Shown in pieces: positions 1-64,000 of a stretch of DNA of 64,000 nt. Position 1 is the stretch's first letter. Each line of letters starts with the position of its first letter. The position numbers and the translations under genes are program-made. Where the stretch lies: positions 124,001-188,000 of the forward strand of contig NZ_SIUB01000004.1 of NCBI RefSeq assembly GCF_004310425.1, given 5' to 3'. Under the pieces are notes generated by a model. That model did not search any database and was not told the origin of the DNA. It saw only the letters and a list, made by a program, of their open reading frames with translations. This DNA comes from Hansschlegelia quercus. Its GTDB lineage: Bacteria; Pseudomonadota; Alphaproteobacteria; Rhizobiales; Methylopilaceae.

Positions 1-3
1 ACT

Positions 4-696
4 TCATTCGTCGCCTCGCGTTTCGGTGGTCATATCACCTCCCGCTTGTTCGTAAGCGTTGCGGAGTTGCACAGCGAGTAAGACGCCAAGCAACTTTTCC
101 ATGTCCTCGACGTTCGTCGCTCCCCCTAGAAACGCCAAATCGGCAGAGTCTAGCGCGTCAAAATACGGGGTTCGGTTATCGACGATCTGATCAGGAATCG
201 TTGGCGAGCCGGGAAGCAGAGCCCGGAGCTTAACTGAGAGGACGATATACGCGGTTGTCCGCGAGGTTCGGCCGTTCCCGTCCGCGAAAGGATGAATCCA
301 GTTCAACCGCCACATAATGTATGCCGCGAGATGAATTGCGGTCTTCGTTTCCCAGTTTTGGTTGACGTAGTCGCAGAGGTCTTCAACCAGTTCGGCGACG
401 AAATGAGCCCCTGGAGGTTCGTGCTTGCTGCCTTCGATGGCTACGCCAGCAGGTCGGTAATTGCCCGCGTAGCTGCTGATTCCCGCAAGCGCCTCACGTT
501 GCAGTCCAAGAATGAGGGAAGGCCTTAGCCGGAACTCTCCTCGCTCGATCGCCTCCTGAATGACCCTCTCGCCGGCATCGTACTGGCGAAGCCCGTTCCT
601 CGCTTCGGCTTCCGCCTTCTTGATAGGATCCGAAATCAACTCCGGTTCGAGCGCCCGGCTATGACGAGCGGCTTCACCGTTTAACGGGTCGGTCAT
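4..696 (-). CDS. Fic-domain protein (probable AMPylating toxin)
   Basis: A 230-residue protein with the Fic core motif HPFADGNGRTSR; the catalytic His is about residue 135. Fic enzymes of this type usually transfer AMP from ATP to hydroxyl side chains of target proteins. No inhibitory (S/T)xxxE(G/N) motif is evident in the protein itself, which fits class I Fic toxins that need a separate antitoxin. The small gene just upstream overlaps its start by 23 bases and is the candidate partner. The region looks less GC-rich than its neighbours, suggesting acquisition. The activity is inferred from the motif and the target is unknown. Confidence 0.9.
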   Translation of the reverse strand: MTDPLNGEAARHSRALEPELISDPIKKAEAEARNGLRQYDAGERVIQEAIERGEFRLRPSLILGLQREALAGISSYAGNYRPAGVAIEGSKHEPPGAHFVAELVEDLCDYVNQNWETKTAIHLAAYIMWRLNWIHPFADGNGRTSRTTAYIVLSVKLRALLPGSPTIPDQIVDNRTPYFDALDSADLAFLGGATNVEDMEKLLGVLLAVQLRNAYEQAGGDMTTETRGDE

Positions 697-880
697 CGCT
701 ATCCGCCTGAGCGGCCTGATCGAGTTTTTCGGCTTCCCTATCGATCATCTCACGCGTGATTAAGCTGTTTTCAAAATGGGTGTTTCCGAACGCGAAACTT
801 CGGCGTTGCCGCTCTCGCTGCTCCGCCGATGGCGTAATCTGTTTCGCGGCTCTTATGAGTTCTTCGAGTGCTTTGGGCAT
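674..880 (-). CDS. Candidate Fic antitoxin, small helical protein
   Basis: A 68-residue protein overlapping the fic start, so the two are probably translationally coupled. The ATG at 880 (MPKALEEL) is preferred over an upstream in-frame ATG at 970 because a GGAAA sequence lies about 10 bases before it. Residues 28-38 read SFAFGNTHFEN. Asn33-xxx-Glu37-Asn38 resembles the class I inhibitory motif (S/T)xxxE(G/N), with Asn in place of Ser/Thr. The rest is charged and probably helical. The antitoxin role is inferred from position and this degenerate motif; it could also be an unrelated small protein. Confidence 0.7.
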   Translation of the reverse strand: MPKALEELIRAAKQITPSAEQRERQRRSFAFGNTHFENSLITREMIDREAEKLDQAAQADSDDRPVKR

Positions 881-1005
881 AGCGACATTTTCCGAATAAG
901 GCGCGTTTGAGAGCCGGAACCAAAATCCGATTCTGGCTGGCCATCGTGGCGGAACGATTGCGGGAGGCATAGAGCAGGACCTGCATAGCTAGCGCCGCCG
1001 ATCGC

Positions 1006-1590
1006 CTATCTCGGCTGTAGTTGGGCGCCGGGAATCTGTGGGCCAACAGCAGGGGGTGCCTCCGAGACGGCGCCAAGCTTCACGCTTCCGAGCAGCTTTT
1101 CGATCCTCGCCTTGTGTGCGGGCCAGCTGCCTTCCGGCGAGCCGCAGCTGAGCGCGATGTCGAATCCGGGCGCGGCGAACAGGAACAGCCCGAAATGCAC
1201 CGAAGGCTTTTCTCCGCTCGAGCGGATCTCGGCCCACGAGCCCGAGACGTCGCCGATCGTACGGGCTGCGAACTTCTCGACATATTCGGATTTCATGCCG
1301 GCGGGCGGCATCGAGACCAGGCGGTCGCCGAACCGGTCGACCAGCATGTCGGGCAGCGGCTTGCCGGGCTTCGCGGCCTCGTCGGAGCGCGGCAGCACGA
1401 GGCAGGCCACGCGGTCCTTTCCGCAGGCGGTCTCGGTGCAGACCACGCCGCCCCGGTTTTGCGCCTGGATGACCGACCAGTCGCCGTCGAATTCGAGCGT
1501 GAAGCTGTTCGAGGGGCCGACGAAGGTCTCCGCTATGGCGGGCGCGACAGACAGCGCGAGGATCGCGACGGCCGCGAGCGCGCGGCTCAC
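1006..1590 (-). CDS. Exported protein of unknown function coupled to purS
   Basis: The GTG start at 1590 shares a GTGA overlap with the purS stop codon, so translation is probably coupled. This start gives 194 residues beginning with a clear signal peptide (VSRALAAVAILALSVAPAIA) and a likely cleavage after AIA. The mature part holds several Cys (VVCTETACGKDRVACL) and a proline-rich tail. I do not recognise the family. A longer in-frame ORF reaching 1911 merely overlaps purS in another frame and is not the gene. Export sits oddly with a purine operon, so a purine role should not be assumed. Confidence 0.75.
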   Translation of the reverse strand: MSRALAAVAILALSVAPAIAETFVGPSNSFTLEFDGDWSVIQAQNRGGVVCTETACGKDRVACLVLPRSDEAAKPGKPLPDMLVDRFGDRLVSMPPAGMKSEYVEKFAARTIGDVSGSWAEIRSSGEKPSVHFGLFLFAAPGFDIALSCGSPEGSWPAHKARIEKLLGSVKLGAVSEAPPAVGPQIPGAQLQPR

Positions 1591-1829
1591 GAAGCGATCT
1601 CGAAACGGTAGCTCTCGATTACCGTGTTCGCGAGCAGCTTTTCGCACATCGCCTTCAGCGTAGCCTCGGCTTCCGCCGGGTCGGAGGTCGCGAGTTCGAC
1701 GTCGAACAGCTTGCCCTGCCGCACACTCTCGACGCCGTCGACGCCGAGCGAGCCGAGCGCGCCTTGGATCGCCTTGCCCTGCGGATCGAGGACGCCGTTC
1801 TTCAGCGTGACGGTGACGCGCGCCTTCAT
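1587..1829 (-). CDS. purS: Phosphoribosylformylglycinamidine synthase subunit PurS
   Basis: This 80-residue protein matches PurS in length and pattern: MKARVTVTLKNGVLDPQGKAI, GVESVRQGKLFDV and a C-terminal CEKLLANTVIESYRFEI. PurS is the small subunit that joins PurQ (glutaminase) and PurL (synthetase) to make FGAM in purine synthesis, in the cytosol. purC lies about 650 bases away on the same strand, separated by an oppositely oriented TonB_C gene. purQ, usually close downstream, is not seen: an exported protein and the Fic module occupy that place. Confidence 0.95.
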   Translation of the reverse strand: MKARVTVTLKNGVLDPQGKAIQGALGSLGVDGVESVRQGKLFDVELATSDPAEAEATLKAMCEKLLANTVIESYRFEIAS

Positions 1830-2028
1830 GTCGGCTCCGGGAACGAGGATCGGTGTCTAAGCAGCCGTTTAAAGCCTGATCCGTTCCAAGGCCACATCTA
1901 TCGGCTGGCATGTCGTCAGCGCGCTCGTAGCGAAGTTCTGTGGGCTACCAAGCGTCGCCCGGTCGAAGCCGCTTGTATGTTCGCCGGCGCCCCCGATACT
2001 GCGATCAGCGAGAACGCCGGGGGGCGCT

Positions 2029-2415
2029 ATGCGAACGATGCGACTGATTCGATCCGCCGCGGTCTTGGCGTTGCTCGCCTCGACATCCGCGGGCGCGATG
2101 GGGCAGACCGTCGGCCCGAGAGGCATGTCGCGTTACGCGACGTCCATCTACAGCCTCATCTTCATGTACTCGCGCCCTCCTCACGCCAGCAACCTCGTAG
2201 GAGGCGGCGGCGCTGTGGTGGTGCAATTTTCGATCGACCGTCAGGGCAAGCTCGTCCAGATACGGGCGATACGCGGCGCCGGCCGGACGACCTATGACGA
2301 CGCAGCGAAGCAGATTGTTCGCAACGCCTCGCGCTTCTTCCCCGCCCCTCCCCCGCAAGAGATGACCGGCGATTTCAAGACGTTCGTCATTCCGATTTCA
2401 TTTGGCGGGCGCTGA
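2029..2415 (+). CDS. Exported TonB C-terminal-domain protein
   Basis: This 128-residue protein starts with a hydrophobic signal sequence (residues about 5-25, ending AGAMGQ). Its C-terminal half reads like a TonB_C domain (VVVQFSIDRQGKLVQIRAIRG, later FKTFVIPISF). It lacks the long Pro/Lys periplasm-spanning linker of full TonB, so it is a TonB_C-fold secreted protein rather than a complete energy transducer. A GGGGGG run lies just before the ATG at 2029; ATG 2038 is an alternative. It sits on the opposite strand between purC and purS and ends at a strong terminator hairpin. Confidence 0.8.
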   Translation: MRTMRLIRSAAVLALLASTSAGAMGQTVGPRGMSRYATSIYSLIFMYSRPPHASNLVGGGGAVVVQFSIDRQGKLVQIRAIRGAGRTTYDDAAKQIVRNASRFFPAPPPQEMTGDFKTFVIPISFGGR

Positions 2416-2428
2416 GCAAGCTGCAACG

Positions 2429-2460
2429 AAAAACGCCCCGCCAGCCGGCGGGGCGTTTTT
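2429..2460. terminator. Bidirectional rho-independent terminator
   Basis: A perfect 14-bp stem (2429-2442 with 2447-2460) and 4-base loop carry five A on one side and five T on the other. It lies between the converging ends of the TonB_C gene and purC and can serve both. Confidence 0.92.
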
Positions 2461-2483
2461 GTCTCCAGAACAGTCTCGGAACC

Positions 2484-3257
2484 TTAGTCCTTCGAGGTCA
2501 CCAGCACGGGGCCGCGGCCGTTCGGCGTGTCCGATTCCGGCAGGATGCCGAGCCGGCGCGCGACCTCGGTGTAGGCCTCGACGAGGCCGCCCATGTCGCG
2601 ACGGAAGCGGTCCTTGTCGAGCTTGTCGTTCGACTTGATGTCCCAGAGACGGCACGAATCGGGGGAGATCTCGTCGGCGACGACGATGCGCACCGTGTCG
2701 TTCTCCCAGAGCCGCCCGCACTCCATCTTGAAGTCGACCAGACGGATGCCGACGCCGAGGAACAGGCCGGATAGAAAGTCGTTGACGCGGATCGCAAGAG
2801 CCATGATGTCGTCGATCTCCTGTGGGCTCGCCCAGCCGAAGGCCGTGACGTGCTCTTCGGAGACCATCGGATCGTTCAGCGCGTCGTTCTTGTAATAGAA
2901 CTCGATGATCGAGCGCGGCAGCTGCGTGCCCTCTTCGAGCCCGAGCTTGGCCGCGAGCGAGCCGGCGGCGACGTTGCGCACCACCACCTCGAGCGGGACG
3001 ATCTCGACTTCGCGGATCAGCTGCTCGCGCATGTTCAGCCGACGGATGAAGTGCGTCGGCACGCCGATATCGTTCAGGTTCTGGAAAATGAACTCGGAGA
3101 TGCGGTTGTTCAGCACCCCCTTGCCGTCGATGATCTCGTGCTTCTTGGCGTTGAACGCCGTGGCGTCATCCTTGAAGTGCTGGATCAGCGTGCCGGGCTC
3201 AGGGCCTTCATAGAGGACCTTCGCCTTGCCCTCATAAATGCGGCGGCGGCGGTTCAT
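2484..3257 (-). CDS. purC: Phosphoribosylaminoimidazole-succinocarboxamide synthase (SAICAR synthetase)
   Basis: PurC condenses CAIR with aspartate using ATP in de novo purine synthesis. The protein has the standard N-terminus [18 protein letters not shown], then [19 protein letters not shown], and [10 protein letters not shown] and [12 protein letters not shown] in the C-terminal half. From ATG 3257 it is 257 residues, the usual bacterial length. An ATG at 3287 would add [10 protein letters not shown] and has an AGGTG sequence close before it, so the true start may be there. The longer open frame to 3479 lacks family similarity and is not used. Confidence 0.95.
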
Positions 3258-3484
3258 CGGCGTATACCGTGGCTTGAGGAAATCCATGTCACCTGCCGGT
3301 TTGGTGGGTTGACCGGATGCGGTCGTCGTTTCCGGCTTGTGCTCAGTCTGGGCCGCCTGATCGGAGGCGACGTCGCACGCGGCGGACCCTAGCCGATCGG
3401 CCAACCGAGCACAATGAGCCACGCCCGCGCCACAGTGTGGCGAAAGCCTGCGCGCTCCATCGTCATGCTCACCGGTCAAAATCC

Positions 3485-3877
3485 ATGAAAATTCTCGCGC
3501 TCGCCGCCCTTTGCTCCGTCATCGCAGCGTCGCCTGCATTCGCAGCTTCCTGTCCCGGGGTTACCGTGACGCCCGGCGCCGCGAGCCCGCAGGAGGCCGC
3601 GGCGGTCGGCCGACAGATTTCGAACGGGGCGCTGCCGATCGACCGCAAACTGCAGGTCGGCGCGTGGACGGTGTTCCACGTCCGTCCCGGCGCGGACCAG
3701 ATCTGGCTGTTCTTCAAGGGCGACCCGGCGAAGACCCAGCGCATCTATCTGTCGCCCGGCCAGGGACGGCCGGACGAGTATCAGGACATCAAGTCCGAGG
3801 TGGAGATGAACGCCACCGGCATCCCGCCCGCGCTTTCCGCCTGCTTCGCCCATCTCGCCACAGGCACGGCGAAGTAA
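3485..3877 (+). CDS. Small exported protein of unknown function
   Basis: A 130-residue protein with a clean signal peptide ([21 protein letters not shown]) from the ATG at 3485. The mature part begins with [10 protein letters not shown] and has a second Cys near the C-terminus (SACFAHLA), which could form a disulfide. I do not recognise a domain. The in-frame extension back to 3317 is Arg/Pro-rich and overlaps the purC upstream region, so it is discarded. It is a single gene divergent from purC. Confidence 0.65.
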
Positions 3878-4004
3878 GCCCGGCAGGCTCCGGCGACGCT
3901 CTATGCCTGCGAAAACCTTAACGCTCACCCGCCGATTCCGAATGTCGGCTTAGCGCAACCTAAACGCGCATCCCCCATGATCCCGCGCGGATTTGGGGGA
4001 ACGC

Positions 4005-6005
4005 ATGTCTTCGATCACGCGACTTCTGGCGGCGGCGATCCTATGCCTCGCAAGCGGCGCCGCCATAGCCGGCGAATGGGAAGAGAGGCTCGCGATCTCG
4101 GAGGCCGCCCGGGCCTCCTTCCTGGCCGGTCGGTTCGCCGAACTCGAGCGCACGCGCGCCGCCTATCTCAACAGCAACGAGAGAACCGGGAGCGGCGTCC
4201 CCAAGCTGACGGTGTTCTACGACGCCCTCGGCTCCTACTCGTACCAGAAGACCCGCAAGGACCCGATCGCGGCCCTCAAGGCGCAGGCGATGCGCTGGGC
4301 GCGCGCCTTCCCCAAATCGACAGCCGCCGCGATCGTTCTGGCCGGGGCCGAAAATGAAGCCGCCTGGAAGATCCGTGGACCGGGCTTCGCCAATACCGTG
4401 ACGCCTGCTCAATGGAGGGGTTTCGCCACAAGGCTCGCGGCCGCCGCCGGACATCTCATGCGCGTGGCCAAGACGTCGCGCGACGATCCCCGATGGTACG
4501 CCTCACGATTGACGCTCTCGCTCGAATGTGGGGAAGGCTGGACTGGGTTTGCCGAAGTCGCCAGGGAGGCGTTGGAGCGGCATCCCACGCATATCGAGAT
4601 CCACCACGCCATTCTTCGCGCGCATCTTCCGCAATGGAACGGGAGCTACGACGCCGTGGATCGGGCAATCGAAGCGATCGTGGCGAGAACGGCGGCGAGC
4701 AGCGGGCAAGAATTCTACGCCCGCGCCTATTGGTGGCTCGGCGACAAGCAGCTCCGCAGATCATTGTTCAAGCAGTCCAAGGTCAGTTGGCCGCGCATGA
4801 AGCAGGGCTTCATCGACACGCTTTCCCGTTACGCAACCGACTGGAATCTCAACATCTACGCGAAGTACGCTTGTTACGCTGAAGATCGGGCGACGCTCGC
4901 GGAGACCATGAAGCGGCTAGACGGGCGGTTGATCGAAACTATCTGGGACAGCAAGGACTCGATGGAGGCGTGCGCTCGTGTTCCCGCGCAGATGCAGCGC
5001 GAGGCTGAAGACATCGCTCATTTCAACGTCCGCCAGCCGGTTCCCGACGAGATCATCGCGCGAAAAGCGATCTCGGCCGCAACGTCGGAGGATTTCATCG
5101 CCGGGCGTTTCGACCGGCTGGACGCAGCCTACCGCGAGTTCCTGACGACGAAAGCGACGACGGCGAGCGGCTTCTGGAAACTTCAGTCCTTCTATGACGG
5201 CCTGCAGCCGCTGGCGATGCTCTACGAGCCCGGCGCACGCGTCGACCAGCCAGATTTTGGTCGGCTCAGGGCGCAAACCGAGGCTTGGCGCGCCGCCGCC
5301 CCCGCATCCGTCTCTGCGATCGTCGCTCGCGCTCGTCTCTACCTCACCGAGGCGCTGCAGATGCGGTATGCGCGGACGCCCACCGCCCTCTCGCCGGAAG
5401 ACAGGGCGAAGGCAGGTTTCGACGAGTTGGCGGCCGCGAAAAAGCTTCTCGACGACCATCGCGATGTCGCTTCCGCCGATCCGGCATACTGGGCGACCGC
5501 GCTTCTGGTCTCGAACGCCCAGCGCTCAGACGCCGCGGCGTTCGAAGCCTTGGCGCGCGAGGCGTTCTCGGTTGAGCCGACCTATTCCGAGCTGTTCGCG
5601 GCGATCCGGCAGCGGGCGCTTTCGCCGGAGCCGATGGCGACGCTCCGCGACATCTCCCGGGTGGGGATGCAGGGACTTCCGGAGCGCCGTGTCGCGGAAG
5701 TCTACGGGCTCAGCGTGCTGCTGCTCGCGGAGGGGTTCTACGTTCCAGGTCTGATCAACGACGCCAAGATCGACTGGCCCCTCGCGGAAAGAGGGCTCGA
5801 GACGATTGTCGACCGCTATCCAAGCATCTGGAACTTCAACGGCTACGCCAACCTCGCATGCCAGGCGCGCGACCGCCGGGCGGCGACCGAGGCGCTGGCC
5901 CGGATCAATGGTCGGTTCATCGAAGGACAATGGTCGGATTGGCGGGCGCCCAAGGCCTGCGCGGATTGGGTTGCGAGCACAAACGCCGAGCAACCCAAGC
6001 CATGA
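4005..6005 (+). CDS. Exported DUF4034-like protein with two internal repeats
   Basis: A 666-residue protein with a signal peptide (residues 1-22, ending AAIA). ATG 4005 is chosen because GGGGGA ends 4 bases before it; a TTG at 3993 is less likely. Two homologous halves are visible. FLAGRFAELERTRAAYL and KLTVFYDAL in the first match FIAGRFDRLDAAYREFL and KLQSFYDGL in the second; WNLNIYAKYACYAEDRAT matches WNFNGYANLACQARDRRA near each half's end. The pattern resembles DUF4034, a family without known function. It is helical and TPR-like in feel and probably periplasmic. Confidence 0.75.
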   Translation: MSSITRLLAAAILCLASGAAIAGEWEERLAISEAARASFLAGRFAELERTRAAYLNSNERTGSGVPKLTVFYDALGSYSYQKTRKDPIAALKAQAMRWARAFPKSTAAAIVLAGAENEAAWKIRGPGFANTVTPAQWRGFATRLAAAAGHLMRVAKTSRDDPRWYASRLTLSLECGEGWTGFAEVAREALERHPTHIEIHHAILRAHLPQWNGSYDAVDRAIEAIVARTAASSGQEFYARAYWWLGDKQLRRSLFKQSKVSWPRMKQGFIDTLSRYATDWNLNIYAKYACYAEDRATLAETMKRLDGRLIETIWDSKDSMEACARVPAQMQREAEDIAHFNVRQPVPDEIIARKAISAATSEDFIAGRFDRLDAAYREFLTTKATTASGFWKLQSFYDGLQPLAMLYEPGARVDQPDFGRLRAQTEAWRAAAPASVSAIVARARLYLTEALQMRYARTPTALSPEDRAKAGFDELAAAKKLLDDHRDVASADPAYWATALLVSNAQRSDAAAFEALAREAFSVEPTYSELFAAIRQRALSPEPMATLRDISRVGMQGLPERRVAEVYGLSVLLLAEGFYVPGLINDAKIDWPLAERGLETIVDRYPSIWNFNGYANLACQARDRRAATEALARINGRFIEGQWSDWRAPKACADWVASTNAEQPKP

Positions 6006-6032
6006 GCCAAGTCAATCAGAGGGCGTTTGCAG

Positions 6033-6239
6033 ATGTGTAGCTTTGCGGTCGCCGGAGCTTTGCTCTGCGCGTGCACAATAGGATCGGCAGAGACCGTGAC
6101 GATCGGGGGCGAGGCCGAGATCGTCACGCCCGAACCCGTTTGGCGTCGCGTTTCCCAGAGCCACGCGATGCCCGTTGCGACGCTTGCCGCAGACGCGGGA
6201 CTGACCGACCGCCGGCGGGTCGACGCTCCCGCTCGTTGA
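6033..6239 (+). CDS. Possible small exported protein
   Basis: A 68-residue ORF starting MCSFAVAGALLCACTIGSAE, which looks like a signal sequence, followed by a short mature part without recognised motif. AGAGGG about 10 bases before ATG 6033 could be its ribosome site. It follows the DUF4034-like gene by 27 bases on the same strand and may be cotranscribed. No family is recognised; it could be spurious. Confidence 0.4.
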   Translation: MCSFAVAGALLCACTIGSAETVTIGGEAEIVTPEPVWRRVSQSHAMPVATLAADAGLTDRRRVDAPAR

Positions 6240-6273
6240 AGCGGCGAGAGCGTCCTGCCCGCCCGGCCGTTCG

Positions 6274-8334
6274 TCACATCAGCAGGATCACTGAGCGGCC
6301 GCCAACGTCGAGCGATTCGGAGACCTCGGCGCTCTCCTCCTCTTCGGGCCGCTCGGTGTCGATCACCTTCTTCCAACCGCCCTCCTTCTCGGGGAGGACG
6401 AAGGGCACGGCGGCGTCGTGACTGTTGAAGATGATGATCGCCTGTTCGCCTTCGGGGATCGCCATCGAAAGCCCGATGCAATCGGCGTTCGTGTCGTTCC
6501 ACTGCTCCGGCGTCTGCTCGCCGCCGCCGGGGTTGAGCCAAGTGATCGTCATGCCGTCGCGGAAGCTGGATCGACGCAGGATCGGATGCTCGGCGCGGAG
6601 CTTCAGCAGGCGGGTGGTGAAGGCCAGCAGCTTCTTGTTGTTGTCGTTGAGGTTCCAGTTGACCCAGGAAATCTCGCTGTCCTGGCAGTAGCCGTTGTTG
6701 TTGCCGCCCTGCGTGCGACCGAACTCGTCGCCGGCAAGGATCATCGGCGTGCCGTGACTGAACAGCAGGGTGGCGAGGAAGTTGCGCTTCTGGCGCTCGC
6801 GCGTGGCGACGATGCCCTCGTCGTCGGTCTCGCCTTCGACGCCGTAATTGTAGCTGCGGTTGTCGCCGTGGCCGTCGTTGCCGCCTTCGCCGTTCGCGTC
6901 GTTGTGCTTCTCGTTGTAGGTGACGACGTCGTGCAGCGTGAAGCCGTCATGGGCGGTGATGAAGTTGACGCCGGCCCAAGGCCTGCGGCCGAACTTGTCG
7001 TAGACGTCGCCGGATCCTGTGACGCGCGCCGCGAAATTACCGAGCGAACCGGCGCTCTTCTTCCAATAGTCGCGGACCTCGTCGCGATACTTGTCGTTCC
7101 ATTCCGCCCAGCCGGGCGGGAAGCCGCCGACCTGGTAGCCGCCGGGACCAATGTCCCACGGCTCTCCGACAAGCTTCACATTGCGCAGCACCGGATCTTG
7201 CCCCACCGCGTCGAAGAACCCGCCGCGCGGATCGAAGCCTGAGGGCTCGCGACCGAGAATGGTGCCAAGGTCGAAGCGGAAGCCGTCGACGTGGCACTCT
7301 TCGACCCAGTAGCGAAGGCTGTCCGTCACCATCTGCAGCACGCGCGGATGGCTGGTGTTGACGGTGTTCCCGGTGCCCGTGTCGTTGATGTAGTAGCGGT
7401 GATTGTCCGGCATCGTGCGGTAGTAGCTGAGGTTGTCGATGCCCTTGAAGGACAGCGTCGGCCCAAGCTCGTTGCCTTCGGCGGTGTGGTTGTAGACCAC
7501 GTCGAGGATGACCTCGATGCCGGCGTTATGGAACGAGCGCACCATGTGCTTGAAGCTGGCGAGCCGTGCGCGGCCCGACTTGTTGAAGCCGGCATACCGC
7601 CCCATCGGCGTAAAGAAGTTGATGGTGTTGTAGCCCCAGAAATTGCTGAGGCCCTTGTCCTCGAGATGCTGGTCGTCGAGGAAACAGTGGACCGGCAGCA
7701 ACTCGACGGAGGTCACGCCGAGCGCCTTGATGTGGTCGACCACGGCTTTCTGGCTCAGGCCGTCGAACGTGCCGCGAACCTCCTCAGGCACGTCCGGATG
7801 CAGCATGGTGTAGCCGCGGACGTGGGTCTCGTAGAACACCGTCTTGTCCCACGGCACGTCGGGCTTGCGGTCGCCCTGCCAGTCGAAGGCGGTGTCGGCG
7901 ACTTCACATTTCGGCGTGAACGGCGCGCTGTCGCGCTCGTCGAAGGATAGATCCTTCTCCTCGGCGTCGAGCTTGTAGCCGAAGTGGGCTTCATTCCACT
8001 GGATCGTGCCGTTGATCGACTTGGCGTAAGGGTCGAGCAACAGCTTGTTCGGATTGAAGCGATGCCCTTCTTCCGGCGCGTAGCGGCCATGGACGCGGTA
8101 GCCGTAGCGCTGGCCCTGCACGATGCCCGGCACGTAGCCGTGCCAGATCTCGTCTGAATATTCGGGCAGCGTGATGCGCTCGATCTCGTTGTCCTTGTCG
8201 TCGAACAGGCAGAGTTCGACGCGTTCGGCATGGGCTGAAAACAAAGCGAAATTCGTTCCTTCGCCGTCGAAGGTGGCGCCAAGCTGGTTCGGCCGCCCGG
8301 CTTCGGCCCGGCGGTCGGTCTTGATATCGCTCAT
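6274..8334 (-). CDS. glgX: Glycogen debranching enzyme GlgX (copy 1)
   Basis: A GH13 isoamylase-type enzyme of 686 residues that hydrolyses alpha-1,6 branches of glycogen or limit dextrin. It has an N-terminal CBM48-like region (GATFDGEGTNFALFSAHAERV) and the catalytic motifs FRFDLGTILGRE (nucleophile Asp355), VGEPWDIGPGGYQ (acid/base Glu391) and AHDGFTL (Asp463). The ATG at 8334 has AAGGG upstream; the in-frame extension to 8382 is not needed. It points away from the glgE cluster. A paralogue lies at 16792-18906. Confidence 0.95.
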   Translation of the reverse strand: MSDIKTDRRAEAGRPNQLGATFDGEGTNFALFSAHAERVELCLFDDKDNEIERITLPEYSDEIWHGYVPGIVQGQRYGYRVHGRYAPEEGHRFNPNKLLLDPYAKSINGTIQWNEAHFGYKLDAEEKDLSFDERDSAPFTPKCEVADTAFDWQGDRKPDVPWDKTVFYETHVRGYTMLHPDVPEEVRGTFDGLSQKAVVDHIKALGVTSVELLPVHCFLDDQHLEDKGLSNFWGYNTINFFTPMGRYAGFNKSGRARLASFKHMVRSFHNAGIEVILDVVYNHTAEGNELGPTLSFKGIDNLSYYRTMPDNHRYYINDTGTGNTVNTSHPRVLQMVTDSLRYWVEECHVDGFRFDLGTILGREPSGFDPRGGFFDAVGQDPVLRNVKLVGEPWDIGPGGYQVGGFPPGWAEWNDKYRDEVRDYWKKSAGSLGNFAARVTGSGDVYDKFGRRPWAGVNFITAHDGFTLHDVVTYNEKHNDANGEGGNDGHGDNRSYNYGVEGETDDEGIVATRERQKRNFLATLLFSHGTPMILAGDEFGRTQGGNNNGYCQDSEISWVNWNLNDNNKKLLAFTTRLLKLRAEHPILRRSSFRDGMTITWLNPGGGEQTPEQWNDTNADCIGLSMAIPEGEQAIIIFNSHDAAVPFVLPEKEGGWKKVIDTERPEEEESAEVSESLDVGGRSVILLM

Positions 8335-8476
8335 GTCTATAGTCGCCCTTACGCCCCGCGGACCCTGGGAAGGTCCGGCCAATCGCTCGCCACAGACAAC
8401 GGCGGCGCGAGACGCGAGTTCCGACGGCGAACGGCTTTCCTACGCCGCCGTCTTGCGCGTCACGCCGGCCGGTCGG

Positions 8477-8938
8477 TCAGCGTTTCACCTTTGATTTTGA
8501 GGGTTTGTCCGAAGCCTTCGCCTTGCCCTTAGCGTCGGCTATCGCGCCCGGGGTCAGGTCCGGCTGCGACTTGCCTCCGGCGGACTTGCCGACCCGTTTT
8601 GCGGCGACGTCCGCCGCGGGACCCGCCGCCGAGACCGGCGGCTCTTCGGCAACGGATTCGGGCGTCTCGCCGCTTTCCGATTTCGGCAGCACCTTTGCGA
8701 TCGCGGAAACCGCAGCCTGCGCGTTCTTCTTGTCGGATCCGGGCCGCGCCGGCTTCTTCTCGAGCGGCTCGAGGGGCTGCGTCGCTTTGCGCGGTTTCTG
8801 CGGCTTCTCGTTCGCTTCGGCGTCGCGGATGGCCTTCTCCGCTTCGAGCCAGTGCTTGTCGTCTTGGCCTTCCGGCCGGCCCGCCTCGTGCCAGAGACGA
8901 TAGGCTTCGTCGCGGATCTTCTTCTCGCGGTCGGTCAT
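8477..8938 (-). CDS. DUF2934 protein with low-complexity tail
   Basis: A 153-residue protein. Residues about 1-38 (MTDREKKIRDEAYRLWHEAG, then DDKHWLEAEKAI) form a DUF2934 domain. The rest is rich in Lys, Pro, Ala and Ser and probably disordered. ATG 8938 has a GGAAGGAAGGG ribosome site. DUF2934 genes often lie near glycogen genes, and here it is divergent from glgE across a 131-base region that should hold both promoters. No biochemical function is known to me. Confidence 0.85.
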   Translation of the reverse strand: MTDREKKIRDEAYRLWHEAGRPEGQDDKHWLEAEKAIRDAEANEKPQKPRKATQPLEPLEKKPARPGSDKKNAQAAVSAIAKVLPKSESGETPESVAEEPPVSAAGPAADVAAKRVGKSAGGKSQPDLTPGAIADAKGKAKASDKPSKSKVKR

Positions 8939-9069
8939 TCGCCCTTCCTTCCGGACATCGAGGGGTTGCCGGACAGAACCTCTGACCGACATGTCGGGTT
9001 CCTCACGAGCGCCGCCGAGGTTTTTGTCTTGCCGCCGCAAACTCTCGTCGCCGCAAAAGGATGACCGCG

Positions 9070-11067
9070 ATGCTCAAGGCCTCAGTCGCCGCCGTGGAAG
9101 CCGCAAACAGTCCGCGGATCGCGATCGAATCCATAACGCCGACGGTCGACGGCGGGCGCTTCCCGGTCAAGACGATCGTCGCGCGCCCGCTCACCGTCGA
9201 GGCGGACATCTTCGCCGACGGCCACGACGTGCTGAAGGCCGACGTGCTCTGGCGCGGCCCCGACGACCGCGAGTTCCGCCGCGCTCCGATGACGTTCCTG
9301 TCGAACGATCGATGGCGGGCCGAGATCACGCCGCAGACGATCGGCCGCCACGACATCGCGATCGAAGCGTGGTGGGACGAGTTCGGCACCTTCCGCCGCG
9401 ACCTTACGAAGAAGCGCGAGGCCGGCCTCGACGTCGCGCTCGAGACCGACGAGGGGCTGGAGATCCTTGAGGTCGCCGCGGCGAAGGCGCCCGCCGACGT
9501 CGCCCGCCGGCTCGCCGACATCATCCTGTCGATCCGCGCGGCGGACGTGACGAACCGCGTCATGCAGCTTCTGTCCGCCGAAACCCATGCGGCGGCGGTC
9601 GCCGGCGACCCGCGGGCCTTCGCCTCGCGCACCCAGTCCTTCCCGCTCGACGTCGAGCGGCTGCAGGCGGAGTTCGCGAGCTGGTACGAGCTGTTCCCGC
9701 GTTCCGAAAGCGGCGACCCGACGAAGCACGGCACGTTCCGCGACGTGATCAAGCGGCTGGCCCAGATCCGGGACATGGGCTTCGACGTGCTGTACTTCCC
9801 ACCGATCCATCCGATCGGAAAAACCAACCGCAAGGGTCCGAACAACACGCTGACCCCCGGGCCGAGCGACACGGGCTCGCCTTATGCCGTCGGCGCCGCC
9901 GATGGCGGCCACGATGCGATCCATTCGGAGCTCGGCACGCTCGACGACTTCCTCGCGCTGGTAAAGGCCGCCAAGGAGCACGGGCTGGAGCTCGCGCTCG
10001 ACTTCGCGATCCAGTGCTCGCCGGATCATCCGTGGCTGAAGGAGCATCCCGGCTGGTTCAAGTGGCGGCCGGACGGCTCGATGAAATACGCCGAGAACCC
10101 GCCGAAGAAGTATCAGGACATCGTCAATGTCGATTTCTATGGGCCGGACGCCGTGCCGGGTCTTTGGGAAGCGCTGCGCGACGTCGTGCTGTTCTGGATC
10201 GAACAGGGCGTCACGATCTTCCGCGTCGACAATCCGCACACCAAGCCGCTGCCGTTCTGGGAATGGATGATCGGCGAGGTCCGGGCGAAGCACCCGGAGG
10301 CGATGTTCCTGTCCGAGGCGTTTACGCGCCCGAAGGTGATGTATCGCCTCGCCAAAGTCGGCTACTCGCAGTCCTACACCTACTTCACGTGGCGCAACCA
10401 CAAGCAGGAAATCGCGGAGTATCTGACGGAGCTGACGACCACCGACCCGAAGAACTTCTTCAGGCCGAACTTCTTCGTCAACACGCCCGACATCAACCCG
10501 TTCTTCCTGCAGACATCGGGTCGTCCCGGCTTCCTGATCCGCGCCGCGCTGGCGACCACGCTGTCGGGTCTGTGGGGCATGTATAACGGCTTCGAGATCT
10601 GCGAGGCGGCGCCGCTGCCGGGCAAGGAGGAGTATCTCGACAGCGAGAAGTTCCAGATCCGCATCCGCGACTGGAACCAGCCCGGCAACATCGTCAAGGA
10701 AATCACGCGGCTGAACCGCATCCGCCGCGAAAACCCAGCGCTGCAAAGCCATCTCGGCGTCCAGTTCTACAATTGCTTCGACGACACGATCCTGTGCTAC
10801 GGCAAGTCGCGGCCTTCCGCCGACGGGCTCGGCGTCGAGGACATGATCCTCGTCTTCGTGTCGCTCGACCCGCACACCGAGAAGCACGCGCCGTTCGAGC
10901 TGCCGCTCTGGGAGTTCAACCTGCCCGACGGCGGGACGCTCGCGGTCGAGGATCTGATGCGCGGCAACAGCTTCACGCTCACTGGCAAGAGCCAGTGGAT
11001 CTACGTCAATCCGAACGAAATGCCCTTCCACGTCTGGCGCCTGACGCGGCCGGCGGAGACCATTTGA
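9070..11067 (+). CDS. glgE: Alpha-1,4-glucan:maltose-1-phosphate maltosyltransferase GlgE
   Basis: GlgE extends alpha-1,4-glucans with maltose units from maltose-1-phosphate. This 665-residue GH13_3 protein has the nucleophile motif FRVDNPHTKP (Asp387), the acid/base LSEAF (Glu416) and NTPDI (Asp474). The 29-residue spacing of the first two matches the characterised Streptomyces enzyme (D394/E423). ATG 9070 is chosen because AAAAGG ends 9 bases upstream, whereas the ATG at 9061 directly abuts that sequence. It is the first gene of the (+) cluster, and its stop overlaps the treS-mak start by one base (TGATG). Confidence 0.97.
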   Translation: MLKASVAAVEAANSPRIAIESITPTVDGGRFPVKTIVARPLTVEADIFADGHDVLKADVLWRGPDDREFRRAPMTFLSNDRWRAEITPQTIGRHDIAIEAWWDEFGTFRRDLTKKREAGLDVALETDEGLEILEVAAAKAPADVARRLADIILSIRAADVTNRVMQLLSAETHAAAVAGDPRAFASRTQSFPLDVERLQAEFASWYELFPRSESGDPTKHGTFRDVIKRLAQIRDMGFDVLYFPPIHPIGKTNRKGPNNTLTPGPSDTGSPYAVGAADGGHDAIHSELGTLDDFLALVKAAKEHGLELALDFAIQCSPDHPWLKEHPGWFKWRPDGSMKYAENPPKKYQDIVNVDFYGPDAVPGLWEALRDVVLFWIEQGVTIFRVDNPHTKPLPFWEWMIGEVRAKHPEAMFLSEAFTRPKVMYRLAKVGYSQSYTYFTWRNHKQEIAEYLTELTTTDPKNFFRPNFFVNTPDINPFFLQTSGRPGFLIRAALATTLSGLWGMYNGFEICEAAPLPGKEEYLDSEKFQIRIRDWNQPGNIVKEITRLNRIRRENPALQSHLGVQFYNCFDDTILCYGKSRPSADGLGVEDMILVFVSLDPHTEKHAPFELPLWEFNLPDGGTLAVEDLMRGNSFTLTGKSQWIYVNPNEMPFHVWRLTRPAETI

Positions 11068-14000
11068 TGAATGCTCCTTTTACGCAGCCCGACGCCTCGA
11101 AGCCGACGGGAACCCTGGTGACCACCGACGGCGTCGATCCGCAGTGGTACAAGGACGCGATCATCTATCAGCTCCATGTGAAGTCGTTCTACGACTCCAA
11201 TGGCGACGGAATCGGCGATTTCGCAGGGCTGATCTCGAAGCTCGACTACATCGCCGATCTCGGCGTGAGCGTGATCTGGCTGCTGCCGTTCTACCCGAGC
11301 CCGCGGCTCGACGACGGCTATGACATCGCCGAGTACAAGAACGTCTCGCCGGACTATGGGTCGCTTGCGGACGCCAAGCGCTTCATTCAGGAGGCGCATA
11401 AGCGCGGCCTGAAGGTGATCAGCGAACTCGTGATCAACCACACCTCGGACCAGCATCCCTGGTTCCAGCGCGCGCGGACGGCCAAGCGCGGCTCGGCTCA
11501 CCGCAACTTCTACGTCTGGTCGGATTCGGACACGCTCTACTCCGGTACGCGGATCATCTTCCTCGACACCGAGCGCTCGAACTGGACGTGGGACCCCGTC
11601 GCCGGCCAGTATTTCTGGCACCGCTTCTACAGCCACCAGCCTGACCTGAACTTCGACAATCCGGCGGTGCTGAAGGCGGTCTTCGGCGTGATGCGCTTCT
11701 GGCTCGACCTCGGCATCGACGGCCTGCGCCTCGACGCCGTGCCCTACCTCATCGAGCGCGACGGCACCTCGAACGAGAACCTGCCCGAGACCCACGACAT
11801 CCTGAAGAAGATCCGCGCGGAACTGGACCGGACCTATCCGGACCGCTTCCTGATCGCGGAGGCCAATATGTGGCCGGAGGACACCAAGGATTATTTCGGC
11901 GACGGCGACGAATGCCACATGGCGTTCCACTTCCCGCTGATGCCGCGCATGTACATGGCGATCGCGCGCGAGGACCGCTTCCCGATCACCGACATCCTGC
12001 GCCAGACGCCGGCGATTCCGGACAACTGCCAGTGGGCGATCTTCCTCCGCAACCACGACGAGCTGACGCTCGAAATGGTGACCGACAAAGAACGCGACTA
12101 CCTCTGGAATACCTACGCCTCCGATCGGCGCGCGCGCATCAATCTTGGCATCCGCCGGCGCCTCGCGCCGCTGATGGAGCGCGACCGCAGGCGCATCGAG
12201 CTGATGAACTGCCTGCTGCTGTCCATGCCCGGAACGCCGGTGATCTATTACGGCGACGAGATCGGCATGGGCGACAACATCCATCTCGGCGATCGCGACG
12301 GCGTGCGCACCCCGATGCAGTGGTCGATCGACCGCAATGGCGGCTTCTCGCGGGCGGACTTCGCGTCCAATGTGCTGCCGCCGATCATGGACCCGCTCTA
12401 CGGCTACTACGCCGTCAACGTCGAGGCGCAGGCCCGCGACCCGCATTCGCTGCTGAACTGGACGCGGCGCATGCTGGCCACCCGCCGCCAGCACCCGGCC
12501 TTCGGGCGCGGCACGATCCGCTTTCTCTACCCGTCGAACCGCCGGATCCTCGCTTATCTCCGCGAGCACGACGGCGAGACCATCCTGTGCGTCGCCAATA
12601 TGGGCCGCAGCCCGCAGGCGGTGGAGCTCGAGCTTTCCGAGTTCGCCGGCCGGCTGCCCGTCGAGCTGACGGCAGGCTCGGTGTTCCCGGCGATCGGGCA
12701 GCTGACCTATCTCCTCACCCTCCCGCCTTACGGGTTCTACTGGTTCGTTCTCAGCTCCGAGAGCGCCACGCCCGCCTGGCATACCCCAGCGCCGGAACCC
12801 ATGGCCGATTATGAGACGCTCGTCCTCCGTCAGGGCGTCGAAGACGCCATGCAGACCGAGGCCCGTAACGCCCTCGAACAGCGTGTGCTGCCGAGCTATC
12901 TCGCCCGGCGTCGCTGGTTCGGCGGCAAGGACCAGACCGACATCACGCCGCGGATCAAGTCCATGGCGCGGCTTTCCGGCGGCAAGGATCGCATTGGCCT
13001 GATCGAGGTCGAGGTCACCGGCGGCGCGGAGCCCAGCCGCTGGCTGCTTCCGCTCGCCGTCGTCGACGAAGACGACACGCTCTCGCAGCTCGCCGGCCGT
13101 CTGGCGCTCGCCCGCGTCCGCGAGGGTCGCGAGGTGCGTCTGCTGACCGACGCCTTTGCGCTGCCGAGCTTCGCCTTTGCGATCGCCCGCTCGCTGAAGG
13201 ACGGCGCCACGGTCAAGAGCGGCGACACCACCATCCGCTTCGAGCAGTCGAGCGGCGCCGACGTGCCCGCGCTGCCCGACGACGCCGAGATCCGCTGGCT
13301 CTCCGCCGAACAGTCGAACTCCTCGCTGATCGCCGGCGACGCGATGATGATCAAGCTGCTGCGCAAGATCGCGACCGGCGTCCATCCTGAAGCGGAGATG
13401 GGCCGCTATCTCACCGAACAGGGCTACGGCAACGCCGCGCCCTTCCTCGGCGAGATGGTCCGGCTCGGCGCGGACGGCGAGCGCGCTACGCTCGCGATCG
13501 TGCAGGGCTACGTTTCGAACCAGGGCGACGCCTGGACCTGGACGCTCGACCATCTCAGCCGCGCGCTCGACGATTTCGCGGGCGGCGGCGAGGTCAGCGA
13601 GGATCACCGCTTCGCCGACTTCAAGCGCTTCGCGGCAAATCTCGGCCAGCGGCTCGCCGAGCTCCACGCAGTGCTGGCGCGCCCGACCGACGACCAGGAC
13701 TTCGCCCCGCAGCCGGCGGCGACAGCGGATGCGGAAGCATGGAAGGCGCGCGCCATGGCGCTGCTCGACGGCGCTTATCATGCGCTGGCGTCCCGCACCC
13801 GCTGGGACCGCGAGGATGACGCCAGGAAGGCGTCCGAACTCGCCGGCGGCAAGGAAGCGATCTACGCGATGATCGGCAAGCTCGCCGATTCCGGCGTCGG
13901 CTCGCCGATGACCCGCATCCACGGCGACCTGCATCTCGGGCAGATCCTGGTGTCGGGCGAAGACGCCATCTTCATCGACTTCGAAGGCGAGCCCGCGCGC

Positions 14001-14375
14001 CCGCTGGAGGAGCGTCGCGGAAAGGCGAGCCCGCTCCGCGACGTCGCGGGCGTGATGCGCTCGTTCGACTACGCCGCGGCGATGGTCGGACGGAACGAGC
14101 AGGCGGCGCCGCATGTCAGCGGCGCCCGGCGCGAAGACTTCCTGACGCGCTTCCGCGTCGACGCCGAAACCGCGTTCATCGACGCCTACCGCCAGGGCCT
14201 GCAAGCGGCCGGCGGCGACCTGCAACAGGAGTTGCTCGACATGTTCCTGATCGAGAAGGCGGCCTATGAGATCGCCTATGAGGCTGCGAACAGGCCGGCC
14301 TGGATCGACGTGCCGCTCGGCGGTCTGCACGGGCTGATCCGCAGGCTCGTTCCGAACGCCGGAGGCCAGGCATGA
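11067..14375 (+). CDS. treS: Trehalose synthase-maltokinase fusion (TreS-Mak)
   Basis: One 1102-residue chain carries two enzymes. Residues about 20-560 are TreS, which interconverts trehalose and maltose: LRLDAVPYL (Asp223), AEANMWPED (Glu265) and RNHDELT (Asp331). Residues about 595-1100 are maltokinase (Pep2/Mak), which phosphorylates maltose to maltose-1-phosphate: RRRWFGGK at the N-cap, HGDLHLGQ (Asp954) and DFEGEP (Asp971). Fusion would pass maltose straight to the kinase and supply GlgE next door. The ORF extends upstream to 10773 inside glgE but ATG 11067 is the start. Its stop overlaps glgB (ATGA). Confidence 0.97.
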
Positions 14376-16561
14376 GCGCGGGGACGATTTCGCTGGACCG
14401 CGGTGCGCTCCAGCAGCTGAGCCACGGGACGCACGCCGACCCGTTCGCGGTGCTCGGCCGCAGGGACGACGGCGCCGAGCCCTATGTCCGCGCCGTTCTG
14501 CCGGGCGCGGAAAGCGTCGAGGTCGTCTCGCGTGACGGCAAGCAGGTCTTCGGAGCGCTGAAGGAGCTCGAAGGTTCGGGCGTGTTCGAGGGACCGGTCA
14601 AGAGCGTCGACCCTTATCTGCTCAAGATCCGCTGGCCGGGCGGGACCGTGCAGGAGACAGAGGACCCCTATTCCTTCGGGCTGCTGCTCGGCGACCTCGA
14701 CCTCTATCTGCTCGGCGAATCCCGCCATTTCGAGCTTGCCAAGGCGCTCGGCGCGAACGCGATGACCGTCGAAGGCGTGGCTGGCGTACGCTTCGCGGTC
14801 TGGGCGCCGAACGCGCGCCGCGTCGCGGTGATCGGCGACTTTAACGCCTGGGATTCGCGTCGCGCGCCGATGCGCCTCCGCCAGCCCTCTGGCGTGTGGG
14901 AGATCTTCATCCCCCGCATCGGCCCGGGCGAACGCTACAAATTCGCGATAATCGGCCATGACGGCGCGCGCCTGCCCGACAAGGCCGACCCGATCGCCCG
15001 CTCGGCAGAAAAGGCGCCGGGCACCGCCTCGATCGTCGCGTCGTCCGAGCCTTACAAGTGGAGTGACGAACGCTGGATGGCCGAGCGGCAAGGCCGCCAC
15101 GCGGCGAGCGCCCCGCTCTCCTTCTATGAGGTCCACCTCGGTTCGTGGATGAAGCCGGACGGGCGTGAAGTCGACTGGGATTTCGCGATCGAGAAGCTGA
15201 TCCCCTACGTCGCCGGCCTCGGCTTCACCCATATCGAGCTGCTGCCGGTCTCGGAGCATCCGTTCGGCGGATCGTGGGGCTACCAGCCGCTTGGCCTGTT
15301 CGCGCCGACCGGCCGCTACGGCTCGCCCGAGGATTTCGTGCGCTTCGTCGACGCGGCGCACGCCGCCGACATCGGCGTCGTGGTCGACTGGGTGCCGGCG
15401 CATTTCCCGACCGACGCGCACGGCCTCTACCGCTTCGACGGGACCTCGCTCTACGAGCACGCCGATCCGCGGGAAGGGTTCCACATCGACTGGAACACCG
15501 CGATCTACAATTTCGGCCGGAAGGAAGTGCAGAACTTCCTGATCGCGAGCGGGCTGCACTGGCTCGAGGAGTTCCACGTCGACGGGCTGCGCGTCGACGC
15601 CGTCGCATCGATGCTCTACCGCGACTACAGCCGCAAGGCCGGAGAGTGGATCCCAAACCAGTATGGCGGGCGAGAGAATCTCGAAGCTGTCGGCTTCCTG
15701 AAGCACCTCAACGCCGTGGTGCGCGAGCGCGCGCCGGGCGCTATCACGATCGCTGAGGAATCGACCGCGTGGCCCGGCGTGACGCAGTCGACCGAAGAGG
15801 GCGGGCTCGGCTTCCACTTCAAATGGAACATGGGGTGGATGCACGACACGCTCCATTACATGGAGCAGAACCCGATCTACCGTCAGTACGACCATGACGG
15901 CATCACTTTCGGGCTGGTCTACGCCTTCTCCGAAAAGTTCGTGCTGCCGCTCAGCCACGATGAGGTGGTGCACGGCAAAGGCTCGCTGATCGGCAAGATG
16001 CCGGGCGACGCGTGGCAGAAGTTCGCGAATCTGCGCGCGCTCTATGGGATCATGTGGACCCATCCGGGCAAGAAGCTGCTGTTCATGGGCGGCGAGGTCG
16101 CGCAGCAGCGCGAGTGGAACCACGACGACCAGGTGGACTGGGCCTCGCTCGACGACCCGAACCATGCCGGCGTCCAGCGGCTGATCCGCGATCTCAACCG
16201 CATCTATTCCGCCGAGCCTGCGCTGCACGCCCGCGACGCGGAGCCCGCCGGCTTCCGCTGGGTGATCGGCGATGACCGGGCGAATTCGGTCTTCGCCTTC
16301 CTGCGGCTCGGCGAAGACGGCCAGCCTCCGGTTCTGGTGGTCGCCAACATGACGCCGATCCCGCGTCACGGCTATCGCATCGGCGTGCCGGCGGCCGGCT
16401 TCTGGACGGAGGCGCTGAACACCGACGCCGGCATCTATGGCGGGTCTAACGTCGGCAATGGCGGCGGGCTGGAGACCACGGCGGTCGAGAGCCACGGCGA
16501 GGCGCAGTCGCTCGACCTGACGCTGCCGCCGCTGGGAGTCATCGCTCTGCGGTTGGGATAA
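14372..16561 (+). CDS. glgB: 1,4-alpha-glucan branching enzyme GlgB
   Basis: GlgB cuts alpha-1,4 chains and rejoins them as alpha-1,6 branches. The 729-residue protein has an N-terminal CBM48-type module ([20 protein letters not shown]), [10 protein letters not shown], the nucleophile motif [11 protein letters not shown] (Asp409), IAEEST (Glu462) and SHDEVVHGK (Asp530). It overlaps treS-mak by four bases, so glgE, treS-mak and glgB are very probably one translationally coupled unit. In the GlgE pathway the branching enzyme acts on the polymer made by GlgE; it can equally serve GlgA. Confidence 0.97.
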
Positions 16562-16570
16562 CCCGCGACG

Positions 16571-16663
16571 CCACCTCTCCCTCTCGCGGGAGAGGGTAAG
16601 GGTGAGGGTCTGTCGGCAAGGGCTGACGCCCCCTCACCTTCTCCCACACGCGGGAGAAGGTGT
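16571..16663. repeat. Pair of dispersed palindromic repeats after glgB
   Basis: Two copies of the same GC-rich palindrome in opposite orientation. Each has a hairpin such as CTCTCGCGGGAG followed by GGGTGAGGG, or its complement. A related copy lies at 36434-36470. This is the common REP-like intergenic element type of Hyphomicrobiales; it may fold into hairpins that weaken read-through from glgB. Confidence 0.8.
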
Positions 16664-16733
16664 CGTCAGCGTCGCGGCCGGTTCTTCCTCACGTCGCTGC
16701 AGCGCGCGTCTCTCCGCTTGCGCCTTTCTCAAC

Positions 16734-16785
16734 CTTCCTCATGCTGAGGAGCGACGCTTTGCGTCGCGTCTCGAAGCACGCACGA
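16734..16785. repeat. Dispersed palindromic repeat just before glgX copy 2
   Basis: The sequence contains CCTCATGCTGAGG, the hairpin GCGACGC-TTT-GCGTCGC (16751-16767) and CTCGAAGCACG. This resembles a widely scattered alphaproteobacterial intergenic repeat. It ends a few bases before the ATG at 16792, so it is in the leader of glgX copy 2. Confidence 0.65.
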
Positions 16786-16791
16786 GGCATC

Positions 16792-18906
16792 ATGACCACG
16801 ACGCTCGAACCCGGCTCGCCCTACCCGCTCGGCGCCACCTGGGATGGGCTCGGCGTCAACTTCGCCGTGTTCTCGGGCCACGCCGATCAGATCGATCTCT
16901 GCCTGTTCGATCCCTCCGGCCGACGCGAGATCGCGCGGACGCCGCTGCCGGAATGCACCGACGAGGTGTGGCACGGCTATCTGCCGGATGCGCGCGCCGG
17001 CCTGCTCTACGGCTTCCGCGCGCACGGGACCTATGACCCGCAGCACGGGCACCGCTTCAACCCGAACAAGCTGCTGCTCGACCCCTACGCCAAGCAGTTG
17101 TCCGGCGATGTGCGCTGGTCGGACGCGCTGTTCGGCTACCGCGTCAACAGCCCCCGCGCCGACCTCTCCTACGACCGGCGCGATTCAGCGCCCGGCATGC
17201 CGAAGGGCGTGGTGACGGACGACGCCTTCAACTGGGGCGACGATCGGGCGCCCAACACGCCGTGGGATCAGACGGTGATCTACGAGGCCCATGTCCGCGG
17301 CCTCACCATGCTGCGCGAGGACATTCGCCCGCACGAACGCGGCACCTTTGCGGCGCTCGCGAGCGCCCAGATGATCGAGCATTACAAGCGCCTCGGGATC
17401 ACCGCGGTGGAGCTGCTACCGATCCACGCCTTCGTGCAGGACCGGATCCTGGTCGAGAAGGGGCTCAGGAACTACTGGGGCTACAACACCCTGTCGTTCT
17501 TCGCGCCGGAGCAGCGCTACCTCTCCGACGGCTCTCTGAACGAGCTGAAGGTCGCGGTCCGCCGCCTGCATGCGGCGGGCATCGAGGTCATCCTCGACGT
17601 CGTCTACAACCACACCGCGGAAGGCAGCGAAGCCGGCCCGACGCTGTCGTTCCGCGGCCTCGACAACGCCAGCTACTATCGGCTGATCCAGACCGACTGG
17701 CGCTACTGCGTCAACGACACCGGCTGCGGCAACACCGTCAATCTGAGCCATCCCCGCGTGCTGCAGCTGGTGATGGACAGCTTGCGGTACTGGGTCGAGG
17801 CCTATCACGTCGACGGCTTCCGCTTCGATCTCGGCGTGACGCTCGGCCGCGAGACACACGGCTTCGATCCGAACTCCGGATTTTTCGACGCGATCCGGCA
17901 GGACCCCGTGCTTTCGCGGGTGAAGTTGATTTCCGAGCCGTGGGACATCGGCCCCGGCGGTTACCAGCTCGGCAAGCACCCGCCGGGCTTCGCAGAGTGG
18001 AACGACAAGTTCCGCGATTCCATCCGCCGCTTCTGGCGCGGCGATTCCGGCCAGCGGCAGGAGGTGGCGGCGCGGCTGTCGGGCTCGAGCGACCTGTTCG
18101 ACCACCGCTTCCGCAAGCCGTGGTCGTCGATCAACTACGCGGCCTCGCATGACGGCTACACGCTCGCCGACGCCTGCGCCTACGTCCAGCGTCACAACCT
18201 CGCCAACGGCGAGGACAATCGCGATGGACATGGCGAGAACTATTCGTCGAACTGGGGCGTCGAGGGGCCGACGGACGATCCGGAAATCCTCGAGACCCGC
18301 GCCCGCGTGGCGCGCGGCATGCTCGCCACCGTGTTCTTCGCCAACGGCTCGCCCATGCTGCTCGCGGGCGACGAGTTCGGCCGCAGCCAGGGCGGCAACA
18401 ACAACGCCTATGCGCAGGACAACGAGACCTCATGGGTCGACTGGTCGGCGGGAGACACGGAAGAGGGCCGTGCGCTGGCGAACTTCGTGGCGCGGCTGAT
18501 CGCCCTTCGGAAGACCCATCCCGTGCTCCGCTCGAGGCGGTTTTTGCATGGTCGCGAAGAGCCTTACCCCAGCGTGCTCGACATCGCCTGGTTCGACGAG
18601 AAAGGCTTGTCCGTCAGCGCTGGAGCGTGGAACGACCACGCGGAGAGGACGTTGACGCTTCGCCGGGCGGAACGTCGTTCCGACGGCTCGACGCCGATCC
18701 TAACTCTCATGCTGAACCCGACTGCCGAAGACCGCGTCTTCACCCTGCCGCCGCCGGCCCTCTCGACAGTCGCGCTGATCGACAGCGGACGGCCCGAGGC
18801 GCCGGAAAGGCCGGTGGAGGACGGCGTGGTCCAGGTTCTCGCCCGCGCCGCCGTGCTCACGCTTTCCGTCGCGCCCGCGCGACCATCGAGGCGAGGACGG
18901 TCCTGA
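16792..18906 (+). CDS. glgX: Glycogen debranching enzyme GlgX/TreX (copy 2)
   Basis: A second GH13 isoamylase-type debranching enzyme, 704 residues. It has the CBM48-like start GATWDGLGVNFAVFSGHADQ and catalytic motifs FRFDLGVTLGRE (Asp346), ISEPWDIGPGGYQ (Glu382) and ASHDGYTLAD (Asp454). The ATG at 16792 fits family starts; the frame open to 16660 is repeat sequence. Only 18 bases separate it from treZ. That placement is typical of TreX, which debranches glycogen to feed TreY and TreZ, so this copy probably serves trehalose production. Confidence 0.94.
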   Translation: MTTTLEPGSPYPLGATWDGLGVNFAVFSGHADQIDLCLFDPSGRREIARTPLPECTDEVWHGYLPDARAGLLYGFRAHGTYDPQHGHRFNPNKLLLDPYAKQLSGDVRWSDALFGYRVNSPRADLSYDRRDSAPGMPKGVVTDDAFNWGDDRAPNTPWDQTVIYEAHVRGLTMLREDIRPHERGTFAALASAQMIEHYKRLGITAVELLPIHAFVQDRILVEKGLRNYWGYNTLSFFAPEQRYLSDGSLNELKVAVRRLHAAGIEVILDVVYNHTAEGSEAGPTLSFRGLDNASYYRLIQTDWRYCVNDTGCGNTVNLSHPRVLQLVMDSLRYWVEAYHVDGFRFDLGVTLGRETHGFDPNSGFFDAIRQDPVLSRVKLISEPWDIGPGGYQLGKHPPGFAEWNDKFRDSIRRFWRGDSGQRQEVAARLSGSSDLFDHRFRKPWSSINYAASHDGYTLADACAYVQRHNLANGEDNRDGHGENYSSNWGVEGPTDDPEILETRARVARGMLATVFFANGSPMLLAGDEFGRSQGGNNNAYAQDNETSWVDWSAGDTEEGRALANFVARLIALRKTHPVLRSRRFLHGREEPYPSVLDIAWFDEKGLSVSAGAWNDHAERTLTLRRAERRSDGSTPILTLMLNPTAEDRVFTLPPPALSTVALIDSGRPEAPERPVEDGVVQVLARAAVLTLSVAPARPSRRGRS

Positions 18907-18924
18907 CCACCGGAGCTGACTGAC

Positions 18925-20664
18925 TTGAATCGACAGACCTTCGGCCCGCGTCTCAGCTCCTCTGGAACCGAATTCCGCGTCTGGGCGCCCGCGCATAGAG
19001 AGGTCCGTCTCGAAATCCGCGACAGCGACCCCGTAGCGATGGATCGTTCCGAAGACGGCTGGCACACGAAGACCGTGGAGGCGCCGTTCGGCGCGCGCTA
19101 CCGCTTCCACCTGCCCGACGGGCTCAGCGTTCCCGATCCGGCCTCACGCTTTCAGGACGGCGACGTCCACGGCTGGAGCGTTTTGGTCGATCCGGACGAA
19201 TATTCCTGGAAGACCACGGGCTGGAAGGGCCGGCCGTGGCGGGAAGCCGTGGTCTACGAACTTCATGTCGGCGTCTATGGCGGCTTCAACGGCGTCGCCG
19301 AGGCCCTGCCGAAGCTCGCGGAGCTCGGCGTCACCGCGATCGAGTTGATGCCGATCAACGATTTTCCGGGCGAGCGGAACTGGGGCTATGACGGCGTGCT
19401 GCCCTATGCGCCAGACGCGGCCTATGGGACTCCCGCCGAGTTGAAGGCGCTCGTCGACCGAGCGCACGAGCTCGGGCTGATGATGCTGCTCGACGTCGTC
19501 TACAACCACTTCGGCCCTGACGGGAACTACATCCCGGCGGAAGCGCCGCAGTTCTTCCGCGAGGATCTGCATACGCCCTGGGGCGGCGCGATCGATTTCC
19601 GCCTTCCCGACGTGCGGGCTTACTTCACCGAGAACGTGCTGTTCTGGATGGAGGAATACGGCTTCGACGGCGTGCGCATGGACGCCGTCCACGCGATCTC
19701 CGAGAGCGACTGGATCGACGAAACCGCGGCAGCCGTCCGTTCGCTGGAGGTCGAAACCGGCCGCAAGCTGCACATCGTTCTCGAAAACGAGTTCAACGAG
19801 CAGAGCCATCTCGCAGGCGATGTCGATGCGCAATGGAACGACGATTTCCACCACGTCTTCCACGTCCTGCTGACGGGCGAGCAAGAGGGCTATTACGAGG
19901 ACTTCTCCGAGGACACGGCGGGCAAGCTCGCGCGCACCCTGCAGGACGGCTTCGTCTATCAGGGCGAAACGTCGCCTCATTCAGGTAAAAAACGCGGCAC
20001 GTCGAGCGGGCATCTGGCGCCGACGGCGTTCGTCAGCTTTCTGCAGAACCACGACCAGATCGGCAACCGCGCCTTTGGCGATCGTCTGACGACGCTTGCG
20101 CCGCCTCAAGGCGTGGAAGCCGCGACGGCGGCTCTTCTGCTCTGCCCCCACATTCCGATGATCTACATGGGCGAGGAGGTGGCGAGCGAGACGCCGTTCC
20201 TGTTCTTCACCGACCATTCCGGCGAGCTCGCCGACGCCGTGCGTGAGGGACGGCGCAAGGAGTTCTCCAAGTTCGCAGCCTTCGCCGGCGCCGAGGTGCC
20301 CGACCCGAACGCGCTAAAGACCTTCACGGACTCGATCCCCAAACCGCATCCCGAGCGCGCCGACGCGCGCCTCGCGTTGTTCAGGACGCTGCTGACGATC
20401 CGCGCGGCGGAGCTCGCGCCTTATCTCGATGGCTGCGCGGCGGCGGGGGCGGAGGTGGTCGGCGATAAGGCGGTCGTCTCGCGCTGGACGCTGGGCGACG
20501 GTTCGGCGCTGACGATGGCGATCAATCTCGCGAACGAGCCGGTTTCCCTGTCCTCGCTCGAAGGCCCGGTCCTGTTCGAGAGCGTGGCCGGCGCGGCGGA
20601 TATGGCGCGATCGGGTTCTCTGCCGGGCTTTTCCACCATCGTCCTGAAGGAGCCCGCTGCGTGA
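18925..20664 (+). CDS. treZ: Malto-oligosyltrehalose trehalohydrolase TreZ
   Basis: TreZ releases trehalose from maltooligosyl-trehalose made by TreY. The 579-residue protein begins FGPRLSSSGTEFRVWAPAHR (CBM48-like), then has GERNWGYDGVLPYAP, GVRMDAVHAI (Asp253), LENEFNE (catalytic Glu probably 287) and QNHDQIGNRAFG (Asp377). It uses a TTG start at 18925 with GGAG nine bases upstream. Its stop overlaps the malQ GTG start (GTGA), indicating coupled translation. Confidence 0.95.
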   Translation: MNRQTFGPRLSSSGTEFRVWAPAHREVRLEIRDSDPVAMDRSEDGWHTKTVEAPFGARYRFHLPDGLSVPDPASRFQDGDVHGWSVLVDPDEYSWKTTGWKGRPWREAVVYELHVGVYGGFNGVAEALPKLAELGVTAIELMPINDFPGERNWGYDGVLPYAPDAAYGTPAELKALVDRAHELGLMMLLDVVYNHFGPDGNYIPAEAPQFFREDLHTPWGGAIDFRLPDVRAYFTENVLFWMEEYGFDGVRMDAVHAISESDWIDETAAAVRSLEVETGRKLHIVLENEFNEQSHLAGDVDAQWNDDFHHVFHVLLTGEQEGYYEDFSEDTAGKLARTLQDGFVYQGETSPHSGKKRGTSSGHLAPTAFVSFLQNHDQIGNRAFGDRLTTLAPPQGVEAATAALLLCPHIPMIYMGEEVASETPFLFFTDHSGELADAVREGRRKEFSKFAAFAGAEVPDPNALKTFTDSIPKPHPERADARLALFRTLLTIRAAELAPYLDGCAAAGAEVVGDKAVVSRWTLGDGSALTMAINLANEPVSLSSLEGPVLFESVAGAADMARSGSLPGFSTIVLKEPAA

Positions 20665-22748
20665 GCGAGGACGAACTCGTCAAGCGTCTTGCGACGCGGG
20701 CCGGTTTCGCGGTCGACTGGGTCGACCAATCCGGCAAAGAGCAGACGGTCTCGCCGGAAACGCTGCGCGCGTTGCTGAAAGCCATGGACCTGCCTTCGGG
20801 GGGACAGCGGGAAGCGGAAGAGTCGCTCGCGAAGCTCGACGAGATCGACCGTCAGCCGGCGAAGCTGACCACCGCGACGGTCGGGCAGTCCTTTGCGGTG
20901 GACGCCAAGCCCGGCGCGGCGAAGCTGGTGCGCGAGGACGGCGAGATTTTCGATCTCACGCTCGGCGACGCCGGCGGGGGCAAGGCGCTGATGCGGCCGA
21001 TTCTCGAAAGCGGCTATCACACGCTCCACGCGGGAGACCAGGAGATCGCTCTCGCGATCGCGCCGACGCGCGGCCGCTCGATCGTGGACGCCGCCGGCGG
21101 ACGGCGGATGTGGGGCCTCGCCGCTCAGGTCTACAGCCTCACCCGCCGAGGCGACGGCGGCATCGGCGACATGGGCGGAGTCGCGGCTCTCGCCGAGACG
21201 CTCGGACGCGCGGGCGCGGACGCGCTGGCGCTGTCGCCCGTCCATGCCGGATTCAGCGCCGACCCGCATCATTTTGGGCCTTATTCCCCGTCGAGCCGAC
21301 TGTTCCTAAACCCGCTCAACGCCGACCCCGAATTCCTGTTCGGCGAGGATCGCGTCCAGGAGGCCGCACGTGTTTCGCAGGTCGCGAGCGCGCGACGGCA
21401 GCACGAGAGCGAGCCGCTGATCGACTGGCCGGAGGCCTCGCGCGCCAAGCTCGCGAGTTTACGCGCGCTGTTCGAGAGCTTCCGTTCGGTGGAGCTCGCA
21501 GAGGGCTCGGCCGGTCATCTCGCGACCGATTTCGGGGCTTTCTGCACGGAAGGCGGCGCGCTGCTGGAAGAGCACGCCCGTTTCGAGGCGCTGCACGAGG
21601 CGCGCTTCGGCAAGGACCTCGGCCAGTGGGACTGGCGGAGCTGGCCGGAAGCATTGCGTGACCCGCGCGGCGAGGCTGTCGCCGCCTTTGCCGCCGAGCA
21701 TGCCGGCGCCGTGGACTTCCACCTCTTCCTGCAATGGATCGCGGACCGCTCCTTCGCCGCAGCGCAGGCTGCGGCGAAATCCGCCGGCATGGCGGTCGGG
21801 CTGATCTCGGATCTAGCGGTAGGTATGGACGCCGGCGGCAGCCACGCCTGGAGCCGGCAGAACGACGTGCTGGTTGGCCTCTCCGTCGGTTCGCCGCCCG
21901 ACTTGTTCAACCCGAACGGCCAAGCCTGGGGCCTCGCGACATTCTCGCCGATCGCGCTCAAGACCACAGGCTTCGCGCCCTATCTCGCCACGCTGCGCGC
22001 CTGCATGCGCAACGCCGGCGGCGTGCGGATCGACCACGCGATGGGACTCGCCCGCCTGTGGATGGTGCCCGAAGGCGCCAAGGCGACGGAGGGCGCCTAT
22101 CTCAGCTTCCCGCTTGACGACATGCTGCGGCTGACCGCGCTCGAATCCGAAAAGAACGAGGCCGTCGTCGTCGGCGAAGATCTCGGCACCGTGCCGGAAG
22201 GATTCCGTGAGAAGATTGGCGCCGCCGGGATCGCCGGCATGCGCGTGCTGCAATTCGAGCGCGACCAGCAAGGCCGCTTCTTTGCGCCCGAACGGTACGC
22301 TCATGACGCGCTTGCCATGACCACGACCCACGACTTGCCGACCATGGCAGGCTGGTGGAGCGGCGCGGACATTGACTTGCGCGCCTCGATCGCGGGCGAT
22401 CAGTTCGGCGAAACCCAGGACAATGACCGCGACGACCGCGCGAAGGACCGTCCCGCGCTGTGGAGCGCGCTCCGAGAGGCGGGCGTCGCGGATGGCGAGA
22501 CGCCTCAGCCCGACGCGCCCGACGCCGTGGTCGACGCTTCGGTCGCGTTTCTGGCGAAGACGCCGTCTCGGCTTGTCCTGCTGCCGCTCGAAGATGCCCT
22601 GGCTCAGGTCGAGCAGCCCAATCTGCCCGGCACGCTCGACGAGCACCCGAACTGGCGGAGACGGTTGAGCGCGCCTGCGCCCGAGCTTCTGGCCGGACCC
22701 GGCCCGGCCCGGCGGCTTGCGGCGTTGAACAAGAGACGCGCCGGCTAA
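20661..22748 (+). CDS. malQ: 4-alpha-glucanotransferase MalQ (amylomaltase)
   Basis: MalQ moves alpha-1,4-glucan segments between chains, releasing glucose and lengthening short maltodextrins. The 695-residue GH77 protein has an N-terminal extension (residues about 1-150) before the catalytic part. Motifs are SPVHAGFSADPHHFGPYSPS, VRIDHAMGL (Asp458), VVGEDLGTVP (Glu506) and TTHDLPTMAGWW (Asp558). The GTG start overlaps the treZ stop. Sitting between treZ and treY, it probably rebuilds chains long enough for TreY from short remnants. Confidence 0.94.
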   Translation: MSEDELVKRLATRAGFAVDWVDQSGKEQTVSPETLRALLKAMDLPSGGQREAEESLAKLDEIDRQPAKLTTATVGQSFAVDAKPGAAKLVREDGEIFDLTLGDAGGGKALMRPILESGYHTLHAGDQEIALAIAPTRGRSIVDAAGGRRMWGLAAQVYSLTRRGDGGIGDMGGVAALAETLGRAGADALALSPVHAGFSADPHHFGPYSPSSRLFLNPLNADPEFLFGEDRVQEAARVSQVASARRQHESEPLIDWPEASRAKLASLRALFESFRSVELAEGSAGHLATDFGAFCTEGGALLEEHARFEALHEARFGKDLGQWDWRSWPEALRDPRGEAVAAFAAEHAGAVDFHLFLQWIADRSFAAAQAAAKSAGMAVGLISDLAVGMDAGGSHAWSRQNDVLVGLSVGSPPDLFNPNGQAWGLATFSPIALKTTGFAPYLATLRACMRNAGGVRIDHAMGLARLWMVPEGAKATEGAYLSFPLDDMLRLTALESEKNEAVVVGEDLGTVPEGFREKIGAAGIAGMRVLQFERDQQGRFFAPERYAHDALAMTTTHDLPTMAGWWSGADIDLRASIAGDQFGETQDNDRDDRAKDRPALWSALREAGVADGETPQPDAPDAVVDASVAFLAKTPSRLVLLPLEDALAQVEQPNLPGTLDEHPNWRRRLSAPAPELLAGPGPARRLAALNKRRAG

Positions 22749-22828
22749 CCGCCGAACGAACGGCTTTTCTTTCACGTTTCCCTATCCGGCCCTCCCTGCA
22801 AGGGAGTTCTCAGGAGTTCCCCTTCGTG

Positions 22829-25459
22829 ATGCAAACGCTCGATCCCGCCGCTCCGCCCCGCGCGACGATGCGTCTGCAGTTTCACAAGGATTTCCCGTTC
22901 GAGAACGCGATCCCGCTCGCGCCCTATCTGAAGGCGCTCGGCGTCAGCCACCTCTATTCCTCGCCGATCCTCACCGCGCGCGCCGGCTCGATGCACGGCT
23001 ACGACGTGATCGACCCGACCACTGTCAATCCGGAGCTTGGCGGCGAGGAAGGCTTCCGAAAGCTCGTCGCTGCGCTGCGCGAGCAGGGGCTAGGGATCAT
23101 CGTCGATATCGTCCCGAACCACATGGCGGTCGGCAAGGACGACAATGCCTGGTGGCTCGACGTGCTGACCTACGGCCGCGGCAGCCGGTTCGGGCATTTC
23201 TTCGACATCGACTGGGAGCCCGCGGACCCAGCGCTCCACGGCAAGATCCTGGTGCCGACGCTTGGGCCGACCTATGGCGAGGCGCTCTCGTCCGGCGACC
23301 TCAAGATCACGCGCGAAGGCAAGCGCGGCGGTCTCGCGATCCGCTACGCCGATCACCTCTTCCCGCTGCGTCCCGAGGATCGGCAGGAGATCGAGGATTC
23401 CGGGCTCGAAGCCTATGACGGCACGACGCCGGAGGGCGAAGCCAAGCTGCACGCGCTGCTCGAGAAGCAGAACTGGCGGCTCGCCTCCTGGACGGTCGCC
23501 GGGGACGAAATCAACTGGCGCCGGTTTTTCGACGTCAACGAGCTGGCTGGACTGCGCATCGGCGACCCCGCAGTGTTCGAGGCGACCCACGAGACGCTGC
23601 TGAACCTCTACGCTGAAGGCCTGATCGACGGCTTCCGCGTCGACCATATCGACGGTCTCGCCGACCCCGGCCTCTACGCGCGGCGGCTTCGCGAGCATCT
23701 GGAGGAGCGCCAGAAAGAGCGGCCGGGCGCGCTTAGCGAACAGCCGGCTTATCTCGTCATCGAGAAGATCCTCGGGCCCGGCGAACGGCTCGCGACGGAC
23801 TGGAAGGTCGACGGCGCGAGCGGCTACGATTTCATGGACGAAGTCAGCATGCTGGAGCACGCGTCGTCCGGCCAGGAGACGCTCTCGGCTTTCTGGGCCG
23901 AGATCTCGGGGAGGCCCGCGAGCTTCCATGACGAGGAGGAGATCGCCCGCCGCGAAATCCTCGACCGCTCGTTCTCCGCCCAGCTCGATCAGGCGACGAT
24001 CGCGCTCCACGATCTGGCGCGCCTTGACTACCGCACGCGCGACACCTCAAAAGCCTCGATCCGCCGCGCGCTGATCGAGCTGCTCGCGCATTTCCCGGCC
24101 TACCGCACCTATGCGTCGCCCACGCTCGGGCGGACGGAAGGGGACAAGCCGATCTTCGCCACGGCGCTCGAAAAGGCGCGAGAGACCATCCTGCCGGCGG
24201 ACGCGCCGATCCTCGACCTGCTGGACAACTGGCTCGGCGGCGAGCCTTCCCCGCCCGAGCAGGTCGTAGCCCGCGACAAGGCCATCCAGCGCTTCCAGCA
24301 GCTCTCCGCGCCCGTCGCGGCTAAAGCCGTCGAGGACACCGCGTTCTATCGCTACGGCAAGCTGCTCTCGCGCACCGACGTCGGCTTCGACGTCGCGACC
24401 TTCGCGATCGACGTCCCGACCTTCCACGAGAAGATGCAGGAGCGCGCCAAGACCTTCCCGGAGGCGATGCTCACCACATCGACCCACGATCACAAGCGTG
24501 GCGAGGACGTGCGCGCTCGTCTCGCCGTTCTGAGCGAAATTCCGGACGAGTGGATCGCCGCCGTCGAACGCTGGCGCGCGATGGCCGAGCCGTTCCGCGA
24601 CGGCGACAAACCGAGCGCGGCTGACGAGCAGATCCTCTACCAGACCCTCGTCGGCGCCTGGCCGCACGACCTGAAGACCGACGATGCGAAAGGGCTCAAG
24701 ACCTTCGCCGAGCGCATCGCCGGCTGGCAGCAAAAGGCGCTGCGCGAGGCTAAGCTCCAGACCGACTGGACCGCGCCGAACGAGGCCTACGAAAATGCGG
24801 CGCAGGGTCTGCTCAGCACGCTGCTGACCGGCTCGGACGCAGCGCTTCGCACGGACATCGCCGCGTTCGCCGCACGCATCGGCCCGGCGGGCGCCGCGAA
24901 CGGCCTGCTGCAAATGCTGCTCAAGCTTACCGTCCCAGGCGTTCCCGACATCTACCAAGGCACCGAGTTCTGGGATCTGTCGCTGGTCGACCCCGACAAC
25001 CGCCGGCCGGTCGATTACGACGCGCGGAGAGCCGCGCTCGACCGGAGAGAAACTGCTGCGACAGCGGCGGCGCACTGGGCGGATGGCGCGGTAAAGCAGG
25101 CGATCGCAGCGGCCGCGCTTGGGCTCCGCGCGAAGCGCCCGAAGCTGTTCGCCGCGGGCGCCTATGTCCCGCTTGAAATCACCGGACCATCGGCTGGCGA
25201 TGTCGTCGCCTTTGCGCGCGCGCTCAATGACGACGCGGCCATCGTCATTGGCCTCCGCTGCATCGCAAATCGGCTTTCAGCCGATGGAAGCCTCTCGCTG
25301 AAGCCGGAAGTGTTGCAGGACCACCACATCGCGATCCCGCGCGCACATGTGGGACGCCAGACTATCGATCTAGCCACCGGACGTTCTCTCGCGCTGGAGC
25401 CCAAGATGTCCTTGGGGACAATGCTCTCGCTGCCGGTCTGCCTTCTCGAACTGACATAA
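22829..25459 (+). CDS. treY: Malto-oligosyltrehalose synthase TreY
   Basis: TreY converts the reducing-end alpha-1,4 linkage of maltodextrins into a trehalose-type alpha-1,1 linkage. The 876-residue protein has RLQFHKDFPFENAIPLAPYL, SPILTARAGSMHGYDVIDP, GFRVDHIDGLADP (Asp272), VIEKILGPGE (Glu312), WKVDGASGYDFM and STHDHKRGED (Asp554), all TreY-typical. ATG 22829 is used; a GTG one codon earlier (22826) is better spaced from AGGAG (9 bases) and may be the real start. An open frame runs upstream inside malQ but is not coding. It ends the (+) glucan cluster. Confidence 0.95.
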   Translation: MQTLDPAAPPRATMRLQFHKDFPFENAIPLAPYLKALGVSHLYSSPILTARAGSMHGYDVIDPTTVNPELGGEEGFRKLVAALREQGLGIIVDIVPNHMAVGKDDNAWWLDVLTYGRGSRFGHFFDIDWEPADPALHGKILVPTLGPTYGEALSSGDLKITREGKRGGLAIRYADHLFPLRPEDRQEIEDSGLEAYDGTTPEGEAKLHALLEKQNWRLASWTVAGDEINWRRFFDVNELAGLRIGDPAVFEATHETLLNLYAEGLIDGFRVDHIDGLADPGLYARRLREHLEERQKERPGALSEQPAYLVIEKILGPGERLATDWKVDGASGYDFMDEVSMLEHASSGQETLSAFWAEISGRPASFHDEEEIARREILDRSFSAQLDQATIALHDLARLDYRTRDTSKASIRRALIELLAHFPAYRTYASPTLGRTEGDKPIFATALEKARETILPADAPILDLLDNWLGGEPSPPEQVVARDKAIQRFQQLSAPVAAKAVEDTAFYRYGKLLSRTDVGFDVATFAIDVPTFHEKMQERAKTFPEAMLTTSTHDHKRGEDVRARLAVLSEIPDEWIAAVERWRAMAEPFRDGDKPSAADEQILYQTLVGAWPHDLKTDDAKGLKTFAERIAGWQQKALREAKLQTDWTAPNEAYENAAQGLLSTLLTGSDAALRTDIAAFAARIGPAGAANGLLQMLLKLTVPGVPDIYQGTEFWDLSLVDPDNRRPVDYDARRAALDRRETAATAAAHWADGAVKQAIAAAALGLRAKRPKLFAAGAYVPLEITGPSAGDVVAFARALNDDAAIVIGLRCIANRLSADGSLSLKPEVLQDHHIAIPRAHVGRQTIDLATGRSLALEPKMSLGTMLSLPVCLLELT

Positions 25460-25595
25460 CGGCCTAAGTCGTTTTACGGATGGTCTCGCCGCGAAATCGT
25501 GTTGTCCTCTAAAGGCCGATTCATTCGCTGCTTCGTGCATAGCTTGCGCCTTTGAGGGGCGCCCTACGAAGCGGGCAGGTCGGCGAGGTGCGACC

Positions 25596-25826
25596 ATGGA
25601 CGCGCTCAAGCTCCAGGTGTCCCTTCAGGACGCCGAACTTCTGAACCAGGCTCTCGACGTCTACGCCACTACCCTGATGTGCGCACCCCTGGGCCTGGGT
25701 CTCGACCTCGCGATCGCGGCGCGTCAGCTGCGTGATCGGCTGGAGAACGCGGCGAACCAGCACGAAGCCGTGCGGGACGCCGCGGAAGACCCGGACGGCA
25801 ACGTATTGATGTTCGCCCGCGTCTGA
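25596..25826 (+). CDS. Small hypothetical protein
   Basis: A 76-residue ORF (MDALKLQVSLQDAELLNQAL...) predicted helical, without signal sequence. A GAGGTG sequence lies 6 bases before the ATG. It follows treY by 136 bases on the same strand but need not be cotranscribed. No family is recognised. Confidence 0.5.
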   Translation: MDALKLQVSLQDAELLNQALDVYATTLMCAPLGLGLDLAIAARQLRDRLENAANQHEAVRDAAEDPDGNVLMFARV

Positions 25827-25901
25827 AGCGGCGGCGACGTCAAGCTTACCAGGTTTGTTGCCGCGACGAAGATTGCGCCAATTCACGCCGGAACCGCGGC
25901 C

Positions 25902-26016
25902 GTCATCCCGGGCTTGTCCCGGGATCCATAAACGCGGCGCTGCGAATTAAAGCCGGACGCGTATCGATCGATCCTGACAGAGTTGCGGCAATGGATCCCG
26001 GGAAGCCCGGGATGAC
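25902..26016. repeat. Long inverted repeat element between two genes
   Basis: Two nearly identical inverted arms (25902-25929 and 25991-26016) flank about 61 bases of unrelated sequence. Each arm is itself palindromic (ATCCCGGG...CCCGGGAT). The arms match a frequent alphaproteobacterial dispersed repeat (GTCATCCCGGGCTTGTCCC type). It may act as a hairpin between the hypothetical gene and the TPR lipoprotein gene, or be a small non-autonomous mobile element. Confidence 0.8.
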
Positions 26017-26077
26017 GACGGAGGATGTCGGCGCGCAAACTGCCTCGCCGGGAAGCCCCAAGCGCTTCAGCGCCCCC

Positions 26078-26944
26078 TCAGTTCTCCGAATAGCTCTGGC
26101 CAGCCCTGCCGCCGACGCGTTCGAAGCCGTCCTTGGCGCGGCGATCGTTGCGGTCGATGTTCAGCGCCTGCGCATAGGACGCCCGCGCCTTGTTGGTCTC
26201 GCCGCGCTTCTCGAACGCCATGCCGCGCCCGATCCAGGCGTCGATATATTTCGGATTGAGCGTGCGAGCGGTGTTGAAGTCGTCAATCGCCGCCGCCGCG
26301 TCGCCTTCCGCGAGATAGCTCATGCCTCGCCCGACATAGGGCTCTGCGGCAGTCACCGAGATCGCGGTGGCCTTGGTGAAATCGTCGATCGCCTCGGCGT
26401 TTTGGCCCTGCGCCTGATGGATCAGGCCGCGATTGTGCCAGGCCTGCGCATTGTTCGGGTCAAGCTGGATCGCGCGGTTGAAGTCCTCCAGCGCGGCGTC
26501 GGTCCGGCCGGACTGGCGGTAGAGATTGCCGCGGCCGACATAGGCGGCGCTGTAATTGCCGTCGACCTCGATCGCGCGGTTGTAGTCCGCGAGCGCCGCG
26601 CCGTTATTGTTCAGTGAGCGGTAGGCAAGAGCGCGGTTGGCGTAGGCCTTGGCGAACGAGCCGTTGATCTGGATGGCGCGGTTGAAGTCGCCGATCGCGT
26701 TGTCGTACTGGCCGAGCCTTGCATAGGCCGAGCCGCGCATGTTGAGCGCTTCCGGATCGGACGGATTGGCGTTGACGACCTGGGTCAGCGAGCCGAGGTC
26801 GGACTGGCGAGCCGCATAGACGTCGGGATCGACCGAGCGCGAGCCGCCCGCTCCGCTCATCGTGTCGCAGGCCGCAAGTCCGAACGCGAGGAGAGCGAAC
26901 GCGCCCCCACGAACCAGCAGCTTCGTCCCGACCCGCGCCTTCAT
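26078..26944 (-). CDS. TPR-repeat lipoprotein
   Basis: A 288-residue protein with a lipoprotein signal peptide (lipobox LAAC, Cys about residue 26). About six consecutive tetratricopeptide repeats follow (for example AYANRALAYRSLNNNGAALADYNRAIEVDGN). It resembles NlpI-like and other periplasmic TPR lipoproteins that scaffold envelope complexes; the partner is unknown. GAAGGTGAGG lies just before the ATG at 26944. It is a monocistronic gene downstream of rpsU and its terminator. Confidence 0.88.
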   Translation of the reverse strand: MKARVGTKLLVRGGAFALLAFGLAACDTMSGAGGSRSVDPDVYAARQSDLGSLTQVVNANPSDPEALNMRGSAYARLGQYDNAIGDFNRAIQINGSFAKAYANRALAYRSLNNNGAALADYNRAIEVDGNYSAAYVGRGNLYRQSGRTDAALEDFNRAIQLDPNNAQAWHNRGLIHQAQGQNAEAIDDFTKATAISVTAAEPYVGRGMSYLAEGDAAAAIDDFNTARTLNPKYIDAWIGRGMAFEKRGETNKARASYAQALNIDRNDRRAKDGFERVGGRAGQSYSEN

Positions 26945-27064
26945 GGCCTCACCTTCTTACCGCCCCAAGCGACCGTAGCCGCCAGACACAGGCGGATTGC
27001 GGCAGGATTGGGATCGTCGCCCCTGACATCGGCCGATCGCGCGGAACGCCCGGCCCCAAACGCG

Positions 27065-27096
27065 AAAACGCCCGCCGGCGTTGCCGGGCGGGCGCA
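27065..27096 (-). terminator. Terminator after rpsU
   Basis: A GC-rich hairpin read on the minus strand as GCGCCCGCCCGGC-AAC-GCCGGCGGGCG, with one unpaired base, followed by TTTTC. It lies about 75 bases beyond the rpsU stop. Confidence 0.72.
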
Positions 27097-27169
27097 CTTT
27101 TCAGATCTTCCAACGCCTTGAGCGACCATACGCGCAAGAGGCGTCAGCGAATCACTCGATCGGTCTGAA

Positions 27170-27397
27170 TCAGACCTTCTTCTTCGGCATCGGGATGAGG
27201 CCTTCGCGCTGAGCGCGCTTGCGGGCCAGCTTGCGGGCGCGACGGACGGCCTCAGCCTCCTCGCGCGCGCGCTTCTCGGACGGCTTTTCGTAATGGCCGC
27301 GGAGCTTCATTTCACGGAAGATGCCTTCGCGCTGCATCTTCTTCTTCAGGGCCTTGAGGGCCTGGTCGACATTGTTGTCGCGGACGAGAACCTGCAC
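27170..27397 (-). CDS. rpsU: 30S ribosomal protein S21
   Basis: S21 (bS21) is a small basic protein of the 30S subunit that helps base-pairing between 16S rRNA and the Shine-Dalgarno sequence. The 75-residue product reads [20 protein letters not shown] and later [20 protein letters not shown], as in alphaproteobacterial S21. It starts at GTG 27397 with GAGG 6 bases upstream. The frame open to 27526 has no similarity and is discarded. It lies about 200 bases downstream of purK, with its own promoter probable. Confidence 0.96.
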
Positions 27398-27598
27398 GTG
27401 TTGCCTCGGTTTGGCGAACGGGATCGGCGAAACAGGCCCCGTCCGAACCGGAACGAAGGCCGAAAACGAAAAAGCGACGCCCACGCGAAAACGCGCGCGC
27501 CGCTCGTGTGGCGGAGGGCATAGCAAAGCGAAGGGGGCTTGTCCATGAGGGCGAAGTCACTATGCGCGCGAGGGGTAACCCGCCGCGCGCAGAGAGCG

Positions 27599-28684
27599 CT
27601 AATCCCGCTCCACCCGCGTCACATGCCCCATCTTGCGGCCGGGCGCGGGCGCGCCTTTGCCGTAGAGGTGCAGCGCGGAGCCCGGCTCAGCCAGAATCTC
27701 GCGCCAGCGCTCGGCCTCGGCGCCGAGCAGGTTCGTCATCGTGACCCGGCCGCGCGTGACGGTCGAGCCGAGCGGCCAGCCGGCGATGGCGCGGACGTGC
27801 TGCTCGAACTGGCTGGTCTCGGCGCCCTCGATGGTCCAGTGCCCGGAATTGTGCACCCGCGGCGCGATCTCGTTGACGACGACGCGCTCGCCGGTCGGCC
27901 CGTCGACCAGAAACAGTTCGACAGCGAACACGCCGACATAATCGAGCGCCTGACCGATCTTTCGGGCGATGGCGAGCGCCGAGGCGGCCGTCTCCGACTT
28001 GATCGACGCCGGCACATGGGAGGAGCGCAGGATGTGGTTCTCGTGCCGGTTCTCCACCACGTCCCAGGCCGCGAAGGCGCCGTCGCGCCCCCGGGCGGCG
28101 ACGACGGAGACTTCGGCGCGGAACGGCACAAAAGCCTCGAGGATGGCGGGCTGGCCATTCATCAGGCCGAGCGCCGCATCGAGCGCGACGCCCTCGCGCA
28201 CCAGCGTCTGGCCCTTGCCGTCATAACCGAAGCGGCGCGTCTTTAGCACTGCGGGCCGACCGATGGCGCCGACCGCCGCCGCCATGCTGGCGCGGTCGTC
28301 GACGGCGGCGAAGTTCGGCGTCGGCAGGCCGAGGTCGCGGACGAAGCTCTTTTCCGTCAGCCGGTCCTGCGTGGTCGCGAGCGCCTTTTCGCCGGGAAAC
28401 AGCGGCGCGTGGCTCGCCACCAGCCGGGCTGTCTCCGCCGGCACGTTCTCGAATTCGTAGGTGACGACATCGACGCTCTTGGCGAAGCGCGCCAGCGCCT
28501 CCTCGTCGTCATAGGCGCCGACGGTATGCGCGGCGGCGACATCGAAGGCGGGGCTCGCCGCGTCCGGCGCATAGATGTGGGCCTTCAGGCCGAGCGGCGC
28601 GGCCGCGAGCGCGATCATGCGGCCGAGCTGGCCGCCGCCGAGAATGCCGATGGTCGACCCGGGAGCGAGTGGAGCTGGCGCCAT
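27599..28684 (-). CDS. purK: N5-carboxyaminoimidazole ribonucleotide synthase PurK
   Basis: PurK uses ATP and bicarbonate to carboxylate AIR to N5-CAIR. The 361-residue ATP-grasp protein has IGILGGGQLGRMIA at the N-terminus, VTYEFENVPAE, DRLTEKSFVRDLGLPTP, RRFGYDGKGQ and VNEIAPRVHNSGHWTIEG, all PurK hallmarks. It follows purE by three bases on the same strand, giving a purEK operon that feeds PurC. ATG 28684 is the natural start. Confidence 0.97.
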   Translation of the reverse strand: MAPAPLAPGSTIGILGGGQLGRMIALAAAPLGLKAHIYAPDAASPAFDVAAAHTVGAYDDEEALARFAKSVDVVTYEFENVPAETARLVASHAPLFPGEKALATTQDRLTEKSFVRDLGLPTPNFAAVDDRASMAAAVGAIGRPAVLKTRRFGYDGKGQTLVREGVALDAALGLMNGQPAILEAFVPFRAEVSVVAARGRDGAFAAWDVVENRHENHILRSSHVPASIKSETAASALAIARKIGQALDYVGVFAVELFLVDGPTGERVVVNEIAPRVHNSGHWTIEGAETSQFEQHVRAIAGWPLGSTVTRGRVTMTNLLGAEAERWREILAEPGSALHLYGKGAPAPGRKMGHVTRVERD

Positions 28685-28687
28685 GGC

Positions 28688-29194
<507 letters not shown>

Positions 29195-29265
29195 TTCAAA
29201 GCTCCGGGTTCATGAGAGGCGGCCGGGACGATAGGCGCCGGGCCGCACGGCGGCAAGGACATGGC

Positions 29266-29487
29266 TCACGCGATGATGTCCGGCGTGAGCTGATCCTCGA
29301 TGAAGATCATGCGATCCTTGAGGGCGAGCTTCCGCTTCTTCAGCCGCTGGATCTGCAGGCGGTCGCCGGCGTTCAGCCGCTCGAGCGCCTCGATGGCGTT
29401 GTCGAGGTCGCGATGCTCCTCACGAAGGCGGGCGAGCTCCTCGTGGGCCGCCTGCGCTTCGGCCCGCGCCTCGTCTTCACCCGCCAT
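29266..29487 (-). CDS. YdcH family protein (DUF465), copy 1
   Basis: A 73-residue, highly charged coiled-coil protein containing LKKRKLALKDRM, the DUF465/YdcH signature. The function is unknown; these proteins resemble SlyX and are probably cytosolic. It lies upstream of purE on the same strand. A second, shorter DUF465 gene is divergent from it across a 198-base region that carries an inverted repeat at 29630-29647. Confidence 0.9.
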   Translation of the reverse strand: MAGEDEARAEAQAAHEELARLREEHRDLDNAIEALERLNAGDRLQIQRLKKRKLALKDRMIFIEDQLTPDIIA

Positions 29488-29629
29488 TCCGCCCCGTCCG
29501 TCACAACGCCACGCGTCTTGATCTCAAGCTGAGTATCGCTTTCGCGATGAAATGCGGCAAGTCCAGCGACGGATTCTCAACCACTGACGGAGGCGTGAGC
29601 GCAGATTCTACCTTTAGGGGTTCGACAGC

Positions 29630-29647
29630 ATGTCATTGAGGTGACAT
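29630..29647. promoter_or_regulatory. Perfect inverted repeat, possible operator
   Basis: ATGTCA-TTGAGG-TGACAT: six-base arms with a six-base spacer, 39 bases before the second YdcH start. The geometry fits a dimeric repressor site, but the regulator is unknown. It could also be chance. Confidence 0.35.
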
Positions 29648-29685
29648 CCTCCCCCGGTCGATCTTAACCAAGGGAGACGTAGCGT

Positions 29686-29868
29686 ATGTCGATGGAAGCT
29701 CATCTGGCCGAGCTGGAAAAGAAGCATCGTGCTATCGAACGTGAGATTGAAGTAGAACTTACGCACCCGAATACGGATGATGTCAGAGTATCGTCGCTCA
29801 AGCGGAAAAAGCTCCGCATCAAAGACGAGATGACGCGTCTTCAGCCGCAGCCGCCTACGCTTCATTAG
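29686..29868 (+). CDS. YdcH family protein (DUF465), copy 2
   Basis: A 60-residue protein, MSMEAHLAELEKKHRAIERE then VSSLKRKKLRIKDEMTRL, with the DUF465 signature LKRKKLRIKDEM. It is shorter than copy 1 and the coding sequence is visibly less GC-rich than its neighbours. AAGGGAG lies about 9 bases before the ATG. Function unknown; small coiled-coil cytosolic protein. Confidence 0.88.
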   Translation: MSMEAHLAELEKKHRAIEREIEVELTHPNTDDVRVSSLKRKKLRIKDEMTRLQPQPPTLH

Positions 29869-29952
29869 TCGAGCGCATCCCCCAAAACGTACAGCGTTCG
29901 CGCCGTCGACCACTAAGGCCGGCGGCGTTTTCATTTCTGGTTAGGCTGCACG

Positions 29953-29980
29953 AAAACGCCGCCAGACGATGCTGGCGGCG
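29953..29980 (-). terminator. Terminator after the L,D-transpeptidase gene
   Basis: A 9-bp stem CGCCGCCAG/CTGGCGGCG with a 6-base loop, followed on the minus strand by TTTTC. It lies 36 bases beyond the L,D-transpeptidase stop. A larger alternative hairpin (GGCGGCGTTTTC with GAAAACGCCGCC) overlaps it and could end the YdcH transcript on the other strand. Confidence 0.8.
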
Positions 29981-30015
29981 CGAATCACCTGGCTTCCGGC
30001 AGGGCCCAGGCAGGC

Positions 30016-30615
30016 TTAGCGGACGACGACCTTGGCGCCGACGGGCACCCGTTCGTAGAGGTCGGTGACGTCGAAATTGATCATCCGGATGCAGCCCGAA
30101 GACATCGCCTTGCCGATCGTCAGCGGCTCGTTGGTGCCGTGGATGCGGTAGAGCGTGTCCTTGCCGTCGCGATAGAGATACATCGCGCGGGCGCCGAGCG
30201 GGTTCTCCGGGCCGCCGGACATGCGGAGCGGCAGCTCCGGGCGGCGCTGCAGCATCTCGGGCGGCGGGACCCAATCCGGCCATTCCTGCTTGGCGCCTAC
30301 CTTGGCCTCGCCGTTCCAGCCGAAGCCTTCCTTGCCGACGCCGACGCCGTAGCGCACCGCGCGGCCGTTTGGCTCCACGAGGTAGAGGAACTTGGACGCG
30401 GTATCGATCACGATCGTGCCGGGCGCTTCGCCGGTGGGATCGGTCACGTCCTGCCGGCGAAACTCGACCGGCAGCGCGCTGGGATAAGTCGTCGCCATGG
30501 CGGCGGCGGTCGGATCGAGGGTGGAGCTCGTGGTGCAGCCGGAAACGAGGCCCGCAAGGGCGATCGTCGCGGACGCCAGGAGAACGCGCGCTGACGCGGA
30601 GGACGCTGACTTCAT
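30016..30615 (-). CDS. L,D-transpeptidase lipoprotein (YkuD domain)
   Basis: A 199-residue envelope enzyme that probably cross-links peptidoglycan or attaches proteins to it. The N-terminus has a lipoprotein signal (GLVSGC). The YkuD domain (residues about 60-199) has HGTNEP and SSGCIRM, with the catalytic Cys in the second motif. ATG 30615 is preferred to TTG or GTG codons just upstream because AAGGG lies 6 bases before it. It is monocistronic. Hyphomicrobiales encode many paralogues, so the exact role cannot be given. Confidence 0.93.
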   Translation of the reverse strand: MKSASSASARVLLASATIALAGLVSGCTTSSTLDPTAAAMATTYPSALPVEFRRQDVTDPTGEAPGTIVIDTASKFLYLVEPNGRAVRYGVGVGKEGFGWNGEAKVGAKQEWPDWVPPPEMLQRRPELPLRMSGGPENPLGARAMYLYRDGKDTLYRIHGTNEPLTIGKAMSSGCIRMINFDVTDLYERVPVGAKVVVR

Positions 30616-30804
30616 CACCAACCCTTGGACGCCTTCCGCGACGGGCGCGACGCGCTTCGCCGGCGGGATCGAAGCCCCGCTATGCTTCGATTACGAAGAT
30701 AAACGCGGAAACCGTCGAGCTGTGAGCAGGCTTGTCGCCGTCGCGTGGTTTTGGAAGGCGTCTGTGCCGCGCGCGCCACAGTTTTGGGCGTGCCCGTCTT
30801 CCTC

Positions 30805-32247
30805 TCAGGCGAGCAGATCGCGGTAGAGCGCGGCGTAAGTCTCGGCCGACGCGCCCCAGGAGACGTCGGTCGCCATGGCGTTGCGCTGGAGTTGCGCCCA
30901 CGCCGCGCCGTTCGCATAAAGCGCCGCCGTGCGGCGGAGCGCCGACTCGAGCGGCGCGAGTGCGACCGGCGAGAACTGGATGCCCGTCGCGACGCCCGCG
31001 GCAAGCGCCATCGGGTTTGCGTCGATCACGGTATCGGCCAGTCCGCCAGTTCGCGCAACGACGGGGATCGCCCCATAGCGGAGCGCGCAGAGCTGGGTGA
31101 GGCCGCAGGGCTCGAACCGCGAGGGCACGAGCAGCGCGTCCGCTCCGCCCTGGACCAGCCGGGCGAGCGCCTCGTCATAGCCGAAGAAGCACCCGACGCG
31201 ACCGGGATGCTCGGCCGCAAGGTCGCCGAAGCGCCGCTCAAGCCCGGGGTCGCCGGCGCCGACGAGCGAGAGGCTGGCGCCGAGGCCGACCAGCGTCGGC
31301 ACGGCGTCGGCCAGGAGGTCGAGACCCTTCTGGTCCGACAGGCGGCTGACGACGCCGAACAGCAGGCGCTCGCCATTAGGCTCCAGTCCGAAGCGCTGGG
31401 CGAGCGTGAGCTTGTTGGTCTTGCGCGGCGCGAGGTCGGCGCGTCCGAAGCGCGCGGCGAGGCGCGGATCAGTCTCGGGATTCCAGACCTCCGTATCAAT
31501 GCCGTTCAGCACGCCCGAGAGCGCGCTGGCGCGCGCGCTGAGCAGGCCCTCAAAACCTTGCCCGAACTCCGGCCGCAGGATTTCCGAGGCGTAGGTCGGC
31601 GAAACCGTGGTGATGCGGTCGGCAAAGTAGAGGGCGGATTTCAGGTAGCCGACGCCGCCATAGAACTCGACGCCGTCGATCTGCATGGCCTCGGACGGAA
31701 GTCCGAGCGCCGGCGCGAGGCTCGCCGGAAACCAGCCGGCGAAAGCGATGTTGTGGATTGTCGCGACGATCTTCGGCCGCGGGCCTCCGCCATAGGCGAG
31801 GTAGGCTGCGGCAAGGCCGGGCTGCCAATCGTGCAGGTGCACGATCTGCGGCGCCGGCAGCGAAGAGCCCCCTCCCCCGATTTGGGCCGCGGCCTTGGCG
31901 AGAGCCGCAAAGCGGAAGGCGTTGTCCGGCCATTCGGCGCCGGCGGCGTCGACATAGGGCCCACCGGCCCGCGCAAAGAGATGCGGCGCGTCGGCCGCGA
32001 CGATGTGGAGCCCTCCGGCCATACCGCGCAGCAGCCGCGCATGTCCGCCGAACACGTCGCCCATGTCCGCGATCTCGGATGGCGCGTTCAGCGCCGCCAT
32101 CACGGCCGGGTACCCCGGCAGCAGCGTGACGGTCTCGACCCCATGGGCGCTGAGCGCCCCCGGCAGCGCGCCGACAACGTCCGCCAGCCCGCCGGTCTTG
32201 ATCAGCGGGTAGGCCTCGGACGCGACGGATAGAACGGTGATGGGCAA
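30805..32247 (-). CDS. glgA: Glycogen synthase (ADP-glucose) GlgA
   Basis: GlgA is a GT5 enzyme adding glucose from ADP-glucose to glycogen. The 480-residue protein begins VLSVASEAYPLIKTGGLADVV (KTGG nucleotide-sugar motif) and continues HNIAFAGWF, GVLNGIDTEVWNP, VSRLSDQKGLDLL and PSRFEPCGLTQLCALRYG, which are the acceptor and donor site motifs. In actinobacteria with GlgE a GlgA relative (GlgM) makes maltose-1-phosphate, but this sequence reads as a standard bacterial GlgA. It lies downstream of glgC, separated by 240 bases containing repeats. Confidence 0.96.
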   Translation of the reverse strand: MPITVLSVASEAYPLIKTGGLADVVGALPGALSAHGVETVTLLPGYPAVMAALNAPSEIADMGDVFGGHARLLRGMAGGLHIVAADAPHLFARAGGPYVDAAGAEWPDNAFRFAALAKAAAQIGGGGSSLPAPQIVHLHDWQPGLAAAYLAYGGGPRPKIVATIHNIAFAGWFPASLAPALGLPSEAMQIDGVEFYGGVGYLKSALYFADRITTVSPTYASEILRPEFGQGFEGLLSARASALSGVLNGIDTEVWNPETDPRLAARFGRADLAPRKTNKLTLAQRFGLEPNGERLLFGVVSRLSDQKGLDLLADAVPTLVGLGASLSLVGAGDPGLERRFGDLAAEHPGRVGCFFGYDEALARLVQGGADALLVPSRFEPCGLTQLCALRYGAIPVVARTGGLADTVIDANPMALAAGVATGIQFSPVALAPLESALRRTAALYANGAAWAQLQRNAMATDVSWGASAETYAALYRDLLA

Positions 32248-32327
32248 AGTTGGCTCGGCCGAAGTGGAAAGGCCGCGTTGCTATAGCGCCGTGCGCCATG
32301 CAAGGCGAGCAGCCGCGCCTCCCCGCC

Positions 32328-32432
32328 CGCATCCCGGACTCGGCCCGTGACTCAGAACCATCGGCTGAGCAGATCGGAGCGGCTCATTCAGCCAGTTCCG
32401 CGTGTCTGCATCCCGGCTCAAGACCGGGATGC
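32328..32432. repeat. Palindromic repeat between glgC and glgA
   Basis: A hairpin GCATCCCGG-CTCAAGA-CCGGGATGC (32408-32432) and a second partial copy (32330-32338, GCATCCCGG again). This is a dispersed alphaproteobacterial intergenic repeat. In the glgC-glgA gap it could attenuate read-through. Confidence 0.7.
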
Positions 32433-32487
32433 GAGGGTGGCGACTCCCCGCCGGAACGTCCTGGCGCACCGTCCTACTCGCCCGCTC

Positions 32488-33753
32488 TCACAACCTGTCG
32501 ATCATCGCCTGGGTGATCAGGCACACGCCCTTCTCAGTGCGGCGGAAGCGCTTGGCGTCAAGTTCGGGATCCTCTCCGACGACGAGCTTTTCGGGGATCG
32601 TGACGCCGCGGTCGATCACGACGTTCTTCAGCCGCGCTGACCGGCCGACGCAGGCGTACGGCATGACCACCGCGCGCTCCACAGCGCTGAACGAGTTCAC
32701 GCGCACCCCCGTGAACAGCAGCGATTCTCGCACCGCCGCGCCCGAGACGATGCAGCCGCCGGAGACCAGCGACGACACCGCAGATCCCCGCCTGCCGTCC
32801 TCGTCGTGGATGAACTTCGCGGGCGGGGTGATCTCGGCATAGGTCGAGATCGGCCAGTTCTGGTCGTAGAGGTCGAGCGCCGGCACGAAGTCGGTCAGAT
32901 CGATATTGGCCTCGAAATAAGCGTCCACCGTGCCGACATCGCGCCAGTACGGCTCCTTCTCGGAGGCCGAACGCACGCATGAGCGTGAGAAATGGTGGGC
33001 GACGGCTTTGCCGTTCTTCACGATGTCCGGAATGATATCCTTGCCGAAATCATGCGCGGAGTTCGGATCCTCGGCGTCCTTGCGAAGCAGATCAAACAGG
33101 AACTCGGTATCGAAGACATAGATGCCCATGCTGACGAGCGAGATGTCGGCCTTGCCCGGCATGGAGGGCGGATCGGCGGGCTTTTCCAGGAAGTCGATGA
33201 TGCGGTCGGTCTCGTCGATATGCATCACGCCGAAGGCGCTCGCTTCCGACCGGGGCGCCTCGAGGCAGCCGACAGTGACGTCCGCCCCGCTCTCGACGTG
33301 CTGGGCGAGCATCTGCTCGTAGTCCATCTTGTAGATATGGTCGCCCGCTAAAACGATGATGTGGCGAACGGAGTAGTCCTCGACGATGTCGATGTTCTGA
33401 TACACGGCGTCCGCCGTGCCGAGATACCAGGCGTCCTCAGAAACGCGCTGGCTCGCCGGCAGCAGGTCGAAGCTTTCGTTCAGATCGGTGCGGAAGAAGT
33501 TCCAGCCGCGCTGCAGGTGGCGGATCAGGCTGTGCGCCTTGTACTGGGTTGCAACCCCGATGCGGCGGATGCCGGAGTTGAGAGCGTTCGACAGCGTAAA
33601 GTCGATGATGCGCGCCTTGCCGCCGAAATAGACCGCCGGCTTCGCGCGCCGGTCGGTGAGCTCCATCAGGCGCGAGCCGCGCCCTCCGGCGAGCACGAAG
33701 GCCATCGCGCCGCGGGCGTAAGGGGGGCCGGGCGGCGTCTTGGCGGAAGGCAT
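32488..33753 (-). CDS. glgC: Glucose-1-phosphate adenylyltransferase GlgC
   Basis: GlgC makes ADP-glucose from glucose-1-phosphate and ATP, the committed step for GlgA. The 421-residue protein has [20 protein letters not shown] and [29 protein letters not shown] and the C-terminal left-handed helix repeats ([20 protein letters not shown]). ATG 33753 has AGGAG 8 bases upstream; the longer frame to 33816 runs into the end of glgP. It follows glgP by 38 bases, so glgP-glgC is an operon. Confidence 0.97.
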
Positions 33754-33791
33754 TGCGGAACTCCTGCGCACGCGGTCTGAAACGCCGCTCA

Positions 33792-36305
33792 CTACGAGGC
33801 GGGCTTCACGTCCCATATCTCTTTCGCATACTCACCTATCGTACGGTCGGAAGAGAACCAGCCTACTTTCGCGGTGTTGATGGCGCTGGCCTTCATCCAG
33901 GCGGCCCGGTCGCGCCACATTTTGTAGACGCTACGCTGTGCGGCGAAATAGGCGTCGAAATCGGCGGTCACGAGGAAGGTGTCGTGATCGAGCAGGCCGT
34001 CGACCAGACCGGCGTAGCGGCTGGGATCGTCGGGCGAGAACACGCCGTTGCGGATCGATTCCAGCACCTCGCGCAATGTCGACGAGGCCTCGACCGCCGC
34101 CCGCGCGTCGTAGCCGCGCTTCTTGCGCGCCTCCACCTCGGCGGCCGTCAGTCCGAAGATGAAGATGTTGTCGTCGCCGACATGTTCCTTGATCTCGACG
34201 TTCGCCCCGTCGAGCGTTCCGATGGTGAGCGCGCCGTTGAGCGCGAGCTTCATGTTGCCGGTGCCGGACGCCTCCATGCCCGCGGTCGAGATCTGCTCGG
34301 AGAGGTCGGCTGCGGGGATGATGATCTCAGCCAGGCTGACATTGTAGTTCGGCAGGAAGGCCACCTTCAGCAGGCCGCGCACCGTCGGATCCGAATTTAC
34401 GACCCGCGCGACGTCGTTCGCGAGTTTGATGATGAGCTTGGCCGAATGGTAGCTCGCCGCCGCTTTGCCGGCAAAGATCTTGACGCGGGGCATCCAGGCG
34501 CGCATCGGCTGGGCGCGCATCGCATTGTAGATCGCAATGGTCTCCAAGATGTTGAGCAGCTGGCGCTTGTATTCGTGGATGCGCTTGATCTGCACGTCGA
34601 ACAATGCGTCGGGATCGACGAAGACGTCGTTGCGCTCAGCGATCACCCTGGCGAGGGCGAGCTTGTTCTCTCGCTTGGCCGCCGCCAGCGCCTCCTGGAG
34701 CCCTGAATCGCCTGCCATGTCGGCGAGCATTTCGAGCCGCGTCGGGTCGTCGAGCACTTCCACGCCGACCGCGTCGATCAGGATCTTGGTCAGCCGCGGA
34801 TTGGCTTGGGCAAGCCACCTGCGGAAGGTGATGCCGTTGGTCTTGTTGACGATGCGGTCCGGATGAAGGGCGTGCAGCTCGCGGAACACGGTCTGCTTCA
34901 TCAGGTCGGTGTGGAGCGCCGAGACGCCGTTGACTTTGTGGGAGCCGACAAAGGCGAGGATGCCCATGCGCACGCGCCGCCCCTGGCCTTCGTCGATCAG
35001 CGAGATCGCCGAAAGCAGCGCGTCGTCGGCCGGCTTCTTGGCGCGCGCGGCCTCCAGCTCCAGCGCGTTGATGAGGTAGATGATCTGCATGTGGCGCGGC
35101 AGCAGCCGCTCCATCAGCGGCACCGGCCAGCTTTCGAGCGCCTCGGGCAGCAGCGTGTGGTTGGTGTAGGAGAAGGTGGCGTTGGTGATCGCCCACGCCT
35201 CCGCCCACGGCACGCCGTTGAGGTCGACGAGGATGCGCATCAGCTCCGGCACCGCGATCGCAGGATGGGTGTCGTTGAGCTGGATTGCGACGTGGTCCGG
35301 CAGCGTGCGGAGGTCGCCCCGCTCCTCCATGTGCCGACGCACGAGGTCCTGCAGCGAGGCCGAGGCGAAGAAGTATTCCTGCCTGAGGCGCAGCTCCTGA
35401 CCGTTCGGCGTCTCGTCGGAGGGATAGAGCACCTTCGAGATTGACTCGACGCGGACCCGATCGGACAGCGCGCCGACATAGTCGCCGCGGTTGAAGGCGT
35501 CGAGCGAGATCGGATCCGGGGCGCGGGCCGACCAGAGCCGCAGCGTGTTGACGTGCCGGCCGCGCCAGCCAACCACGGGAATATCGAAAGCGACCGCCTC
35601 CACCTTCTCGCCGGGCCGCCAGATCTGCTTGGGCTGGCCGCCTTCGTTGACCTGCTCGACATAGCCGCCGAAGCCGATCGGATAGTCGATCTCGGGGTGA
35701 GCGAACTCCCAGGGGTTCCCGAAGGAGAGCCAGTCCTCGGGATATTCCTGCTGCCAGCCGTCGCGCATGCCCTGGCGGAAGAGGCCGTGGTCGTAGCGGA
35801 TGCCGTAGCCGAAGGCCGGCACGCCGATCGAGGCCATGGAATCCATGAAGCAGGCGGCGAGACGCCCCAGGCCGCCATTGCCGAGCGCCGCGTCCGGCTC
35901 CTCCTGGCGGATCTCGTTGAGGTCGATCCCGAGGCCGGCCAGCGCCTCGCGCGTCGGCTCGGTCAGCCCGAGATTGTTGAGCGCGTCGAACAGCAGACGC
36001 CCGATGAGAAATTCCAGCGAAAGGTAGTAGACGCGCTTGAGAGGCTTGGCGTGCTCGCCCGTGTGCTCGACGACCCAGCGATCGACGATGCGGTCGCGCA
36101 CGGCATAAGCCGTCGCGACGAACCAGTCGCGCTTGCTTGCGGTCTCAGGCGAGCGGCCGACGGAATAGGTCAGCTCCGCCAGGATCTCCTTGCGGAGCTT
36201 GGCGACGTCGACGCCTGCATCCGCGCCGCCGCCCTCCGTCGCCCCCGCCATGCGCACGGGGCGCTTCGCAGTCTCGGGCGTCGTGGTCGCGGCGCTGTCG
36301 TTCAT
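33792..36305 (-). CDS. glgP: Glycogen phosphorylase GlgP
   Basis: GlgP removes glucose-1-phosphate from glycogen chain ends using phosphate and pyridoxal phosphate. The 837-residue GT35 protein has [60 protein letters not shown] and the PLP-binding [22 protein letters not shown] 36305 has GGAGG about 9 bases upstream. An N-terminal tail of about 40 residues is rich in Ala, Thr and Gly. It is first in the glgP-glgC-glgA series. Confidence 0.97.
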
Positions 36306-36433
36306 CGTGGAGCCTCCAGTGGTCGCTTCGGGCGCAGTCAAACACGACAAGACGACGATTGCGATGACCGCACTGCGCAAAATTCGGGCGCGACGATGCC
36401 GCAGGCGCGAAGGTCATTAGGCGCGGATTTATC

Positions 36434-36470
36434 CTCTCTCCCGCTTGCGGGAGAGAGCTAGGGTGAGGGA
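36434..36470. repeat. Dispersed palindromic repeat
   Basis: CTCTCTCCCGC-TT-GCGGGAGAGAG followed by CTAGGGTGAGGG: the same family as the pair after glgB (16571-16663). It lies between the thiC end and the glgP start and could fold into a hairpin behind thiC. Confidence 0.8.
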
Positions 36471-36565
36471 CTTCAGGCTAAGCGCAGCCCTCTGCGCCCG
36501 ACGCCTCCATCCGGCTGCCGTCGCAGCGTCTCCGCAAGTGAGGAGAAGAGAAGGTGGCCAGCGCG

Positions 36566-38632
<2,067 letters not shown>

Positions 38633-38660
38633 TTAGGAGCGGGAAGCAGGGTTGTCGAGG

Positions 38661-39155
38661 CTAATCGGCCGTTTGACGAAGCTGCGTGACAAGCGCTTCG
38701 ATGTCGAGTTCTCGCTCGTCGAGAAAAAGATCAACCTCAAGCGGATTTCGTAGAGGCAGACCGCTCGGCGGCTCATCCCCATAGGCGCGGAACGACGCGG
38801 AGGCCTGACGAACAACGCGCACCCAGACCTTATCACCGGCAATCCGTCCTCGCATGGCAGGCGACAGCCGTTGCTGCAGATCAGCATGAAAGCCAATGAT
38901 CTCGTCAATCCACTTCGCGTTCAGCGCCGGATCAGGCGAGTAAGCTAGCTTGATGAGGTGGAGAAAGATGAGCCTGAGAAAACTCTCCACAGCATCCAAC
39001 TGCGATCGCCCCACGCTTTCGATCTCCTCGGCGACGTTCTCCAGGTCGAGGTCGTTGGGTAATCCCGGTGCCCGGGTCTTCAGTTCGCGAAGCAACGCGG
39101 CCTGGCGTTCGGACCAGAGCAGGATGTCGGTATCGTAATCGGCGACGTCGCTCAT
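38661..39155 (-). CDS. DUF29 domain protein
   Basis: A 164-residue helical protein with DUF29 features: YDTDILLWSERQAALLREL, NVAEEIESVGRSQLDAVESFL and LIKLAYSP. The biochemical function of the family is unknown, and members often appear as extra genes in cyanobacteria and proteobacteria. The coding region is visibly less GC-rich than the genes around it, suggesting recent acquisition. It lies just upstream of the thiC riboswitch and downstream of gpmA on the same strand. Confidence 0.9.
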   Translation of the reverse strand: MSDVADYDTDILLWSERQAALLRELKTRAPGLPNDLDLENVAEEIESVGRSQLDAVESFLRLIFLHLIKLAYSPDPALNAKWIDEIIGFHADLQQRLSPAMRGRIAGDKVWVRVVRQASASFRAYGDEPPSGLPLRNPLEVDLFLDERELDIEALVTQLRQTAD

Positions 39156-39194
39156 GGGCTGAATGTCGCGCCGCGGCCTGCCGTTTGCAACTTG

Positions 39195-39857
39195 TCAGGA
39201 GCGAGACGAAGGCTCCGCCAGATCCGCGGCCGGGAGGTTCGTCTTGACGAGGCGCTGGCCGTCGTCGGCAAGCGTATAGACCAGCGCCTGCGCCGTGCCG
39301 ATGTTGACGTCTTCGATCGCTTCCGCATCGATCCGGTCCAGTCGCATCAGCATCGAGCGCAACGCGTTGCCGTGACCGACGAGCAGCGCGCAGCCTCCGG
39401 CGCGGACGACCGGGGCGATCTCACGCTCGTAGAACGGCCAGACGCGCGCAGCCGTCATGGCCAGGCTCTCCCCGCCCTCCGGAACGGCGTCATAGGACTT
39501 GCGCCAGATCCTGACCCGCTCGGCGCCGAAGCGCTCGCGCGCCTGGCTCTTGTTCAGTCCCGCAAGCCCGCCATAGTCCCGTTCGTTTAGCGCCGCGTTC
39601 TTTCGCACTGGAAGGTCGGACTGGCCGAGCTCGCCGAGGATCAGCTCCATCGTCTGGCTGGCGCGCGTCAGCATGCTCGTGAAGGCATGCGTGAAGCTCA
39701 GGTTCAGGCGCCGCAGCTCCTGGCCCGCCGCAACCGCCTCCTCGACGCCGCGAGGGGTGAGCGCCGGGTCGCGCAGCCCGGAGAACAGGTCTTGCGCGTT
39801 GTCCTCGCTTTGTCCGTGGCGGACAAGGACGAGGATGCGGGAGAGATCGGTCGCCAT
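39195..39857 (-). CDS. gpmA: 2,3-bisphosphoglycerate-dependent phosphoglycerate mutase
   Basis: The enzyme interconverts 3- and 2-phosphoglycerate in glycolysis and gluconeogenesis. The 220-residue histidine-phosphatase protein has LVRHGQSEDN (phospho-His), ALNERDYGGLAGLNK, PEGGESLAMTAARVWPFY and LLVGHGNALRS. Length and the ERDYGGL motif fit alphaproteobacterial dPGM. A terminator for pntB separates it from the transhydrogenase genes upstream. Confidence 0.95.
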   Translation of the reverse strand: MATDLSRILVLVRHGQSEDNAQDLFSGLRDPALTPRGVEEAVAAGQELRRLNLSFTHAFTSMLTRASQTMELILGELGQSDLPVRKNAALNERDYGGLAGLNKSQARERFGAERVRIWRKSYDAVPEGGESLAMTAARVWPFYEREIAPVVRAGGCALLVGHGNALRSMLMRLDRIDAEAIEDVNIGTAQALVYTLADDGQRLVKTNLPAADLAEPSSRS

Positions 39858-39882
39858 GGAAACTTCCGGAAGCCCTGAACGG

Positions 39883-39910
39883 CGAAAGGCCGGGCTGGCC
39901 CGGCCTTTCG
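39883..39910 (-). terminator. Terminator after pntB
   Basis: A perfect 12-bp stem (CGAAAGGCCGGG/CCCGGCCTTTCG) with a 4-base loop, 43 bases after the pntB stop. It has no long T run, so efficiency is uncertain. Confidence 0.7.
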
Positions 39911-39952
39911 GAGTACCAGTCGGAGACGCCGCTTAGGAAACGGCGTGTCGCC

Positions 39953-41386
39953 TCAGTTGATATGCGGCAGGAGCTTGTCGAGCGAGGACTTGGCGTCGCC
40001 GTAGAACATCCGCGTGTTCTCCTTGTAAAACAGCGGGTTCTCGATGCCGGAATACCCCGTGCCCTGACCGCGCTTCGAGACGAACACCTGCTTCGCCTTC
40101 CAGACCTCGAGCACCGGCATGCCGGCGATCGGCGAGTTGGGGTCTTCCTGCGCCGCCGGGTTCACGATGTCGTTCGAGCCGATCACGATGACGACGTCCG
40201 TGCTCGGAAAATCCTCGTTGATCTCGTCCATTTCCAGAACGATGTCGTAGGGGACCTTCGCTTCGGCGAGCAGCACGTTCATATGGCCGGGAAGGCGGCC
40301 GGCGACGGGGTGGATCGCGAAACGCACCTCCTTGCCGGCGGCGCGGAGCTTGCGGGTCAGCTCGGACACCGCCTGCTGCGCCTGCGCGACCGCCATGCCG
40401 TAGCCCGGCACGATGATGACGCTGTCGGCCTCGTTCAGCGCCGACGCCACGCCGTCGGTGTCGATGGCGATCTGCTCGCCCTCGATCTCCTGCGCCGGAC
40501 CGGTCGTGGAGCCGAAGCCGCCGAGGATGACCGAGACGAACGACCGGTTCATGGCCTTGCACATGATGTAGGACAGGATCGCGCCGGAGGAGCCGACGAG
40601 CGCGCCGGTCACGATCAGGAGATCGTTGCCGAGCGTGAAGCCGATCGCGGACGCCGCCCAGCCCGAATAGCTGTTCAGCATGGAGACGACGACCGGCATG
40701 TCCGCGCCGCCGATCCCCATGATGAGATGGTAGCCGATGAAGAAGGCGGCGAGCGTCATCAGGACGAGCGCCCACATCCCCGCGCCATTCACGTAGAGCA
40801 GCAGCAGCAGGAGCGAGAGCCCGGCCGCGCCGGCGTTGAGCATGTGGCCGCCGGGGAGCTTGGTGGCCTTGCCGTCGACCTTTCCCGCGAGCTTGCCGAA
40901 GGCGACGATTGAACCGGTGAAGGTGACGGCGCCAATGAAGACGCCGAGGAAAACCTCGACCTTCAGGATCGCGATCTCGACGCCGGTCTTGTGCGCCAGC
41001 ACCTCGGCGAAGCCCGTTAGCCCGGCGCGGGCCGCCTCGTCCATATGCTGCACGGCGACGAGTTCGAGATGGGCGTTGTAGCCGATCAGCACCGCCGCGA
41101 GGCCGACGAAGGAATGCAGCGCAGCGACCAGCTGCGGCATCTCCGTCATCTGCACGCGCGTCGCCACCTGCCAGCCGATGGCGGCGGCGGCCGCGAACAT
41201 GATCAGGACGAGCCAGAGCTTGCCGGCGCCCGGTCCGAACACCGTGGCGGCGACAGCGAGACCCATGCCGACGATGCCGTACCAGACGGCGCGCTTGGCG
41301 CTCTCCTGGTTCGACAGGCCGCCGAGCGAGAGGATGAAGAGGATGGACGCGGAGATATAGGCCGCGGAAACGATACCGATGCTCAC
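39953..41386 (-). CDS. pntB: NAD(P) transhydrogenase subunit beta
   Basis: PntB forms the membrane channel and the NADP(H)-binding domain III of the proton-pumping transhydrogenase, which makes NADPH from NADH. The 477-residue protein has about eight to nine hydrophobic segments (residues about 1-290). The soluble part includes [15 protein letters not shown] ([12 protein letters not shown] loop), [18 protein letters not shown] and [16 protein letters not shown]. It starts 10 bases after pntA ends, so the two are cotranscribed. Confidence 0.97.
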
Positions 41387-41396
41387 GGCGGCCTCC

Positions 41397-42971
41397 TCAG
41401 GACTTTTGGAACATGGCGAGCATCCGGCGGGTCACGAGGAACCCGCCGACGATGTTCACCGAGGCGACCAGGATCGCCACCGCGGACAGCAGCGGCACCA
41501 TGAAGCCGTGAGCGCCGACCTGCAGCAGGGCGCCAAGCACGATGATGCCGGAGATCGCGTTGGTGAGAGCCATGAGCGGCGTGTGCAGCGAATGGGCGAC
41601 GCCCCAGATAACCTGGAAGCCGACGAAGCACGCGAGCGCGAAGACGATGAAGTGGCTCATGAAGCTTGCCGGCGCGACGGCGCCCACCAGCAGCAGCAGC
41701 ACGGTCCCGACGGCGAGCAGCGTGATCTGGAAGCGCGTCTGCTCCTTGAAGGCGGCCACTTCGCCCGCGCGTCGCTCCGCCGGCGTCAGCTCCTTGGCCT
41801 TCTCCTTCGGCTTCTGCGCCGCGATCGCCTTCACCGTGGGCGGCGGCGGCGGATAAGTGATCTCACCGCCATGGGCGACGGTCGCGCCGCGGATCACGTC
41901 GTCGGCCATGTTGTGGACAACCTGGCCGTCCTTGCCGGGCGTCAGATCCGTCAGCATGTGGCGGATGTTGGTCGCGTAGAGCGACGAGGACTGCGCCGCC
42001 ATCCGGCTTGGGAAGTCGGTGTAGCCGATGATCGTGACGCCGTTCGATGAGACGACGCGCTGGTCCTTTTGCGTCAGCTCGCAATTGCCGCCGCGCTCCG
42101 CGGCGAGATCGACGATGACCGAGCCGGGCTTCATCGCCTCGACCATGTCCTTCGTCCACAGCACGGGCGCGTCGCGACCGGGGATCAGCGCCGTCGTGAC
42201 GACGATGTCGATGTCGGGCGCGAGTTCTCGGAACTTCTTGAGCTGCGCCTCGCGGAACTCGGGGCTCGAAGGGGCCGCATAGCCGCCGGTGGCGGCGCCG
42301 TCCTGCTGGCTCTCCTCAAAATCGAGATAGACGAAGCTCGCGCCCATCGACTCGATCTGCTCGGCGACTTCCGGCCGCACGTCGAAGGCGTAGGTGATCG
42401 CGCCGAGCGCGGTCGCCGCGCCGATCGCGGCCAGTCCCGCGACGCCTGCGCCGATCACCAGCACCTTCGCCGGCGGGACCTTGCCGGCCGCCGTGATCTG
42501 GCCGGTGAAGAACCGCCCGAAATTGGCGCCGGCCTCGATCACCGCGCGATAGCCGGCGATGTTCGCCATCGACGACAGGGCGTCCATCTTCTGAGCGCGC
42601 GAGATGCGCGGCACCATGTCCATGGCGATGACCGACGCGCCGGTCTTCGCGCTGAACTCCAGGAGCTCCTTGCTCTGGGCCGGGTAGAAGAACGAGATCA
42701 GCGTCTTGTCGGCGTTCAGGCGCTCGACTTCGGCGTTTTCCGGCGGGCGCACTTTGGCGATGACGTCCGCGCGCTCCCAGAGAGACGCCGCGCTGTCGAC
42801 CACCTCGACGCCGGCGTCGCGATAGGCCTCGTCGGTGAAGCCCGCCGCCGTTCCGGCGCCGGCCTCGACAAGGCACTCATACCCAAGCTTCTGGAGCTGC
42901 TTGGCGCTTTCGGGCGTCATCGCGACGCGCGCTTCGCCCGCTGCCACTTCCTTTGGCGAACCAATCTTCAC
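41397..42971 (-). CDS. pntA: NAD(P) transhydrogenase subunit alpha, undivided form
   Basis: PntA binds NAD(H). The 524-residue chain starts [20 protein letters not shown], has [20 protein letters not shown], a Rossmann [15 protein letters not shown] and RGGNCELT. It ends with membrane segments (residues about 425-515) of domain II. Many related bacteria split this subunit into two genes; here it is one chain, as in E. coli. It lies directly upstream of pntB. Confidence 0.97.
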
Positions 42972-43105
42972 TGCGCGCTCTCCCGGCGAGGTCTCACGAT
43001 CTTCTTGTCATCGTCAGCGCCGCCGGGGACCAGATCTCCCGCCCGCGCAGGTTCGGTCGACGCCGGAATGCATCCGGCGCCGCGTTTCGTCATTGATCGG
43101 AAGGA

Positions 43106-43396
43106 TCAGCCGAAGACGAAGTGGAGGGCGAGCAGCAGGACACCCGAAACGATCGCGGGGATGAGGGTGCCCTTGGGCGTCATCATGCCGGCGATGCCCG
43201 TCACCAGCGACAGGACGATGCCGAAGCCGCACAGCTTCCAGCTCCCGCCGACGCCGCCGATATAGAGCGAGATCATGATGACGATGAGATGGGCGGTGGC
43301 GACCTTGGTGAGCTTGGTCACCAGCGCGTAGGTGCGCTCGTGCTCGGCGTAATCGTTGCCGGTCGCGGTGGCGTATTCGACGGCGTGTTCGGCCAT
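43106..43396 (-). CDS. aa3-type cytochrome c oxidase subunit IV-like protein
   Basis: A 96-residue membrane protein with a short hydrophilic start (MAEHAVEYATATGNDYAEHE) carrying the family signature DYAEHERTY. Two to three hydrophobic segments follow. The bacterial aa3 subunit IV usually has one membrane helix, so this version is somewhat longer. ATG 43396 is preceded by CAGGGGAT. Genes of this family often lie beside pntAB in Hyphomicrobiales, as here, 134 bases upstream of pntA. The oxidase role is by family only. Confidence 0.85.
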   Translation of the reverse strand: MAEHAVEYATATGNDYAEHERTYALVTKLTKVATAHLIVIMISLYIGGVGGSWKLCGFGIVLSLVTGIAGMMTPKGTLIPAIVSGVLLLALHFVFG

Positions 43397-43480
43397 GCGG
43401 GCGATCCCCTGATTGGTCTTGGAGCTCAAAGACCAGCCGCATGTAGCGGAAAGGCAGGGGTGCGGCAATTGGGCCGAAAG

Positions 43481-43494
43481 TCTGGCATGCCAGA
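43481..43494. promoter_or_regulatory. Perfect 14-base palindrome upstream of the cox IV/pnt genes
   Basis: TCTGGCATGCCAGA, a gapless palindrome in the 112-base gap between the ABC1 kinase gene and the subunit IV gene. It could be an operator for the latter and pntAB. No regulator is known and it may be chance. Confidence 0.3.
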
Positions 43495-43508
43495 TACCAG
43501 TTGACGTG

Positions 43509-44882
43509 CTAGGGAGCCGCTTCTTCGAGCCCGACCAGCCGAAGCGCGGAAAGCTGCCGTCCGGCGACCGCCTGCTCGCTGAAGCCCTCCATGGTTTCGC
43601 GGAACAGCTGCGCGAAATTCAGCTCGGCGCGCAGGTGAAGAAACACGCCGCCGAGCCCGATCGCCGCGCGGTCCATGAACACGAATTCGCGCGGCACGGT
43701 GATCGGCCCCTTGGCCTTCAGCTCCTGCGCGACCTGGAATGCCTGCTTGCGGCCGTATTCGCCCGGCGAGACGCCGTCGGCGATCGTGCGCACGCGATCG
43801 TCGAGCAGCGGCCCGTAGATGAACCGGGCCCAGATGTTCAAGACGTCGATCAGCTCGCGCTTCAGCCCCTTGAAGCCCCAGGTCTCGTAGGCGTGCACCA
43901 CCCGCGCGTCGTCGCCGTCGCGCAGGCCCTCGTAGAGGTCGACCACGCCGCCGACGAAGCTCGGCGGGAAGATGCGGATGCAGCCGTAGTCCAGCAGGTT
44001 GATGCCGCGCGGCTCGCCGTCCGCCTCGAACGCCTGGTAATTGCCTAAATGCGGGTCGCCGTGGATGACGCCGTGCCCTGAAAACGGTCCCCACCAAGCC
44101 TTGAACATCGCGACGGCGAGCCTGTTGCGGATCTCGAGCGAGGCGTCTTTGTGCGCGAGCAGTTTGGTCCCATCGAGCCAGCCGAGGGTCAGCAGCCGCC
44201 CGGTCGAGAGCTCCGGCCTGACATGCGGAACGCGCACCTCCGGCGTGTCCTTCAGCATCTCGGCGTAGAGCGCGGCGTTCTTTGCCTCGCGGCGATAGTC
44301 GAGCTCTTCGCGGATGCGGGCGCCGATCTCCTCGGAGATCTGGCTCGTGTCGATCGAGCTGTCGAAGCGCCCACGCAGGTTGAACAGCAGCTTAAGCTGA
44401 CCGAGATCGGCCTCCACGGCGGACGCCATGTCCGGGTATTGCAGCTTCACCGCGAGTTCTTCGCCGTCGAGCGCGGTCGCGCGATGCACCTGGCCTAGAG
44501 AGGCCGCAGCCGCCGGCTCCTTCTCGAAGCTTCCGAACTTGTCCAGCCAATCCGGCCCAAGCTCGGCCGCCATGCGCCGCCTCACGAAGCCGTAGCCCAT
44601 CGGCGGCGCTTCGGACTGAAGCTGCGACAGCTCGGCCGCGTATTCCGACGGCAGCGCGTCCGGGATGGTCGCGAGCAGTTGCGCAACCTTCATGATCGGG
44701 CCCTTCAGCCCGCCGAGCGCGGCGCGAAGATCAGCCGCCCGATCCGCCCTGCCCGCTGCGCGGCCGAAGAACTGCGCCTGCGCGATACGCGCCGCGACCC
44801 CTCCGACATTGGCGCCGACGCGGACGTAGCGTCCCACCCGGGCGGAGAGGCGGTTTCGTTCGAGATCGGGGGTGTCGGCCAT
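43509..44882 (-). CDS. ABC1/UbiB family atypical kinase
   Basis: A 457-residue member of the ABC1 (ADCK/UbiB) family of kinase-like ATPases that support ubiquinone synthesis and lipid handling at membranes. It has the Ala-rich loop AAAASLGQVHRA, VKLQYPDMASAVEADL, GVIHGDPHLGNYQ (catalytic loop) and LLDYGCIRIF (metal-binding Asp). The N-terminal KxGQ motif reads KVAQ. It is not clearly the orthologue of UbiB, so no symbol is given. It is on the same strand as the cox IV and pnt genes. Confidence 0.9.
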   Translation of the reverse strand: MADTPDLERNRLSARVGRYVRVGANVGGVAARIAQAQFFGRAAGRADRAADLRAALGGLKGPIMKVAQLLATIPDALPSEYAAELSQLQSEAPPMGYGFVRRRMAAELGPDWLDKFGSFEKEPAAAASLGQVHRATALDGEELAVKLQYPDMASAVEADLGQLKLLFNLRGRFDSSIDTSQISEEIGARIREELDYRREAKNAALYAEMLKDTPEVRVPHVRPELSTGRLLTLGWLDGTKLLAHKDASLEIRNRLAVAMFKAWWGPFSGHGVIHGDPHLGNYQAFEADGEPRGINLLDYGCIRIFPPSFVGGVVDLYEGLRDGDDARVVHAYETWGFKGLKRELIDVLNIWARFIYGPLLDDRVRTIADGVSPGEYGRKQAFQVAQELKAKGPITVPREFVFMDRAAIGLGGVFLHLRAELNFAQLFRETMEGFSEQAVAGRQLSALRLVGLEEAAP

Positions 44883-45100
44883 GAAAGGCTTACGCCGGGC
44901 GTGGGCGGTCGGTTCCAGACCTGACTTCCGACAAATCCGCCTTCGATAGCGGCCTCCACGCGATCGACTTCATGCCCAGGCCTTAGCACTGGAAGCGCCT
45001 CGCGCTCGATCGACGCTCGTGATCGCCTCCTTGCCAAGTACACTGGCCGCCCGCACCCTGACGCGCGAAAGACGCAAGCAATCGAAGGGGAAGACAGCCG

Positions 45101-45862
45101 ATGATCCTGCGGGACCGCGTCGCCATCGTCACGGGATCGGGCTCGGGCATCGGCCGCGCCGGCGCGGCCATCATGGCGCGTGAGGGGGCCCATGTCGTGG
45201 TGGCGGACCGCGACGCTGCCGGAGCGGAGGAGACCGTCCGGCAGATCGTCGAGACCGGCGGAAGGGCAGAGGCGCTGATCGTCGACGTGGCGGATGACCG
45301 GGCGCTGGAGGACGGCGTCGCGGCGGTCGCCGCCAGACACGGCCGCATCGACATTCTGCACAACCACGCCGGGATCCAGGTCGCGGGCGACCTCGAGAGC
45401 GTGGACGTCGACGGCTTCGACCGGTCCTGGACGCTGAACGTGCGCGCCCATTTCATGGCGTCGCGATACGTCATGCCGATCATGAAGGCGGCTGGCGGCG
45501 GCGTCATTCTCAACACCTCGTCGAGCTCCGGCGTGCTCTACGATCGCGAGATGATCGCCTACACCACGACCAAGCACGCGGTGATCGCGATGACCCGGCA
45601 GATGGCGGGCGATTACGCCAGGCACGGGATTCGGGTGAACGCGCTCTGTCCAGGCTGGGTCGACACGCCGTTCAACGCTCCCTTCATCGCCCAGATGAGC
45701 GGACGGGAAGCGATCGAAGCCTATATCCGCGAGAAGGTCCCGCTCGGCCGCTGGGCCGACGTGACCGAACTCGCCGAACCCATCCTCTTCCTCGTCTCCG
45801 ACCGATCATCCTACATGACCGGGCAGATCCTCGTGGTGGACGGCGGAGAATCCATCATCTGA
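45101..45862 (+). CDS. SDR family NAD(P)-dependent oxidoreductase
   Basis: A 253-residue classical short-chain dehydrogenase. The nucleotide motif VTGSGSGIGRAGA is at the N-terminus, NHAGIQ replaces the usual NNAG, the catalytic Ser is in LNTSSSSG and the YTTTK motif gives Tyr and Lys. The C-terminus has YMTGQILVVDGG. The substrate cannot be told; similar proteins act on sugars, alcohols and 3-oxoacyl compounds. AAGGGGA lies about 9 bases before ATG 45101. It is an isolated gene. Confidence 0.92.
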   Translation: MILRDRVAIVTGSGSGIGRAGAAIMAREGAHVVVADRDAAGAEETVRQIVETGGRAEALIVDVADDRALEDGVAAVAARHGRIDILHNHAGIQVAGDLESVDVDGFDRSWTLNVRAHFMASRYVMPIMKAAGGGVILNTSSSSGVLYDREMIAYTTTKHAVIAMTRQMAGDYARHGIRVNALCPGWVDTPFNAPFIAQMSGREAIEAYIREKVPLGRWADVTELAEPILFLVSDRSSYMTGQILVVDGGESII

Positions 45863-45869
45863 CGGACGC

Positions 45870-45898
45870 CTGCCGCCGACGCAGTGAGACGGCGGCAG
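45870..45898. terminator. Possible hairpin terminator between convergent genes
   Basis: CTGCCGCC and GGCGGCAG with a 13-base loop lie between the SDR stop and the methyltransferase stop. There is no T run, so the terminator assignment is weak. Confidence 0.4.
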
Positions 45899-45905
45899 CG
45901 GGCGC

Positions 45906-46547
45906 TCAGCCGGTCTTCTTGATCCGGATCAGCTGGAAGAACGGCGCCGGGAAGATCGGCTGGACGTCGATCACCTGCATGTCGGGCGTGGTGGCGGCCC
46001 AGGCCCGGAGCCGCGAGACCTTGAAGTCCGTGGACCACCCGACCTTCTTCACGAGCGGCGCGAGCGCCGTCTCGATCTTCATGCGCAGCCCGTCTTCCGC
46101 GCCCATCTTGGACGCCACGATGATCTCCCCGCCGGGCTTCAGCACGCGGCGCATCTCGGTGAGCGCGGCTTCCGGGTTCGGCACCAGCGTGATGACGAAG
46201 GGCACGGTCACGGCGTCGAAAGCGGCGTCGGGTAGCCCGAGATTGCAGGCGTCCATGACGGCGAGGCAGCGCACGTGAGACAACCCCTCCGCCTCGACCT
46301 TCTCGCGCGCCTTGGCGAGCATATGGCGGGACAGGTCGACGCCGACGACGCGGGCGATCGAGGGGTAGTAGCGCAGCACGAGACCGGTTCCGACGCCGAT
46401 CTCGAGGATGTCCTTGCCGCAGGCCGCGGCGGCGTCGGCCGCCTTGCGCTGGCCGTCGGCCAGGAACTTCACATAGACCTTGTCGTAGAACGGGGCCCAG
46501 CTCTCATAGGCCTTCTTCTGGCCCGCCAGATCGTACTGAACGCTCAC
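45906..46547 (-). CDS. SAM-dependent methyltransferase, PmtA-like
   Basis: A 213-residue class I methyltransferase with motif [33 protein letters not shown] and [15 protein letters not shown]. The opening [13 protein letters not shown] resembles phosphatidylethanolamine N-methyltransferases of the Rhodobacter PmtA type, which methylate membrane lipid headgroups towards phosphatidylcholine. The GTG start overlaps the mnmA stop (GTGA), so the genes are coupled. The lipid substrate is an inference from family resemblance. Confidence 0.85.
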
Positions 46548-47719
46548 GCCGCAGCCTCGCTGACAGGCCTGTCCGGCCTCGCCTGAACGCGCTCGGGTCG
46601 GCGGACGATCCCGCCGCCAAGCACCCGCTCACCCGTCTCGCCGTCATAGAGCACGCAGGCCTGCCCCGGCGCGACGCCGGTCTCGCCCTCGAGCAGCTCG
46701 ACCTCAGCCTCGCCTTCCACGACGCGCAGCACTGCCTGCTGCGGCGCCTTGGTCGAGCGCACCTTCGCGCAGACGGCGAGACCCTCGGAGCCGATGGCGT
46801 CGATTGCGCCATCGCCGAGCCAGTTCATCGCGCGGAGCTTGACGAGGCTGACGGCAAGCGCCGTCCGCGGTCCGACCACCACCGTTTTTGCGGCGGCGTC
46901 GATGCGCACGACGAACAGCGGCTCGCCATTGTCGTTGAGCCCGAGCCCGCGGCGCTGGCCGATCGTGTAGCGGACCACGCCCTCGTGGCGGCCAAGCGTG
47001 CGGCCGTCGACATGGACGACCGGGCCGGGCTCGGACGCGCCGGGCTTCAATCTCTCGACAACGTCCGAATAGCGGCCCTGCGGCACGAAGCAGATGTCCT
47101 GGCTGTCCGGCTTGTCGGCGACGGCGAGGCCGAGTTCGCGGGCGGCCTCGCGCACCTGCGGCTTCGTCAGGGTTCCGAGCGGGAAGCGCAGCATCGCGAG
47201 CTGCTCGGGGGTCGTGCCGTAGAGGAAATAGCTCTGGTCACGGTCGCCGTCGGCGGCCCTGAACAGGCCGCGCCCGCCGCCTGGGAGCGCGCGTGAGGCG
47301 ACGTAGTGCCCGGTCGCCAGCGCCGCGGCGCCGAGATCCTTCGCCATGTCGAGCAGGTCGAGGAACTTGACGGTCTGGTTGCAGGCGACGCAGGGGATCG
47401 GCGTCTCGCCCGCGAGATAGCTTTCCGCAAACGGCTCGATGACGGACTTCCGGAAGCGCGCTTCGTAGTCGAGCACGTAATGCGGAATGCCGAGCCGCTC
47501 AGCGACGTCGCGGGCGTCGTGGATGTCGCGGCCGGCGCAGCACGCGCCCTTGCGAGCCGTCGCCGCGCCATGGTCGTAGAGCTGCATCGTCACGCCGACG
47601 ACGTCGTAGCCGGCGCGGGCGAGCAGGCCGGCCACGACGGAGGAGTCGACGCCGCCCGACATGGCGACGACGACGCGCGTGTCCTTGGCGGGGCCGGGAA
47701 GGTCGAGGTCGGGCGTCAC
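46544..47719 (-). CDS. mnmA: tRNA-specific 2-thiouridylase MnmA
   Basis: MnmA puts sulfur on U34 of tRNAs for Lys, Glu and Gln. The 391-residue protein has the PP-loop [25 protein letters not shown] (catalytic Cys), [19 protein letters not shown] (second Cys) and a C-terminal beta-barrel region. It uses a GTG start at 47719. A short gap of 76 bases separates it from flgD upstream on the same strand, so some read-through is possible. Confidence 0.97.
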
Positions 47720-47795
47720 GGTCGGTGCGATGGCTCGGGCGTTCGAGGATGCCGGCTCTCTTACCCCCTCAAGCTCCGCGACGGAAGCCGCGCCC

Positions 47796-48482
47796 TCAGC
47801 TTCCGCTCGTCGGCGTCGTCACCTTCTTGACGTCGCCGAGCGAGATCGACAGATCGCCCATCGTCAGCAGCACCGTGCCGGTGGAGAAATCGACGCCGTC
47901 GACCACCCCGGTGACGTCGGTGCTCATGGTCACGCCGGCGCCTGCGGCGTTCTTGCCGGTGACCGTGATGCTGTAGGCGCTCGAATTCGTCAGGGACCCG
48001 TCATCGGTGACGCCGTCCCAGGTGTAGTCATTCTCGCCCTTGGCGAAGGTCGCCGTGCGGGTCGCGACCAGGTCGCCGTCGGAGTCGCGGATCTGGATCG
48101 TCGCGGCCACGTCGTCCTCGGGCGCGGTGATCGTCCAGGTTCCCTTGCCGTCGGTCAGCGTGGCGTCGCTGCCGTCGGCGACGATGGTCTTGCCCACCAT
48201 GCCGACCGCGGTGTCGGCGCTCGAGGTCTGCGTCGCCGTCAGGATCGAGCCCAGCGTGTCGTTGGTCTTGAGCTGCTGCTCGACGCCCGCGAACTGCACG
48301 AGCTGCTGCGTGAACTGGTTGGTGTCGAGCGGGTCGAGCGGGTTCTGGTTCTTCAGCTGCGTCGTCAGCAGCGTCAGGAAGGTCTCGAAATTGTTCGCGA
48401 GCGTCGTGCCCGAGGAGGATGTCGCCGCGCTCGCGGTGCTCCCCGTCGAACCCGTTAGCGAACTTGTGCCGTCTATCGCCAT
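47796..48482 (-). CDS. flgD: Flagellar hook capping/assembly protein FlgD
   Basis: FlgD caps the growing hook and is discarded before filament assembly. The 228-residue protein has [20 protein letters not shown] and [20 protein letters not shown], the conserved FlgD N-terminal part, then Ig/tudor-like beta domains. It begins 17 bases after fliK ends, forming a fliK-flgD operon read from the sigma-54 site at 50237-50252. Confidence 0.95.
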
Positions 48483-48499
48483 GATCGAAATCCTTGAGG

Positions 48500-50197
48500 T
48501 CAGACGCGCACGTCGAGGGCGGAGGTCGCGGAGCGCGAGCTGCGATAGACGGCGGCAGGGTCGGCCGTGACAAGGTCGTCGTCGGTCTCCGCCGTCGGAT
48601 AGATTGGCGGGGCCGCCTGCTGCTGATCGCTGCGCTGCCCCCAGCCCTGCTGGCCGCCGTCGCGCAGTTCGAAGGAGAGGCCGCCGCCGTTCATCGTGAA
48701 GCCCGCCTGCTGCAGGTTCTTCGCGAGCTCCGAGGCGTCGTTGCGCAACATTGCGAGCGTCTCGGGACGATCGATCGTCAGCCGCGTGGCGACGCGACCG
48801 TCCTGGGAGATGTCCATGCGCACGTCGATGCGGCCGAGATCGGTCTCGTCGAGACGGACTTCGAGCCGGGTGCGGCGGGAGGCGTTCGCGACAGACTGCG
48901 CCGCAGCCGCGATGCCGGCGGCGACCGTCGCAGCCGCAGAGGTCGTCACGCCGCCCGTGGCCGCGCCCGAAATGGAACCGGACGCCCCGTCGGCTGCGAC
49001 GCCGGTCTGGGCCTGCGCGAGCATGAAGCCGCCGGACGCTCCTTCGGAACGCGCGACGCCGGCCTGCGGCTGGGTCCCATCGCCGCTCTTGCCCTGATCG
49101 GCGCCGGATTGAGCCTGTTCGCCGCCGGCGCCGCGGTCATGGGCTTCCACGACAGTCTTCTGCGCCTGCACGGCGACCTGGGCCGCACGCTTTTCGGGGG
49201 CGGTCCGGTCGAGCGCCGGCTCGGTATCGGCGGCGGGCGCGGCCCCGGCCGCAGCGGCGGTCGTTGGCGCGGCGAGCGGCCGATCGGCGGCCGCCGTCGC
49301 AAGCGTCGCCTTCGCCTTGCCGTCAGTTGCGAGCGGGTCGGCCGTCGCATCGATCTTGGCTACGTCATCAGCGGCGATCGGCGCCCGCTCCGGGACGATG
49401 TTCGGCGTGACGGCTGGCGCCGCCGGCTCCGGCGTCGCGTTCGACACGATGGCAGGGGTCAGCGCCGCCGCAGGCTGCGGCGTCACGACGATGTCGACGG
49501 TCTCCCCGGTGGCGAGCGGGAGAACGCTCGCCGGGGCGGGCGTGGAGGGAGCCGCGGCGACGACCGCCGGCTTGGGCGCTTCGACCGCGGACGCTTCGAC
49601 CGCGGACGCCGCGACCTTGAGCGCTTCCAGCTTGGGCGTCTCCATTTTTGACGCGTCGAGCTTGGACGCGGGGTCCTCGGCGTTCTGCGCGGCCGTCAAG
49701 GCGGCGGCAAAAGCCGGATCGGCCGGCGCGACCGTCGCCGCGCGGGCCGGAAGCTCGACGGGAGCGGCCGCGGTCGATGCCGCTTCCATGGCGGCGGTCA
49801 TACCGCCGTCGGGGTCGGACGCCGGCGCGGGGACCGGCGTGTCGACCGTCAACGATTCCTCTGGCGGCGCTGCAGGCGCAATCGGGGTCGCGACGATCTG
49901 GGTCGCCGCGATCAGGGCGGCGGCTTGCGCCGCGGCGGCGGCCTGACGCTTGTCCTTGTCCTCATCGTTCTCCCGCACGGCGGCGCGGCCATCGTCCGGC
50001 GCGTCCTCGGAATCGCTCGACTTGCCCGATTTGGCGCTAGCCGGCGTGGGGGACGCGGACTGCGGTTCATCGCCCGTGACGTCGCCAAGAAGCGCGTCGA
50101 AACCGTCATCCGACGACGCCGAGCCGAGCGCGGGCGCGCGCGCCGCCGGGGCGGCGGCAGGCGTGCTGGTCGGCGCGGTCGTGGAAACGGCTGTCAT
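48500..50197 (-). CDS. fliK: Flagellar hook-length control protein FliK
   Basis: FliK measures hook length and switches export from hook to filament proteins. The 565-residue product has a long Ala/Pro/Thr-rich, low-complexity middle (residues about 20-420), as expected for the ruler. The C-terminal Flg_hook domain includes LEVRLDETDLGRIDVRMDI and LRNDASELAKNLQQAGF. ATG 50197 lies about 30 bases after the predicted start of transcription. The composition is extreme, but the C-terminal domain is clear. Confidence 0.92.
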   Translation of the reverse strand: MTAVSTTAPTSTPAAAPAARAPALGSASSDDGFDALLGDVTGDEPQSASPTPASAKSGKSSDSEDAPDDGRAAVRENDEDKDKRQAAAAAQAAALIAATQIVATPIAPAAPPEESLTVDTPVPAPASDPDGGMTAAMEAASTAAAPVELPARAATVAPADPAFAAALTAAQNAEDPASKLDASKMETPKLEALKVAASAVEASAVEAPKPAVVAAAPSTPAPASVLPLATGETVDIVVTPQPAAALTPAIVSNATPEPAAPAVTPNIVPERAPIAADDVAKIDATADPLATDGKAKATLATAAADRPLAAPTTAAAAGAAPAADTEPALDRTAPEKRAAQVAVQAQKTVVEAHDRGAGGEQAQSGADQGKSGDGTQPQAGVARSEGASGGFMLAQAQTGVAADGASGSISGAATGGVTTSAAATVAAGIAAAAQSVANASRRTRLEVRLDETDLGRIDVRMDISQDGRVATRLTIDRPETLAMLRNDASELAKNLQQAGFTMNGGGLSFELRDGGQQGWGQRSDQQQAAPPIYPTAETDDDLVTADPAAVYRSSRSATSALDVRV

Positions 50198-50236
50198 CGG
50201 AACGTCCCGGGCGCGAATGGTCGCTCCCCGCCCAGC

Positions 50237-50252
50237 AGCAATCGTCGTGCCA
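50237..50252 (-). promoter_or_regulatory. Sigma-54 promoter for fliK-flgD
   Basis: On the minus strand TGGCACGACGATTGCT matches the -24/-12 consensus TGGCACG-N4-TTGC exactly, with 10 bases between GG and GC. Transcription should start near 50226, about 28 bases before the fliK ATG. The sigma-54 activator FlbD is encoded 4.5 kb away. Confidence 0.88.
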
Positions 50253-50430
50253 CGTAGGACCGCTCAATTCTCAAGCCGTGAGCGCTTGGCGAGCCCGGTC
50301 GAATGTTCCGGCATATGGAAAATTCTGCCGCTCTCCGACGGTCGACAGTTACCACTCAAGATAACCAATTATTCATGGATAGATTACGCGTCGTTAACCT
50401 TTCAACATCGTTCAAAACGCCGCTTTTCGC

Positions 50431-50445
50431 TTAGCCAAATGTTAA
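50431..50445. promoter_or_regulatory. Near-consensus CtrA box upstream of sciP
   Basis: TTAGCCAAATGTTAA fits TTAA-N7-TTAA with one mismatch. It lies 52 bases before the sciP ATG, a position suited to activation by CtrA. sciP is a CtrA target in Caulobacter. Confidence 0.6.
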
Positions 50446-50496
50446 ATGAGCGCGCGTAATCTCATGTGAAGGGTCAGACGTCGCGTGAGAGTATCG

Positions 50497-50772
50497 ATGA
50501 CCGAGATGCATCGTGGACGAACCAAATACGTGATCGGCCCGGACGGGAGTCCGCTCACGATCGCGGATCTGCCGCCGTCCGACACGAAACGTTGGGTCAT
50601 CCGGCGCAAGGCGGAAGTCGTAGCCGCCGTGCGCGGCGGTCTGCTCAGTCTCGAAGAGGCCTGCCAGCGCTATACGCTAACGGTCGAAGAGTTCCTGTCG
50701 TGGCAGGCTTCGATCGACCGGCATGGCCTCGCCGGCTTGCGTACGACGCGTATCCAGCAATACCGGATCTGA
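50497..50772 (+). CDS. sciP: CtrA inhibitor SciP (DUF1153)
   Basis: SciP binds CtrA and blocks its activation of target promoters late in the cell cycle. The 91-residue helix-turn-helix protein reads MTEMHRGRTKYVIGPDGSPL, IADLPPSDTKRWVIRRKAEV and LSLEEACQRYTLTVEEFLSW, as in Caulobacter SciP. ATG 50497 is used rather than GTG 50485 because family members start MTEM. It ends at a terminator and precedes fliF. Confidence 0.95.
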   Translation: MTEMHRGRTKYVIGPDGSPLTIADLPPSDTKRWVIRRKAEVVAAVRGGLLSLEEACQRYTLTVEEFLSWQASIDRHGLAGLRTTRIQQYRI

Positions 50773-50803
50773 CGACGTTTCCTGAAGCTACGCCTTCCGA
50801 AAG

Positions 50804-50830
50804 CGCCGGCCCTCGTGGCCGGCGTTTTCG
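50804..50830 (+). terminator. Terminator after sciP
   Basis: A stem CGCCGGCC/GGCCGGCG with a 5-base loop is followed by TTTTCG, 31 bases after the sciP stop. It separates sciP from the fliF promoter. Confidence 0.85.
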
Positions 50831-50843
50831 TTTTCGGCCGCCA

Positions 50844-50858
50844 TTAATCCCGAGTTAA
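50844..50858. promoter_or_regulatory. Perfect CtrA box upstream of fliF
   Basis: TTAATCCCGAGTTAA is an exact TTAA-N7-TTAA CtrA motif, 74-88 bases before the fliF start and directly after the sciP terminator. The Caulobacter fliF operon is activated by CtrA at such a site. Confidence 0.85.
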
Positions 50859-50931
50859 CGCCGCGTTTACCATCTGCCGGGCAATTCTTGCCGGGCGCCG
50901 GTCCTGGGGGAGCGGCCGGAGGTCGGCGACT

Positions 50932-52584
50932 TTGGGCGGTCTGGTTCAGTTTCTGCGTTCATTCGGCGCCGGCCGGATCGCCGCCATGATCGCGGTGACG
51001 CTCGCGCTGATCGGATTCTTCGCCTTCGTCATGGTGCGCTTCACCGCGGTCGAGATGACGCCCCTCTTCACCGATCTCTCGCTCTCCGACAGCGCGGCGA
51101 TCGTGAAGGAGCTCGACCAGCAGGCGATCCCTTACGAGCTGCGCCAGGACGGCGCCGGCATCCTGGTTCCTCGCGACAAGGCCGCGAAGATCAGGATGCA
51201 GATGGCCGAAAAGCGCCTGCCGTCGGGCGGCGGCGTCGGCTGGGAGATCTTCGACAAGGGCGACGGCTTCTCCTCGACCAGCTTCGTCCAGAACGTCAAT
51301 CATCTGCGCGCGCTGGAGGGCGAGCTGTCGCGCTCCATCGCCTCGCTCGACCGCGTGGCCTCGGCCCGCGTCCACCTCGTCGTGCCGGAGCGCCCGCTGT
51401 TCTCGCGCGACGCGCCGCAGCCCTCCGCCTCGATCGTGATCCGCACCCGCGGCGAACTCGGGGCCGGCGAGGTGCGGGCGATTCGCCATCTCGTGGCCTC
51501 GGCCGTGCAGGGGCTGAAGCCGGAGAAGGTCTCCCTGGTCGACGACAGCGGCAAGCTGCTCGCCGACGGCGCCGATCTCGACCCGGCCGCCCAGGGCGAC
51601 GACCAGACGACCACGCTCGAGAAGCGGCTGCGCGACCGGGTCGAGGCGATCGTCGGCCGGGTGGTAGGCTCCGATCGCGCCCGCGTCGAGGTGCGAGCGG
51701 ACATCGACCGCACGAAGTCCACGTTGACCTCCGAGAATTACGACCCAGAGAGCAAGGTGGTCCGCTCCACCCAGACGCGCGAGGAGAGCTCGCAGTCGAC
51801 CGAGCCCGCTGAGCAGGGCGCGACGGTCGCGAACCAGCTTCCGAACGCGAATGCGGCCCCCGCCGGCGCTCAGGGCGCGAAGGACGCCTCGAACAAGAAC
51901 GAGGAGGTCGTGAACTATGAAATCTCCCGCACCACCCGCACCGAAGTGCTCGACGGCGGAAAGCTGAAGCGCATCTCGGTCGCTGTGCTGGTCGACGGCG
52001 TCTATAGCCACGCGCCGAACGGCGACGTCTCCTATGCCGCCCGCCCGCAGGAGGAGCTCGACCGGATCGCCGCCCTGGTGCGCGCCGGGGTCGGCTTCGA
52101 CCAGGCGCGCGGCGATACGGTCGAGGTCGTCAATCTACGCTTCGCGGACGCGCCGAGCGCGCTCACGCCGGCGGCCGAGCCGGGCTTCTTCGAATTCGAC
52201 CGCTCCGACATCATGCGCTTCGCGGAGCTCGGCGTGCTCGCTCTGCTCTCCTTGCTGGTCCTGCTCTTCGTGGTCCGGCCGCTGCTGCGCAAGGCGCTGT
52301 CGCCGGAGGCCCCTCCCCTGCTCGCGACCGCCGCTCAGAGCGAGCTTGTTCCGGCGCAACAGCCCGGCGTCGCCGGCGCGCCAGGGCAGCAGGTCGCGGC
52401 GCCGAGCCTCGTCCCCGAACCGACGCCGCTGTCCGATCCGGCGCAGACCGGCCGGCGGCTCGAGGCCGCCGAGATGGCCGGCCGCCTCAAGGCGGAATCG
52501 ATCGACAAGGTCGGCGAGATGATCATGAACAACCCGACCGAGAGCGTCTCGATCATCCGCCAGTGGATGCAGGAGCCCGCCTGA
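50932..52584 (+). CDS. fliF: Flagellar MS-ring protein FliF
   Basis: FliF forms the membrane ring on which the motor and export gate are built. The 550-residue protein has membrane segments at residues about 18-38 and 425-445. Between them lie YscJ-like ring domains (VQNVNHLRALEGELSRSIAS, ARVHLVVPERPLF) and a disordered linker; the cytosolic tail binds FliG. It starts at TTG 50932 with GGAGG 9 bases upstream. It is first of the fliF-fliG-fliH-fliN-flbD operon, preceded by the CtrA box. Confidence 0.97.
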   Translation: MGGLVQFLRSFGAGRIAAMIAVTLALIGFFAFVMVRFTAVEMTPLFTDLSLSDSAAIVKELDQQAIPYELRQDGAGILVPRDKAAKIRMQMAEKRLPSGGGVGWEIFDKGDGFSSTSFVQNVNHLRALEGELSRSIASLDRVASARVHLVVPERPLFSRDAPQPSASIVIRTRGELGAGEVRAIRHLVASAVQGLKPEKVSLVDDSGKLLADGADLDPAAQGDDQTTTLEKRLRDRVEAIVGRVVGSDRARVEVRADIDRTKSTLTSENYDPESKVVRSTQTREESSQSTEPAEQGATVANQLPNANAAPAGAQGAKDASNKNEEVVNYEISRTTRTEVLDGGKLKRISVAVLVDGVYSHAPNGDVSYAARPQEELDRIAALVRAGVGFDQARGDTVEVVNLRFADAPSALTPAAEPGFFEFDRSDIMRFAELGVLALLSLLVLLFVVRPLLRKALSPEAPPLLATAAQSELVPAQQPGVAGAPGQQVAAPSLVPEPTPLSDPAQTGRRLEAAEMAGRLKAESIDKVGEMIMNNPTESVSIIRQWMQEPA

Positions 52585-52585
52585 G

Positions 52586-53617
52586 ATGGCACGCCCCCCC
52601 GCAGCCACCATTGCAAACGGCCGCCGTCCAAGCGGAGTCGAACGCGCGGCGATGATGATGCTCATCCTCGGCGAGACCCACGGCGCCCCGATCTGGGAAC
52701 TGCTCGACGACGACGAGATCCGCGAGCTCTCAGCCGCGATGGCGGCGCTCGGACCGGTCTCGATGACGGTCATCGAGAACCTGATGGTCGACTTCGTGTC
52801 TCGGCTGAGCGCGAACGGCGGGGTGATCGGCGACGTCGATTCGACCGAACGCCTGCTGGTCCAGTTCCTGCCGAAGGACCGCGTCGGCATGATCATGGAG
52901 GAAATCCGCGGACCGGCCGGCCGCACCATGTGGGAGAAGCTCTCCAACGTGCCGGAGGTCGCGCTCGCGAGCTATCTGAAGAACGAGTATCCCCAGACCG
53001 TCGCGGTGGTGCTGTCCAAGATCAAGCCGGAGCAGACCGCCAAGGTGCTCGCCATCCTTCCGGAGGAGTTCGCGCTCGACGTGGTGCGCCGCATGCTGGC
53101 GATGGAGAGCGTGCAGAAGGACATTCTCGAGCGCATCGAGCAGACGCTGCGTCATGAGCTGATGTCGAGCCTGTCTCAGACGTCGAAGCGCGACCCGCAT
53201 GAAGCGATGGCGGAGATCTTCAACGCCTTCGACCGGCAGACCGAAACGCGCTTCCTCACCAAGCTCGACGAGGCCGCCAAGGAGAGCGCCGACCGCATCA
53301 AGCAGCTGATGTTCACCTTCGATGACCTCGGCAAGCTCGACTCCGCCGGCATTCAGACGCTGCTGCGCGATGCGCCGCGTGACAGGCTTGCGGTTGCGCT
53401 GAAGGGCGCGACATCGAGCATGCGCGATTTCATCCTCGAGAACATGTCGAGCCGCTCGGCGAAGATGATGCTCGACGACATCGAGAACATGGGACCGGTC
53501 CGTATGCGCGACGTCGACGAGTCGCAATCGGCGCTGGTCGCGCTCGCCAAGGACCTCGCCGCCCGCGGCCAGATCGCCATCGCCAAGAGCAAGGGGGAGG
53601 ACGAGCTTGTCTACTGA
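52586..53617 (+). CDS. fliG: Flagellar motor switch protein FliG
   Basis: FliG couples the stator to the rotor and sets rotation direction. The 343-residue protein has the N-terminal domain that binds FliF (GVERAAMMMLILGE), the middle domain EYPQTVAVVLSKIKPEQTAK with the conserved EHPQT-like motif, and the C-terminal torque domain (MFTFDDLGKLDSAGIQTLLR). It starts one base after the fliF stop codon. Confidence 0.97.
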   Translation: MARPPAATIANGRRPSGVERAAMMMLILGETHGAPIWELLDDDEIRELSAAMAALGPVSMTVIENLMVDFVSRLSANGGVIGDVDSTERLLVQFLPKDRVGMIMEEIRGPAGRTMWEKLSNVPEVALASYLKNEYPQTVAVVLSKIKPEQTAKVLAILPEEFALDVVRRMLAMESVQKDILERIEQTLRHELMSSLSQTSKRDPHEAMAEIFNAFDRQTETRFLTKLDEAAKESADRIKQLMFTFDDLGKLDSAGIQTLLRDAPRDRLAVALKGATSSMRDFILENMSSRSAKMMLDDIENMGPVRMRDVDESQSALVALAKDLAARGQIAIAKSKGEDELVY

Positions 53618-53650
53618 TCTCGTTGTCTCGCCGGCCGAGGAGCCACGCTC

Positions 53651-54298
53651 GTGAGCGCGCCTGTCCGCTTTCTGTTCGACCACGACTTCACCCGCCCCGC
53701 TTCCGCGAAGGCCGCCAGTCCGGAGACGCCCCCGGACGTTCCGCTCGCGGCTCACCAGGCGGCGATCGCGAAGGCCGAGGCCGACGGCTACCGCCGCGGA
53801 GAGGCCGACGGCAAGCGCGCGGCGCGCGAGGCCGACGCCGCGCGGATGACGGCCGCGATCGAGGCGCTCGGCGCTCGCCTTGCGCAAGCCTATGTCGAAG
53901 CCGAACGGCGCGTGATGGAGAACGAGCGCTCGGCCGTGGAGCTGGCTCTGGCCTTCGCCAGGAAGCTCTCCGGCGCAGCCGTCGCGCGCTTCCCGCTCGC
54001 CGAGATCGAGACTGCGGCGGAGGAGTGCTTCGCGGAGCTGCGTCTCGCCCCGCATGTGGCGGTGCGCGTCGCGCCCGACTTCGTGGAGCCGGTGCGCGCG
54101 GAACTGACCTCGATCGCCCAGATGCGGGGCTTCGCCGGCCGCCTGATCGTGCTCGGCGACCCCGAGATCGCTGAAGGCGACGCACGACTCGAATGGGCGG
54201 ACGGCGGAGTGGTGCGCGACGCATCCACCGTCGCCGCGGCGCTCGATCGCGCGATCGAAAAGCGCTTCGGCGCGGACGTTGAAGGAGAGCCTGCGTGA
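53651..54298 (+). CDS. fliH: Flagellar export regulator FliH (FlbE-like)
   Basis: FliH binds and regulates the export ATPase FliI. The 215-residue protein has an N-terminal segment ending in charged, coiled-coil sequence (AEADGYRRGEADGKRAARE) and a C-terminal FliH/YscL-like part. The GTG start at 53651 has GAGGAG 9 bases upstream. Its position between fliG and fliN matches Caulobacter flbE. The stop overlaps the fliN GTG start. Confidence 0.88.
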   Translation: MSAPVRFLFDHDFTRPASAKAASPETPPDVPLAAHQAAIAKAEADGYRRGEADGKRAAREADAARMTAAIEALGARLAQAYVEAERRVMENERSAVELALAFARKLSGAAVARFPLAEIETAAEECFAELRLAPHVAVRVAPDFVEPVRAELTSIAQMRGFAGRLIVLGDPEIAEGDARLEWADGGVVRDASTVAAALDRAIEKRFGADVEGEPA

Positions 54299-54642
54299 GC
54301 GCGGACAAGACGGTTCCCCTGCCTGAGCTCGGCGGCGAGTCCGAGGTCGACCTCGTCGACCAGCCCTTGCAGCCCGGCGCGCCCGACCCCCGCACCGCCG
54401 CGGATCTCGAGGCGGTGTTCGACGTGCCCGTCTCCGTCTCGGCCATCCTCGGCCGCGCCAGGATCGAGGTGCGTCAGCTCATGGGGCTGAAGCCCGGCGC
54501 GATCGTGGAGCTCGACCGCAAGGTCGGCGAAGCGATCGACATCTACGTCAACGACCGGCTGGTCGCGCGCGGAGAAGTCGTGCTCGTCGAGGACAGGCTC
54601 GGCGTGACCATGACCGAAATCATCAAACCCGACCGGAATTGA
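54295..54642 (+). CDS. fliN: Flagellar motor switch protein FliN
   Basis: FliN forms the lower C-ring with FliM. The 115-residue protein has a variable N-terminus and a SpoA domain from about residue 40: VFDVPVSVSAILGRARIEV, LKPGAIVELDRKVGEAIDIY and GEVVLVEDRLGVTMTEII. GTG 54295 overlaps the fliH stop (GTGA). flbD follows by 10 bases. Confidence 0.96.
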   Translation: MSADKTVPLPELGGESEVDLVDQPLQPGAPDPRTAADLEAVFDVPVSVSAILGRARIEVRQLMGLKPGAIVELDRKVGEAIDIYVNDRLVARGEVVLVEDRLGVTMTEIIKPDRN

Positions 54643-54652
54643 GGAGAGCCCG

Positions 54653-56014
54653 ATGCGCCTCACGATCGTCGGCCACCTCAAGGGCCAGCTCACCACCGCG
54701 ACCCGCATCGCCATGAATCGCGGCGCGGCCGTCACCCACGCCGAAAGCGTCGATCAGGCGATGCGCACGCTGCGCGCCGGCCGCGGCGCCGACCTCATCA
54801 TGGTCGACGTCGCGCTCGACGTGCGCGAACTCGTCGAAGCGCTGGGAGCGGAGCGGTTTCACGTTCCCGTGGTCGCCTGCGGCGTCGACAATGACGCGAA
54901 GGCCGCGGTCGACGCGATCCGCGCAGGGGCCAAGGAGTACATCCCGCTCCCGCCCGACCCCGAGCTCATCGCGGCGGTCCTTGCGGCGGTCGCCGACGAC
55001 GCGCGCGACCTCGTCTTCCGCGACCCGTCGATGGTCTCCCTCGTCCAGCTTGCCACCCAGATCGCGGCGTCGCAGGCGAGCGTGATGATCACCGGCGAGA
55101 GCGGCTGCGGCAAGGAGGTGCTGGCCCGCCACGTCCATTCCAAGTCGCCCCGCGCGAACGCGCCGTTCATCTCGGTGAACTGCGCCGCGATCCCCGAACA
55201 CCTGCTGGAAAGCGAGCTGTTCGGCCATGAGAAGGGCGCCTTCACCGGCGCGACCTCCCGGCGCATCGGCAAGTTCGAGGAGGCCTCGGGTGGCACGCTG
55301 CTGCTTGATGAGATCTCGGAGATGGACGTGCGCCTGCAGGCGAAGCTCCTGCGCGCGCTGCAGGAGCGGGTGATCGACCGCGTCGGCGGTTCGAGGCCCG
55401 TGCCCGTGGACATCCGCGTCATCGCGACCTCGAACCGCAATCTCAGCGAGGAGGTCCGCAAGGGCACGTTCCGCGAGGACCTGCTCTACCGCCTCAACGT
55501 CGTGAACCTGAAGATCCCGCCGCTGCGCGAGCGGCCGGCGGACGTCTATGAGCTCTCCGCCCATTTCGCGAAGAAATACGCGCTCGCGAACGGCATGCCG
55601 GTGCGCCCGCTTTCGGCGGAGGCGCGCATGGAGCTCGCCCGCGGCCGCTTCCCGGGCAACGTCCGCGAGCTCGAGAACACGATCCATCGCGCGGTCCTGC
55701 TGTCGACCGGGCCTGAGATCGGCGCCGAGGCGATCCGCAATCCGGACGGCGCGCCGCTCGGCTCCGGCCCGCGGGACACCGCGACGCGCGCGGCGGAAGC
55801 CGCGGAAAGCGTGACGCGCGGCTTCGTCGCCCGCTCGCTCGCCGACGTCGAGCGCGATCTGATCTTCGACACGCTCGGCCACACCCGCGGCAACCGGACC
55901 CATGCCGCGAACATCCTCGGCATCTCGATCCGTACGCTGCGGAACAAGCTCAACCAGTACGACGACGAGGGCTTCGCCGTGCCGCCGCCGCCGAGCGGAG
56001 TGGCGGCGGCCTGA
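54653..56014 (+). CDS. flbD: Sigma-54 flagellar transcription regulator FlbD
   Basis: FlbD activates late flagellar promoters with sigma-54 and represses fliF in Caulobacter. The 453-residue protein has a receiver-like domain (residues 1-115), an AAA+ domain with GESGCGKE, GAFTGA (residues 195-200) and LLLDEISEM, and a Fis-type helix-turn-helix (HAANILGISIRTLRNKL). The receiver keeps an Asp at 52 but lacks the acidic pair and Lys, as expected for FlbD, which does not need normal phosphorylation. Last gene of the operon. Confidence 0.94.
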   Translation: MRLTIVGHLKGQLTTATRIAMNRGAAVTHAESVDQAMRTLRAGRGADLIMVDVALDVRELVEALGAERFHVPVVACGVDNDAKAAVDAIRAGAKEYIPLPPDPELIAAVLAAVADDARDLVFRDPSMVSLVQLATQIAASQASVMITGESGCGKEVLARHVHSKSPRANAPFISVNCAAIPEHLLESELFGHEKGAFTGATSRRIGKFEEASGGTLLLDEISEMDVRLQAKLLRALQERVIDRVGGSRPVPVDIRVIATSNRNLSEEVRKGTFREDLLYRLNVVNLKIPPLRERPADVYELSAHFAKKYALANGMPVRPLSAEARMELARGRFPGNVRELENTIHRAVLLSTGPEIGAEAIRNPDGAPLGSGPRDTATRAAEAAESVTRGFVARSLADVERDLIFDTLGHTRGNRTHAANILGISIRTLRNKLNQYDDEGFAVPPPPSGVAAA

Positions 56015-56042
56015 GCCGCTATCGAGCGCTGGAGGCCAAGCG

Positions 56043-57296
56043 TCAGCTCGGCAGTGGCTCGCCGACCACGCGGTTGCGGCCCGCCCGCTTGGCTTCGTAG
56101 AGCCGCTCATCGGCGCGCTGCAGCAAGCCGCGCAGTTCGCCCGCGCCATAGGTCGAGGTCGCGACCCCGATGCTCACCGTCGCGGGCTTGCCGTCATCCG
56201 CCCGCACCTCCGCCTCGACGGCGAAGCGCAGCCTGTTCGACAGCGCCATCGCCTCCTCATGCGCGAGGTCGCGGAAGATCAGCACGAACTCCTCGCCGCC
56301 ATAGCGGAAGATCCTGTCGCCCGCGCGCACATGGCTCCCGAGAGCCCCGGCCACCCGGCGCAGCACTTCGTCGCCCGCGGCATGACCGAGTCGGTCGTTC
56401 ACTGACTTGAAGTGGTCGATATCTGCGATGGCGATGGTGACGGGTCGCCCGTCGGGCGCCGGGCGCGCCACCCAGTCCCTGCAAGCCTCCTCGAAGGCGG
56501 CGCGGTTAGCGACCGCCGTCAGTTCGTCCGTCAGCGCCCGCTTCAGCAGGTCCTCGTAGCGGTTGCGGTAGGTCAGCGTCTGGAAGACGTCGCTCAGCTT
56601 CTGCGGCGCGCGGCTCTCCCTGTCGGGCTCGGCGAAGCGCAGATAGATCCAGATAAACACGCTGTAGACCGCGGCCGCGCCGAGCTTCGCGACCCAGCCG
56701 CCGGTGAGCGCCGAGAACGGCACGCCGCTCGTCCACTTGAGCACGGGGAAGAAAGCGAGCTGGTCGAAAGTCAGGACGATCGCGGCGCTGACAAAGGCCG
56801 CGGCGACGGCGTTGCGCTTGAACAGCCTGGATGTCCGCTCATAGAGCAGGATCAGCGCGATGCAGTCGATGAACAGCAGCAGCGTCCCCCAGACCATGAG
56901 GATGCCCATGTCGTCGACGAAACCGAGATTCGGCGCGTCGGCGGGCGACTGCAGCACCGGCGTGTGCAGCCGCAGGATCAGCGCGAGCACGACGAGCAGG
57001 ATGTTGCCGATGAACAGCCCGTAGATCGGCTGCCGCACCACCGCCGCGTCTTCGCGGATGTAGAGCAATAGAAACATCATAAGCTTGCCGGAGAACAGCA
57101 CGGTCGAGCCCGGCGACAGCAGCCCGAACGGCAGCTCGATGAAGAACACCGCGGCGAGATAGGTCTCGAGGAAGTGCATGACGCCGAGGGCGCAGACGAA
57201 GAGACCGACGCCGAACCGGCGCCGCGCTCTGAGGAGAGCGGACATCACGCCGAAATAGACGACCGCCTGAAGCAGGAGCAGCGCGACGCCGACCAT
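56043..57296 (-). CDS. Membrane-bound diguanylate cyclase (GGDEF)
   Basis: The 417-residue protein makes cyclic-di-GMP, a signal that favours sessile growth. Residues about 5-235 hold roughly seven membrane segments; a short coiled stretch precedes the GGDEF domain (about 260-417). The active motif is GGEEF (333-337) and an inhibitory RxxD site (Arg324-Asp327) lies five residues before it, so product feedback is likely. ATG 57296 (MVGVALLL) is chosen over an extension to 57368. It ends 28 bases from flbD in opposite direction. Confidence 0.93.
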   Translation of the reverse strand: MVGVALLLLQAVVYFGVMSALLRARRRFGVGLFVCALGVMHFLETYLAAVFFIELPFGLLSPGSTVLFSGKLMMFLLLYIREDAAVVRQPIYGLFIGNILLVVLALILRLHTPVLQSPADAPNLGFVDDMGILMVWGTLLLFIDCIALILLYERTSRLFKRNAVAAAFVSAAIVLTFDQLAFFPVLKWTSGVPFSALTGGWVAKLGAAAVYSVFIWIYLRFAEPDRESRAPQKLSDVFQTLTYRNRYEDLLKRALTDELTAVANRAAFEEACRDWVARPAPDGRPVTIAIADIDHFKSVNDRLGHAAGDEVLRRVAGALGSHVRAGDRIFRYGGEEFVLIFRDLAHEEAMALSNRLRFAVEAEVRADDGKPATVSIGVATSTYGAGELRGLLQRADERLYEAKRAGRNRVVGEPLPS

Positions 57297-57505
57297 TTCC
57301 CAAGGCCTCTCCTGCACGAGGCCCCGTTGCCCGCGGCAGTCGAGATCGCCCGATTTCCCAGCCAGCACAATAGGTAAGCTGGTATCGAATCACACTTCGC
57401 TAACGCTGTGCCGCGGCAGACACACGCCCAATCGCCAGTGACCAGGCTCTCCCGCCGCACCTATCATGCGTCGCGAAGCAATTGATCCCACCCGAAGGAG
57501 CCTTC

Positions 57506-58396
57506 ATGGCCGATCTCCGCCTGCGCCGCAGCGTGCTCTACATGCCCGGCTCCAACCTGCGCGCGCTCGACAAGGCGCGGACGCTCGCCGCCGACGCGCT
57601 GATCCTCGACCTCGAGGACGCGGTCGCGCCCGAGGCGAAGGCGCTCGCCCGCGAGCAGGTCTGCAAGGCGGTGAAGGACGGCGGCTACGGCCATCGCGAG
57701 CTCGTCATCCGCGTGAACGCGCCGCAGACGCCGTGGGGCGAGGACGACCTCCACGCCGCGATCGAGGCGCGGCCGGACGCGATCCTGATGCCGAAGGTCT
57801 CCTCGCCGGCCGTGCTCGAGAACGTGGCGAACCGGCTCGAGGCGCTGGCCGCGCCCGAGGGCATCGCGATCTGGGCGATGATCGAGACGCCGGCGTCGAT
57901 CCTCAACATCCGCGAGGTGGCGGCGGCGCGCCGCACCGTTCCCGGCTCGCGGCTGACCTGCCTCGTGCTCGGCACCAACGACCTCGCCAAGGACACCTGG
58001 GCCCAGCTCGTGAAGGGACGCGCGCCGATGATGCCCTGGATCATGTTCGCGCTCGCCGCCGCCCGCGCCGAGGGTCTGACGATCCTCGACGGCGTGTTCA
58101 ACGATCTCGACGACATCGAGGGCTGCCGGGAGGAATGCCGGCAGTCCCGCGACCTCGGCTTCGACGGCAAGACGATCATCCACCCGAACCAGATCGAGCC
58201 CGCCAACACCTGCTTCGCGCCTGCGCTTGAAGAGGTCGAGCGCGCCCGCAAGGTGATCGCGGCGTTCGACCTGCCGGAGAACGCGCGCCGCGGGGCCATC
58301 CGGGTGGAAGGCCGGATGTATGAGCGCCAGCACATCGGCATGGCCCGCCGCGCGGTCGTTTGGCACGAGGCGATTTCCGCGCGGGACGCCGGCTGA
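57506..58396 (+). CDS. CoA ester lyase (HpcH/HpaI, citrate lyase beta family)
   Basis: A 296-residue TIM-barrel enzyme with RRSVLYMPGSNLRALDKA, ILDLEDAVAPEAK, VIRVNAPQTPWG, MIETPASILN and KTIIHPNQIEPAN. The family splits or hydrolyses malyl-CoA, methylmalyl-CoA or related CoA esters. Both malyl-CoA lyase and malyl-CoA thioesterase are possible and I cannot separate them by eye. ATG 57506 has AAGGAG 6 bases upstream. It is a lone gene here. Confidence 0.9.
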   Translation: MADLRLRRSVLYMPGSNLRALDKARTLAADALILDLEDAVAPEAKALAREQVCKAVKDGGYGHRELVIRVNAPQTPWGEDDLHAAIEARPDAILMPKVSSPAVLENVANRLEALAAPEGIAIWAMIETPASILNIREVAAARRTVPGSRLTCLVLGTNDLAKDTWAQLVKGRAPMMPWIMFALAAARAEGLTILDGVFNDLDDIEGCREECRQSRDLGFDGKTIIHPNQIEPANTCFAPALEEVERARKVIAAFDLPENARRGAIRVEGRMYERQHIGMARRAVVWHEAISARDAG

Positions 58397-58422
58397 GCGC
58401 CAGCGCCTTTTTGGTCAGCTTT

Positions 58423-60507
58423 TCACCACCGGTACTTCACGCCGGCGTAGAGCGCGCGGCCTGAGCCGGGCTCGTAGAGCAAGGGTCCGTTCGGCAAGAG
58501 AGCCGTGGGGGCCGCTTGGTTCGTGACGCTGACGCTCGCGATATACTTTTTGTCGGCGAGGTTGCGGGCTTCGACATAGGCGGAGAACGGCCCGCCCGCG
58601 TCATAGCCGGCCTTCAGGCCGAGCAGCGCGTAGGCCTTGGTCTTCTGCGTGTTCTCGCTGTCGACGAAGTAGGCCTGCGGCACCCACTCCACATTCGGAC
58701 CGGCGTAGAAGCCGAGCGGATGCTTGTAAAGCAGCTCCGCGCGCAGGAAGTGCCGCGGCGCGCCGGGCAGCTTGTTGTTCCCGAACTCGGCGTCGTCGTC
58801 GAAGCGGAAGTCGCTGAAGGTGTAGGCGAGGTTCAGCCAGAGCCGGTCCGGCGTCTCGCCTTTGACGACCAGGCCCTTCAGCACAGCGGCGCCAAAGCCG
58901 AGTTCGACGCCCTGGTGGATGGTCTTGTCGAGATTGACGACCGTGCAGGCCCCGCTGCCGACGCCTGTGTCGTTGCAGAGCAGTTCGTCGCGGATTCGGG
59001 CGCGATAGACCGCCGCGTCCCAGGTGAGGTCCTCCGTCCGACCGCGCGTTCCGATTTCCGCCGTCCAGGCCTTCTGGGGCTTCGCGAGTTCGGCGCCCGC
59101 AAAACTGTTCTCGCCGAAGCTCGGGACCTCGACGGAGCGCGAGAGGTTGGCGAACACGGTCGCGCCCGGCGCGACGTCCCAGAGCACGCCGAGCTTCGGG
59201 CTCGCGAGCGTCTCGGTCGTGTCTCCAGAAGCGTCGCCGTTGCTCAGGAACCGATCCTCCTGCTTGCGCGTGGCGCGCAGAACCTGGAGGCCTGTGACCA
59301 GCCCGACCGACGGCACGACGTAGAAGGTGTTCTCAGCATAGGCCGAGAGATTGGTCGAGCGCTGGTCGGCGTCGAAGATCAGCGAGCCTTTGTCAGGCTC
59401 GGCCGCCTTGTATTGCTTGGCGTCCGTCGTTCCGTTGTGAAGGTTCACCCCCGCGACGAGCCGGTTCGCATGGCCCGCGATCTCGCGCTCGTCGGTCGCG
59501 CGGACGAAGCCGCCGTAATCGAGATACTCGTAGTCGAGCCTCGCGAAGATCGGATGGTCCAGCTTCCGGTCGAGCACGAAGGCCCCGAAGTCGAAGGACG
59601 TCGTCTCGCTCGCTCGCCACGTTGTCTTGTTGGCGAACCGCACCGTCTCGATGTTGCGCTCGTAATCCAGCCTGAGGTTGGCGGCCGCCGCTCCTCTCGG
59701 ATCATGCAGCGCCTCATCCCGCGTCACCGCCCCGGGGATGTTCTGGTGGACGTCGTTTGCGTTGAGGTAGAAGCGCGTCTCGACATCCTCGGAAAGCCGC
59801 CAGCCGACATTGCCGCTCATCCGCGCGGCCGTGCCGTCACTGTGGTTGCGGAAGCCGTCGGCCGCGGACCATGAGCCGGTGATGAAGTAGTCGGCGTTTC
59901 CGTACGCGCCGCCCGAGCTCGCCTGAAGGCGGTAGGAGCCGAACGAGCCGACATCGATCCCGACCTGGGCCGGGCTTGCGTCCGCGTCGCGGCCCGTCGC
60001 CGTCACGAAGTTGATCGCGCCGCCCAGCGCGTTCGCGCCGAAGCGCAGCGCGTTCGCGCCCTTGTAGACCTCGATCATCCGGTAGGCGGAAGGGTCGATC
60101 TCCTGGAAGTCGCCATAGCCGTCCGCGGTGTTGATCGGGATCCCGTCCATGTAGAGCTGGACGCCGCGCAGATGCGAGTTGCGCGACAGGCCCGAGCCGC
60201 GGATCGAGAGCCTGGTGTCGTCGCCCCATTTCGGCTGCGCGAAAACGCCGGGCACATAGTCGAGCACGTCCTTGATCGTGCGAGCGGGCGTCGTGCGCTT
60301 GTAATCCTCGGCGTCGATCACCTCGACTGCGCCCGGTGTGCGCTCGATCTCGGCGCGGCGGGCGGCGATCGGCGGAGCGGTGAGGCTGGGTTCGGCGGAC
60401 GAAGCGCCCTCCCCCTGGACGACGATTTCTTCGAGATGTTCGGCCGAGACGGCGGACGCGGAAAGGCAGGCGAGCGCGAGGCCCGCGGCGAGACGTGACG
60501 GTGACAT
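58423..60507 (-). CDS. TonB-dependent outer membrane receptor
   Basis: A 694-residue outer-membrane receptor that imports a scarce ligand using TonB energy. It has a signal peptide (residues 1-22), a TonB-box-like EEIVVQG, a plug domain (RTIKDVLDYVPGVFAQPKWG, LSIRGSGLSRNSHLRGVQLY) and a 22-strand-type barrel ending in YAGVKYRW. The plug resembles FecA-type siderophore receptors. A small DUF2946 protein is encoded upstream on the same strand, which hints at copper or another metal, but the ligand is unknown. Confidence 0.93.
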   Translation of the reverse strand: MSPSRLAAGLALACLSASAVSAEHLEEIVVQGEGASSAEPSLTAPPIAARRAEIERTPGAVEVIDAEDYKRTTPARTIKDVLDYVPGVFAQPKWGDDTRLSIRGSGLSRNSHLRGVQLYMDGIPINTADGYGDFQEIDPSAYRMIEVYKGANALRFGANALGGAINFVTATGRDADASPAQVGIDVGSFGSYRLQASSGGAYGNADYFITGSWSAADGFRNHSDGTAARMSGNVGWRLSEDVETRFYLNANDVHQNIPGAVTRDEALHDPRGAAAANLRLDYERNIETVRFANKTTWRASETTSFDFGAFVLDRKLDHPIFARLDYEYLDYGGFVRATDEREIAGHANRLVAGVNLHNGTTDAKQYKAAEPDKGSLIFDADQRSTNLSAYAENTFYVVPSVGLVTGLQVLRATRKQEDRFLSNGDASGDTTETLASPKLGVLWDVAPGATVFANLSRSVEVPSFGENSFAGAELAKPQKAWTAEIGTRGRTEDLTWDAAVYRARIRDELLCNDTGVGSGACTVVNLDKTIHQGVELGFGAAVLKGLVVKGETPDRLWLNLAYTFSDFRFDDDAEFGNNKLPGAPRHFLRAELLYKHPLGFYAGPNVEWVPQAYFVDSENTQKTKAYALLGLKAGYDAGGPFSAYVEARNLADKKYIASVSVTNQAAPTALLPNGPLLYEPGSGRALYAGVKYRW

Positions 60508-60624
60508 GGATTAAGTCCGGAAAGCAGGCGTGGTCGGCCCGGCGTAAGACGCGCCGGATGCTCAAGCGCGACAGCGGCTCGAACGCGCGCAGGCGCGCGC
60601 CTTCTAGCGCTCTCGCGCCAGGCG

Positions 60625-60996
60625 TCAGCCGATGGCGGGCGGAGCTCGCGGCGCTCCCAGGACATGCGCGACTTCGACCGGCGAAGCCAGCTCGTCGTCA
60701 GGCCACGCAAGCGCCGGAACCGGGTCCGGCGCATAGACGAAGGCGAAGACGTCAGGCTCTTGCGGCGTTGCGACGGCCGCGCCGAGGCAACCCAGCAAAC
60801 AGCAGGAGCGATGCCCGCCATCGTCTTGGGGCGTATCGCCGTCGCCGACGTGAGACAGGCAGATCACACCGAGCCCGTCGTCCATCGCGATTTCGGAGGC
60901 GGACGCGAATCCGCCGATCGCCGCCTGCAGGATCAGCAGGTAGCCGGCGAGAACGATCCCGATCAGCCTGACGATGTTTGAGCGACGGCGCGCCAT
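60625..60996 (-). CDS. DUF2946 membrane protein, possibly metal-related
   Basis: A 123-residue protein with an N-terminal hydrophobic segment (IVRLIGIVLAGYLLILQAAI) and a Cys/His cluster HRSCCLLGCLG, typical of DUF2946. The family often accompanies TonB receptors and copper genes. ATG 60996 has GGGGGAAG just before it; the long upstream frame to 61131 is not used. It lies 117 bases upstream of the receptor gene on the same strand. Confidence 0.75.
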   Translation of the reverse strand: MARRRSNIVRLIGIVLAGYLLILQAAIGGFASASEIAMDDGLGVICLSHVGDGDTPQDDGGHRSCCLLGCLGAAVATPQEPDVFAFVYAPDPVPALAWPDDELASPVEVAHVLGAPRAPPAIG

Positions 60997-61161
60997 TCTT
61001 CCCCCGAAGACGGCTTCGACTAGCACGATCGACGGAAATACGAAAAGCGCGAACCGTCGCGGCGACGTCCGGCGGCGAAGCGCGGCGGCCCGCCGAATGA
61101 TCCAATCCGGGCAAGCGACGTTAAGCCTCAAAACGCGGATTTCCGCTCAGGAGACTGCCGA

Positions 61162-61464
61162 ATGAAACCCATGCCAGGTTTACGCGCTGGCCTCGTCGCT
61201 CTTGCGGCCCTGACCGCCACCAGCGCGATGGCCGCACGTCCCTTCGCGCCCGCCATGAACTGCCAGGCGCTGACGAACCTGATCGAGCGAAACGGCGCGG
61301 TGGTGCTCAGCACGAGCCGCACGACCTATGACCGCTACGTCGTCGACCGACGTTTCTGCGAGCGGACGGAGATCACGAAGCCCGCCTGGATCGTGTCCTC
61401 CGACAACGACCAGTGCTTCATCGGATATACCTGCAAAGAGCGCGTCCGGGACGATCTCTACTGA
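61162..61464 (+). CDS. Small exported Cys-containing protein
   Basis: A 100-residue protein with a signal peptide (residues 1-24, ending SAMA) and four Cys in the mature part (NCQAL, FCERT, QCFIGYTC), suggesting two disulfides in the periplasm. CAGGAG lies about 9 bases before ATG 61162. The family is not recognised with certainty; similar short proteins recur in Hyphomicrobiales genomes. Confidence 0.7.
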   Translation: MKPMPGLRAGLVALAALTATSAMAARPFAPAMNCQALTNLIERNGAVVLSTSRTTYDRYVVDRRFCERTEITKPAWIVSSDNDQCFIGYTCKERVRDDLY

Positions 61465-61579
61465 CGCCTAAAGCGGCCGGCGCAGGCGTAGAAGGCGGGC
61501 CCGAAATAAGATCCCAGGTCCTCGTTCATTTACGACTGACGTAAGCGTCTCGAGACGCCAGCCGAGGCGTGGGGGCCAT

Positions 61580-61924
61580 TCAGGCGGCGGATTTTGCGAG
61601 GCTGATGGGCGCTTTCGAGCCCGACCGTACGTCGTGCATGCCGAAGCTCCTCTCGCGGCCGGCGCTCTGTTCGGCGAGCACCTTGCCGGTCATTCCGGCG
61701 ACGCGCTCAAGATCGCCTGGGCTGCAGCTTCCTGCGATCGCCAGGCCGAGCGGCCTCAGATGCGCCCGGCTGTAGCAATGCAAAGCAAGACGCGCCCGGA
61801 CGTGGTTCGGCAGCGTGCGGGCGAGATCGACGGCCACCTCCGCCTTCGACCGGTAAAGGACCATCAGGACGTCCGCCGGGATCGGGCACTCTTCCCCAGC
61901 CTCGATGCTTGCGACGTCCATCAT
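61580..61924 (-). CDS. Hypothetical protein behind a CtrA-like box
   Basis: A 114-residue soluble protein, without signal sequence. The middle (LMVLYRSKAEVAVDLARTLP, then HVRARLALHCYSRAHLRPLG) looks like a helical, Arg-rich conserved core. GGAGG lies 6 bases before the ATG at 61924, a strong ribosome site. A near-consensus CtrA motif sits 44-58 bases upstream. No function is known to me. Confidence 0.7.
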   Translation of the reverse strand: MMDVASIEAGEECPIPADVLMVLYRSKAEVAVDLARTLPNHVRARLALHCYSRAHLRPLGLAIAGSCSPGDLERVAGMTGKVLAEQSAGRERSFGMHDVRSGSKAPISLAKSAA

Positions 61925-61967
61925 TGAGTACCTCCGCCATGAAGGCTCATCGATGGACGCAGACGTC

Positions 61968-61982
61968 CTAACGATCGGTTAA
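61968..61982. promoter_or_regulatory. Near-consensus CtrA box upstream of a hypothetical gene
   Basis: CTAACGATCGGTTAA matches TTAA-N7-TTAA with one mismatch and continues with CC, giving the TTAACC half-site. It is placed to regulate the gene starting at 61924 on the minus strand. Confidence 0.5.
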
Positions 61983-62012
61983 CCATGCCGACGGATCGGG
62001 AGGTTGTCGGAG

Positions 62013-62852
62013 CTAGATCATTGGAAGATGACGCGGCTTCGGTCCGACGGGAAACGCCGCATCGATGCGCTCGAACTGCGCGGACGTGAGCCGCAGGTCG
62101 CCCGCCGCGGCGTTGTCGAGCGCGTGAGCCGTGCTCGACGCTTTCGGAATCGCCACGACCGACGGCCGCCGCGTCAGCGCCGCCAGCGCTACCTGCCGCG
62201 GCGTGGCGCCCGCCTCGGCCGCGATCTCCGCAAGGACTTGGCCGCCAGCCCCGTTCGAGCTCGGAAAGTCGCCGCTGCCGAACGGACTATAGGCGACCAC
62301 GGTCACGCTATGCGCCTCGCACCACGGGATGACGGCGTGGTCGATGGCGCGCTCCTCCAGATGGTAGAGCACCTGATTGCAGGCGATCCGCCCTTCGCCT
62401 GCGATCGCCAGCGCCTCCTCCAGATCGGCGACGTCGAAATTGCTGACGCCCCAGGACAGGATCTTGCCGTCTGCGCGCAACGTCTCGAACGCGTCGATCG
62501 TCTCGGCGAGCGGGGTAGAGCCGCGCCAGTGCAGGAGGTAGCAGTCCAACCGATCGGTATTGAGGCGCGCGAGGCTCCGCTCGCAGGCTGCGATCGTGCG
62601 GGCCTTGGACGCGTTCTGCGGCAGGACTTTCGAGACGAGGAAAACCTCGTCCCTGCGGCCGGCGACCGCCTCCGCGACGAGCGGCTCGGCCTCGCCATAC
62701 ATCTCGGCGGTGTCGACATGCGTCATCCCGGCGTCGAGGCCGCGGCGCAGGGCCTCGAGCGCTCCAGCGCGGCGGTCCTCATCAAGCCGCCATGTGCCCT
62801 GACCGATGACAGGAACCGTGACGCCAAGCGATCCGAAAGTCGTCGTGCGCAT
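62013..62852 (-). CDS. Aldo/keto reductase
   Basis: A 279-residue NADPH-dependent AKR. The catalytic tetrad is visible: Asp in THVDTAEMYG, Tyr in the same motif, Lys in LVSKVLP and His in CYLLHWRG. SFWGVSN-type SWGVSNFDV and the C-terminal AIPKASS are also family features. The substrate is unknown; such enzymes often reduce aldehydes, including methylglyoxal. ATG 62852 is chosen; a TTG two codons earlier is less likely. Confidence 0.92.
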   Translation of the reverse strand: MRTTTFGSLGVTVPVIGQGTWRLDEDRRAGALEALRRGLDAGMTHVDTAEMYGEAEPLVAEAVAGRRDEVFLVSKVLPQNASKARTIAACERSLARLNTDRLDCYLLHWRGSTPLAETIDAFETLRADGKILSWGVSNFDVADLEEALAIAGEGRIACNQVLYHLEERAIDHAVIPWCEAHSVTVVAYSPFGSGDFPSSNGAGGQVLAEIAAEAGATPRQVALAALTRRPSVVAIPKASSTAHALDNAAAGDLRLTSAQFERIDAAFPVGPKPRHLPMI

Positions 62853-63023
62853 GTTCAACTTTCAATCATTGCCCGCAGCCCGCCAAGCGGCGCATCGCCG
62901 CGCTGTTAGCGGGTAACAAGAAATCGGAATGACTCTCCAGCGCCCTCGCTGGCGCTTCGAGCCCCCCGAATACTGGGCCGTGGAGCGTAGGGCGGTATGG
63001 CTTCGTCCGCCAATCCGCAGCCG

Positions 63024-63470
63024 CTACCGGCGGATCAGGATGACGCCGGCGACGAGAAGCGCGATCCCGATCATGCGCGGCGGATCGATGGCCCGTTGGG
63101 CGAGACCCAGCACGCCGAAATGGTCGAAGGCGACGGAGGTCAGCATCTGCCCCGCGACCAGCAACGCGATGAAGGTCGCGGCCCCGAGTTGAGGGACGAT
63201 CCAGATCGCGAGCACGATATAGACGGCGCCGAACGCGCCTCCCGTCCATGTCCACCATGGCGCGCGCGCCATGAACGCCGCCGAGGGGATAGGCTCCCTG
63301 GCGACCGCCACGAACAGCGCCATGCAGAGCAGCCCGCCCACATAGCTCACCATGCCGGCCCAGGCGGCCGAGCCGAGGTCGGAGCGCAGATCGGAGTTCA
63401 GGACCTGCTGGATGACGAGGCTGACGCCAGCCGCCATGGCGAGCGATGCAGGGACCAGCAGGTTCAGCAT
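63024..63470 (-). CDS. DMT-family membrane protein (DUF606/YdcZ type)
   Basis: A 148-residue protein with four to five hydrophobic helices (for example LLCMALFVAVA, AVYIVLAIWIVPQLGAATFI). Its length and GAAFGA-like GGAFGAVYIV motif fit DUF606, half-size relatives of the drug/metabolite transporters that probably act as dimers. The transported compound is unknown. It lies upstream of the aldo/keto reductase on the same strand. Confidence 0.87.
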   Translation of the reverse strand: MLNLLVPASLAMAAGVSLVIQQVLNSDLRSDLGSAAWAGMVSYVGGLLCMALFVAVAREPIPSAAFMARAPWWTWTGGAFGAVYIVLAIWIVPQLGAATFIALLVAGQMLTSVAFDHFGVLGLAQRAIDPPRMIGIALLVAGVILIRR

Positions 63471-63560
63471 GGGGTTCTCTGGGAAGGCGAAGCGCGCCGC
63501 CTGATCTTACATCGCCGCCCCGCAGGCTGCGCCCCGCCGTGCTGGAAATCTGCAGCTCAG

Positions 63561-63601
63561 AAAAAAAGAGGGCCTCCGGAATGACCGGAAGGCCCTCTTT
63601 T
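63561..63601 (-). terminator. Terminator after tRNA-Val
   Basis: A long stem (AAAGAGGGCC... with GGCCCTCTTT, one bulge) ends in a run of T on the minus strand, directly beyond the tRNA 3' end. Confidence 0.9.
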
Positions 63602-63606
63602 CAAAA

Positions 63607-63681
63607 TGGTGCGCCCGACAGGGATCGAACCTGTGACCCCTACCATGTCAAGGTAGTGCTCTCCCGCTGAGCTACGAGCGC
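63607..63681 (-). tRNA. tRNA-Val (GAC)
   Basis: On the minus strand the sequence folds as a full tRNA: acceptor GCGCTCG/CGGGCGC, D arm GCTC...GAGC, anticodon stem CTACC/GGTAG with loop TTGACAT (anticodon GAC, valine), T arm ACAGG-TTCGATC-CCTGT and an encoded CCA end. Confidence 0.97.
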
Positions 63682-63687
63682 ATGGAT

Positions 63688-63704
63688 GTTCGGGAAACCC
63701 GAAC
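63688..63704. other. Hairpin between cpdR and tRNA-Val
   Basis: GTTCGGG-AAA-CCCGAAC, a perfect 7-bp stem with a 3-base loop just upstream of the tRNA. It may end the cpdR transcript or mark a tRNA processing site; there is no T run. Confidence 0.45.
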
Positions 63705-63793
63705 GTCCTGAATTCGCTCCGGAGGGTGCGGGACATCCGCCGGACAGGTGGGCGGCTATATCGGATCGTCCGACGGCTGGCAAGCCGCCGAGA

Positions 63794-64000
63794 TCACGCC
63801 GCCAGGAGCTTGTCGACTTCGGACACCAGCTCGCGCAGATGGAAGGGCTTCGACAGGATCTTCGCGTCTTTGGGCGTCTGCGAGTCCGGGTTCAGCGCGA
63901 CCGCCGCAAAGCCGGTGATGAACATGACCTTGATGTCGGGGTCGAGCTGGGTCGCGCGCCGCGCGAGCTCGATGCCGTCCATCTCGGGCATCACGATGTC
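63794..64000 (-). CDS. cpdR: Response regulator CpdR (5' part beyond window)
   Basis: CpdR is a single-domain response regulator. When unphosphorylated it delivers ClpXP to CtrA and other cell-cycle substrates. The visible C-terminal part reads DIVMPEMDGIELARRATQLD, KVMFITGFAAVALNPD, SKPFHLRELVSEVDKLLAA. The first codon seen, GAC at 63998-64000, encodes the likely phospho-acceptor Asp. The Lys of SKP is present. The start lies outside the window. Confidence 0.93.
   Translation of the reverse strand, partial: DIVMPEMDGIELARRATQLDPDIKVMFITGFAAVALNPDSQTPKDAKILSKPFHLRELVSEVDKLLAA

Follow-up and report, generated by a model that had tools for sequence, protein, structure and literature searches.

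A conserved CtrA box and a candidate FlbD palindrome in front of the fliF operon of Hansschlegelia quercus

How the early flagellar genes of Hansschlegelia quercus are switched on and off is a question raised by the gap between sciP and fliF, which lies in a 64-kb stretch of DNA (64,000 nucleotides, here called the window). The gene sciP (50485–50772, + strand) encodes the CtrA inhibitor SciP (NF051866, 146 bits at a cut-off of 100; the start codon is uncertain) and is followed on the same strand by a hairpin at 50798–50830 with a 14-bp stem, a 5-nt loop, and a U-rich 3′ side. This hairpin (−30.6 kcal/mol, z −4.3) is likely an intrinsic terminator; a simple terminator scan did not list it, and that scan together with one for sigma-70 promoters gave no usable prediction at fliF. 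The genes that follow, all on the + strand, are fliF (50932–52584; TIGR00206, 284.8 bits; a TTG start is proposed), fliG (52586–53617; TIGR00207, 234.5 bits at a cut-off of 226.7), a fliH-like gene (53651–54298; NF004690, E 3e-42, below the curated cut-off), fliN (54295–54642; TIGR02480, 95.3 bits at a cut-off of 84.05), and flbD, coding for a sigma-54-type regulator (54653–56014; NF050807, 819.8 bits at a cut-off of 750). The NCBIfam cut-offs are passed by SciP, FliF, FliG, FliN, and FlbD. The host groups with Hyphomicrobiales of the Methylopila/Hansschlegelia type: among named genomes, its fliF has its best relatives in Chenggangzhangella methanolivorans (80% in the segment that matches best) and Hansschlegelia beijingensis (76%). 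The genes are taken as one operon, fliF-fliG-fliH-fliN-flbD, whose promoter would be the sciP–fliF gap.

The genome encodes all the regulators of the switch considered here: CtrA (G000:C11:5255-5926; 421.7 bits at a cut-off of 350), SciP, FlbD, and the FlbD partner FliX (125.5 bits); the models for SciP, FlbD, and FliX also match the control genome of Caulobacter vibrioides. A CtrA-like box of the form TTAG-N7-TTAA stands before sciP at 50431–50445 on the + strand (TTAGCCAAATGTTAA). This form recurs in 18/18 family genomes, 53–58 bp ahead of where sciP is estimated to start, and in 0/18 when the stretch is reversed, and sciP itself is probably under CtrA control. The half motif of SciP is given as GCGAC (PMC4287350); no copy of it is found in the sciP–fliF gap as read by eye. 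On the other side of sciP, toward fliK (minus strand, from 50197), an FlbD-type match, GGAAAATTCTGCC, occurs at 50317–50329. Such a match is expected if fliK is a target of FlbD, and the loose pattern often matches by chance in the window.

The original prediction placed a perfect CtrA box directly between the sciP terminator and fliF and took it as a sign that CtrA controls the early flagellar genes in this lineage. Such a box is indeed present: TTAATCCCGAGTTAA reads on the + strand at 50844–50858, after the hairpin and before the fliF start at 50932. It is the sole exact TTAA-N7-TTAA of the window, and 100 dinucleotide shuffles of the window gave 0 exact copies. The genome-wide count proposed along with the prediction yields 18 exact sites in 3.58 Mb as against 2 for the reversed pattern.

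As a conserved site, the exact box was rejected: it is missing at the sciP–fliF locus in 17/17 other family genomes, its left half (50844–50847) being private to the host within the family. Among 20 named loci, only one (L031, from a Hyphomicrobiales MAG) carries an exact box 5′ of fliF, and there with other letters. The box that is conserved lies 11 bp downstream and overlaps the reported one. It has the form TTAA-N7-TTTACCAT, spans 50855–50873 on the + strand (TTAACGCCGCGTTTACCAT), and shares with the reported box only 50855–50858—the right half of the latter. A counterpart is found at the orthologous place, 3′ of sciP, in 18/18 family genomes. Measured against TTAA-N7-TTAACCAT, which we take to be the usual longer CtrA consensus, the reported box deviates at three positions and the conserved box at one. 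The site named for CtrA is thus corrected by 11 bp, with its exact bases given, which matters for mutagenesis.

The conserved box is followed by a second element, which the reading of the gap as a site for CtrA alone had missed: the palindrome GGCAATTCTTGCC at 50880–50892, of the form GGCA-N5-TGCC. It starts 8 bp past the TTTACC of the box and lies over the presumed −10 region. It is the only place in the window at which GGNA-N5-TGCC is matched on both strands, and the palindrome pattern alone is not enriched there (6 matches, 7.75 expected). The palindrome is proposed as an FlbD (ftr) site, a label given by the logic of the locus rather than by comparison with the published ftr consensus. A reading as a sigma-54 promoter was rejected on spacing: the window has GG-N8-GC at 50880–50892, whereas the RpoN motif of the −24/−12 type has GG-N10-GC (PMC12403871). 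In the relatives, the GG-N8-GC spacing is fixed by the search pattern and does not constitute an independent test. Box and palindrome together form a module of 38 bp (50855–50892, + strand). The corresponding family stretches read TTAAC-N6-TTTACC and then GGCAA-N3-TTGCC or a near form.

Searched as a composite with a free gap of 3–14 bp between box and palindrome (12 gap lengths), the module is found in 18/18 family genomes and its reversed pattern in none, with one copy per genome directly 3′ of sciP. Of 55 family matches, 41 are exactly 38 bp long; the others measure 33, 34, 35, or 37 bp. Across the order, the composite occurs in 240/397 genomes, with the reversed pattern in about 47 (a count copied by hand). 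In the rest of the class, a composite with a narrower gap occurs in 15/141 genomes and its reversed pattern in 7, so by these pattern counts box followed by palindrome is mainly an arrangement of the order.

The two elements were also scored separately within 219 bp upstream of fliF, with at most two mismatches to TTAA-N7-TTAACC allowed for the box. For the family, 17 of 18 loci were used, L006 being dropped since no fliF start was found. The order is represented by one genome per family, with 26 of the 30 non-own families that have an FlbD genome (no fliF stretch was obtained for G024, G029, G031, and G063; G056 is included, with an FlbD that scores under the model threshold). The set from outside the order comprises 19 stretches out of 20, L156 being cut; the 20 are the top of a list of 33 further FlbD genomes over the cut-off; G482 was skipped, its flbD lying close to a contig end, and G400, G438, G459, and G535 were left out, as a module was already known 3.7–3.8 kb before their flbD. 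The CtrA-type box is present in 17/17 family, 23/26 order, and 9/19 outside promoters, over a reversed-stretch background of 3/17, 5/26, and 3/19. The palindrome GGNA-N5-TGCC is present in 17/17, 26/26, and 17/19, with 0/62 in reversed stretches and 2/62 in stretches inside fliF. The box counts for family and order lend good support to the predicted CtrA control of the fliF operon. Outside the order, the difference between 17/19 and 9/19 suggests that the FlbD-type palindrome has been kept more widely in fliF promoters than the CtrA box. At nine loci (L093, L098, L107, L111, L118, L119, L122, L158, and L160), the palindrome, sometimes imperfect, flanks the CtrA-type box on both sides.

The module goes with flbD. 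With FlbD scored by NF050807 at E 1e-150 in 130 order genomes, the module is found in 66/75 genomes with FlbD and in 11/55 without (P 1.6e-15; the entries of this cross-table were copied by hand), and no match to the composite pattern is seen in 9/75 FlbD genomes. Counted as matches, there are 147 in genomes with FlbD and 12 in those without, as against 10 and 8 for the reversed pattern, which puts the genomes without FlbD near background. Since SciP is present in 118/130 of these genomes, the module tracks flbD rather than sciP. In stretches downstream of sciP, a match of at least 15 of 19 on the + strand occurs in 14/29 with FlbD and 0/19 without, and in 0/48 reversed stretches; this scoring took in genomes in which fliF does not adjoin sciP. 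Of the 55 order genomes without FlbD, 18 have fliF. One of these, L177, was dropped from the set (a genome of 88% completeness in which fliF adjoins sciP and both sites are present). For the other 17, the 219 bp upstream of fliF contain the palindrome in 0/17 and the CtrA box in 0/17, their reversed stretches in 1/17 and 0/17; a wider stretch of 500 bp gives one palindrome match in 17. The fliF genes of order genomes without flbD are more distant, and the absence of both sites may reflect a different flagellar system rather than the loss of FlbD alone: in the sampled genomes, carrying flbD cannot be told apart from having this flagellar type.

The host genome holds three modules: the one at fliF; one at C7:501769-501806 before flhA (Pfam FHIPEP); and one on the minus strand at C7:549542-549579 before genes that are flgC-, fliE-, and fliQ-like by eye, opposite which lies a fliO-like gene (by a weak Pfam match). 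In the flhA promoter (L041; G000:C7:501748-501806), an exact TTAA-N7-TTAA stands directly before the module, so that four TTAA/CTAA half-sites follow one another. Near the 17 exact boxes other than that at fliF are found minC, flhA, the fliO-like gene, an ABC ATPase (FtsE by eye), a sensor kinase, and genes for lytic transglycosylase, kinase/pyrophosphorylase, polysaccharide export, and porin proteins, among others; 20 neighbors were scanned, four of them without a Pfam match, and the neighbors of L051 and L055 fall outside the scan. As a gene list, this set resembles the predicted CtrA regulons of the class, which cover envelope, motility, and cell cycle (PMC2877005). The exact box at G000:C15:80069-80083 (L054) lies between minC and a DsbA-like gene; 6 bp past it stands GGCAAATTATGCC, so that a cell-division locus also carries a palindrome of the FlbD type. 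Within the window, a CtrA-type box with one mismatch (CTAACGATCGGTTAACCAT, 61968–61986) lies past the 3′ end of an ORF resembling aldo/keto reductases, and no gene is seen there that could be under its control.

The order of the two parts may differ between promoters. With the palindrome scored slightly more loosely than in the fliF promoter counts above, a TTAA lies 24–26 bp before the palindrome in 23/26 order promoters, three of which show in addition a TTAA no more than 12 bp past a palindrome, and neither spacing is seen in 3/26. Outside the order, the palindrome comes first and a TTAA follows within 12 bp in 8/19, the order of the window is found in 4/19, and neither in 7/19; if G400, G438, G459, and G535 are added with their placement at fliF assumed, the order of the window rises to 8/23. 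An evolutionary swap of CtrA box and palindrome is a lead rather than a settled fact, because a TTAA alone does not prove a CtrA box.

These observations are best accounted for by a class II fliF promoter that would be activated by CtrA and repressed by FlbD, the latter made from the same operon—a reading to which we assign a probability of about 75%. It builds on the two sites and how they are conserved, on a spacing between them that is mostly constant within the family, and on the association with flbD, all of which the comparison of genomes demonstrates at the level of sequence. Phosphorylated CtrA would bind 50855–50873 across the −35 region and recruit RNA polymerase. FlbD, the last product of the operon and controlled by FliX, would then bind 50880–50892 and shut the promoter. 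The outcome would be a delayed negative feedback, by which the early flagellar genes are expressed in a pulse only. By analogy with Caulobacter, transcription driven by CtrA would in addition be damped by SciP, whose gene lies upstream and has a CtrA-like box of its own. In Caulobacter, most CtrA-activated promoters carry one site at −35 (PMC11264516). Given such a placement of the CtrA box, the palindrome would extend over the −10 region, as would suit a repressor.

That the exact box at 50844–50858 is the working CtrA site, with the overlapping downstream box in a secondary role, appears unlikely, even though it is a perfect and genome-wide rare TTAA-N7-TTAA. It is absent from the other family loci, matches the longer consensus less well than the downstream box, and is displaced by 11 bp from the position that a box usually has relative to the palindrome. 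Its position may nevertheless matter. Among 74 distinct modules at fetched loci, 17 carry an extra TTAA 9–12 bp 5′ of the box, with a mean of 4.25 per offset in this range as against 0.35 at offsets 15–60; this set includes some close relatives of one another. In a set of one genome per family of the order, the extra TTAA is found in 5/22 where 0.35 is expected (P 2e-5), the range of 9–12 bp having been picked post hoc, after the counts were known. The TTAA at 50844 stands at offset 11 from the conserved box, and the left half 50844–50847 may serve CtrA as an accessory half-site, one helical turn 5′ of the core.

The palindrome could alternatively be the site of another regulator, or a sigma-factor core element at CtrA promoters, with FlbD only co-inherited. 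Its placement where the −10 region is expected would suit a core element, and the co-occurrence of flbD with this flagellar type would leave room for co-inheritance. Yet GGCA-N5-TGCC is palindromic, unlike a −10 element; in 8/19 promoters outside the order it immediately precedes a TTAA that may belong to a CtrA box, a position in which it can hardly be one; and its spacing differs from that of a canonical sigma-54 promoter. We regard this alternative as rather improbable, though less so than the exact box as the working site. Finally, the gap might be an AT-rich spacer that arose by chance between terminator and fliF and has no regulatory role. This is contradicted by the conservation in family and order, the reversed controls, and the association with flbD, and is extremely improbable; chance occurrence was rejected on the shuffles, the genome-wide reversed pattern, family conservation, and the FlbD cross-table.

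A wider picture can be sketched, which we offer tentatively and at somewhat below even odds. A joint CtrA–FlbD site, usually of 38 bp, would be the standard early flagellar switch in Hyphomicrobiales that keep flbD, in the present genome at fliF, flhA, and the operon with flgC-, fliE-, and fliQ-like genes. In the course of evolution the parts would have traded places: the box would come first in this order, the palindrome in some of the other members of the class. Some copies would be tuned by an additional, third half-site for CtrA, located one turn 5′ of the box. From a gap held so closely to 8 bp it would follow that the two proteins come together on the DNA, in direct competition or in contact, instead of working separately.

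Among known systems, the proposed switch is related to three. The Methylosinus sporium 5 “Motif 3” precedes flgB, motA, flgF, fliF, and flgE (PMC12403871) and lies within 40 nt before mapped flagellar starts, fliF included, in another methylotroph. “Motif 3” could be the same module, and the module offers a possible explanation for this unassigned flagellar promoter motif. In the parts available of the open-access literature, which is not all print, no description of the module outside Caulobacter was found. The Cereibacter (Rhodobacter) sphaeroides promoters fliF2p/fliL2p resemble the host in that the promoter of fliF has a CtrA box, located near −35 in Cereibacter, where the fliF promoter depends on CtrA in reporter assays (PMC6180460). 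They differ in that one box serves two divergent promoters and that no FlbD-type palindrome is named in the portion available of that source (PMC6180460).

The closest counterpart is the class II fliF promoter of Caulobacter crescentus: the gene is the same and the regulators are the same, the likeness being one of parts and not drawn from promoter sequence or geometry. In Caulobacter, CtrA activates early genes and FlbD binds ftr4 at fliF and represses fliF (PMC3930126), and expression of a fliF-lacZ fusion rises without FliX (PMC3096577). The host, and by sequence most of the flbD genomes sampled in the order (66/75), would thus fall under the early flagellar logic of Caulobacter. In the host, the box comes first and the palindrome begins 8 bp beyond it, whereas in the 8/19 promoters outside the order the palindrome precedes the TTAA. 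The type of switch is known from Caulobacter; what may be new is how closely its geometry is kept and that its parts may have changed places.
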